A stretch of DNA of 30,712 nucleotides from a virus: positions 1 to 30,712 of IMG/VR virus record IMGVR_UViG_3300021142_000124. One strand, written 5' to 3'. Positions 1-30,712 of this stretch are shown in pieces (position 1 is the stretch's first letter; the number at the start of each line of letters is the position of its first letter). The translations under genes were made by a program, and so were the position numbers. The notes beneath the pieces were generated by a model. That model saw nothing but the letters and a program-made list of their open reading frames with translations, was not told where the DNA came from and searched no databases.

Positions 1-2
1 GA

Positions 3-935
3 CCTACCGGAATACAGGGAACAACTGGCGTTACTGGCGTCATGGGTCCTACTGGGCCTACTGGAGCGGGCGTTACTGGTGTAACAGGGGTTACTGGTGC
101 TACTGGTCCATCCGGGGCGCTAGGTGTGACAGGTGTAACCGGCATAACCGGAGTCACTGGTCCTACAGGAGCGGGCGGCGCTTATGGCTATTGGGGTTCG
201 TTCTACGACACGACAACCCAGACAATAGCAAGTACGACAACGGCATATCCGATAAGCATCGGGAACACTGATCCGAACAGCAATGGCGTGAGCATTGTTT
301 CTGGAAATCAAGTCAAATTTGCTAATGCCGGTATTTACAACATTGAATTCAGCTTACAGTTCATCAATACGGACACGACTATTCATAACGTGAATGTCTG
401 GTTCCGATTGAATGGTGCTGATATTGCAGATAGCAATACACAGGTCAGCATTCCAAACTCGCATGGCGGTATCAATGGAGCGCAATGTCTTTCCTTGAAT
501 TGGATGGGCACATTTAATGCGGCTGACTATATTCAGCTTTATTGGCAAGCTGAAAGCACAACAGTAAGCATTCCAACTATTGCGGCAGGAACCACGCCGA
601 CAACACCAGTCACCCCAAGTGTAATCCTGACGGCACAACAGGTGCTTTACACGCAAGTAGGTCCATCTGGCGTCACCGGAGCCACAGGCATAACTGGTGT
701 GACAGGTGTAACTGGAGTTAGCGGAGCTACAGGCGTGACAGGTCCTACTGGTCCAATTGGTCAAATCTATACTGGAACCGCTCCGCCATCCAGTCCATCC
801 ACCTATCCGCTGTGGCTAAACTCCACTACAGGAAATATGTTTGTCTACTATACCGATACCAATGGGGGCCATTGGATTGAGGTGGTTGGAAATATCGTAT
901 CTGTTGTCAGTTCTAGCACTTACATTACTTCATAG
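3..935 (+). CDS. Collagen-like tail fibre protein (5' end outside window)
   Basis: The reading frame is open to the left edge, and Gly-X-Thr/Val triplets are already running at base 3, so the true start lies outside the window; the ATG at 42 is internal. What is visible is a collagen-like (G-X-Y)n stretch of about 55 residues, a beta-rich globular part of about 155 residues, a second short collagen stretch ([10 protein letters not shown] type) and a C-terminal segment with a [13 protein letters not shown] motif followed by WIEVVG. Collagen stalks between globular knobs are known from phage tail fibres and bacterial exosporium proteins, where they trimerise. The globular part resembles C1q/TNF-like knobs in layout, but I cannot prove this. 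The gene is followed after 9 nt by another fibre gene, which supports a virion tail role. Confidence 0.8.
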
Positions 936-944
936 GGAATTATC

Positions 945-2183
945 ATGGCAGCATTAGTTTTTCCAACTTCCCCTACTACTGGACAGATTTATACAGCCAA
1001 TGGTAAGTCCTGGATATGGGATGGTCAGTCCTGGGTTTCATATAACCAGTTGACCGCACTGAATGGCGTCACTATTGATAATTGCGTTATCGGCGGTACG
1101 ACTCCAGCGGCAGCATCATTTACAACTTTATCCGCATCCGGGCAGACAACCCTCACCAACGCCTCCGGTTACAACGTCTACGCATCCGGTGCGGCTCCTA
1201 ATTATTTCGCTGGTGCTGTGGGGATTGGTAGCGTTCCGGTAGCGGGTCAAAGCATTCGTATCGCGAATAACATGACTGGTTCAGCTAATTCCATGGGGGT
1301 TATTAGTGCAGGAACATTACAGTCTGATGCTACAAATGGGTACTATTTCCGTAGTAGCGCTACTACCGTAGCGGCATCGTTCACACTTACAGGCTTGGCG
1401 CATTACGCCAATATCCAAGGAGCATTCGGCTCTGGGTCAGCAGTAACCAACCAGTATGGCTACTACACAGATTCCACTCTCACCGGAGCCACCAACAATT
1501 ACGGTTTCTACTCCAACATCGCAAGCGGAACGAATCGTTGGAATTTCTACGCGGCGGGTACGGCAAGTAATTATTTTGCTGGGGCTGTGGGGATTGGTCA
1601 GACTTCTTTAACGGGGTATATCCTAGGAATCCAATCCAACCTAACGGGCGGGGCCAACGCTTTCGGGATAAATCTCGCGTCTGCTGTTCAGTCAGATGTG
1701 ACGGCCGCTTTTGGATACAGAACGTCACTATCAACGGCCGCCTCCGTATTTACAGCCAATTCTATAAGTCATTTCAGAGCGCAACAAGGCACTATTGGGT
1801 CTGGAAGCACCGTATTAAACCAATATGGATTCCTTGCTGATACCACACTAACGGGTGCAGCTGGGAACTACGGTTTCTACTCCAACATCGCGAGTGGTAC
1901 AGGTCGATATAACTTCTACGCTGCTGGTACAGCGGCTAACTACTTTGCTGGTCAAACTACGGTAAACGGTGGTACGGCAGTCCCTGCGGGTGGCTCTACG
2001 GGTGCTGGTTTGTTGATGTCTTCAACAGCCAATCTTGGCGTGTTTTTTGGTTCAGGCGTTCCAACTCTTTCGGCGGCGCAGGGATCGCTCTATATCCGTA
2101 CTGACGGAAGCTCTACTTCAACCCGTATGTACATCAACACTAACGGTTCGACCACTTGGACGAACGTAACAACGGCTGCTTAA
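945..2183 (+). CDS. Tail fibre protein with internal repeats
   Basis: A 412-residue protein beginning with MAALVFPTSPTTGQIYTANG and WIWDGQSWV, a short N-terminal module seen in many phage tail fibres. The body holds two long repeats of about 122 residues. Each ends in a near-identical block (NYGFYSNIASGT, then NFYAAGTA and NYFAG), with a further shorter NYFAGAVGIG copy before them. The repeats are also visible in the DNA, around 1497-1603 and 1866-1960. The C-terminus (GSLYIRTDGSS, TTWTNV) matches the usual end of such fibres. The protein is rich in Gly, Ala, Ser, Thr and Asn and poor in charge, fitting a beta-structured trimeric fibre. An AGGGAA ribosome-binding site precedes the ATG. A receptor-contact role is inferred. 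Confidence 0.8.
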   Translation: MAALVFPTSPTTGQIYTANGKSWIWDGQSWVSYNQLTALNGVTIDNCVIGGTTPAAASFTTLSASGQTTLTNASGYNVYASGAAPNYFAGAVGIGSVPVAGQSIRIANNMTGSANSMGVISAGTLQSDATNGYYFRSSATTVAASFTLTGLAHYANIQGAFGSGSAVTNQYGYYTDSTLTGATNNYGFYSNIASGTNRWNFYAAGTASNYFAGAVGIGQTSLTGYILGIQSNLTGGANAFGINLASAVQSDVTAAFGYRTSLSTAASVFTANSISHFRAQQGTIGSGSTVLNQYGFLADTTLTGAAGNYGFYSNIASGTGRYNFYAAGTAANYFAGQTTVNGGTAVPAGGSTGAGLLMSSTANLGVFFGSGVPTLSAAQGSLYIRTDGSSTSTRMYINTNGSTTWTNVTTAA

Positions 2184-2200
2184 TCAACAGAGGTATCTAA

Positions 2201-2551
2201 ATGGCAATCTCTTATTCTTGGAAAATCACCCGCCTTGAAATCATCAACAAGGACGGACTCGACAACGTAGCAATTCAGTCTTGCTTTGACGTTTCTGGCG
2301 TTGATGAAAACGACAAGCGTGGTTTTGCACAGGGTGATGTGCTTCTGCTGCCCCCGGCAGACCCGTCGAATTTCACTCCGATCAATGAAGTCACTGAAGA
2401 GCAGGCCATTGCTTGGACGAAGGCGGCTCTTCCGAACAACGGCGCTGACTTTGAAGCTCGCGTAGCGGAGCAGATTGCTTCTCAGTATGTAGCAAAGCCC
2501 CAGCCTGCCGATCTTCCGTGGATCAATTCTGAATCATCAACCGCAGCATAA
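2201..2551 (+). CDS. Conserved phage protein next to tail fibres
   Basis: A 116-residue acidic protein of unknown function. It begins with a beta-rich part (SYSWKITRLEI, then NVAIQSCFDVSG) and continues with LLLPPADPSNFTPINEVTEE, ending in an alpha-helical part that includes AIAWTKAALP. Small proteins of this type often sit just downstream of fibre genes in podo- and myophages, where they are annotated as hypothetical. The ATG follows AGAGGTATCTAA, a fair ribosome-binding site. It lies 17 nt behind the fibre gene and is followed by another small gene, so it is very likely co-transcribed with the tail region. A virion or fibre-assembly role is only inferred from position. Confidence 0.65.
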   Translation: MAISYSWKITRLEIINKDGLDNVAIQSCFDVSGVDENDKRGFAQGDVLLLPPADPSNFTPINEVTEEQAIAWTKAALPNNGADFEARVAEQIASQYVAKPQPADLPWINSESSTAA

Positions 2552-2566
2552 TCTTAGGGGTATACC

Positions 2567-2725
2567 GTGAGTGACATCACTCTGACTCTTTCCGTAGAAG
2601 AAGCTAATGCCATCCTTGCTGTTCTTGGCGATTTGCCTACGAAGATGGGAGCTTATCCGCTTTTGGTTAAAATCAATGCACAGCTGGAAGCGCAAAAGCC
2701 AGAAGACAGTTCTTCTGTAGCCTAA
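2567..2725 (+). CDS. Small phage protein (52 aa, GTG start)
   Basis: A short gene starting at GTG with AGGGG seven bases upstream. The 52-residue product starts MSDITLTLSVEEANAILAVL and continues as one amphipathic helix with a short Ser-rich acidic tail. Tiny proteins with the pattern 'ITLTL-VEEAN-IL-ALG-LP' are common immediately after tail fibre genes in phages; no function is known to me. It sits 15 nt after the 116-residue gene, in the same direction. The codon pattern and the SD sequence make it a likely real gene despite its size. Confidence 0.65.
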   Translation: MSDITLTLSVEEANAILAVLGDLPTKMGAYPLLVKINAQLEAQKPEDSSSVA

Positions 2726-2749
2726 TAAATTGCAATCAATTAAAAAGCA

Positions 2750-3076
2750 ATGAGCGCATCAAGTGCTAAATTTTTTCTATATCTAATGCTTGGTGCGTTT
2801 CTTCTTCCAGTCAGCGCAGAATCATCTTGTCGATCACGCGCACAGGCTCATAAATTTGAAGTTGAGCAGGGCTATGCTCACGGCAGAAAGGGTTATGTCA
2901 TAGACCATATCTGTGCGCTTGCTTGTGGCGGCATTGATGATCCTAGAAATATGCAATATCAGACTTACAAGGACGGTAAGGCAAAGGATAAATGGGAGCG
3001 CACACCAGAAGGATGCGCTAAACTCTGCAATGCTCAAAACTCAACCTCTACTAGAGAGGTTTTCAACTGTCGCTAA
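2750..3076 (+). CDS. HNH-type nuclease with signal peptide
   Basis: The 108-residue protein begins with a typical export signal: a short polar start, the hydrophobic stretch FFLYLMLGAFLLP, and a VSA-E cleavage site around residue 23. The mature part has seven cysteines and the HNH core GYVIDHICALACGGIDDPRN followed by MQYQ and KAKDKWE. The Asp-His pair and the Asn of the HNH fold are present. The usual CxxCH second metal motif is absent and is replaced by the KAKDKWE form, known from small HNH proteins of bacteria and phages. Export suggests a periplasmic nuclease that could act on incoming DNA or on DNA released at lysis; this is inference. The ribosome-binding site is weak. Confidence 0.7.
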   Translation: MSASSAKFFLYLMLGAFLLPVSAESSCRSRAQAHKFEVEQGYAHGRKGYVIDHICALACGGIDDPRNMQYQTYKDGKAKDKWERTPEGCAKLCNAQNSTSTREVFNCR

Positions 3077-3094
3077 AGTCTATAGGGAGGGCTT

Positions 3095-4198
3095 ATGGCA
3101 AGACTGCATCTATTAGGACTGTTTCATACAATTCCTGCCGCCGAATTTTCACACTGTGCCTTTACAGGTCGCGTCATTCGTTTTGGAAAAATGATGCTTC
3201 CTTTTGGTCATGAAGTCATCGAGTATTCAAATGAAGGATCAGAATCTCAGGCAACGGAACACGTTGTCATATTGGAAAAGGAACGGTTTCGGGAACTCAA
3301 AGACCTCTACAAGCAAGAACAACCTAACGAAGCGGCTTCAGTCGACTGTACGCTTTATCGTGAATTTACCAAGAAACTTAAAAAAGAACTGGCCTACAGG
3401 ATTGAAGACGGCGATATTGTTTGTCATCCTTTTGGCATTTGTCATGCTGACTTGGTGGCTCAGTTTCCTAATGCTTATCATGTAGAAATTGGTATCGGCT
3501 ATACCCAGTGCGCTATGCCTCTGCGTGTTTATGAGACTTATCAGTGGATGTCCTGGCATCAGGGTAAGGAACAAACAGGGGGCAACGATTATCAATGGGT
3601 ATGTCCAATGGGATATGACCTTGATGATTGGGAACCAAACTATAACCAAGGTGAATACCTGCTTTACTTTGGCCGAGTCATTGAATGCAAGGGAATGCCG
3701 ATCATCAAGGAACTAGCGAGGCACACAGAACTTCCTATTCGTGTTGTAGGACAAATTGATCCTGCAATGGAAGGATTCTTTGACGATGCCGTAAACCTGA
3801 CTGTAGAGCCTCCCGTGACCGGTAAAGCCCGTAGTGAACTTCTACGCAATGCGGCGGCTATGCTGATGCCCACACGCTATACAGAGCCTTTCGGAGGCGC
3901 TGGCGTTGAGGGTCAATTATGCGGTACTCCACTAATCGCTTCCGACTTTGGATGCTTCAATGAAACCGTTATTCACAATCTTACTGGTTATCGGTGTCAC
4001 ACTCTAGGGGACTGGATTGAGGCAACCAGAAAGATTAACGCTCTCAATAGAAGACAGATTGCTTCTGTTGCGAGGGGGCGGTATGGCCTAGATACGGTAG
4101 GCGCACAGATGGATAAGATATTCCGTCAGATCATAAGCCTTAAAGATCAGGGATGGTATTCAAAAACACCTATTGATGCAGTGTGGCCCAATCCATGA
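3095..4198 (+). CDS. Glycosyltransferase, GT4-like (GT-B fold)
   Basis: A 367-residue protein. The C-terminal half carries the hallmarks of retaining GT-B enzymes of the GT4 group: YLLYFGRVIECKGMPIIKEL (the nucleotide-sugar domain entry), RVVGQ, then PTRYTEPFGGAGVEGQLCGT with the E-x7-E donor-binding pattern, and TPLIASDFGCFNE. The N-terminal acceptor domain is less conserved, as expected. GGGAGG nine bases upstream sets the start. The gene lies between tail/lysis-type genes, and a SAM methyltransferase is encoded convergently close by. The two could decorate a virion protein or a host surface glycan. The acceptor cannot be deduced from sequence. No membrane segment is seen, so it should be cytoplasmic. 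Confidence 0.85.
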   Translation: MARLHLLGLFHTIPAAEFSHCAFTGRVIRFGKMMLPFGHEVIEYSNEGSESQATEHVVILEKERFRELKDLYKQEQPNEAASVDCTLYREFTKKLKKELAYRIEDGDIVCHPFGICHADLVAQFPNAYHVEIGIGYTQCAMPLRVYETYQWMSWHQGKEQTGGNDYQWVCPMGYDLDDWEPNYNQGEYLLYFGRVIECKGMPIIKELARHTELPIRVVGQIDPAMEGFFDDAVNLTVEPPVTGKARSELLRNAAAMLMPTRYTEPFGGAGVEGQLCGTPLIASDFGCFNETVIHNLTGYRCHTLGDWIEATRKINALNRRQIASVARGRYGLDTVGAQMDKIFRQIISLKDQGWYSKTPIDAVWPNP

Positions 4199-4386
4199 GA
4201 ATCCAAGAAGTATTTACTAAATCAGACAATGAAACGGCTGATGAAGTGCGGATATTAGCCGTTCTAGGCACTGTAGCGGTCATAGGGGCAGGTTTTCTGG
4301 CTCTCCCTGCCCTTGAGATAGGTGGTGGTATTGCGGCGATTCTGACGGCTCTAGGAGGGGCTATCAGATTACGCGGTTCTGATTAA
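4195..4386 (+). CDS. Small membrane protein, holin-like
   Basis: A 63-residue protein starting at the ATG that overlaps the TGA of the glycosyltransferase gene (ATGA). A GTG at 4183 in the same frame is an alternative start. After a polar N-terminus of about 17 residues (NETADEVRI) follow two hydrophobic stretches, LAVLGTVAVIGAGFLALPAL and IGGGIAAILTALGGAI, and a short basic end (RLRGSD). The size, topology and position after the tail genes would suit a holin or spanin-like lysis protein, but no specific holin family is recognised and no endolysin is seen next to it in this window. Its 3' end overlaps the convergent methyltransferase gene by 23 nt. Confidence 0.6.
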   Translation: MRIQEVFTKSDNETADEVRILAVLGTVAVIGAGFLALPALEIGGGIAAILTALGGAIRLRGSD

Positions 4387-4945
4387 CTAGAACCATTCCC
4401 GTTTGAGCCACATAGATAGCCCCTTCAGCATCTGCAATCACCCTGACTCTGGCTGTATCCTCTGGAAGCATGGCAATCCCATGTTCCGAGAATAGATTCA
4501 GCCAGTAGTCCGGTTCCTGTAAGTTCACATGGTGATATCCATGCTGCCCTGGTAGAGCATGAGTGAAAAGCATGAACTTCCCGCAAGCTAGAGACTTAAT
4601 TAGATAGAGAACGTATTGTGGGTCAATATGCTCTGCGACTTCCTGACAGTGAACCAGATCCACATTAGCCACAATCGGACTCTTTGTGATGTCATGCAGG
4701 ATCGTAGGATAAACGGCATTACGCACATTCTCCCATAGTCCATCGACGGCAATCACCTGACATCCCTTTTTGTCGAAATAATGACTGGCGTATCCCATAC
4801 CTGATCCAAGATCCATTACGCTCTTAATGGCAAATCGATCAATCAGGTAATCCCAGACATTCGGTGAATGCGTATTGAAATCGCCTTCCTTGAGATTGCC
4901 TCCTAGGTGGGGATGAGTCTCATCAATCGCATAACGGTAGTTCAT
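4364..4945 (-). CDS. Class I SAM-dependent methyltransferase
   Basis: The SAM-binding motif is clear: SVMDLGSGMGYASHYF (motif I), then VIAVDGL (motif II acid) and DLVHCQEVAEHI (motif IV region), in a protein with the HPHLGGN start typical of small phage and glycan methyltransferases. I set the start at 4945 because AGGGA lies at good distance there; an upstream in-frame ATG at 4996 has no ribosome-binding site and would overlap the previous gene further. This gives 193 residues. It is the last gene of the minus-strand block and meets the plus-strand membrane protein gene tail to tail. The substrate is unknown; proximity to the glycosyltransferase suggests sugar or small-molecule methylation rather than DNA, but this is inference. 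Confidence 0.8.
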   Translation of the reverse strand: MNYRYAIDETHPHLGGNLKEGDFNTHSPNVWDYLIDRFAIKSVMDLGSGMGYASHYFDKKGCQVIAVDGLWENVRNAVYPTILHDITKSPIVANVDLVHCQEVAEHIDPQYVLYLIKSLACGKFMLFTHALPGQHGYHHVNLQEPDYWLNLFSEHGIAMLPEDTARVRVIADAEGAIYVAQTGMVLVNQNRVI

Positions 4946-5123
4946 TATTTTCCCTGACGTATAAGGCTCTAGTTCCTTCTGGAAGTTTGTGTTCATCCAG
5001 AGAGATTATGAATTTGTTTCCTCTCAGCAACTGGATAGTGCCAACCTGTTTATAGGCTATGCGTCCACTGTCCAGACCGCCAGAATCAGTATTGTTCCAA
5101 GTATTATTAATTCCATTGTTCAT
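4923..5123 (-). CDS. Hypothetical protein
   Basis: A 66-residue protein starting MNNGINNTWNN. The ATG at 5123 lies one base after the stop of the upstream gene and has AAAGG eight bases before it, inside the end of that gene; the upstream ATG at 5147 lacks such a site. The sequence has a polar Asn-rich start and then a beta-rich part (GTIQLLRGNKFIISLDEH, then GTRALYVRENN). No family is recognised. Its stop overlaps the start of the methyltransferase gene, so translation is probably coupled. Confidence 0.5.
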   Translation of the reverse strand: MNNGINNTWNNTDSGGLDSGRIAYKQVGTIQLLRGNKFIISLDEHKLPEGTRALYVRENNELPLCD

Positions 5124-5124
5124 G

Positions 5125-5571
5125 CTATTGGCCTTTGTCAACGCCATTTTGATACATTTTGAACAATTCGTTCAGGGACATATCGTTTCTTTTTTTGAAC
5201 CAATCACACGGAAAATCCATTGATCGTATCAATTCTGCGTTCAATCTGGCTTGGCCTTCTTTATCTAGTCTGTTCCTGGCAATGTAGGAAACCTCAGTCA
5301 GGACTGTGTGCTTCTCGATAAGATCATCTGTCATCTTTCTGAGTTCGCGAATGTCAGTCTGAACCTTGTCGATATCGTGGATCAGTTCTAGTTTTCCCTT
5401 GATCTCCTCAAGAACCTTCTCGTAGATCCGCTTACAGGCTTCATTGATCTTCTGATCTATCTTTTTATCCGTTCTTTCGATCATGCTTTTCATGGCCTTG
5501 ATCTGATTGGTGCGGATAGAGTCTGAGATCGTCTTAAACCTATCCATTATGTCGGTCTTATTTTTGCTCAT
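5125..5571 (-). CDS. Hypothetical coiled-coil protein
   Basis: A 148-residue, highly charged and almost entirely helical protein. Residues from about 20 to 90 have heptad-like spacing of I, L, V and M among Lys, Glu and Asp (KIDQKINEACKRIYEKVLEE, then VQTDIRELRKMTDDLIEK), a probable coiled coil. The C-terminal part (DFPCDWFKKRNDMSLNELF) looks globular. The start MSKNKTD at 5571 has GGGAT upstream and overlaps the preceding gene by 14 nt; ATGs at 5583 and 5586 are alternatives. No family or function is recognised. Confidence 0.6.
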   Translation of the reverse strand: MSKNKTDIMDRFKTISDSIRTNQIKAMKSMIERTDKKIDQKINEACKRIYEKVLEEIKGKLELIHDIDKVQTDIRELRKMTDDLIEKHTVLTEVSYIARNRLDKEGQARLNAELIRSMDFPCDWFKKRNDMSLNELFKMYQNGVDKGQ

Positions 5572-5809
5572 CTTGCATCCCATCAATAAAATAATTCATC
5601 CATATTTCTGCTCCTTCTCCCAAGGATGCCACGCGAAGCAGATGCTTTTTGGTATCCCCTAAGTGCTTATTTGCACGTTTTTTTAGGAACTCTGATACAG
5701 GGATTCCCTTCATTCGATAAGCGACTTCTGCTGCGGTCAATTCATTGAAGAGTTTATCTGCAACGTGGGGATTCATTGATGGCTCTGATTTGCTGTGCAA
5801 GTTTTTCAT
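5558..5809 (-). CDS. Hypothetical protein
   Basis: An 83-residue basic, helical protein with the segment LTAAEVAYRMKGIPVSEFLK followed by KRANKHLGDTKKHLL. An in-frame ATG at 5776 would give a 72-residue product that overlaps the upstream gene less; neither start has a strong ribosome-binding site. The 'AAEVAYRMKGIPVSEF' stretch could be a small helix-turn-helix-like fold, but I do not recognise a family. It is coupled by overlap to genes on both sides. Confidence 0.5.
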   Translation of the reverse strand: MKNLHSKSEPSMNPHVADKLFNELTAAEVAYRMKGIPVSEFLKKRANKHLGDTKKHLLRVASLGEGAEIWMNYFIDGMQDEQK

Positions 5810-5936
5810 CTTTTACTTTTCTCCAGGCCATCATGTAGGAATCATCCATTGTTCCCCATTGATACACTCCATCATCGCTGATTCTGTATCGCCTACCTTT
5901 GTGGCAAAGATGCTTCATCTTAGGTGTCTGCATCAC
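5754..5936 (-). CDS. Hypothetical protein (60 aa)
   Basis: A small basic protein with MKHLCHKGRRYRISDDGVYQ and WGTMDDSYMMAWRKVKDEK. The short beta-like first half and helical second half, with one Cys and several His, give no clear family. It overlaps the end of the 126-residue gene by 17 nt and runs into the next gene by 56 nt, or 23 nt if that gene starts later. The compact overlapping arrangement matches its neighbours, and this is the main support for a real gene. Confidence 0.45.
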   Translation of the reverse strand: MMQTPKMKHLCHKGRRYRISDDGVYQWGTMDDSYMMAWRKVKDEKLAQQIRAINESPRCR

Positions 5937-6300
5937 TCCCTCCTATCCCGTTGTGCTTTTCTACTCGACGGATCAGGCCAACTGCCGCGCTGAAATACTC
6001 TTCCATCCTGTAATCTTCCATGATTAACTCCTCGCATTCCTCATCCGTCATCGGCTTCCTTGTTGGCTCGGGTCTGGCGTAGAGGGGAACAAAATCAGCC
6101 ACCTGTACAGGCCCAACTTGACAAAGGAACGGCGATTTTCTGGCCAGAGCTAAATGATCAGGGCGAATAAACACAGGCTCCGCTTCTTTCTCGGCTTCGA
6201 GGAAATCGCAAATCTCATCGAATAGATCTTCTGCGTCATCGTCTTGAGACCTCCCTAAAATCCTAACCGCCCGCCTCAAAAGCTCGGTTGCGTTACTCAT
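5920..6300 (-). CDS. Hypothetical acidic phage protein
   Basis: A 126-residue acidic protein with a helical start (ATELLRRAVRILGRS, then DLFDEICDFLEAEKEAE), a central Pro-containing linker and a second acidic helix (TDEECEELIMEDYRMEEYF). This kind of protein is common in the accessory regions of phages of Pseudomonadota and has no known function. The start is coupled to the stop of the preceding gene by an ATGA overlap (6297-6300). Confidence 0.6.
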   Translation of the reverse strand: MSNATELLRRAVRILGRSQDDDAEDLFDEICDFLEAEKEAEPVFIRPDHLALARKSPFLCQVGPVQVADFVPLYARPEPTRKPMTDEECEELIMEDYRMEEYFSAAVGLIRRVEKHNGIGGSDADT

Positions 6301-6605
6301 GCTTCACCTCTGGCTTTGGTCAATACCTTCTGAATTCGGTCTGCGTACTGTTTATTGGTCTGCTCTTTATCTGAATGACCTTTCGCTGCATGATGGCCTT
6401 GGTAAAACTTGAACACATTCATAGCCGCTTCAAGTTCAGCGTACATCTCAGGCGCGGCGGCTATTAGGTGGGCGTTGGCTTTGCCGCAGTAGCCTCGAAG
6501 GTTATCTCCGTCATGTGGGTCCGATGAACAAAAAATCTTTGCGTAATTGGTATCTCCATCAGCCTCAAAGCGCCAAGGCCCCGGCGTAAACTTCGCTTCA
6601 CTCAT
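6297..6605 (-). CDS. Conserved phage protein, TPGPW/NAHLIAAAPE family
   Basis: The 102-residue protein has the two marks of a widespread phage family of unknown function: an N-terminal KFTPGPWRFEADGD and a central KANAHLIAAAPEMYAELEAA. The rest is a helix ending in Lys-rich sequence. Members of this family are found beside recombination and replication genes in many phages and prophages. ATGA overlaps join it to the genes on both sides (6602-6605 and 6297-6300), so the three are translated in series. Function unknown. Confidence 0.75.
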   Translation of the reverse strand: MSEAKFTPGPWRFEADGDTNYAKIFCSSDPHDGDNLRGYCGKANAHLIAAAPEMYAELEAAMNVFKFYQGHHAAKGHSDKEQTNKQYADRIQKVLTKARGEA

Positions 6606-6958
6606 TCCATCCCCCTGCCAATCTCGGCGGCGGCTCTGACGATGGCTCTACGGGTTGCGGCCAGCTTATCTTCACCCCAAGGCTCTTCTATAACGTCGAA
6701 CCCATCCGCAACAACCCAAACCTCTTGGTAAGGACTCCATACTTCGATGTTCATATCCAACTTCACCGCAAGTCTTAACGCATCTCCATCGTCGGTTAGG
6801 GGGTTCCAAGCAGTAGATAAACCTTCGAGGGTTCTTTTATCTCTGATGACAAGAGAAATCACCGGAGGATTTGAAGCTAACCGTTCTGCATTCCATTTAT
6901 GGCTTATGTCATACCCCGCCGCTTTCGCCGCCAAGGTCAATAGTTCTTTGTCAGTCAT
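6602..6958 (-). CDS. Conserved phage protein (WNPLTDDGDALRLAVKL family)
   Basis: A 118-residue protein with the signature STAWNPLTDDGDALRLAVKL, shared by many small phage proteins often placed near DUF2591/NinX-type sequences. An N-terminal helical part (DKELLTLAAKAAGYDIS) precedes it, and a C-terminal helix (KLAATRRAIVRAAAEIGR) follows. The function is unknown. The ATG overlaps the stop of the small membrane protein gene upstream. Confidence 0.7.
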   Translation of the reverse strand: MTDKELLTLAAKAAGYDISHKWNAERLASNPPVISLVIRDKRTLEGLSTAWNPLTDDGDALRLAVKLDMNIEVWSPYQEVWVVADGFDVIEEPWGEDKLAATRRAIVRAAAEIGRGME

Positions 6959-7098
6959 GGCTTACACCCCGCTTGGATCTTGGCAATTTCGATTTGGGAT
7001 TTGTAATGCTCTTTCAACGCTGATTCGCTCAAGTAACCAAGCATCAGAAAACTGATGAACACCAAATACAGTGCGTATTCTTTTCCTTCAAACATCAT
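6955..7098 (-). CDS. Small membrane protein (47 aa)
   Basis: A short gene with a very strong ribosome-binding site (GGGAGG) just before ATGATG at 7098. The product has a polar start, one hydrophobic segment (YALYLVFISFLMLGYL, residues about 8-23) and a basic helical tail ending in GCKP. It is a single-span membrane protein with the tail probably in the cytoplasm. Its ATG shares a base with the stop of the HNH-AP2 gene (TGATG), and its stop overlaps the start of the next gene, as in the rest of this block. No family is recognised. Confidence 0.6.
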   Translation of the reverse strand: MMFEGKEYALYLVFISFLMLGYLSESALKEHYKSQIEIAKIQAGCKP

Positions 7099-7619
7099 CA
7101 CTCCTCCCTTAACGTTGGTTGGAAGCTGTGGTATTTTTTCTTTGCCTCCAGATAAGCGTTATGTGCTTTTTCAACCGTATCGTAAACTCCAAGATATAGT
7201 TTTTTATTGTGTATTTTTATCTGAGCAACCCATTTGCTAGTTGCTTTATGCCAGCTAACACCAATAAGCCCTGAAGAATTATCGCTTCTCTTCTTCATGT
7301 TTTGCCCATTATCGACATGATTATTTGGGGTAAGCCTCAGGTTTTCTATTCGAGAGTCACTTTTATCTCCGTTGATGTGGTCGATATGGTGTTCGGGGTC
7401 AATGTTATTAAAGATTGCCCAAACTAAACGATGCGCCAAATATGATTTTTCATTTATTTTTATATGCCAATATCCTCTATTGGTTTTTATTCCTGCAACA
7501 GATCCTTTTTTCATGCTTCCTTTAGATGTCTTCCAAATCAAGCAAGAGCCGCCAACAGAGGCATCGTAATTCAATAATCTTTTTACTAAATCAACATCAA
7601 TCTTTTTAGGCGCGTTCAC
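7098..7619 (-). CDS. HNH-AP2 homing endonuclease
   Basis: A 173-residue protein with an HNH nuclease core (LAHRLVWAIFNN, then HHIDHINGDKSDSRIENLRL) followed by an AP2-like DNA-binding domain (SSGLIGVSWHKATSKWVAQI, then KKLYLGVYDTVEKAHNAYLE). This pairing is standard for free-standing phage homing endonucleases, which cut intron- or gene-less relatives and are copied by repair. It starts with GTG. The first seven residues, MNAPKKI, are the start of the two upstream paralogues (7616-7837 and 7834-8052), and the nuclease sequence begins right after. The gene ends with a GGAG-rich coupling sequence like theirs. It therefore looks as if the endonuclease replaced the body of a third paralogue while keeping its translation start. 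Confidence 0.85.
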   Translation of the reverse strand: MNAPKKIDVDLVKRLLNYDASVGGSCLIWKTSKGSMKKGSVAGIKTNRGYWHIKINEKSYLAHRLVWAIFNNIDPEHHIDHINGDKSDSRIENLRLTPNNHVDNGQNMKKRSDNSSGLIGVSWHKATSKWVAQIKIHNKKLYLGVYDTVEKAHNAYLEAKKKYHSFQPTLREE

Positions 7620-7837
7620 TCTCTATCCTCCAGCTTCGCGAGTGCGGCTCGGGCAATTTCATTGCCTACGCTATTTCCGTATTGATCCCCATTGCCTAGC
7701 TTTGCTAGTTGTTCCAACGCCTCAACCAAACCGTCAACAAGATCAGCGCGAATGTAGGGAATGTCATCTGGATACCCATTTATGTAAGATTTCCAATGCC
7801 GGTCTACGTCCATCCAAATCTTCTTCGGCGCGTTCAT
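7616..7837 (-). CDS. MNAPK-family phage protein, copy 2
   Basis: A 73-residue acidic protein starting MNAPKKIWMDVDRHW and continuing with the motif DIPYIRADLVDGLVEALEQL, ending ARAALAKLEDRE. The 'YIRADLV' motif is common in small phage proteins of unknown function. It is a clear paralogue of the neighbouring 7834-8052 product. The start is ATGA-coupled to that gene, whose last codons (GGAGGAA) serve as its ribosome-binding site. Confidence 0.7.
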   Translation of the reverse strand: MNAPKKIWMDVDRHWKSYINGYPDDIPYIRADLVDGLVEALEQLAKLGNGDQYGNSVGNEIARAALAKLEDRE

Positions 7838-8052
7838 TCTTCCTCCAGCTTCTTCAGCGCGACTTCAATCATGTCTCTTGCGTTCTTGTACCCTTCAACT
7901 TTTAGGCATTCATTCAACGCTTCAACCAAACCGAGGACTAAATCTTCTCGAATGTAGGGAACGTCCCTCGCAAGGATTTTTGTTCTGCTTACGCAAAGAA
8001 TTTCGTCATCAATGTAATCAGGATCAATCCAGAGTTCCTTTGGCGCGTTCAT
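7834..8052 (-). CDS. MNAPK-family phage protein, copy 1
   Basis: A 72-residue protein, MNAPKELWIDPDYIDD, then RDVPYIREDLVLGLVEALNE, ending ALKKLEEE. It shares the start, the central (D)(I/V)PYIRxDLVxGLVEAL block and the end with copy 2, so the two arose by duplication. GGAGGAAGA stands just before the ATG, and the same sequence recurs at the end of this gene, where it serves copy 2. Function unknown; expression in series with the genes downstream is expected. Confidence 0.7.
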   Translation of the reverse strand: MNAPKELWIDPDYIDDEILCVSRTKILARDVPYIREDLVLGLVEALNECLKVEGYKNARDMIEVALKKLEEE

Positions 8053-8117
8053 TCTTCCTCCTGAAAGGGTGGGAACCTCATGGGGATTTCACAGCCCCGT
8101 GAAAAGGATTTATCCAT
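8049..8117 (-). CDS. Possible 22-residue leader peptide
   Basis: A short reading frame starts MDKSFSRGCEIP and ends in Gln-(Glu)3. Its TGA overlaps the ATG of the MNAPK copy 1 gene, and its last codons supply that gene's GGAGGAAGA ribosome-binding site, the same coupling used between the later paralogues. GGGA lies six bases before its ATG. The frame spans the hairpins at 8071-8126, so its translation would open them. It may be only a chance frame or the remnant of a further paralogue's end. Confidence 0.25.
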   Translation of the reverse strand: MDKSFSRGCEIPMRFPPFQEEE

Positions 8118-8126
8118 TTGGTTCCC
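8071..8126 (-). other. Inverted repeat enclosing two hairpins (possible three-way junction)
   Basis: The 7-bp arms 8071-8077 (GGGAACC) and 8120-8126 (GGTTCCC) are perfectly complementary. They enclose a 4-bp GGGG/CCCC hairpin (8082-8085 with 8095-8098) and a short GGA/TCC hairpin (8106-8108 with 8113-8115). In the minus-strand transcript this lies between tRNA-Gln and the MNAPK genes. It could be a processing signal, a translation control element or a decayed tRNA; the arms look like an acceptor stem, but no anticodon arm is seen. The stretch 8127-8242 contains no gene I can support. Confidence 0.35.
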
Positions 8127-8242
8127 GTAATAAGTTGCCGAACTGTTCTCGGCGGTCAACCAGCGGAGGATTCCTTCAAGGAAACTGCACTGGATTTCGA
8201 CCCTGTACGTTCAATATGAGCTTAATGAAATAAGGGTCTTAT

Positions 8243-8316
8243 TGGCTGGGGGACTAGGATTCGAACCTAGATTGACGGGATCAAAACCCGTAGACCTGCC
8301 TTTAGTCGATCCCCCA
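8243..8316 (-). tRNA. tRNA-Gln (anticodon UUG)
   Basis: The minus strand folds into a full tRNA. The acceptor stem TGGGGGA pairs with TCCCCCA. The D arm is GAC...GTC. The anticodon stem ACGGG/CCCGT has loop TTTTGAT, giving anticodon TTG. The T arm is CTAGG-TTCGAAT-CCTAG. The 3' end GCCA is encoded, with discriminator G as in bacterial tRNA-Gln. The total is 74 nt with a short D loop. It starts two bases after the stop of the RecE-like gene and is thus probably cut from the same transcript. Phage tRNAs usually supplement codons that the phage uses more than the host (here CAA), or replace host tRNAs cut by defence nucleases. Confidence 0.95.
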
Positions 8317-8317
8317 A

Positions 8318-9082
8318 TTATTTCCACTTAGGAAGACTGAGTGTTTGTATTTCCTGAGAATAACCAGGCCACTCGTCGTTCTCTAAGCAATGCTTGTACA
8401 AGGCAAACAATCGATCACAATCCTGTTGGCCTTTTTCAATAGCCTCAGAATCTAGTGTGTAAATGGCTACAGCATACGGTGGTGACTTCTCTACGACAAC
8501 GAAGATAAAGTCATTAACATCCATTTCCCTATTGAATAGTTCCGTATACCAAGCCGCCTGACGGTAATACTTGTATCTAAGAACACTCTTTGCAAACTCA
8601 AGGGGGGATGCATCTTCAGTGGTCTTTAGGTCAACAATAATGCCGTCCTTTCTCAGGTAATCTGCTCTGGCCTTGACATGAATTCCATCAACAGTCTGGA
8701 AGCATGAGACTTCAGCGTCACCACCCTGGAGCAACTCCTTTGCCACAGGATGATTCAATACTGATTTCTGCATACCAATGACTTGCATATACATATCAGA
8801 ATTCAAGCCTTCAATCCCACGATCAAGCATCTCTACATGAGCCGCCTTGCCCTCCTTGGTTCGACGGTCATAGTCAGCTAACGCATATCGGTTTCCAAAC
8901 TCTTCTGGCTCTAGCACCGCACAGTGAACGGCACTACCGATCTGAAGAGCAGGAGACTGCTTTCTGTTGTATGTAGAACCCGCCTGAAAGTGAGCAGGTG
9001 ACAGATCCAGTAGATCAAGACCTGACTTTGATATCCCGATATTGTCGAAATACTGTTGCTGCGGAAAGTTGAATTCAAGCAT
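8318..9082 (-). CDS. RecE-like PD-(D/E)XK exonuclease
   Basis: The 254-residue protein matches the C-terminal nuclease domain of exonuclease VIII (RecE) and similar phage recombination nucleases. It shows SKSGLDLLDLSPAHFQAG near the start, then IGSAVHCAVLEPEEF, GIHVKARADYLRKDGIIVDL with the metal-binding Asp residues, the D-x-K-T motif (VDLKTTEDA), and YYRQAAWY with the QxxxY motif. Such enzymes resect double-strand ends 5' to 3' and hand ssDNA to a single-strand annealing protein, which is encoded here as ERF two genes upstream. The size equals the isolated domain; the long N-terminal part of E. coli RecE is absent, as is usual in phages. Confidence 0.85.
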   Translation of the reverse strand: MLEFNFPQQQYFDNIGISKSGLDLLDLSPAHFQAGSTYNRKQSPALQIGSAVHCAVLEPEEFGNRYALADYDRRTKEGKAAHVEMLDRGIEGLNSDMYMQVIGMQKSVLNHPVAKELLQGGDAEVSCFQTVDGIHVKARADYLRKDGIIVDLKTTEDASPLEFAKSVLRYKYYRQAAWYTELFNREMDVNDFIFVVVEKSPPYAVAIYTLDSEAIEKGQQDCDRLFALYKHCLENDEWPGYSQEIQTLSLPKWK

Positions 9083-9090
9083 CGTTATTC

Positions 9091-9345
9091 TCAGAACGGC
9101 AAATCTTCTTCTACAGTGGCGCGGCTTGCAGGAGAGCCATCTCTGGGCTTCGGCTCAAAGCAAGAAACCAGAATCGAATCACGATCACTAGGAACACCTG
9201 CAGGATTGAAGGTCTTATCCAGAGTCAGATATGGACCCTTGTCAGACTCCCATAGAGCGCCAATCGTCTTGTACTGCTTCTTAGGATTGCCGTTACGATC
9301 AACGTAAGAACCAGTGACAACTACCAAATCAAATTTCTTAGCCAT
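9091..9345 (-). CDS. Small recombination-cluster protein with SSB-like acidic tail
   Basis: An 84-residue protein: MAKKFDLVVVTGSYVDRNGN, GPYLTLDKTFNPAGVPSDRD, SILVSCFEPKPRDG and then a tail ending VEEDLPF. The beta-rich body resembles small phage proteins found between ERF/RecT and RecE genes. The final EEDLPF copies the acidic, Phe-terminated tip of bacterial SSB (DDDIPF), which recruits repair enzymes. I infer a single-strand DNA-binding or SSB-mimicking accessory role. The start overlaps the end of the ERF gene by eight bases, giving translational coupling. Confidence 0.6.
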   Translation of the reverse strand: MAKKFDLVVVTGSYVDRNGNPKKQYKTIGALWESDKGPYLTLDKTFNPAGVPSDRDSILVSCFEPKPRDGSPASRATVEEDLPF

Positions 9346-9916
9346 TGTTGTTTTCCTTGTTAGAAAGATTTACTGAATATCCCTTTGCAATGTTCTTCAA
9401 ACGATCGGCAAGACCGGGATTAATTTTCTTGAGTGCATCTACACCAGTCTTGGTGACATTGCGAAGCTCATCTAGTGATTCACACGCCTCAAGCTCTACA
9501 CGCCATTCCTCAAGTACCGCTTCTTCATCAACGCCCGCTGGTGAAGCTGTGACGGCCTCTAAGCCATCATGTTCAACGATCTCAAGGGCGGCTACCCACA
9601 GATAGCGTCGAGAATAAGTTTCGCAAGCGCCAATCTGCTGAATGGGATGCGTTCCTTTAAGAGGAGCATCTGCCATTGGAGAGGTGATCGTAATCATTCC
9701 TTCTCCTTCGGTTTCAAAGATGGTCATGGTTGCGTGAGTGTTGATAAAGGTCACAACCGCACACAATCCGACTTCATCAAAGATGCGTAGAGCAGGGACC
9801 AGAAAGTCCCCAAGTTCAAAGTATTTGTATCCTGCAAACTTGTTATGCCCAGTCTTTTCTAGCTTGGTAGCGTGGAACTTGATACGGGCTTCGTTCAGTT
9901 TCTTATAGATCGACAT
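9338..9916 (-). CDS. erf: ERF-family single-strand annealing protein
   Basis: A 192-residue protein starting MSIYKKLNEARIKFHAT. It shows the ERF pattern: GYKYFELGDFLVPALRIFDE, then a beta-rich part, and PIQQIGACETYSRRYLWVAA, the strongly conserved end of the ERF domain. ERF proteins bind ssDNA and anneal complementary strands in phage recombination and genome circularisation. The start at 9916 has GGAG nine bases upstream; an in-frame ATG at 10048 would add 44 residues that overlap the 56-residue gene and do not look like ERF. The C-terminal 60 residues (ESLDELRNVTKTGVDALKK) form the usual helical tail. It works with the RecE-like nuclease encoded downstream. Confidence 0.88.
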   Translation of the reverse strand: MSIYKKLNEARIKFHATKLEKTGHNKFAGYKYFELGDFLVPALRIFDEVGLCAVVTFINTHATMTIFETEGEGMITITSPMADAPLKGTHPIQQIGACETYSRRYLWVAALEIVEHDGLEAVTASPAGVDEEAVLEEWRVELEACESLDELRNVTKTGVDALKKINPGLADRLKNIAKGYSVNLSNKENNNG

Positions 9917-10073
9917 TTGAGATATCTCCTTCCGTTTCCAATGTGTAATGATCGAGGATTTGCTCAATCGCGTATTTCTTTCGTAGGACCCCTTCGACGA
10001 TGAGGGAAAGCTCATCAATGTCCTTGGATAATTCTTCGTACTGCTCATTCAGTTTCTTAAAGTCGATAGCCAT
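9903..10073 (-). CDS. Small coiled-coil protein (56 aa)
   Basis: A short frame between the ERF gene and the 93-residue gene, starting MAIDFKKLNEQYEELSKDID and continuing ELSLIVEGVLRKKYAIEQIL. The heptad-like Leu/Ile spacing suggests one long amphipathic helix or coiled coil. It overlaps its neighbours by 17 and 14 nt, like other genes of this unit, and contains the GGAG that serves ERF. No strong ribosome-binding site is seen for it, so it may rely on coupling to the upstream gene. Function unknown. Confidence 0.5.
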   Translation of the reverse strand: MAIDFKKLNEQYEELSKDIDELSLIVEGVLRKKYAIEQILDHYTLETEGDISNVDL

Positions 10074-10338
10074 AGCGTTTCATTGCCTCCTCTATGTTGT
10101 TTCTTAATGCTCTGCGGGCTTTTGAGTCAGATGCTAATTGCACCTGTTTGTTGGCGTATGCCCACAGACCTTTCCTATACTCAATCGGATCAATATCAAG
10201 AAGCTGAAAGTAAGGATCAGACCTCGGTCCAATCAGAAACTCTGCTGCATGAAGACCATCATCATCATGTTGCTTTGCGTCTGATATCGCATTCTCAATA
10301 ATTGCGCCGATTAATTTTCTTTCTGGTAGTGCGTCCAT
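10057..10338 (-). CDS. Hypothetical phage protein, first gene of the recombination unit
   Basis: A 93-residue protein with NAISDAKQHDDDGLHAAEFL, then GPRSDPYFQLLDIDPIEYRK and a basic C-terminal helix (KARRALRNNIEEAMKRYGY). Small proteins with this 'FL-G-RSDPYFQLLDIDPIEYR' layout are frequent at the start of phage recombination operons; function unknown. The predicted -10 box at 10345-10350 leaves only a few bases before the ATG, so the transcript may be leaderless; no ribosome-binding site exists upstream. Confidence 0.65.
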   Translation of the reverse strand: MDALPERKLIGAIIENAISDAKQHDDDGLHAAEFLIGPRSDPYFQLLDIDPIEYRKGLWAYANKQVQLASDSKARRALRNNIEEAMKRYGYRL

Positions 10339-10344
10339 GAATTT

Positions 10345-10372
10345 AGTCTATCGCCTGAAATTCAGATTGCAA
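10345..10372 (-). promoter_or_regulatory. Promoter of the ERF/RecE unit
   Basis: On the minus strand, TTGCAA (10372-10367) and TAGACT (10350-10345) are separated by 16 bases, acceptable for a sigma-70 promoter. The sequence around the -35 box, TTGCAATC(C/T)GA followed by T-rich sequence, recurs at the second minus-strand promoter at 12621-12648, which supports both. The expected start point falls at or next to the ATG at 10338. Confidence 0.5.
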
Positions 10373-10394
10373 TAGGGGTAAGGACATTTTTTGC

Positions 10395-10424
10395 AAAAAA
10401 AAGGGCCAGGAATGAGACTGGCCC
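10395..10424 (-). terminator. Rho-independent terminator of the ThyX/RHH unit
   Basis: On the minus strand, GGGCCAG (10424-10418) pairs perfectly with CTGGCCC (10409-10403) across an 8-base loop and is followed by eight T residues. It lies just after the last gene of the ThyX unit (stop at 10452) and ahead of the next promoter, so it separates two transcription units. Confidence 0.85.
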
Positions 10425-10451
10425 GAACTGGGAGGAGATAACAATGAAAGA

Positions 10452-10616
10452 TCAATGCAGGGAGCTATGCTCAACCTGTTTGAGATCGCTCAATGTCGAG
10501 TTCAACGATATCACAACCATCCGAGCCAGAGCAACAGGATCTTCAACTCTGTACATCAGATCGCCTAGAAGAGCGACTGACAGACTTGCGGCTTCGTGAA
10601 CCTGGCTTGCGTTCAT
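10452..10616 (-). CDS. Hypothetical protein (54 aa)
   Basis: The frame is open from 10769, but most of that part overlaps the RHH gene in another frame; the ATG at 10616 is the more likely start. The product (MNASQVHEAASLSVALLGDL, then EDPVALARMVVISLNSTLSD) is a regular pair of amphipathic helices. It overlaps the last 74 nt of the RHH gene and is followed after 27 nt by the terminator. No family is recognised and the ribosome-binding site is poor. Confidence 0.45.
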   Translation of the reverse strand: MNASQVHEAASLSVALLGDLMYRVEDPVALARMVVISLNSTLSDLKQVEHSSLH

Positions 10617-10878
10617 ATCCACTGACGTTGTTATCTTGTAGAAGTCTCTGCAAGAGTTCGCGAATTCTAGGTTCGTTACTTGTCTTGAGTTCCTCGTAAA
10701 CAGTTTCATCATCCAGTCCTTGAAGGAAGTATTTGAGGCCATTTGTTTTCTCGAAAAGGTGTCTGTCAAGGATGTAGAAGATAACTGAACTGACCGTCAT
10801 GTGGTTCTGGTCAGAAATCTCCTTGATCCGCTCGTAGAGTACCATCGGCACTCTCATGTTTACTGCTTTATAGTCCAC
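10543..10878 (-). CDS. Ribbon-helix-helix DNA-binding protein
   Basis: Starting at the GTG at 10878 (GGAAGG six bases before it, inside the end of thyX), the 111-residue product has an Arc/CopG-like segment, VNMRVPMVLYERIKEISDQN and HMTVSSVIFYILDRHLF, i.e. a beta strand followed by two helices. The rest is a helical middle part (DDETVYEELKTSNEPRIREL) and a basic Arg/Ser-rich tail (GSRSRKSVSRSSRR). It is probably a DNA-binding regulator of phage transcription; the operator is unknown. An ATG at 10857 is an alternative start. The arginine-serine tail is unusual and could bind nucleic acid non-specifically. Confidence 0.7.
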   Translation of the reverse strand: MDYKAVNMRVPMVLYERIKEISDQNHMTVSSVIFYILDRHLFEKTNGLKYFLQGLDDETVYEELKTSNEPRIRELLQRLLQDNNVSGYERKPGSRSRKSVSRSSRRSDVQS

Positions 10879-11515
10879 GGAGTGCCTTCCAGCTTTCAGG
10901 AAAAAGAACGGACATATATTTCTCAATCTCTCTGGCAACTTCAGCCGTTTCCCTCTGTGCGTGAGGGTCAAGACGTTGATTGCACACCCGAGCGAAGAAA
11001 TAGAGTGAGCCAGTCCATATCCATGTCGTTTCCGTACAGAGCGGCAGGATAGCTCTGGCTTGTTCTGGGCATACGCCTAACATCAGCAGGTCGTTATAGA
11101 GCAGATAAACACGATCCATTGTGTCGGCTATCTGACTTGATAAAGCCGTGTCTACGGTTATGCAGTCATCACTAGATCCCTGCTTCACATTCTCTGCGCG
11201 TTTACGCCATTTCTTAGGCATATCAAACACAGGGGGCGTATCTACATATCTTCTTGAGACTTCGTTGACTGAGCCTCCCATCTGATGCTTTGCAAGTTGC
11301 CTAGCCACATAGATTGGCATCGTGACTCTAAAGCTGGCGGTTGCATGAGTGAACGGAGTCCAGTGCTTGTTCCTAGCAAGATAGCTTATTAAAGACTTAT
11401 CCCGTTCACTTAAATTGCCTTCATCATCTAAGTAAGAAGTTTTATCAAAGCTGACTCTGGCTGAGTTCACAACAGACAGGTCGTTTCCAGAATGGTCTAG
11501 CAAATCTACTCTCAC
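10868..11515 (-). CDS. thyX: Flavin-dependent thymidylate synthase ThyX
   Basis: The 215-residue protein is a complete ThyX, which makes dTMP from dUMP with FAD, NADPH and methylene-tetrahydrofolate. HWTPFTHATASFRVTMPIYV and ARQLAKHQMGGSVNEVSRRY (about residues 51-90) hold the ThyX motif; the classic RHR triad reads KHQ here, a variant that I recall in other phage enzymes. The C-terminal helices carry ARAILPLCTETTWIWTGSLY, which contains active-site-lining residues. It starts with GTG, coupled to the previous gene by a GTGA overlap and preceded by GAGGA. It supplies dTTP for phage DNA synthesis. Confidence 0.93.
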   Translation of the reverse strand: MRVDLLDHSGNDLSVVNSARVSFDKTSYLDDEGNLSERDKSLISYLARNKHWTPFTHATASFRVTMPIYVARQLAKHQMGGSVNEVSRRYVDTPPVFDMPKKWRKRAENVKQGSSDDCITVDTALSSQIADTMDRVYLLYNDLLMLGVCPEQARAILPLCTETTWIWTGSLYFFARVCNQRLDPHAQRETAEVAREIEKYMSVLFPESWKALRGL

Positions 11516-11733
11516 GGTTCGTCCTCGTATGCCCAGAATTGATCTTCAATGTTCTCGACCTCAAGATCAGAAAGAATCGGATAGATATCTACTTCAATCT
11601 TTCCGTTATCCCAAAGCACTTGCTCAATCTCAAACTCATCATCACAGCCTGGATCTTCAAGAGTAGCGTCATAGCCTTTTGAAAAGTTGTATTTAAGCGT
11701 AACGGTAGTTCCGTTTAAAAGATCGACTCTCAT
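11512..11733 (-). CDS. Hypothetical protein upstream of ThyX
   Basis: A 73-residue acidic, beta-rich protein: MRVDLLNGTTVTLKYNFSKG, then DDEFEIEQVLWDNGKIEVDI and a helical end. The start at 11733 has AGGGGG at good distance; the frame continues upstream to 11766 without a better site. The first six residues, MRVDLL, are identical to those of ThyX, the next gene, though the codons differ. No family is recognised. Confidence 0.55.
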   Translation of the reverse strand: MRVDLLNGTTVTLKYNFSKGYDATLEDPGCDDEFEIEQVLWDNGKIEVDIYPILSDLEVENIEDQFWAYEDEP

Positions 11734-11915
11734 CTTGCCCCCTTCGTCCAGGTGTACTGAGTGCAACGTGCTTCAATTCCAAAAGGCTCTGTAGCCGTAC
11801 AAGAGAACTGCTTTTCGCTAATCGTTACTGACTTCTTGCTGAATGAATACACAGACCAGACTAGGGTGGCTGCTATAAATCCGATAATTGCATATAGAGC
11901 GATATTGGTTTTCAT
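11730..11915 (-). CDS. Small membrane-anchored protein
   Basis: A 61-residue protein with a short basic start and one hydrophobic segment (IALYAIIGFIAATLVWSVY, residues about 4-22), followed by a polar part with two cysteines (QFSCTATEPFGIEARCTQY). The ATG at 11915 has AGGAG seven bases upstream; the ATG at 11921 is too close to it. The topology suggests an inner-membrane anchor with a periplasmic, possibly disulfide-bonded tail. Function unknown. ATGA-like overlap joins it to the next gene. Confidence 0.55.
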   Translation of the reverse strand: MKTNIALYAIIGFIAATLVWSVYSFSKKSVTISEKQFSCTATEPFGIEARCTQYTWTKGAR

Positions 11916-11924
11916 TGTCATCTC

Positions 11925-12245
11925 CTAAAGTTTCTTGTACTGCTTAACGTAGTGAGCATGATTCGATTTCTTCGTTGATTTTGTAAAACCCTCCCATGAC
12001 ACTAGATTGTGCTTCAGGTATTGACGGATCAGCCCACCAAATGCCGCTGACCACGCCTGTGGAGCGTGAGGCTCACCAATCACTTCTTTGATGTAATCGT
12101 TCACATCTCCACCCGTAAACAGTTTTCCGGGCGCATAAGACATTAGAAGGGCTTCTGCGACCATTACATAAGCCGTCTTCCAATCAGAATCGGCGTTTTG
12201 TTTAACCAGAGCGATTCCATCTTCTTTAAGTTGTTGTCCAATCAT
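11925..12245 (-). CDS. Hypothetical protein
   Basis: A 106-residue protein: MIGQQLKEDGIALVKQNADS, WKTAYVMVAEALLMSYAPGK, then FTGGDVNDYIKEVIGEPHAP and a basic end (TKSTKKSNHAHYVKQYKKL). The layout (helix, 'F-TG-DV', 'IGEPHHPNAWGA' type motif, basic tail) is that of a small phage family found in early regions, whose role is unknown; it resembles winged-helix regulators in length and order. The start at 12245 is ATGA-coupled to the upstream gene, with GGAG and GGGA upstream. Confidence 0.6.
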   Translation of the reverse strand: MIGQQLKEDGIALVKQNADSDWKTAYVMVAEALLMSYAPGKLFTGGDVNDYIKEVIGEPHAPQAWSAAFGGLIRQYLKHNLVSWEGFTKSTKKSNHAHYVKQYKKL

Positions 12246-12583
12246 GATTCCCACTCCACCCTGACAGTTGCTATACAACCACCTTCGGCCTGACCCACAG
12301 CCTCTTCTAAGGTGTCATAAATCACCCCAGCTTCTCCGCAGCTATACAAATTAATCCAGCCCTCATGCTTTGTGGTTGCCATAAAAAGATCCTTATCATG
12401 ATCTTCTATCTCGTCACCCATGAACTTGCCCTCGACAGTCCATGAAAATAGCCAATCACCAATCACGCCTTGCAAACAATGTTTGTTAGCGCAATCAAAC
12501 CAAACAAGCTGACTAACTTCGCGACCATCACGGGTCACAACCTTTGCACCATTGTGTGCTGCGTCTACGTTAAACGGTTTCAT
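12242..12583 (-). CDS. Conserved phage protein, first gene of the ThyX unit
   Basis: A 113-residue beta-rich protein with MKPFNVDAAHNGAKVVTRDG, REVSQLVWFD and DKDLFMATTKHEGWINLYSC. The 'KPF-AA-G--V-TRDGR' start and 'DLFM--TK-EGWIN-Y' middle are typical of a common small phage protein family of unknown role. AAAGGAG lies nine bases before the ATG and is part of the hairpin at 12593-12607, so translation may be controlled. It is the first gene behind the minus-strand promoter at 12621-12648. Confidence 0.7.
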   Translation of the reverse strand: MKPFNVDAAHNGAKVVTRDGREVSQLVWFDCANKHCLQGVIGDWLFSWTVEGKFMGDEIEDHDKDLFMATTKHEGWINLYSCGEAGVIYDTLEEAVGQAEGGCIATVRVEWES

Positions 12584-12592
12584 TGTTTTCTC

Positions 12593-12607
12593 CTTTACCC
12601 CGTAAAG
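12593..12607 (-). promoter_or_regulatory. Hairpin overlapping the ribosome-binding site
   Basis: In the minus-strand leader CTTTAC (12607-12602) can pair with GTAAAG (12598-12593) across a three-base GGG loop. The AAAG of the AAAGGAG site of the 12583 gene lies in the stem, so the fold could lower its translation. The hairpin is short and the effect is inferred. Confidence 0.35.
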
Positions 12608-12620
12608 TGGGGATGGATAG

Positions 12621-12648
12621 ACTTTATCAGGAAAAAATCGGATTGCAA
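12621..12648 (-). promoter_or_regulatory. Promoter of the ThyX unit
   Basis: On the minus strand, TTGCAA (12648-12643) and TAAAGT (12626-12621) are 16 bases apart. The surrounding sequence, TTGCAATCCGATTTT, is closely matched by the promoter at 10345-10372 (TTGCAATCTGAATTT), suggesting that both units answer to the same polymerase or regulator. Its -35 box lies only five bases from the -35 box of the divergent plus-strand promoter. Confidence 0.55.
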
Positions 12649-12653
12649 GGGGG

Positions 12654-12681
12654 TTGACAAACTTTTTTTAGTGATTAGAAT
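12654..12681 (+). promoter_or_regulatory. Promoter of the queD-dcm operon
   Basis: TTGACA (12654-12659, consensus) and TAGAAT (12676-12681) are separated by 16 bases, a strong sigma-70 type promoter pointing right. It drives the structured leader and, if transcription passes the hairpin at 12713-12798, the queD operon. Back-to-back placement with the minus-strand promoter suggests that one bound protein could control both. Confidence 0.7.
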
Positions 12682-12687
12682 TTGGAT

Positions 12688-13112
12688 TGTCGGCGTGGTA
12701 ACCGATAAGAGAGTCGATTTGATTGCTACTATCCCGCCCTAGTTCCTTAGTGATGCAAGGGTTACCACCGGGGCGGTAGCAACCAAGTCGGCTTTTTTAT
12801 TGCCCGCTGTCCAGCCCGATGCGCTGCGAGTCTGTGAGGGGTATCGTCCCTGTCCATCAAGAAAGCGACCAACAGGTCATCCTGTCCTGCCACAAATGGA
12901 GATAACGTCTGATGCAACACCTCTTCAGAGCGGGCTAGACTTAGCAAGGGTACTAGCTAAAATCGGGGTAACAAGGTGGAGCGATACCCACCCCGAACTA
13001 AACAGAACTGCTACTCCGGTCACCTGGTCCAGTATTGGATGGGGAAGTGGAATAAAAGCCCCATTTAAGGCTCTGTCCACCTTGGGGAGACTATGGCTTT
13101 AAAAAGGAGATA
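12688..13112 (+). ncRNA. Candidate structured non-coding RNA / leader of queD
   Basis: About 425 nt between the promoter and queD contain no convincing gene but many complementary segments. These are 12695-12703 with 12760-12768 (9 bp), 12713-12729 with 12776-12792 (17 positions, one mismatch), 12735-12739 with 12771-12775, 12802-12808 with 12929-12935 (7 bp), 12839-12846 with 12982-12989 (8 bp), 12972-12980 with 13076-13084 (9 bp), and 13039-13044 with 13059-13064 (6 bp). The density of long perfect pairs points to a folded RNA. I cannot match it to a known riboswitch, tmRNA, RNase P RNA or group I intron. It could be a regulatory leader, or one small terminated RNA followed by a larger one. 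Confidence 0.5.
12713..12798 (+). terminator. Long hairpin followed by U-run (terminator or attenuator)
   Basis: The arms 12713-12729 and 12776-12792 pair over 17 positions with one mismatch and are extended by CGCCC/GGGCG; six T residues follow at 12793-12798. The loop includes GGTTACCAC (12760-12768), which is exactly complementary to GTGGTAACC (12695-12703) upstream of the stem. That pairing would form a pseudoknot or compete with the terminator, as in attenuation. Confidence 0.6.
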
Positions 13113-13115
13113 ACA

Positions 13116-13523
13116 ATGGCAACAAAAAGAACGTGGCAATACTCTAGGATTGGAAAAATTTATGAGTTCTCAGCAGCTCATCATCTTCCAAGAACAAAAG
13201 ACACTCATCCATGCCATCGAATGCATGGTCACAATTACGTTGTTGAGATTGAAGTCAGGGGCGATACATTTGAGCCAAATGGATTTTGCTCTGGCGTTGA
13301 TTTCAAAGATATAGACAAGCGTGTTAAGCCGCTGATAGATCAGTTGGATCATCAAATATTAAATGACTTTATTGACAATCCCACGGCAGAAAACATTGCT
13401 CAATGGTTTATTGATCGTTTAGCCCCAACTTATGTTTATAGCGTAAAAATATGGGAAACCAATAAATGCTGGGCTATGGCAGTTAATCCTGATGGTCTTT
13501 ATCACGCGGTACACAAAGAATGA
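13116..13523 (+). CDS. queD: QueD, 6-carboxy-tetrahydropterin synthase
   Basis: A 135-residue member of the 6-pyruvoyl-tetrahydropterin synthase family. The zinc histidines are present in FSAAHHL (H22) and MHGHNY (H37, H39), the catalytic Cys in HPCHRMHGHN (C33), and the family motifs GVDFKDIDKRVK, QLDHQILND, NPTAENIAQWF and IWETNKCWA follow. QueD turns dihydroneopterin triphosphate into 6-carboxy-tetrahydropterin, the second committed step to the 7-deazaguanines preQ0 and preQ1. In phages such genes serve DNA base modification. AAGGAG precedes the ATG. The next gene, overlapping by ATGA, is DpdA-like, which fits that role. FolE, QueE and QueC are not in the window and may come from the host or from outside it. 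Confidence 0.92.
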   Translation: MATKRTWQYSRIGKIYEFSAAHHLPRTKDTHPCHRMHGHNYVVEIEVRGDTFEPNGFCSGVDFKDIDKRVKPLIDQLDHQILNDFIDNPTAENIAQWFIDRLAPTYVYSVKIWETNKCWAMAVNPDGLYHAVHKE

Positions 13524-14257
13524 TTCATTATCACGGAACCCCAATATCTGGATCTGACCCTGAGAAATTTTTGATGGGTCGCCATGCGCTTGTCCCATTC
13601 ATGTACCCACTTCATCTTGAAGCGGTGATGGAATGCTGCCAATCTTTTGTTTTGGACAACTCAGCCTTCAGTTACTGGAGAAAAGGAGGGGCATTAGATG
13701 TCGATGCGTATTATAGGTGGGTAAAGTCTCTTGAAGGTCATCCCGGTCTTGATTGGTGCTTGATTCCAGACAAGATTGACGGAGATGAAAAAGACAATAT
13801 GAGAATGATCCAAGACTGGAGAAACAAAAGACTAAAGGTTAAGTCTGTTCCGGTATGGCATTTACATGAAAGCCTAGAGTATCTTGATTGGTTAATAGTG
13901 ACGTTTGATACTGTTGCTTTCGGGTCTAGCGGAGAATGGTCACATCCAGGCTCTAAAGCATGGTGGCTAAGAATGGAAGAGGCAATGAATGTTGCCTGTA
14001 ATGAAGAAGGAAAACCTAGAGCAAGGTTTCATGGGTTAAGAATGCTTGATCCTAGAATCTTTACGAAACTTCCATTTTCATCTGCCGATTCAACAAATGC
14101 CGGAGTTAATGCTGGTTCAACATCTAGATTTGGAATTTATATTCCTTCAACAGCCGGAAGAAGAGCTACGGTAATCGCTGATCGAATTGAGATGCACAAC
14201 TCTGCTCAATCCTGGGTAAGACCTCTTATTCAAGAAGATATGTTTGATGAATCATGA
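13520..14257 (+). CDS. DpdA-like 7-deazaguanine DNA transglycosylase (probable)
   Basis: A 245-residue protein with the look of a TGT-like TIM barrel: FVLDNSAFSYWRKGGALD (45-60), GLDWCLIPDKIDGDEKDN (76-93), SVPVWHLHESLEYLDWL (109-125), TVAFGSSGEWSHPGS (131-145), FHGLRMLDPRIFTKLPF (170-186) and SSADSTNAGVNAG (187-199). The alternation of short strands ending in Asp/Ser/His and helices fits the DpdA group of phage enzymes that swap guanine in DNA for preQ0-type bases. The adjacent queD, joined by ATGA, is the main support. It may instead be another TIM-barrel enzyme of the same pathway. No Cys4 zinc site is seen within it; the next small gene has one. Confidence 0.6.
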   Translation: MIHYHGTPISGSDPEKFLMGRHALVPFMYPLHLEAVMECCQSFVLDNSAFSYWRKGGALDVDAYYRWVKSLEGHPGLDWCLIPDKIDGDEKDNMRMIQDWRNKRLKVKSVPVWHLHESLEYLDWLIVTFDTVAFGSSGEWSHPGSKAWWLRMEEAMNVACNEEGKPRARFHGLRMLDPRIFTKLPFSSADSTNAGVNAGSTSRFGIYIPSTAGRRATVIADRIEMHNSAQSWVRPLIQEDMFDES

Positions 14258-14448
14258 AATGTACCTGTGGCTTAGAGATGCTATTTACTAGCAACCAAAT
14301 CAGCACCCCCAGAGGCGTGACTGTCTGGAAGATTCCGGCAACACTTGCTCCTATTAGGGTAGACACTAATCACTGTCCCTCCTGTGACAGGACAATAAGT
14401 CAAATCTACTCAGTGGAAACAGGTGAACTCATAAAAGAGGAGATATGA
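14254..14448 (+). CDS. Small zinc-ribbon protein
   Basis: A 64-residue protein with two Cys pairs, MKCTCGLEM and NHCPSCDRT, at about residues 3-5 and 45-48, a classic zinc ribbon. It overlaps the DpdA-like gene and the helicase gene by ATGA, so all are translated in series. TGT-fold enzymes normally bind one structural zinc; a separate zinc protein could be an accessory subunit of the DpdA-like enzyme. This is inference and no family is recognised. Confidence 0.6.
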   Translation: MKCTCGLEMLFTSNQISTPRGVTVWKIPATLAPIRVDTNHCPSCDRTISQIYSVETGELIKEEI

Positions 14449-16844
14449 AAGTCCAACTAAGAGACTACCAAGATCAGACCATACTGGAAGCAAAGAAGAT
14501 TCTACGATTAGGAAAGAAAAGGGTTCTGATCTATTCGCCAACTGGCTCGGGAAAGGGAGAATTAGCCGTTGCATTAGCGCAGATGGCAGCAGAGAAAGGA
14601 AAGAAAGTCCTGTTCCTTGTCCATAGAAAGGATCTTGTTAGGCAGCAATGGGAAAGATTCGCCAAGTACAAGATTTATCCAGGCATCCTCCAAGGTCAGA
14701 ACACTCACAGACCACATTCAGAAATAACTGTAGCGTCTATCCAGACCTTCTCATCTAGAAAGAAATTTGGATGGGTGTTTGATTTTGATCTGGTCATCAT
14801 TGATGAAGCGCATCTCTGCGGAGGCTCTGCTCAGTATCATGAGTTCATGAGGACTCATAACAACATGACTGTGCTTGGCTTGACCGCAACACCTTTCTCT
14901 AAAGGGCTAGGGCGTGAGTATCCTTGGGGGAAAGTATTTGAGGATATGGTGGTTGTATCAACGATTCAGGATCTCATAGATCGTGGGTTTCTGGTTGACT
15001 GTGAAATGTATGCTCCGTCTGAGCCAGATCTCAAAGGCGTGAAGATTGTGGCTGGAGACTATCATCAAAAGCAATTGGGTGCTGCGGTAGACAAACAAGA
15101 ACTGATTGGCGATATCGTTGAGCATTGGTTCAAGTTAGCAAATGGATTGCAAACCATCTGCTTTGCTACAAACATTGACCACTCAAGACATATTGTTGAG
15201 CAATTTCAGAGAAAGGGCGTGTCAGCAGAGCATCTGGATTGTTATTGTAAGGAAGACCAGAGAAACGAAGTCATTGACCGATTCAGGGCTGGAAAAATAC
15301 AGGTTCTTTCAAACGTATCTCTTTTTGCAGAAGGATTTGATGCACCTGAGACAGCTTGCATGATTCTAGCAAGACCTACCAGATCACTGATTCGATACAT
15401 TCAGATGGTTGGGAGAGTTTTAAGACCAGCAAAGGGGAAGACTTGCCTATCTAGAGGCACTAAGATACTTACAGATAAAGGGGAAGTAAGTATAGAGCAA
15501 ATCACACTTGACCATAAAGTCTGGGATGGGTACAATTTCGTTGAGCATAAAGGTGCTGTTTGCATGGGGATAAAAAAGGTTATCTCTTATGATGGAATTG
15601 TTGCTACACCAGATCACGAGGTTATGACTTATGACGGTTGGAAGAGGCTTGAGGAAGCGAAGGGTACTGGCAGACGGATCGTTGTCACCGGAATTAGTGG
15701 GAAACCAATACGGCTCTCTGACGATCATCTCTACAAATACCACAGGGAAGACGTTCAATCTATTGGTTCATGTGAGATGCGGGGATTGCGGAAAAGAGTC
15801 AATGAGCCGTTTTCACAATATGGTAAAAAGACCGAACACAAAAGCCTGTCAACATTGCAATCCGAGGAAGCCGATAACTGCTCCAGAATGGCTTTATGTA
15901 AGAACTCAAAGTCAAAAAGAACGCTGCGAAAATCCATCAAACAGAAATTACAAAAACTATGGAGCTCGTGGAATCCAATTCAAATTCAATGGAGTAAACG
16001 AAGCGGCAACTTGGATTATGGAAAATCTAGGAATACCAAAAGATCCAGAGGACTTTCAGTTAGACAGAATAGACAACAATGGACATTACGAGCCTGGGAA
16101 TCTGCGCTGGGCTACGGGATCGCTAAATTGTCAAAATTCGCGGAAATTCAAAGGTCATACACTGCGATTCGAGAAATTCCGACAGGAACACAAGGAAGTG
16201 AGATACGCCGACAGCACACTATATCGGTTGATATCAACAGGACTTTCATTCGATCAGATTGTGGAGAAATGGAATGCGAAATCCTTCAAACCGAAGGGGA
16301 AGTATGGGACATTCTCGATGCAGGTCCGTTGCAAAGATTCACAGCCAATGGAAGGCTAGTACACAATTGCGCTTTGGTACTTGACCACTCTGGTTCAGTC
16401 GCTAGACTAGGATTTCCTACTGACCCACTTCCTTTAGAACTAGATGACGGAAAAGCTGCGGAATCTAAGAACACCATGAAGACAGAGCCGACTACCAAGG
16501 TTTGTCCTAAGTGCAAGCACGTTACTCGATCAAGGCCAAAGGTCTGCAAGAAATGCGGCTACGAATTTGCGTTCCAAACACCGAAACCGGAAGGAATCCA
16601 ACATCAGGAAGGAAGCCTACAGAAGATCGTCAAGATGCCTCAAGAGGCGAAACAGAAGATTTATTCCGGTCTGGTGGCGTATGCGATCAAGAAAGGTTAT
16701 CAGTCAGGGTGGGTAAGCCATAAATATCGCAGGATAACCGGAGTGTGGCCCAAGGGATTAGATTATGTTGCAGGGCCAATTCCTGAATTTGTGCAAAAGA
16801 TCATCGTTTCAGAACAAATAAAATACTCAAAGAGGAGAGCATGA
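14445..16844 (+). CDS. SSL2/DEAH-type superfamily 2 helicase interrupted by an intein
   Basis: The 799-residue precursor contains a complete SF2 helicase: Q-motif region LRDYQD, Walker A SPTGSGKG (31-38), DEAH (120-123), TATP (147-150), FAEGFDAP (motif V) and QMVGRVLRP (motif VI, 320-328). Directly after GKT, residues 334-641 are an intein. The helicase resumes with CALVLDHSGSV and ends with a zinc ribbon (VCPKCKH, VCKKCGYEF) and a basic tail. The spliced product would be 491 residues, the usual size of such phage helicases, which unwind DNA in replication or repair. The gene is ATGA-coupled to its neighbours. Insertion at the ATP-binding arginine-finger motif is typical for inteins. Confidence 0.9.
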   Translation: MKVQLRDYQDQTILEAKKILRLGKKRVLIYSPTGSGKGELAVALAQMAAEKGKKVLFLVHRKDLVRQQWERFAKYKIYPGILQGQNTHRPHSEITVASIQTFSSRKKFGWVFDFDLVIIDEAHLCGGSAQYHEFMRTHNNMTVLGLTATPFSKGLGREYPWGKVFEDMVVVSTIQDLIDRGFLVDCEMYAPSEPDLKGVKIVAGDYHQKQLGAAVDKQELIGDIVEHWFKLANGLQTICFATNIDHSRHIVEQFQRKGVSAEHLDCYCKEDQRNEVIDRFRAGKIQVLSNVSLFAEGFDAPETACMILARPTRSLIRYIQMVGRVLRPAKGKTCLSRGTKILTDKGEVSIEQITLDHKVWDGYNFVEHKGAVCMGIKKVISYDGIVATPDHEVMTYDGWKRLEEAKGTGRRIVVTGISGKPIRLSDDHLYKYHREDVQSIGSCEMRGLRKRVNEPFSQYGKKTEHKSLSTLQSEEADNCSRMALCKNSKSKRTLRKSIKQKLQKLWSSWNPIQIQWSKRSGNLDYGKSRNTKRSRGLSVRQNRQQWTLRAWESALGYGIAKLSKFAEIQRSYTAIREIPTGTQGSEIRRQHTISVDINRTFIRSDCGEMECEILQTEGEVWDILDAGPLQRFTANGRLVHNCALVLDHSGSVARLGFPTDPLPLELDDGKAAESKNTMKTEPTTKVCPKCKHVTRSRPKVCKKCGYEFAFQTPKPEGIQHQEGSLQKIVKMPQEAKQKIYSGLVAYAIKKGYQSGWVSHKYRRITGVWPKGLDYVAGPIPEFVQKIIVSEQIKYSKRRA
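15444..16367 (+). mobile_element. Intein in the helicase (308 residues)
   Basis: The intein begins with Cys (block A, CLSRGTKILTDKGEVSIEQI) and has block B with TPDHEVMTYDGW (Thr 388, His 391 of the precursor). It ends with blocks F and G, VWDILDAGPLQRF and NGRLVHN, followed by Cys as the +1 extein residue. These are all residues needed for splicing. Between about 15680 and 16295 the intein frame encodes a Lys/Arg/Ser/Gln-rich stretch without recognisable domains. In the +1 frame the same DNA encodes an HNH endonuclease. The splicing domain without the insert would be about 110-150 residues, a mini-intein size. Confidence 0.9.
15631..16359 (+). CDS. HNH homing endonuclease nested out of frame inside the intein
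   Basis: In the +1 frame relative to the helicase/intein, a 242-residue protein is encoded. It has an N-terminal region of the common phage HNH type (ELVGNQYGSLTIIS), a zinc ribbon (C50-C53 and C73-C76: CGDC, CQHC), the segment NPSNRNYKNYGARGI and the nuclease core LDRIDNNGHYEPGNLRWAT (144-162), then a C-terminal DNA-binding part (KGHTLRF, STLYRLISTGLSFDQI). Its stop lies eight bases before the last intein codon. No ribosome-binding site is obvious before ATG 15631; a start after 15631 or a ribosomal frameshift is possible. The protein is convincing by motif, so the intein frame, not this one, is the overprinted frame here. Confidence 0.85.
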   Translation: MTVGRGLRKRRVLADGSLSPELVGNQYGSLTIISTNTTGKTFNLLVHVRCGDCGKESMSRFHNMVKRPNTKACQHCNPRKPITAPEWLYVRTQSQKERCENPSNRNYKNYGARGIQFKFNGVNEAATWIMENLGIPKDPEDFQLDRIDNNGHYEPGNLRWATGSLNCQNSRKFKGHTLRFEKFRQEHKEVRYADSTLYRLISTGLSFDQIVEKWNAKSFKPKGKYGTFSMQVRCKDSQPMEG

Positions 16845-18019
16845 ATTACTTGAGTGTATGCAGTGGCATCGAGGCAGCTACTGTGGCCTGGCATTCTTTA
16901 GGCTGGGAGCCAATAGGATTCTCAGAAATTGAGCCGTTTCCATCAGCGGTTCTGGAGCATCATTATCCTGATGTGCGTAATTTTGGCGATATGACACGTT
17001 ATAAGGAATGGAAAATCAATGAACCAATTGGATTGCTGGTCGGAGGAACGCCCTGCCAATCATTCTCAGTCGCAGGACTCAGAAAAGGACTGGACGACCC
17101 GCGTGGTAACTTGGCCCTTGTCTATTGCGGAATGCTTGACCATTTTCGACCGCAGTGGTTTGTCTGGGAAAATGTCCCCGGTGTCTTGTCAAGTAACGGA
17201 GGACGGGATTTTGGTTCCTTCCTCGGGGCGGTGGCAGAACTCGGCTATGGGTTCGCCTACCGAGTGCTTGACGCTCAGTACTTCGGAGTGGCCCAAAGAC
17301 GCCGCCGTGTGTTCGTTGTCGGATATCTTGGAGACTGGCGACCTGCCGCAGCGGTTCTTTTTGAGCGCGAAGGCTTGCGCCGGGATACTGCGCCGTGCAG
17401 AGAAAAGGGGGAAAGAGTTGCCCCCTGCGTTACAAACGGCCCTCCTTTCAGTCGCACAGGAAATGAGCGCGTAGAAGCGGAAGCAATGGTGGTTCAGCCA
17501 TTTGACGTAGCAAATTGCCTTACTCAGCGGATGCACAAGGGAATCAATACGACTGTCGATGAAGGTCAGACGCCTGTTTTGCAACCAATCGCTATACGCG
17601 AATCAGGCCAAGGTTATTGGATGGAGGATGACAAAGCAGGGACGTTACGCGCTGAAGGAGAGAACAGGCCGAGCAGACCTAGCCAAGTGTCTGCTTACGG
17701 AATCCCCGGCAACTGGATTGGTCGCGCACCCGAAAACGGCGGTAATGCGGTTGAACCAATGCACGATATTGCGCCGTGTGAAACAAAGACGTATGTTCAT
17801 GGTGTTGCAACATCAATGGCCGTTCGTCGCCTAACCCCCACCGAATGTGAACGGTTGCAGGGCTTTCCTGATGGCTATGCCAACATTCCTTGGCGCAACA
17901 AGGATGAATCCCCGGATGGCCCACGCTATAAGGCTTTAGGCAATAGCATGGCAGTTCCTTGCATGAACTGGATTGGCTCAAGAATAAATGAAGTACACAA
18001 CATTCTGAAAAACAAATGA
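16841..18019 (+). CDS. dcm: DNA (cytosine-5) methyltransferase
   Basis: A complete 392-residue C5-MTase with motifs in the standard order: I (SVCSGIEAAT, 5-14), IV (GGTPCQSFSVAG with catalytic Cys72), VI (ENV, 110-112), VIII (QRRRRVFVVG, 152-161), a variable target-recognition region of about 160 residues, IX (RRLTPTECERLQGFPDGY) and X (YKALGNSMAVP). It transfers methyl from SAM to cytosine in a sequence-specific site that cannot be read here. No partner restriction enzyme is encoded nearby, so it is an orphan phage methyltransferase, probably protecting phage DNA from host restriction. ATGA overlaps tie it to the helicase and to the next gene. Confidence 0.93.
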   Translation: MNYLSVCSGIEAATVAWHSLGWEPIGFSEIEPFPSAVLEHHYPDVRNFGDMTRYKEWKINEPIGLLVGGTPCQSFSVAGLRKGLDDPRGNLALVYCGMLDHFRPQWFVWENVPGVLSSNGGRDFGSFLGAVAELGYGFAYRVLDAQYFGVAQRRRRVFVVGYLGDWRPAAAVLFEREGLRRDTAPCREKGERVAPCVTNGPPFSRTGNERVEAEAMVVQPFDVANCLTQRMHKGINTTVDEGQTPVLQPIAIRESGQGYWMEDDKAGTLRAEGENRPSRPSQVSAYGIPGNWIGRAPENGGNAVEPMHDIAPCETKTYVHGVATSMAVRRLTPTECERLQGFPDGYANIPWRNKDESPDGPRYKALGNSMAVPCMNWIGSRINEVHNILKNK

Positions 18020-18411
18020 ACATTCAAGATATGTATGAACTGGAAGTTCTCGTAATCGGGAACATCCTTAACGATAGGAAACACTTGTCAGAAATAGCCG
18101 TTCTTCCAGAATACTTCTTTGATAACTCCTGTAGAGCCATTCTCAACTATGTGAGTGGGCATAAGGTCTACAATTTGTACGATATGTGCCTGGACTTGGA
18201 CATAAACTTTGAGTTGGCTGCAGAGCTGGCTACCAACTTTGTAGATAAAAAGACGTTCCAAGATTGCGTTATCAAGCTCCGTGGATACGCTGAACTCAGA
18301 ACCAGAGTCTATGATGAGATCGTTGCCGCGCAACACGCAATGGCGGGTGGCATTGATCCCATATCTGCGGGAAGCATATTGAAAAACAATCTAGGCAAAA
18401 TGATTGACTAA
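18016..18411 (+). CDS. Stand-alone DnaB N-terminal domain-like protein
   Basis: The 131-residue protein resembles the N-terminal helical domain of DnaB-type helicases: ELEVLVIGNILNDRKHLSEI, LPEYFFDNSCRAILNYV and a helical hairpin up to VYDEIVAAQHAMAGG. The RecA-like ATPase domain of DnaB is missing, and the next gene is unrelated. It could be a helicase loader or a decoy that binds host DnaB or primase; both are inference. Start and end overlap the adjacent genes (ATGA at 18016; 8 nt at 18404-18411). Confidence 0.65.
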   Translation: MNIQDMYELEVLVIGNILNDRKHLSEIAVLPEYFFDNSCRAILNYVSGHKVYNLYDMCLDLDINFELAAELATNFVDKKTFQDCVIKLRGYAELRTRVYDEIVAAQHAMAGGIDPISAGSILKNNLGKMID

Positions 18412-18652
18412 AGAAGAATTCAACCAATTCCTAACAGACAACTATCCCGAACATTTATCAGAAATGAAGAAATTGATAGAAGAATTCGGCAAACCAAAAC
18501 GCTACAAATTTGAATTTCAGGGGACAAAACTGTGGCCGCCAGAGCAATCTTCAACCTCGCTAGAAATAAAGAAAAAGAACGGGCAATCGACTACTTACTC
18601 AACGCGCCTGAATCCACAATCGTCATATTCAAAGAGCCAACAAGGACGTTAG
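18404..18652 (+). CDS. Hypothetical protein with TTG start (uncertain)
   Basis: The frame opens at TTG 18404 with AGG ten bases before it and encodes MTKEEFNQFLTDNYPEHLSE, then MKKLIEEFGKPKRYKFEFQG. This first half is acidic-helical and protein-like. The last 40 residues overlap the NinB gene and are Ser/Thr/Gln-rich, like an out-of-frame product. It fills the 120-nt gap between the DnaB-N-like gene and ninB. A real gene with a long overlap, or a shortened remnant, are both possible. Confidence 0.4.
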   Translation: MTKEEFNQFLTDNYPEHLSEMKKLIEEFGKPKRYKFEFQGTKLWPPEQSSTSLEIKKKNGQSTTYSTRLNPQSSYSKSQQGR

Positions 18653-18915
18653 ACCAGAATGCACTCCTACACACAGCCTTCCGCGAGATCGCAGATTCTG
18701 GACTTACTTGGGCTGGTCGGAAGCTATCCGAAGAGCAATGGAAAGTGTTACTTGTGTCTGGTCATGCTATTGCGACAGGACATGAGGCCGATATCGTTCC
18801 AGGTATCGAGAATGAACTCGTCAATTTAAGAGAATCAACGGCATCCATGTCTATTAAACGACTATCTTCTTTGATAGAGTATGTAGAGGCATTTAAGGCA
18901 GAGCATGACATTTAG
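18532..18915 (+). CDS. ninB: NinB recombination protein
   Basis: A 127-residue member of the phage lambda NinB (Orf) family: TRTLDQNALLHTAFREIADS, LTWAGRKLSEEQWKVLLVSG, HAIATGHEADIVPGIENELV and STASMSIKRLSSLIEYVEAF are all family hallmarks. NinB/Orf replaces RecFOR in loading recombination proteins on SSB-coated DNA. I chose the GTG at 18532 because AGGGG stands eight bases before it and an in-frame stop lies just upstream at 18511. The size is close to lambda NinB. It is followed with an 11-nt overlap by ybcO, the usual neighbour in lambdoid phages. Confidence 0.9.
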   Translation: MAARAIFNLARNKEKERAIDYLLNAPESTIVIFKEPTRTLDQNALLHTAFREIADSGLTWAGRKLSEEQWKVLLVSGHAIATGHEADIVPGIENELVNLRESTASMSIKRLSSLIEYVEAFKAEHDI

Positions 18916-19216
18916 ATCCAAGAAGTATCTTTCTCTCGCAAGGGGGGAGGATTGTAAAATTCGCATACCTGGAGTCTGCAATCATGATCCCGCAACTACC
19001 ATATCTGCACACAGCAATAAGCAACGTCATGGTAAGGGCTTTGGTCACAAATCTGCTGACCTATTTACTGCTCATGCTTGCTCTCGCTGTCATGATGCAA
19101 TAGATGGAAGGGTAATGACTCATTTATCACCTGCCGAGATGGATGAATTCTGGCAGAGAGGTTTTGAGAGGACGTTGATCTGGGCTATGGCTAACGGACA
19201 CATTGAAATCAAATGA
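18905..19216 (+). CDS. YbcO-like nuclease (DUF1364)
   Basis: A 103-residue protein with the DUF1364 signature: LARGEDCKIRIPGVCNHDPA, TTISAHSNKQRHGKGFGHKS, LFTAHACSRCHDAIDGR and FWQRGFERTLIWAMANGHIE. The paired Cys and His residues (CKIRIPGVCNH and CSRCHD) form an HNH-like metal site, as in E. coli YbcO of prophage DLP12. It probably processes recombination intermediates together with NinB. The start overlaps ninB and the stop overlaps the next gene. Confidence 0.88.
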   Translation: MTFRSKKYLSLARGEDCKIRIPGVCNHDPATTISAHSNKQRHGKGFGHKSADLFTAHACSRCHDAIDGRVMTHLSPAEMDEFWQRGFERTLIWAMANGHIEIK

Positions 19217-19539
19217 GGCAGAGAGGGAGGGTAGATGCCAATCAAACTGAGATCGTTAAGTACTTTCGTGGATGCGGTTATTCTGTGGCTATCACTTCTA
19301 ATGTTGGTGGTGGTTTTCCTGACATTGTTGTTGGCAAGTATGGGCATACGATTCTCGTTGAAATCAAAGACGGATCTAAGCCCCCCAGTAAACGAAAGCT
19401 CACCGACGATGAAGCCGATTTCCACTCCTCCTGGCGCGGAGCAGCTTGCGTCATTGAAACAATTGAAGACATTGAGAAGCTAGACAAATGGTTGAGAGAT
19501 ACGTATCAGAACTTCGCCCACAATATCGACTCATTGTAG
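19213..19539 (+). CDS. PD-(D/E)XK (VRR-NUC-like) endonuclease
   Basis: A 108-residue protein starting MRQRGRVDANQTEIVKYFRG and carrying the nuclease core GGGFPDIVVGKYGHTILVEI-KDG (Asp in FPDIVVG, Glu-x-Lys in VEIKDG), followed by KPPSKRKLTDDEADFHSSW. Small proteins with exactly this order are common beside ninB and ybcO in phages and are taken to be structure-specific nucleases, perhaps Holliday junction resolvases. The start ATG overlaps the YbcO stop. The activity is inferred from the active-site motif. Confidence 0.8.
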   Translation: MRQRGRVDANQTEIVKYFRGCGYSVAITSNVGGGFPDIVVGKYGHTILVEIKDGSKPPSKRKLTDDEADFHSSWRGAACVIETIEDIEKLDKWLRDTYQNFAHNIDSL

Positions 19540-19703
19540 ATGAGCCTCCACCAAAGGGAGCCAAGGTCATATTGAAGGGCATTCATACTGGGGCCGTCAT
19601 AGGTCAATACTATGAGGGTGGACAGTTCGTGGCCTGGGCACCGCTGCCGAGTTTCACGCATGAGCAGAAAGAAAGACTCAAAAAGATCTATTACAACCGA
19701 TGA
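19488..19703 (+). CDS. Hypothetical protein
   Basis: A 71-residue protein with RLIVDEPPPKGAKVILKGIH, TGAVIGQYYEGGQFVAWAPL and a basic helical end (FTHEQKERLKKIYYNR). It reads as a small beta-barrel-like part with a helix. It overlaps the nuclease gene by 52 nt; no later start codon exists before the overlap ends. GAGAAG stands some ten bases before the ATG. The ATGA junction with the DUF3310 gene supports a real gene. Function unknown. Confidence 0.55.
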   Translation: MVERYVSELRPQYRLIVDEPPPKGAKVILKGIHTGAVIGQYYEGGQFVAWAPLPSFTHEQKERLKKIYYNR

Positions 19704-19948
19704 ATAACTCATACCAAATTGGAGGCAAACACTACGTTGACCTCAAGATTCAACCTTGGGATGCCATGCAAGCGTGGATGTCTCCAGATGCTTTCAAAGG
19801 ATTTCTATTAGGCAATTGCATCAAATACGCTGCCAGAGCAGGTAAGAAAGGGGATACCGTTGAGGATCTCCGTAAGGCCCGTCACTATCTCGACAAACTC
19901 ATAGAGATCGAGGTGGGGGGATCAGGTTTTTCTAGCAACAATGACTAA
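19700..19948 (+). CDS. DUF3310 protein
   Basis: The 82-residue product matches DUF3310, a small phage nucleotide kinase-like/SaV family of unknown activity: GGKHYVDLKIQPWDAMQAW, FLLGNCIKYAARAGKKG, DTVEDLRKARHYLDKLIEIE. The strict His-Tyr, Ile-Gln-Pro-Trp-Asp and KYxxRxxxK positions are all present. It is common in phage DNA-metabolism regions, here just before a MazG-like gene, so a link to nucleotide handling is likely but unproven. The ATG is coupled to the preceding stop. Confidence 0.88.
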   Translation: MNNSYQIGGKHYVDLKIQPWDAMQAWMSPDAFKGFLLGNCIKYAARAGKKGDTVEDLRKARHYLDKLIEIEVGGSGFSSNND

Positions 19949-19971
19949 CATCAAATAAGGGGGGGGTCTAA

Positions 19972-20313
19972 ATGTCCAATATGACTACTGATGAATTTAA
20001 TAGGGGGGCAGGGGCTACGGCTAAGAGGGTAGACTTCTCTTATGACCTGATGCACTCAGCACTGGGAGTCGCTTCAGAAGCAGGTGAGTTCACCACATCC
20101 GTAAAGGAGCACCTGATCTACGGCAAGCCACTCGATAAGGAGAATCTCAAGGAAGAACTCGGTGATCTCTTGTGGTTTATCAATCTAGCCTGTGATGTCC
20201 TTAACCTGGACTTGGGTGATGTCATGCAAGCAAACATCGATAAGCTGAAAAAGCGCTACCCAGAAAAGTATTCTGACGCAGATGCTCTCGCCAGGGCTGA
20301 CAAATCTGAGTAG
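19972..20313 (+). CDS. MazG-like nucleotide pyrophosphohydrolase
   Basis: A 113-residue single-domain member of the all-alpha NTP-PPase family. The metal-binding acids lie in GVASEAGEFTTSVKEHLIYG (E-x-G-E) and LKEELGDLLWFINLACDVLN (E-E-x-x-D). Such phage enzymes hydrolyse NTPs or dNTPs to the monophosphate, for pool cleaning or to lower (p)ppGpp signalling in the host. A G-run ribosome-binding site precedes the ATG. It is the last gene of the plus-strand operon, followed by the repeats and the terminator at 20404-20427. Confidence 0.88.
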   Translation: MSNMTTDEFNRGAGATAKRVDFSYDLMHSALGVASEAGEFTTSVKEHLIYGKPLDKENLKEELGDLLWFINLACDVLNLDLGDVMQANIDKLKKRYPEKYSDADALARADKSE

Positions 20314-20339
20314 ATTTTCACCGAAAAAGTTGGCGGTTT

Positions 20340-20399
20340 GCTATATAACAAGAGCGGATGCTATATAACAATGGCGTTTGCTATATCAGCCGATCTGAT
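20340..20399. repeat. Three iteron-like 20-bp repeats
   Basis: GCTATAT starts at 20340, 20360 and 20380, an exact 20-bp period. The first two copies share GCTATATAACAA; the third has GCTATATCAG. The bases before copies 1 and 3 also agree (TTTGCTATAT, with TGGCGG or TGGCG before). Spacing of about two helical turns is typical of iterons bound by plasmid initiator proteins. A RepL-like gene begins about 900 bp away, which supports an origin or control site; a simple operator is also possible. Confidence 0.6.
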
Positions 20400-20403
20400 G
20401 GAT

Positions 20404-20427
20404 GCCCCCGATTTTTGGGGGCTTTCC
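20404..20427 (+). terminator. Rho-independent terminator between convergent genes
   Basis: GCCCCC (20404-20409) pairs with GGGGGC (20417-20422) across a GATTTTT loop, followed by TTTCCTT. It lies about 90 bp after the MazG-like gene, in the gap where plus and minus genes converge. The T-run is short, so termination may be partial; on the minus strand the tail is weaker. Confidence 0.65.
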
Positions 20428-20438
20428 TTATGTATCGC

Positions 20439-20468
20439 TGTAAGGCCATGTAAGGCCGTATAAGCGAC
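20439..20468. repeat. Three 10-bp tandem repeats
   Basis: TGTAAGGCCA, TGTAAGGCCG and the weaker TATAAGCGAC follow each other with a 10-bp period, directly after the terminator and 46 bp before the end of the RHH-type gene. They may be a second set of protein-binding sites of the replicon-like region. Confidence 0.45.
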
Positions 20469-20514
20469 GATTATATTTCCCGCATATTGGTAGACCTCGC
20501 CTGGATTCGTGCCT

Positions 20515-20886
20515 CTAAAGCTTTTCTAGTAGCCTTTCCGCGTCTTCCCATGTCTCTGGTAGTGAAAACAAGGGTTTGCCGTGTTTAGCGTGTATCCGCT
20601 CCACTTCCCGAAGGATCAATCCTTCGATCCATTTACTACGCCCACGGATTGGCTTTATCAGCGAAATTGTTTCAGGGGCTAGCCTAAGATTGAGAATCAC
20701 TTTTTGTTGCTTTGGAGGCCTGTAGGCGCGTATCAATTCCGCAAGCTCCGCGTTAAGAGCCTTTTTCCGTGAGTGGATTTGTTCGCGTCTTTTTCGTTTG
20801 GCGGTCTTTGTTTTTGAACGTCTACCGAATTTTTTACGGATATCGTAGTTTGCCCACGATGCCCTTTTCTTTGGTGTATCTGTCAT
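20515..20886 (-). CDS. Basic protein with C-terminal ribbon-helix-helix-like domain
   Basis: A 123-residue protein. The first 55 residues are extremely basic (KKFGRRSKTKTAKRKRREQI). The later part, QQKVILNLRLAPETISLIKP and IRGRSKWIEGLILREVERIH, follows the beta-helix-helix order of RHH proteins ('V-L-LRL-PE', 'GRS-WIE-LI'). It is coupled by ATGA to the RepL-like gene upstream. It may be a DNA-binding partner of the initiator or a regulator of copy number; inference from order and context only. Confidence 0.6.
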   Translation of the reverse strand: MTDTPKKRASWANYDIRKKFGRRSKTKTAKRKRREQIHSRKKALNAELAELIRAYRPPKQQKVILNLRLAPETISLIKPIRGRSKWIEGLILREVERIHAKHGKPLFSLPETWEDAERLLEKL

Positions 20887-21308
20887 TGGTTTAATGATTC
20901 GATTGCCTTAACGTGGGTGCGTGGTTTGCCCTTCCATAGAATGTCGGGTGATATCTGATAGTGCTGATAGTCTTCCAAGGGAATCAGGATACCTTTAGAG
21001 ATTAGGCGCTTTATGCCCTTACAGACTTGTGACTGGTCCATTCCGATAGAATCGCTGATATCCTTTGGGCGTAGATATACGACATTCTCGAAGTTGGCGC
21101 GCTCTATGGAAAGCATGAAAAGGGTGTAACCCGTCTCACCTAATCCGCGTGTTTTTTGTACTAGGTTTGTTTGATTGATTAGCATAAATCCACTCTTTGA
21201 CCAGTTACTTGTTGATCTTGTCGTGTAGATGATTGGCGTTCCAGATATGATTTCACCTGTAGTGGGATCTACAAAATCGGATACAATATTAGTTCTAGGT
21301 TTTGGCAT
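20883..21308 (-). CDS. RepL-like winged-helix replication protein
   Basis: A 141-residue protein with the order seen in RepL-type plasmid initiators: DPTTGEIISGTPIIYTTRS, GFMLINQTNLVQKTRGLGET, a winged helix-turn-helix (LRPKDISDSIGMDQSQVCKG, IKRLISKGILIPLEDYQHYQ) and the diagnostic end ISPDILWKGKPRTH ('NP-L-W-GK---H' in the family). The protein would bind origin DNA. It is also conceivable that it is a phage transcription regulator built on the same fold. No strong ribosome-binding site is seen. The gene points towards the repeats at 20340-20468. Confidence 0.65.
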   Translation of the reverse strand: MPKPRTNIVSDFVDPTTGEIISGTPIIYTTRSTSNWSKSGFMLINQTNLVQKTRGLGETGYTLFMLSIERANFENVVYLRPKDISDSIGMDQSQVCKGIKRLISKGILIPLEDYQHYQISPDILWKGKPRTHVKAIESLNQ

Positions 21309-21369
21309 GCGTTATTAGTTTCTTAACAGATACAGAATAGACGGGTATAAAATCCTTATAAAACAATCA

Positions 21370-21397
21370 CTTATGAGGCTGTGGAAGGAATCATAAG
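21370..21397. repeat. Inverted repeat upstream of the RepL-like gene
   Basis: CTTATGA (21370-21376) and TCATAAG (21391-21397) form a perfect 7-bp inverted repeat with a 14-bp centre, about 60-90 bp before the RepL-like ATG. Placement and spacing suit an operator for autoregulation. The whole gap 21309-21504 otherwise holds only AT-rich sequence and the terminator at 21455-21479. Confidence 0.4.
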
Positions 21398-21454
21398 AGA
21401 TTAAAAGGATTATTAGTCCATTCTATAGCGTATGCCAGATACCGTCCAATGGAC

Positions 21455-21479
21455 AAAAAAAGCCCCGAATTAACGGGGC
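21455..21479 (-). terminator. Rho-independent terminator of the GP88-like unit
   Basis: On the minus strand, GCCCCG (21479-21474) pairs with CGGGGC (21467-21462) across TTAATT and is followed by seven T residues. It lies 26 bp after the last gene of the 22857-21505 block and separates it from the RepL-like gene. Confidence 0.85.
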
Positions 21480-21504
21480 AATGTGCATGGCACTAGAGAG
21501 AGAA

Positions 21505-21690
21505 TCATAATATGGCGTTACTATCAGCGCCATAAATTGTCTTTAACTTTGGTTCCTTGTCTGGCATTGCGCCATCCCAATTGCAATAGCTACATTCCCA
21601 CACGTTTTTAGTCACGTTCCAGATAATTGCAAGTTGCGAGCATATAGGACAATAGCCTGATCGCGTGTTAGGTGCGTCTAGATAATCCAT
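21505..21690 (-). CDS. Small zinc-ribbon protein
   Basis: A 61-residue protein with two CxxC pairs, SGYCPICSQL and WECSYCNWDG, about 20 residues apart, a typical zinc ribbon. The ATG at 21690 lies one base after the stop of the GP88-like gene, with GAGG six bases upstream; a longer frame from 21708 lacks such a site. Function unknown; the short size suggests a nucleic-acid- or protein-binding accessory. Confidence 0.6.
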   Translation of the reverse strand: MDYLDAPNTRSGYCPICSQLAIIWNVTKNVWECSYCNWDGAMPDKEPKLKTIYGADSNAIL

Positions 21691-21691
21691 G

Positions 21692-22378
21692 TTATGCCTC
21701 AACCACAAAACCCGAATAATCCTTTTTGGCTGGGCCTTTTGCTTTTAATCCAACAATAACCCCATCTGGATCAAGAAATCGCAAGTCGGAATTATCACCA
21801 TCAATGACGGGTCTACCTTGCCAATATGCGGGAAGATGGTCACGGAAGACCACGGCCATATTAAATTGATGTTTTACTGTTTGCGTATGCTTTCCACGGG
21901 ATAGGGTCAAATGGTAATTGTCTGGTGTGGAGCTACCTTCGATTTTGGTGTAATCATAAAACTGGATGCCCGGAAATGCTTCCATGATGTTGCGATGCCC
22001 AAGATGACGGATTTTTTCCCATCCGATGTCGCTTGTGCCATTCAATCGAATTGCTAAACGTGTTCCCATGCTATTTGCGAGCTTAATAGCCTTTTCTATG
22101 TCGCGATGAAGGTCGATCATGAATTGCTCGCGTTCTTCAAAGAATCGCACGGTCCTATTGATTCTTGCCAATTGTATAACGTTTGTTGATTCACCCTTTT
22201 TGATGATGCCACCTCTTCCCGCTTTGTTGAGGCATCCCGCCACGCATCCCGCATGTTCAGCCATTGGGCATGTCTGATAGCCTGATAAGTCAAATGGTGC
22301 AAGGTGAAGTACCGCTGTCAGATATCCTTGCGGAATAGATTTCTGGGTTTTTGGGTTTGATATGGTGAGCAATTTCAT
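21692..22378 (-). CDS. GP88-like protein (gene product 88 family)
   Basis: A 228-residue protein with the conserved opening of the mycobacteriophage GP88 family: PQGYLTAVLHLAPFDLSGYQ, TCPMAEHAGCVAGCLNKAGR, i.e. three Cys in a 'TCP-A--GC---C-N-AGR' pattern, followed by FFEEREQFMIDLHRDIEKAI, AIRLNGTSDIGWEKI and FYDYTKIEGSS. The family occurs in phages and plasmids and has no established function. The TIM-barrel-like alternation of strands and helices and the Cys cluster suggest a metal-dependent enzyme; this is a guess. AGGAGATAACAAA before the ATG is a strong ribosome-binding site shared by other genes of this phage. Confidence 0.7.
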   Translation of the reverse strand: MKLLTISNPKTQKSIPQGYLTAVLHLAPFDLSGYQTCPMAEHAGCVAGCLNKAGRGGIIKKGESTNVIQLARINRTVRFFEEREQFMIDLHRDIEKAIKLANSMGTRLAIRLNGTSDIGWEKIRHLGHRNIMEAFPGIQFYDYTKIEGSSTPDNYHLTLSRGKHTQTVKHQFNMAVVFRDHLPAYWQGRPVIDGDNSDLRFLDPDGVIVGLKAKGPAKKDYSGFVVEA

Positions 22379-22410
22379 TTTGTTATCTCCTAGTGCTTTA
22401 TTTTTTATTG

Positions 22411-22530
22411 TTAGCCAATCAATTGTTCAATCAATGATTCGCCAATTGACCAAGCAAAAATGATCGCATAGATGATCTTGTGTTCAGTTGGCGTATGGTT
22501 GCGGTAGTCTTTTTGTGCGTAGTCTTTCAT
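22411..22530 (-). CDS. Small hypothetical protein (39 aa)
   Basis: A short frame starting four bases after the stop of the upstream gene, MKDYAQKDYRNHTPTEHKII, then a hydrophobic stretch YAIIFAWSIGESLIEQLIG. It resembles a one-span membrane peptide. No strong ribosome-binding site is visible (TTTAAG at a distance); coupling to the upstream gene would be needed. The 30-nt gap to the GP88-like gene carries that gene's ribosome-binding site. Confidence 0.45.
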   Translation of the reverse strand: MKDYAQKDYRNHTPTEHKIIYAIIFAWSIGESLIEQLIG

Positions 22531-22534
22531 GGTC

Positions 22535-22747
22535 TTAAATCTTGAATCGATGGAAAAACACAGAATGCGTTGTGTCTACTTGCTTGTCGATCACAGGATA
22601 GACGGCAATGGTTGCAAAACCCTCGTCCCAATCTGTGACGTAAATATTGATATTCCAATTATCGTCAAATGAAATCCACTTGTCTTCATCTTCTTGATCC
22701 TTGTAGAACTCTGAAATGGCAAAGGCCTTAATTGCGTTACTGTTCAT
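22535..22747 (-). CDS. Hypothetical protein (70 aa)
   Basis: Starting at ATG 22747 with GGGGAT just upstream, the product begins MNSNAIKAFAISEFYKDQED and continues KWISFDDNWNINIYVTDWDE, ending in a beta-rich part. The frame is open to 22819, but the extra residues overlap the next small gene and have no ribosome-binding site. Acidic, probably small alpha/beta fold; no family recognised. Confidence 0.55.
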   Translation of the reverse strand: MNSNAIKAFAISEFYKDQEDEDKWISFDDNWNINIYVTDWDEGFATIAVYPVIDKQVDTTHSVFFHRFKI

Positions 22748-22755
22748 GTTATCCC

Positions 22756-22857
22756 CTAGTGAAGGGTTGAAAGGAGAAAACTTGCCCAAGCAAGCCACAA
22801 GCTCACGGTAAGACCGCAAGCAAGAGCGATGAAAATCATTGAGAATTTATCTAACAT
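22756..22857 (-). CDS. Very small membrane protein (33 aa)
   Basis: GGAGG five to six bases before the ATG at 22857 gives a 33-residue protein, MLDKFSMIFIALACGLTVSL and then WLAWASFLLSTLH, which is nearly all hydrophobic. It should span the membrane once. It is the first gene of the minus-strand block that ends at 21505. The strong ribosome-binding site is the main support. Role unknown. Confidence 0.55.
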   Translation of the reverse strand: MLDKFSMIFIALACGLTVSLWLAWASFLLSTLH

Positions 22858-23603
22858 CACAACCTCCATAAACCATAAAAATAAACTACGCTGAAAGAAT
22901 AGCATTTCTTTACGCTGTAAACGATAGGGTAAAGTAAGAAAATCCATCACGATATTTGATGCAAGCGCCTGGATTTTGTGGTGCTGTCTTATGGATGATC
23001 CCTGTAGCTCGGATCAAGGAATTGAGCTAGTGATGATGGAGGCCGATGGTGTGGTGCGCGTTGCGCTTGTCAGTCTGTTTTGATGGTGTTGAGCGATTGC
23101 CCGTCATGACTCTAGTGGCGTCTATCCTTGTCCTATGGGTTCATGTCATCCTTGCCGTGCCGTTGCCCGTCATACCTCTATTCGTAACCCTCCTATAAGC
23201 ACATAGACACATAGACAGAGGTAAACAAGGACACAAACACCCAATGTCACCAATCCATGTATGTGCGTAGACAGAACCCAATCATCCCTAATGTATCCTT
23301 GCCCCTAATCCCATATTCCTATCCATCACCAGCCCCTGAAGAGGGTAAACCCAAACTAACCACCACCAACCACCCTGCCCCCCTTTCCCAACATCCCCAA
23401 CGCACGCCAGACCTGCCACTGGTAGTGGGTGGATGCCCGGCAGTAGTGCGGGCGGTATGGGGAGGGTCGAATAGGCGTGTGTGTGATGGATCGATGCGGT
23501 TTACACCAAAAAAATTTATAACATTTACCAAAAAAATTTATAACATTTACCCCATCATTCACTTCCCCATGATTTCACTTTCCCTTTTTCCTTTCCAAAA
23601 ATT
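22858..23603. other. Non-coding region before the packaging genes
   Basis: No convincing gene is seen in about 745 bp. The left part should hold the promoter of the minus-strand block (the repeated TACGCTG at about 22888 and 22911 may be regulatory). Two imperfect 18-bp direct repeats, TTGCCCGTCAT followed by CTCTA, lie at 23097-23114 and 23163-23180. From about 23180 to 23410 the plus strand is very poor in G and rich in C and A; at about 23415-23500 it becomes G-rich. The position immediately before the terminase genes makes a cos or pac packaging site plausible. The open frame on the plus strand at 23257-23607 is low-complexity and is not taken as a gene. Confidence 0.5.
23506..23549. repeat. 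Perfect 22-bp tandem duplication
   Basis: The unit 23506-23527 (CC, seven A, TTTATAACATTTA) is repeated exactly at 23528-23549. It is AT-rich and ends 55 bp before the -35 box of the late promoter. It may be a regulator-binding site or an UP-like element, or a simple recent slippage. Confidence 0.75.
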
Positions 23604-23632
23604 TTGACAAAAATTGGTTAGGTAGGTTATAT
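23604..23632 (+). promoter_or_regulatory. Promoter of the packaging/head operon
   Basis: TTGACA (23604-23609, consensus) and TTATAT (23627-23632) are separated by 17 bases, the optimal spacing. The predicted start near 23639 lies 25 bp before the GTG at 23664 and excludes a start of the first gene at 23631. It points to the terminase and head genes. Confidence 0.7.
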
Positions 23633-23663
23633 GGCTTTCCATTGCCTATTAACGGAGTGTTCG

Positions 23664-23837
23664 GTGAGTGAGTTAGTAGAGTGTCCCCGCTGTGGGGAGA
23701 GAATGTTCCCTGTTGATGACAGAGGATATTTGTATATGAGTTGTCGGTGTGGAGAGGAGTTCGAGACTGATCTTCAGCGGAAGCACAATGACCGACAGGA
23801 TCGGTATGAAGATTCTAGATATGCGAAGGTGACGTAG
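23664..23837 (+). CDS. Small zinc-ribbon protein before terminase
   Basis: A 57-residue protein starting at GTG with GGAG eight bases before it. It has two Cys pairs, ECPRCGERMF and MSCRCGEEF, a zinc ribbon, and a charged C-terminus (DLQRKHNDRQDRYEDSRY). It is the first gene of the late operon and overlaps the small terminase start by one base. It could be a DNA-binding accessory for packaging or a regulator; unknown. Confidence 0.6.
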   Translation: MSELVECPRCGERMFPVDDRGYLYMSCRCGEEFETDLQRKHNDRQDRYEDSRYAKVT

Positions 23838-24292
23838 TGGTTGATTTCACTAAGATACGAGAAGAGTATTTAGCGGGTGAGCGTGTTGGTGATATTGCTG
23901 ACCGTCACCGAGTTACGTCTAATACAGTAGCAGAATATGTACGCAGAAACAATCTGGGTAAGCATAGAAAAGCGATTCAGGCGAATGTTAATCAGAAGGT
24001 GATGGCACAGCAGTCTATGGATGTTGTCGCTGAGTTAGCGATTATTAATGGAAGGGACGTTGCTCTTTCTAATCGCCTTAGAGACTTGATTGCTGGGAAG
24101 ATGAATGATGATTTGACGGTCATGGATATTGGTTCTTTAGCCAGGACGCTGAAGGATGTTCAGCACGTTGGTCGTATTGCTCTGGATGCTAATTCCGAGG
24201 CGATAAGGACTGAGTTGTTGAGCAAGAAGGATCTTAGGGATTACTCGGAGACTGAATTGCTTCAGTTGCTTCAGGAGAATGAGGAGGAATAA
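23837..24292 (+). CDS. Terminase small subunit
   Basis: A 151-residue protein whose first 45 residues form a helix-turn-helix (FTKIREEYLAGERVGDIADR, HRVTSNTVAEYVRRNNLGK), as in DNA-recognising small terminases. A helical middle part (AELAIINGRDVALSNRLRDL) suited to oligomerisation follows, then an acidic end (ETELLQLLQENEEE). It begins with GTG, with AAGG eight bases upstream, and its stop abuts the large subunit ATG. It recognises the packaging site and hands DNA to the large subunit. Confidence 0.8.
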   Translation: MVDFTKIREEYLAGERVGDIADRHRVTSNTVAEYVRRNNLGKHRKAIQANVNQKVMAQQSMDVVAELAIINGRDVALSNRLRDLIAGKMNDDLTVMDIGSLARTLKDVQHVGRIALDANSEAIRTELLSKKDLRDYSETELLQLLQENEEE

Positions 24293-25801
24293 ATGGCGGC
24301 GTTAGCAAGTGACTTAGGGATTGATCGAGAGGAGATCCTGAGAGAATTACTGCTTCGGAAACAGGCTCCGAAAGATATGGTCAGGTTCTGCAAGCGCGTA
24401 TCTGACATTGATGCAGCGAGACATCACAAGGTGATGATTGATGCGCTTGAAAGGGTAGCAGCTGGAAAGCTGAGTCGTTTAATGATCTTCATGCCTCCAG
24501 GTCATGCAAAAAGCACTTATTCTTCTGTTCATTTTCCAGCTTATTACCTGGGTGTTAATACTCGTAACTGCATTATCGGCGCAAGCCACACTCAGGACCT
24601 TGCGGAGAGATTCTCTAAGAAGGCTAGAGCAATTGTCCAATCGTCTGCATATCACGAACTCTACGGTTTCGGAATTGCACAGGACTCAAGAGCAGTTGCT
24701 GCTTGGGAAACTGAAAGAGGAGGAGAGTTCAAGGCGGCAGGTGTCGGAGCCGGTATTGCAGGACGAAGAGCTGATGTGGGATTGATTGACGATCCTATCA
24801 GGAGTCGAGAAGACGCTGAATCTGAATTGGTCCGTGATCGTGTGTGGGAATGGTACTTGGCTGATTTCAGGACTCGTTTGAAGCCGAATGGAGCCATTAT
24901 TATCATTCAGACACGATGGCACCCGGATGACTTGGCAGGGAGAATTCTGCCGCCTGATTACCACGGACAATCAGGAAAAGTCACCTGTGTCGGAGGCGAG
25001 GAGTGGGAAATTATTAACTTCCCTGCAATTTGTGAGCAGGATGATGATGTTCTTGGGAGAAAGCTGGGAGAGGCGCTCTGGCCTGAATACTATACGCTTG
25101 AGATGCTTCTTGAAACGAAGAAAATGCAGACCTCTAGGAACTGGTGTTCTTTGTATCAACAAAGACCCAGACCGGATGACGCCAATCAGTTTGATGTCGA
25201 GAATCTTCTCGTAGACGGTGTTCCAGTTAAGTACCCGGATTACTGTGATTCTGTATTTGCCGTCATGGATACCGCGACAAAGGATGGCGCTAAACACGAC
25301 TCTACATTCGTTACTTATTTTGCCTATTCAAAGTTTGTCGGAACACCACTCGTTATCCTTGATTATGATATGGTGCAAATCGAGGGTGCGATTATTTCTG
25401 AATGGCTTCCTAGCGTTGTAGAGCATTGCGAGGATCTTGCAAAACAGTGCGGAGCAAGACTAGGTACTGCGGGAGTTTTCATTGAGGACAGAGCCTCTGG
25501 TGCTGTTGTCATTCAGCAGGGCCAGAGAAACGGTCTTCCGGTTACTCCTATTGCTATTCCATTAACGATGCTGGGTAAGTCTGAGCGAGCGATTAATGTC
25601 AGCCCCTACGTTTCGAGAGGAATGGTTAAGTTTTCGGAACACGCATACAATAAGCGCGTAGTTTATAAGGGAAGAGAGCGTAATCAGCTTTTATTCCAGA
25701 TCACCAATTTCAGAGTCGGTTTTGACAACAAGACTGATGACGGCCTCGATACCTTCTGCTATGGAGTATCGTTGGCGCTAGGGGACTCAGAGGGCTTCTA
25801 A
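24293..25801 (+). CDS. Terminase large subunit
   Basis: The 502-residue protein has the packaging ATPase Walker A variant MPPGHAKS (67-74), a Walker B with VGLIDDP (162-168), and the C-motif region around IIIIQTRWHPDDLAG. In the C-terminal half the RNase H-like nuclease follows, with VFAVMDTATKDGAKHD, GVFIEDRASGAVV and DDGLDTFCYGVS providing the metal-binding acids. It pumps DNA into the prohead and cuts concatemers. The GxxGRRADVGLIDDP pattern places it with the large group of phage terminases related to Terminase_6. Its stop overlaps the portal ATG (TAATG). Confidence 0.93.
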   Translation: MAALASDLGIDREEILRELLLRKQAPKDMVRFCKRVSDIDAARHHKVMIDALERVAAGKLSRLMIFMPPGHAKSTYSSVHFPAYYLGVNTRNCIIGASHTQDLAERFSKKARAIVQSSAYHELYGFGIAQDSRAVAAWETERGGEFKAAGVGAGIAGRRADVGLIDDPIRSREDAESELVRDRVWEWYLADFRTRLKPNGAIIIIQTRWHPDDLAGRILPPDYHGQSGKVTCVGGEEWEIINFPAICEQDDDVLGRKLGEALWPEYYTLEMLLETKKMQTSRNWCSLYQQRPRPDDANQFDVENLLVDGVPVKYPDYCDSVFAVMDTATKDGAKHDSTFVTYFAYSKFVGTPLVILDYDMVQIEGAIISEWLPSVVEHCEDLAKQCGARLGTAGVFIEDRASGAVVIQQGQRNGLPVTPIAIPLTMLGKSERAINVSPYVSRGMVKFSEHAYNKRVVYKGRERNQLLFQITNFRVGFDNKTDDGLDTFCYGVSLALGDSEGF

Positions 25802-27312
25802 TGGCAGTAGTATCAATGTCCAATGGTATAGAGCAAGGATCTCCTCTGTACGACATCATGATGTGTCAAAGCATCGCTCCTGGAGAACAGCCGTCATATA
25901 TGGTGGCAAAAGAAATCTATGTGAGTCATCCTCTAGGAAAGAAGATTATTGATTCACCGATTGCAAGGGCAATGAACAAGAGGCGAGAGATCGTTGTTTT
26001 GGAAGCTCCTGATGCGATTGTGGATCGGTTTAATCAGGTTTGGGACGAACTTCAGGCAGATTACTATGTGGCAGATTGCTATAGATTATCTAGAATTTAT
26101 GGAATCAGTTCTCTCGCGATTGTCCCGGAAGACGGGAATACTCAACGCCCTCTTCTCCCAGAAGAACTTTGGAAAGGTAACATCAAGTTTAATAGTCTTG
26201 ATCCTCTCAATACTGCTGGTTCCTTGGTGGGCATTCTTGATCCTAATCGCCCTGATTTTCTCAAGTATTCAAGCATTGCTGTCCAAGGCAAGCCTTATGC
26301 TGCAAGCAGAGCGCATATCCAGCTTTATGAAAACCCTATTTACCTATCTTTTACCAATTCTTCTTTTGGTTATGTGGGTAGGTCTGCTTTCGCTCGATGC
26401 CTATATCCTCTCCAGTCCTACCTTCAGTCAATGGTGGCAGACAATCTGGTTATGGTTAAGTCAGGTGTCCTTGTTGCAAAAATAAGCCAGCCTGGGAGCA
26501 TTATTGATCGTGTCCAGCAAGCCGCACAAAATATCCGTCTCAATATCCTTAAAGGCGCTAGAACTGGAAATACTGTTTCTATCAAGCCTGATGAAGCTAT
26601 TGAATCTCTTGATCTTCATTACCTGGACTATCAAAAACAGCGCCAGAACATTCTCGAAACGATTGCTCTATCGCTTGATATGCCAGCGCAGTTCCTTACT
26701 TCGGATGCGTTGTCTCAGGGATTTGGAGAAGGCGAAGAAGACGCAAAGCTGATTGCGTCCTATATTGATCGGGTTCGTCTGGATATGAAGAACCTGTATG
26801 ACTTCATGGACAACATCATCATGCACGTTGCATGGAGTCCTGAATACTACGAATCAATTAAATCTCGCTTCCCCGGAATCCCCAAGACTTATGAAGAATT
26901 TTTCATTGCTTGCAAGAGGTCTTTCAAAGCCATCTGGCCTGAAGCTCTGGAGCCTTCTAAGAAAGAGCGAGTCGAATATCAGCGCATCTCCTACGAATCC
27001 ATTCTTCAGGTCTTTAACGCGCTTGAAAGAGTCTGTGAAGGGGAGAACAAAGGGCAACTCGTAAACTGGGTTGTGTCCAATCTAAATGAGATGGAAACAC
27101 TCTTTCCTAACAAACTGGAAATTGATGTGGATGAAATCTCTGAACAGTCGCTGGAAGGTCTGCTTCAGCCAATGGGCGGCGTTAATGAAGAAGGTGTACG
27201 TCAGAAGACCAGATCCGAAGTAGTACCTGACTCTCAGCCAAGAAAGCCGAAGGCCATCAAGGGCATCAAGGAAAAGCAACCGACCAAGAACATCGCTAAA
27301 GAGAATCGATGA
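25801..27312 (+). CDS. Portal protein, DUF1073 family
   Basis: A 503-residue portal protein of the DUF1073/Phage_portal_3 type: SPIARAMNKRREIVVL near the start, DCYRLSRIYGISSLAIV, then the strongly conserved LDMPAQFLTSDALSQGFGEG and LDMKNLYDFMDNIIMHVAW. Portals form the dodecameric ring at one capsid vertex through which DNA passes. The last 60 residues are basic and disordered (KPKAIKGIKEKQPTKNIAK). It overlaps the terminase stop by one base and the next gene by four (ATGA). Confidence 0.88.
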   Translation: MAVVSMSNGIEQGSPLYDIMMCQSIAPGEQPSYMVAKEIYVSHPLGKKIIDSPIARAMNKRREIVVLEAPDAIVDRFNQVWDELQADYYVADCYRLSRIYGISSLAIVPEDGNTQRPLLPEELWKGNIKFNSLDPLNTAGSLVGILDPNRPDFLKYSSIAVQGKPYAASRAHIQLYENPIYLSFTNSSFGYVGRSAFARCLYPLQSYLQSMVADNLVMVKSGVLVAKISQPGSIIDRVQQAAQNIRLNILKGARTGNTVSIKPDEAIESLDLHYLDYQKQRQNILETIALSLDMPAQFLTSDALSQGFGEGEEDAKLIASYIDRVRLDMKNLYDFMDNIIMHVAWSPEYYESIKSRFPGIPKTYEEFFIACKRSFKAIWPEALEPSKKERVEYQRISYESILQVFNALERVCEGENKGQLVNWVVSNLNEMETLFPNKLEIDVDEISEQSLEGLLQPMGGVNEEGVRQKTRSEVVPDSQPRKPKAIKGIKEKQPTKNIAKENR

Positions 27313-28076
27313 ACTATTATCGGAAAATTGATGATCTGGTAGCCAGAGCCTTAAAAGGAGAGGACGTACAGACTCTCCTCTATCAACTAGGCTATTTTAT
27401 TGATGTTCTCCCGGTTAAGGATGTTACTCCCGTCATAAAGCGGAAGTTTACCTCTCAAATCGACTATAAAAACCTGCATAAACGGCATGATATTGCTCCT
27501 TATGTCATTGCGGCCCTCTATTTTCTGTTTAGGGACGAAAGAGATAATCGCATAGATTCTGCCAAGCGCCTTGCAAAAATGAGGCGTGAAGAGGCCAAGG
27601 AGACGGTTTTAAGGCGTTTTGCTGGATGGGTGAGCAGTATTCCTGTGTCCAGAACCATTTCTAACAAGCAAGAGATCGTTAATTTCATCTCTAAGCCTAT
27701 TAAAGAACTCCCTAAACACGATAAAACGATTGCCGACGATCAGGCAAGGAAGATGGTATCCAATATGGATGCTATCGTTGCCAGAGAGTGTGGAGCTATC
27801 GGCTACTATTGGCACTCTAATTTCCGGGTCCCCGGATATAATTATCGTCAAGAACACAAGCATCTTGATATAGATGGCAAGTTTATTATCCTGAAAGATA
27901 GCTGGGCCTATAAGGACGGCTTGATTAAAAGAGGTAATGAAATCTTCCAAGATGATATTGAACAGCCAGGTGAATTACCTAACTGTAAATGCTCCTCTAA
28001 ATACGTTTATGTCCTTGAAAATGTCCCTAAAGATTGCTTGACAAACAAGGGCTTAGAACGTACAAAGGGTAAATAA
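27309..28076 (+). CDS. Phage head morphogenesis protein (MuF-like)
   Basis: The 255-residue protein lies where minor head proteins of this phage type are found. Its C-terminal half has the MuF-like pattern: [39 protein letters not shown], then [20 protein letters not shown] with the conserved 'PG---NCRC' motif. The N-terminal half is helical and basic. MuF proteins sit inside the head near the portal and may be ejected. No toxin domain is attached. Confidence 0.8.
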
Positions 28077-28095
28077 ATGTCCTGTATGGTGGTAT

Positions 28096-29580
28096 ATGCC
28101 AACAGTATCTGAAGCACAAAGAAGAGCAATGTGGGCTGCCGCTGAAGGGCATTCCACATTAGGTATCCCGCAAGAAGTCGGCAAAGAATTTGTCGAAGCA
28201 GATTCAGACAAATCTACGACTAAGGTTGTGGATGCTCCCGAATCTACTGAATTCAAGATTATGGAAGATATCCGATTTGGACGCCTTCCTAGCCCTCAAA
28301 AGTACGGTAACTGTTATCTGTTTGATATTAGAGTTACAGGTACTGGCCTTGCAGAAAGGTCTGACGGAGAGATTGCTCACAAGTCTCCCGCTCACTATTT
28401 AAACAATGAGTTTCTTGCCCGTTGTAATGGGCTTCCAGTGATTATGGAGCATCCAGACAGTAAACTTCTGGACTCTACATCATTTAAAAACCAGATTATC
28501 GGTACTTCATCGCTTCCTTATATCAAGGGTGATGATGTCTGGACGATTGCTCGTATCTACGATGAAGATGCCGCAATCAAGATGACTGAAAACCAGTTAT
28601 CTACATCCCCAGCAGTGACCATCTCAAAGTCCGCAATAAAGACAGGCAATCTCCTTGAAGAAGGAAATCCTAGCTTTATTGACCATATAGCTGTCTGCTC
28701 CGCAGGTGTATGGGATAAAGGCGCACCTGACGGAGTTCGCATTGATTCAACCGAGGTACAACCTATGAGTGAAGCAGTTCACGCTCCCTCCGTGGGAGAA
28801 GAGGTCCTCAACAAGATTTTGGAGCGTCTTGACTCTCTAGAATCTAAGATGGACTCGAAACATGATATGGGCCATAACAAGCTCGACTCTGAAGAGAAAG
28901 AAGACTGCATGAAAGCAGACGAAGGTCTTTCTGCTGAAGAGAAGGAAGAAGTTAAGGAAGAGATTGAGGAAACTCATCACGAAGTCGATTCCAAAATGGA
29001 TTCTATGGAAGAAGACAAGGCCGATTCAGAAGAAGAAGCGAAAGCCGACTCCGAAGAGAAGGAAAAAGAAACCAAAGAAGAGGAAAAGGAAGTGAAAGAC
29101 GATTCACGCGCTGATAGCAAGATCCTTGAACTCGAAAAGCAGATTGCTGCTCTTCAGTCTAAGGTTGCAGACCGTAGTGTAGATGACCGTGAAGAGATGG
29201 CTCGCGTCCAGTCTCGCGCTGATTCTATTGCTATGGCTCTTGGCGATACCAATGGCATCTCTCCGTTGATGGGTGAAAGCGTCTTTGCATTCCGTAAGCG
29301 CCTCGCTTCTCGTTTTGCAAAGTTCTCTGATCGCTTCAAGGACGTGGATGTAAATGGCATCAAGGACAAGGCGCTTTTTGCTCCTGTCGAAGATGCAATC
29401 TATGCAGACAGCATGAACTATGCAAAAGCACCTCCGGTTGCTGAAGGCACTGTTCACATGGTTGAAAGCCGTGATGAAGCTGGTCGCATGATCCGCACCC
29501 CTAGTGCTAATTCTGATCCCCGCGCTTGGATGGATATGTTCTCCAACGGCGCACGGTATCGTGGCAACATCCGAGTCTAA
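28096..29580 (+). CDS. DUF2213 protein, probable prohead protease-scaffold
   Basis: The 494-residue protein has three parts. Residues 1-35 ([20 protein letters not shown]) are a short module found alone in many phages. Residues about 50-215 are DUF2213: [27 protein letters not shown] and [15 protein letters not shown], with conserved His and Ser residues resembling herpesvirus-type prohead proteases. Residues about 245-380 are a very acidic and Lys-rich coiled coil with repeated ADSEE-type units, followed by a helical end. Protease plus coiled-coil scaffold in one chain is a known prohead design. The catalytic activity is inferred. Its position before the capsid genes fits. Confidence 0.75.
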
Positions 29581-29591
29581 GGAGTAACTAA

Positions 29592-30200
29592 ATGACTACT
29601 TTTAACCCCTACGTTATTACCAACGTACAGGACGGCTTCTCAGTACAGTCTCAGGGCTACTGGCAAGGCGATCTTCAGGACGATCCTGCTGTACGTTTCG
29701 CTCTGTCTGCTGGTGTTGTGGCAAGCAGCCAGTCAACCCCTCTTTGGGGCGGCGTTGCTGTTGCTGAATACACTGCTGGCTCTTCATCTTATGATGCAGT
29801 CCAGGGTGGCGCGGCTCCGACGATCCTTTCTGCTACTGCTGTTACCGGTATTTCTGGTTTCACCGTATCTAATGGATCTTACAGCCTTCCGACCACTCCG
29901 CAGTCTCCGGTTCCGCTTGCATCTGCTGGCAACAGCCTGAACTTCATCCGTGTAGGTACTGGCGCTCGCGTAGTTGTCGCTTGTGATAGCAGCATCATTG
30001 CCCTTGCTAACTCACTCAACCCGCAGACCATTTACTGGGATGTAGCTAACCTGCGTCTTACGACCACGGCTACTAGCAACATCGCAATCAAGGTCACTTT
30101 GTTGGAAGTTTCTTCTAACGGTGCATCTGTTTCTTATAACTCTGGCACTGGCTTCGCAACTTGGAATACTTCAAGTTCTGTAGCGGTTATCATCATCTAA
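29592..30200 (+). CDS. Structural protein, probable capsid decoration/cement
   Basis: A 202-residue protein, rich in Ser, Thr, Val and Gly and beta-structured, with MTTFNPYVITNVQDGFSVQS, a central FALSAGVVASSQSTPLWGGV and a C-terminus rich in short strands. It sits between the DUF2213 protein and the capsid gene, where related phages encode a DUF2190- or gp24-like cement protein. I do not recognise the family with certainty. GGAGT precedes the ATG; the next gene follows after 10 nt. Confidence 0.6.
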   Translation: MTTFNPYVITNVQDGFSVQSQGYWQGDLQDDPAVRFALSAGVVASSQSTPLWGGVAVAEYTAGSSSYDAVQGGAAPTILSATAVTGISGFTVSNGSYSLPTTPQSPVPLASAGNSLNFIRVGTGARVVVACDSSIIALANSLNPQTIYWDVANLRLTTTATSNIAIKVTLLEVSSNGASVSYNSGTGFATWNTSSSVAVIII

Positions 30201-30210
30201 GGAGCGAACT

Positions 30211-30712
30211 ATGGCTAACATTACCGCTGGCTTCGTGCAGATCCATCCCAGCTACACGATGCCCGAACTTATCATGCAGTATCAACAGCCTTCTGGTGCG
30301 TTTCTTGCGCTCCCGAATGCTACGATCATGCCCCGTCTTTCACAGGGTGATCTTGCTGTATACATCAAGCGCCTGAACGTAAAGTCAGCATTTACTGCTA
30401 ACCAGAACGTCAGCAATCAGATTCCGTCTTGCTCTGTTGATGCACTCCAGATCAGCACCCCGACTTATCTGCTTCGTAGCCGTACTATCTACGATCATCA
30501 TGACATTGCTGCTGCTGGCAACTGGGGCTTCTCGCTTCCTGAAGCACAGCGCCTTGCAATGCGTCAGGGTATCAACCAGGGTCTGCGTAACGGTCTTCTG
30601 TACGGTTTCAACCCGCAGAACACTGGCGAAGGTCTGCTGAATGCTCCGGGTGCTACCACCCTGAACCTCCCGGCTGACTCTTTCGGAAATGACACTGTTG
30701 TTACCTATGATA
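30211..30712 (+). CDS. Major capsid protein (3' end outside window)
   Basis: The first 167 residues are visible and the frame is open at the right edge. It starts MANITAGFVQIHPSYTMPEL, with GGAG seven bases upstream. The position after portal, MuF-like, DUF2213 and decoration genes, and motifs such as YLLRSRTIYDHHDIAAAGN and RQGINQGLRNGLLYGFNPQN, match the DUF2184-type capsid proteins of phages with this gene order (the HK97 fold is expected, not seen directly). The synteny is the main evidence. Confidence 0.75.
   Translation, partial: MANITAGFVQIHPSYTMPELIMQYQQPSGAFLALPNATIMPRLSQGDLAVYIKRLNVKSAFTANQNVSNQIPSCSVDALQISTPTYLLRSRTIYDHHDIAAAGNWGFSLPEAQRLAMRQGINQGLRNGLLYGFNPQNTGEGLLNAPGATTLNLPADSFGNDTVVTYD

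Follow-up and report, generated by a model that had tools for sequence, protein, structure and literature searches.

An exchangeable plasmid-type Rep gene lies in front of a lineage-conserved RHH-like gene in a phage genome fragment

The window, a stretch of 30,712 bases that makes up a whole IMG/VR virus record, carries a rep gene whose product, on sequence evidence, groups with the replication initiators of small plasmids. The origin layout of that plasmid family is missing from the window, and in a related phage a strongly divergent Rep stands in the same, nearly unchanged background. In our preferred reading, to which we assign a probability of about 0.5, Rep assists in initiating replication of the phage DNA, as an exchangeable plasmid-type initiator in front of an RHH-like gene that belongs to the core of the phage lineage. 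We favor this reading because the subset of window ORFs scanned yielded no recognizable primase, DNA polymerase or further initiator and because the family to which Rep is related consists of initiators. Given that the family origin layout is lacking and that no other plasmid-maintenance gene was found among the families searched, a swappable replication helper is likelier than plasmid life. The 2 genes would form a unit in a tailed, virulent-looking phage, the downstream RHH-like gene being a property of the phage lineage and the upstream rep an initiator gene of the small-plasmid Rep family that has been exchanged horizontally. The winged-helix Rep probably binds repeated sites on the phage DNA and assists host replication proteins in starting its synthesis in the infected cell; the RHH protein would be its operon partner and perhaps an autorepressor. 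Rep is not generally needed, since it is missing from relatives within the lineage in which the neighboring genes are the same.

The rep–RHH unit and its neighbors

The features of the locus are as follows (window positions, strand).

20336-20400, no strand: three direct repeats of ~20 bp with the near-palindromic core TTGCTATATAACAA, third copy degenerate
20404-20422, plus: terminator-like hairpin closing the plus-strand MazG operon
20439-20457, no strand: 10-bp tandem repeat TGTAAGGCCA, 1.9 copies, inferred candidate binding site of the RHH protein
20515-20886, minus: RHH-like basic DNA-binding protein, 123 aa, assigned from its sequence pattern; its start overlaps the rep stop by 4 nt
20883-21308, minus: Rep, 141 aa, winged-helix, relative of Col(MG828)/pJW1-type small-plasmid initiators (tblastn, hhalign, AF2 model)
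21328-21337, plus: AGATACAGAA, occurring once in the window; identical to the core of the plasmid origin box, in the opposite orientation to rep and 19 bp away from the rep start
21365-21402, no strand: AATCACTTATGA / TCATAAGAGATT, an imperfect inverted repeat of the rep leader, seen by reading the sequence itself
21462-21479, minus: terminator-like hairpin with T-run upstream of rep, at the end of the GP88-side minus-strand transcript
21505-21708, minus: small zinc-finger-like ORF adjoining the unit (Lar-like PHROG, weak, E = 0.0066)
21692-22378, minus: neighboring gene of the GP88 family (Pfam PF17338, E = 7e-36)

The original prediction described a RepL-like winged-helix protein. Homology to small-plasmid Reps extends over the full length, but the RepL label itself falls short, the match to Pfam RepL (PF05732; E = 0.0037) scoring 17.2 bits against a cut-off of 20.3; DnaD_N is likewise a sub-threshold match, and a Bartonella homologue reaches 29.8 bits against RepL. 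Searches of plasmids by tblastn returned 153 records (E down to 3e-7, 89% coverage), mostly with query coverage >80% and with 23-28% identity among the matches listed. By hhalign, residues 12-138 aligned to a profile of 5 family members, from which the window sequence had been left out, with a probability of 98.7 and E = 1.8e-16. The ORF is intact and has the conserved residues of the family, including the C-terminal WKG..H..A signature of plasmid initiators, in which W, K, G, H, and A are invariant. Homologues are encoded by plasmids of 1.4-5.5 kb, many of them 1.4-2.7 kb, and measure 140-150 aa in Col(MG828)-type plasmids and Selenomonas pJW1; in Col(MG828) plasmids of 1505 bp and 1454 bp, the Rep homologue is the single gene, in the sense of the single annotated one, since PLSDB gene tables are incomplete.

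The AF2 model of Rep (mean pLDDT 78.5) has a confident winged-helix (wHTH) core and a poor N-terminus. In a viral structure library, its closest matches included a phage protein named RepL (E = 9.3e-7) and replication proteins of crAss-like phages. The PDB comparison yielded ordinary wHTH regulators (MarR/CRP/CodY-like) with tied scores, which does not separate a regulator from an initiator, and initiator families absent from the PDB list fall outside what this comparison can exclude. Close relatives of Rep were found neither in viral contigs by single-protein search nor in the phage record collection, and a defence library gave no match; profile scans of genome contigs returned nothing with alignment A4 and three loci with alignment A2.

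Of the predicted RHH-type partner, the short operon with rep was borne out, while its RHH identity rests on sequence pattern: Pfam was silent on the window ORF, and RHH_1 was detected weakly in its homologues (E = 0.04, 14.2-14.4 bits against a cut-off of 20.5). The gene is conserved in relatives both with and without Rep. A second possible RHH protein, Arc-like, is encoded at 10543-10971 on the minus strand (Pfam E = 0.024, below cut-off). The GP88-like gene does adjoin the unit, as had been noted, and both bounding terminators were recovered, although the region holds no surplus of terminator-like sites (6 versus 4.0 ± 1.9); promoters show no excess there either (3 versus 8.3 expected). The unit had also been said to run against its surroundings, which holds for the left neighbors but not for the right side, where the zinc-finger-like ORF, GP88, and further ORFs are equally on the minus strand.

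Rep is exchanged in a fixed background

Contig 3300032675_001064 (L002/L016) encodes MazG, RHH, and helicase proteins that are 98%, 96%, and >99% identical to those of the window, and its 20-bp repeats are identical, against 29% identity of Rep over the aligned part. At the nucleotide level, identity is 50% in rep, 92% in the RHH gene with the intergenic stretch, and 98% in mazG. The L002 Rep matches the same plasmids as the window Rep, with E-values down to 2e-11. Its gene has an in-frame TGA at codon 30 (L002:94-99), near the contig end, which was read as W or X in the searches; thus, the L002 Rep may be broken or the TGA a sequence error.

Four further contigs keep MazG and the opposing RHH-like gene (3300025595_000005, 50,655 b; 3300002307_000107, 39,790 b; 3300027708_003636; and 3300028392_003073). 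Upstream of RHH, they have ASCH, GP88-like, and DnaN-like ORFs instead of Rep, and the Rep profile found no match in 3300025595_000005 and 3300002307_000107. The former, 50.7-kb contig appears to be a complete, circularly permuted genome, because its end genes adjoin in contig 3300032675_000196. The DnaN-like ORF in its variable locus (L043:11787-12350, minus strand) matches Pfam DNA_pol3_beta_2 with E = 6.7e-6, just below the cut-off. The three-copy array of 20-bp repeats occurs only in the 2 Rep-bearing phages, and part of the Rep-less relatives have a short TGCTATRTAA-like motif after mazG without the array.

Origin layout in the plasmid family and at the phage locus

We examined 28 replicons with this Rep, namely, plasmids, paPv11 (a circular 31.6-kb Arsenophonus element), three IMG/VR contigs, a Xenorhabdus contig, and a Chroococcus contig, which are not 28 independent cases, many of the enterobacterial entries being near relatives. 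A box resembling AGATACAGAAGGGG (11-14 of 14 positions; the motif was picked after inspection of plasmid sequences) lies on the rep strand 87-112 bp upstream of rep in all but the Chroococcus contig (27 of 28). Immediately before rep, 2 tandem iterons with 21-bp spacing are present in 27 of the 28 replicons, the exception being contig L041, and the pair is weaker in Selenomonas pJW1 and Oceanisphaera. A similar arrangement is known from pIGRK, whose origin has been dissected experimentally and requires a conserved region and iterons upstream of the winged-helix Rep gene (PMC6854812).

Upstream of the window rep, we found neither the box (best score 9/14 on the rep strand and 11/14 inverted, at −19) nor the 21-bp iteron pair (best 55% identity, no palindrome pair). 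The window locus is thus not a replicon of the known layout of the small-plasmid family, and the idea of a self-contained plasmid replicon is not supported. Nor do the repeats speak for it, being identical next to a 29% identical Rep and having loosely similar sequence at the corresponding position in Rep-less relatives. As for the inverted AGATACAGAA, shuffling the 300-bp leader 3000 times reproduced the exact 10-mer once, but a score of 11/14 was attained in 63 shuffles (2%); we therefore give it little weight as a hint and set it aside as a functional origin box. The imperfect inverted repeat in the leader is a possible operator.

The three iteron-like repeats that had been predicted are indeed there, with 20-bp spacing, as are the 10-bp tandem repeats. 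Allowing up to 2 mismatches, TTGCTATATAACAA matches 4 times in the window, with one match being the opposite-strand reading of a place already counted, where 0.18 matches would be expected; 100 shuffles never yielded as many as 4. The repeats sit downstream of both rep and RHH genes, whereas plasmids sharing this Rep have theirs upstream of rep. They are candidate Rep sites, and the exchange of Rep over unchanged repeats speaks against that role; however, both Reps have Gln at the iteron-tracking helix position, so that both might bind the same site.

This position, Gln94 of the window Rep and likewise chosen after inspection of plasmid sequences, covaries with the iteron half-site in the plasmid family: Asn occurs with GTTATC/GTTATG and His with GTTACC (four replicons), and the single Gln and single Thr replicons have GTTGAC and GTAGCG, respectively, a correlation counted without phylogenetic correction. 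Two replicons, those of Oceanisphaera and Selenomonas, are exceptions, with Asn but other half-sites, and L041 has Asn and no detected iterons; 6 plasmids added later, all with Asn, fit both the helix rule and the origin layout. Neither GTTGAC nor GTCAAC occurs within window positions 20301-21500. If one helix residue sets the choice of iteron, initiator specificity and incompatibility of very small plasmids become directly testable.

Among known systems, the small cryptic Col(MG828) plasmids and Selenomonas pJW1 share with the window a Rep homologous over its full length, but have the box and 2 21-bp iterons upstream, whereas the window adds an RHH-like partner. The pHW126/pIGRK family (PMC2831885, PMC6854812), likened here by description, also combines a wHTH Rep with ~20-bp repeats, although its conserved region and iterons precede rep, as in the Col(MG828)/pJW1 plasmids, and the window repeats follow it. 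Pfam RepL and the staphylococcal pSN2 family (PMC5703833) are represented by a small HTH initiator with a weak profile match to the window Rep, below the Pfam cut-off, and the origins are not comparable. RepL/oriL of bacteriophage P1 (PMC9948254), again likened by description, provides a phage-coded initiator of lytic replication, and P1 oriL lies inside its gene.

Lifestyle and alternative roles of Rep

No end repeats were found in the IMG/VR call or in our own check at 20-50 bases, and we regard the window as a fragment because relative contigs run on into genes for capsid, tail, and baseplate, which the window lacks. Phage_integrase, ParB_N, and HTH_3, the families searched, had no match in the window or in 3 relatives (G003, G007, and G008), and the sole AAA_31 (ParA-type) match, scoring below cut-off, spans 24 residues in the P-loop region of the helicase. 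The partition genes that had been proposed as a check were accordingly found neither in the window fragment nor in the 3 relatives, and the GC skew does not change sign at the locus, the skew being confounded by gene direction. The locus is a possible but unproven lytic origin.

A plasmid state of the phage is not supported. According to such a scenario, the locus would be a working plasmid-maintenance replicon, with either the 20-bp repeats or the inverted AGATACAGAA beside rep as the target of Rep and the RHH protein serving in copy number control or partition. The link of the protein to phage-plasmids is genuine: a close Rep homologue sits on paPv11, which is rich in phage genes (capsid, portal, and tail), and circular prophage elements have been reported in A. 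nasoniae (PMC7157526). However, paPv11 and 2 other phage contigs have the origin box upstream of Rep, unlike the window; other replication initiator genes are also annotated on paPv11, whose maintenance may therefore not depend on the Rep homologue; and ParB, integrase, and a CI-type (HTH_3) repressor were found in neither the window nor the apparently complete 50.7-kb relative. We thus consider a phage-plasmid distinctly unlikely. RepL serves as a marker of crAss-like phage-plasmids (PMC11652158), and crAss-like phages with repL resemble our case in having a RepL-type gene in a phage, with structural matches in the viral library, but the window shows no other plasmid gene. Such a gene is present here without the origin layout of its family, and its exchange or absence among relatives argues for an origin check before a phage-plasmid call, for which the origin signature of the plasmid family offers a simple test. 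That the lineage switches captured plasmid initiators while the RHH gene and repeats behind them stay fixed, escaping incompatibility with resident replicons and gaining a conditional plasmid-like stage, seems quite improbable to us.

The missing family origin and the generic MarR/CRP/CodY-like fold matches would equally suit a wHTH protein recruited from a plasmid initiator that now, together with RHH, only regulates phage genes. A precedent is SEN1990, a RepL-annotated winged-helix protein whose deletion had no effect on replication (PMC10655114), but the retained C-terminal WKG..H..A signature would be superfluous in a mere DNA-binding domain, and we rate a pure regulator as unlikely. The divergence of Rep in an otherwise 92-98% identical background could also reflect an arms race, in which Rep disturbs plasmids or phage-plasmids of its own family that share the host; in the pSN2 RepL family, incompatibility groups have been mapped to a short, variable segment (PMC5703833), but only 2 Rep alleles have been seen, and such a competitor is highly improbable. 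Finally, the different genes upstream of RHH in each relative and the in-frame TGA in L002 would fit a variable locus in which rep is a passenger or is decaying; against this, the ORF in the window is unbroken and retains the conserved residues of its family, and we judge this reading very improbable. The replication helper remains our preferred reading.

Several other genes of the window were recorded. The ResIII-type helicase (14445-16844, plus) contains a 308-residue intein-like insert at 15444-16367, with Cys at its start and His-Asn-Cys at its end, which the helicase of relative L009 lacks; a 242-aa ORF in another reading frame of the insert (15631-16359) resembles an HNH nuclease by eye, unconfirmed by Pfam. 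QueD and a queuine tRNA-ribosyltransferase-like gene lie side by side (13116-14257, plus), suggesting 7-deazaguanine DNA modification. A tRNA gene (8246-8316, minus; RF00005, 55.5 bits) is the only Rfam match in the window, and ThyX thymidylate synthase is encoded at 10868-11515 (minus; NCBIfam E = 5.6e-37). A 131-aa ORF (18016-18411, plus) with a weak match to the DnaB N-terminal domain, and without the helicase domain, is kept in all relatives.
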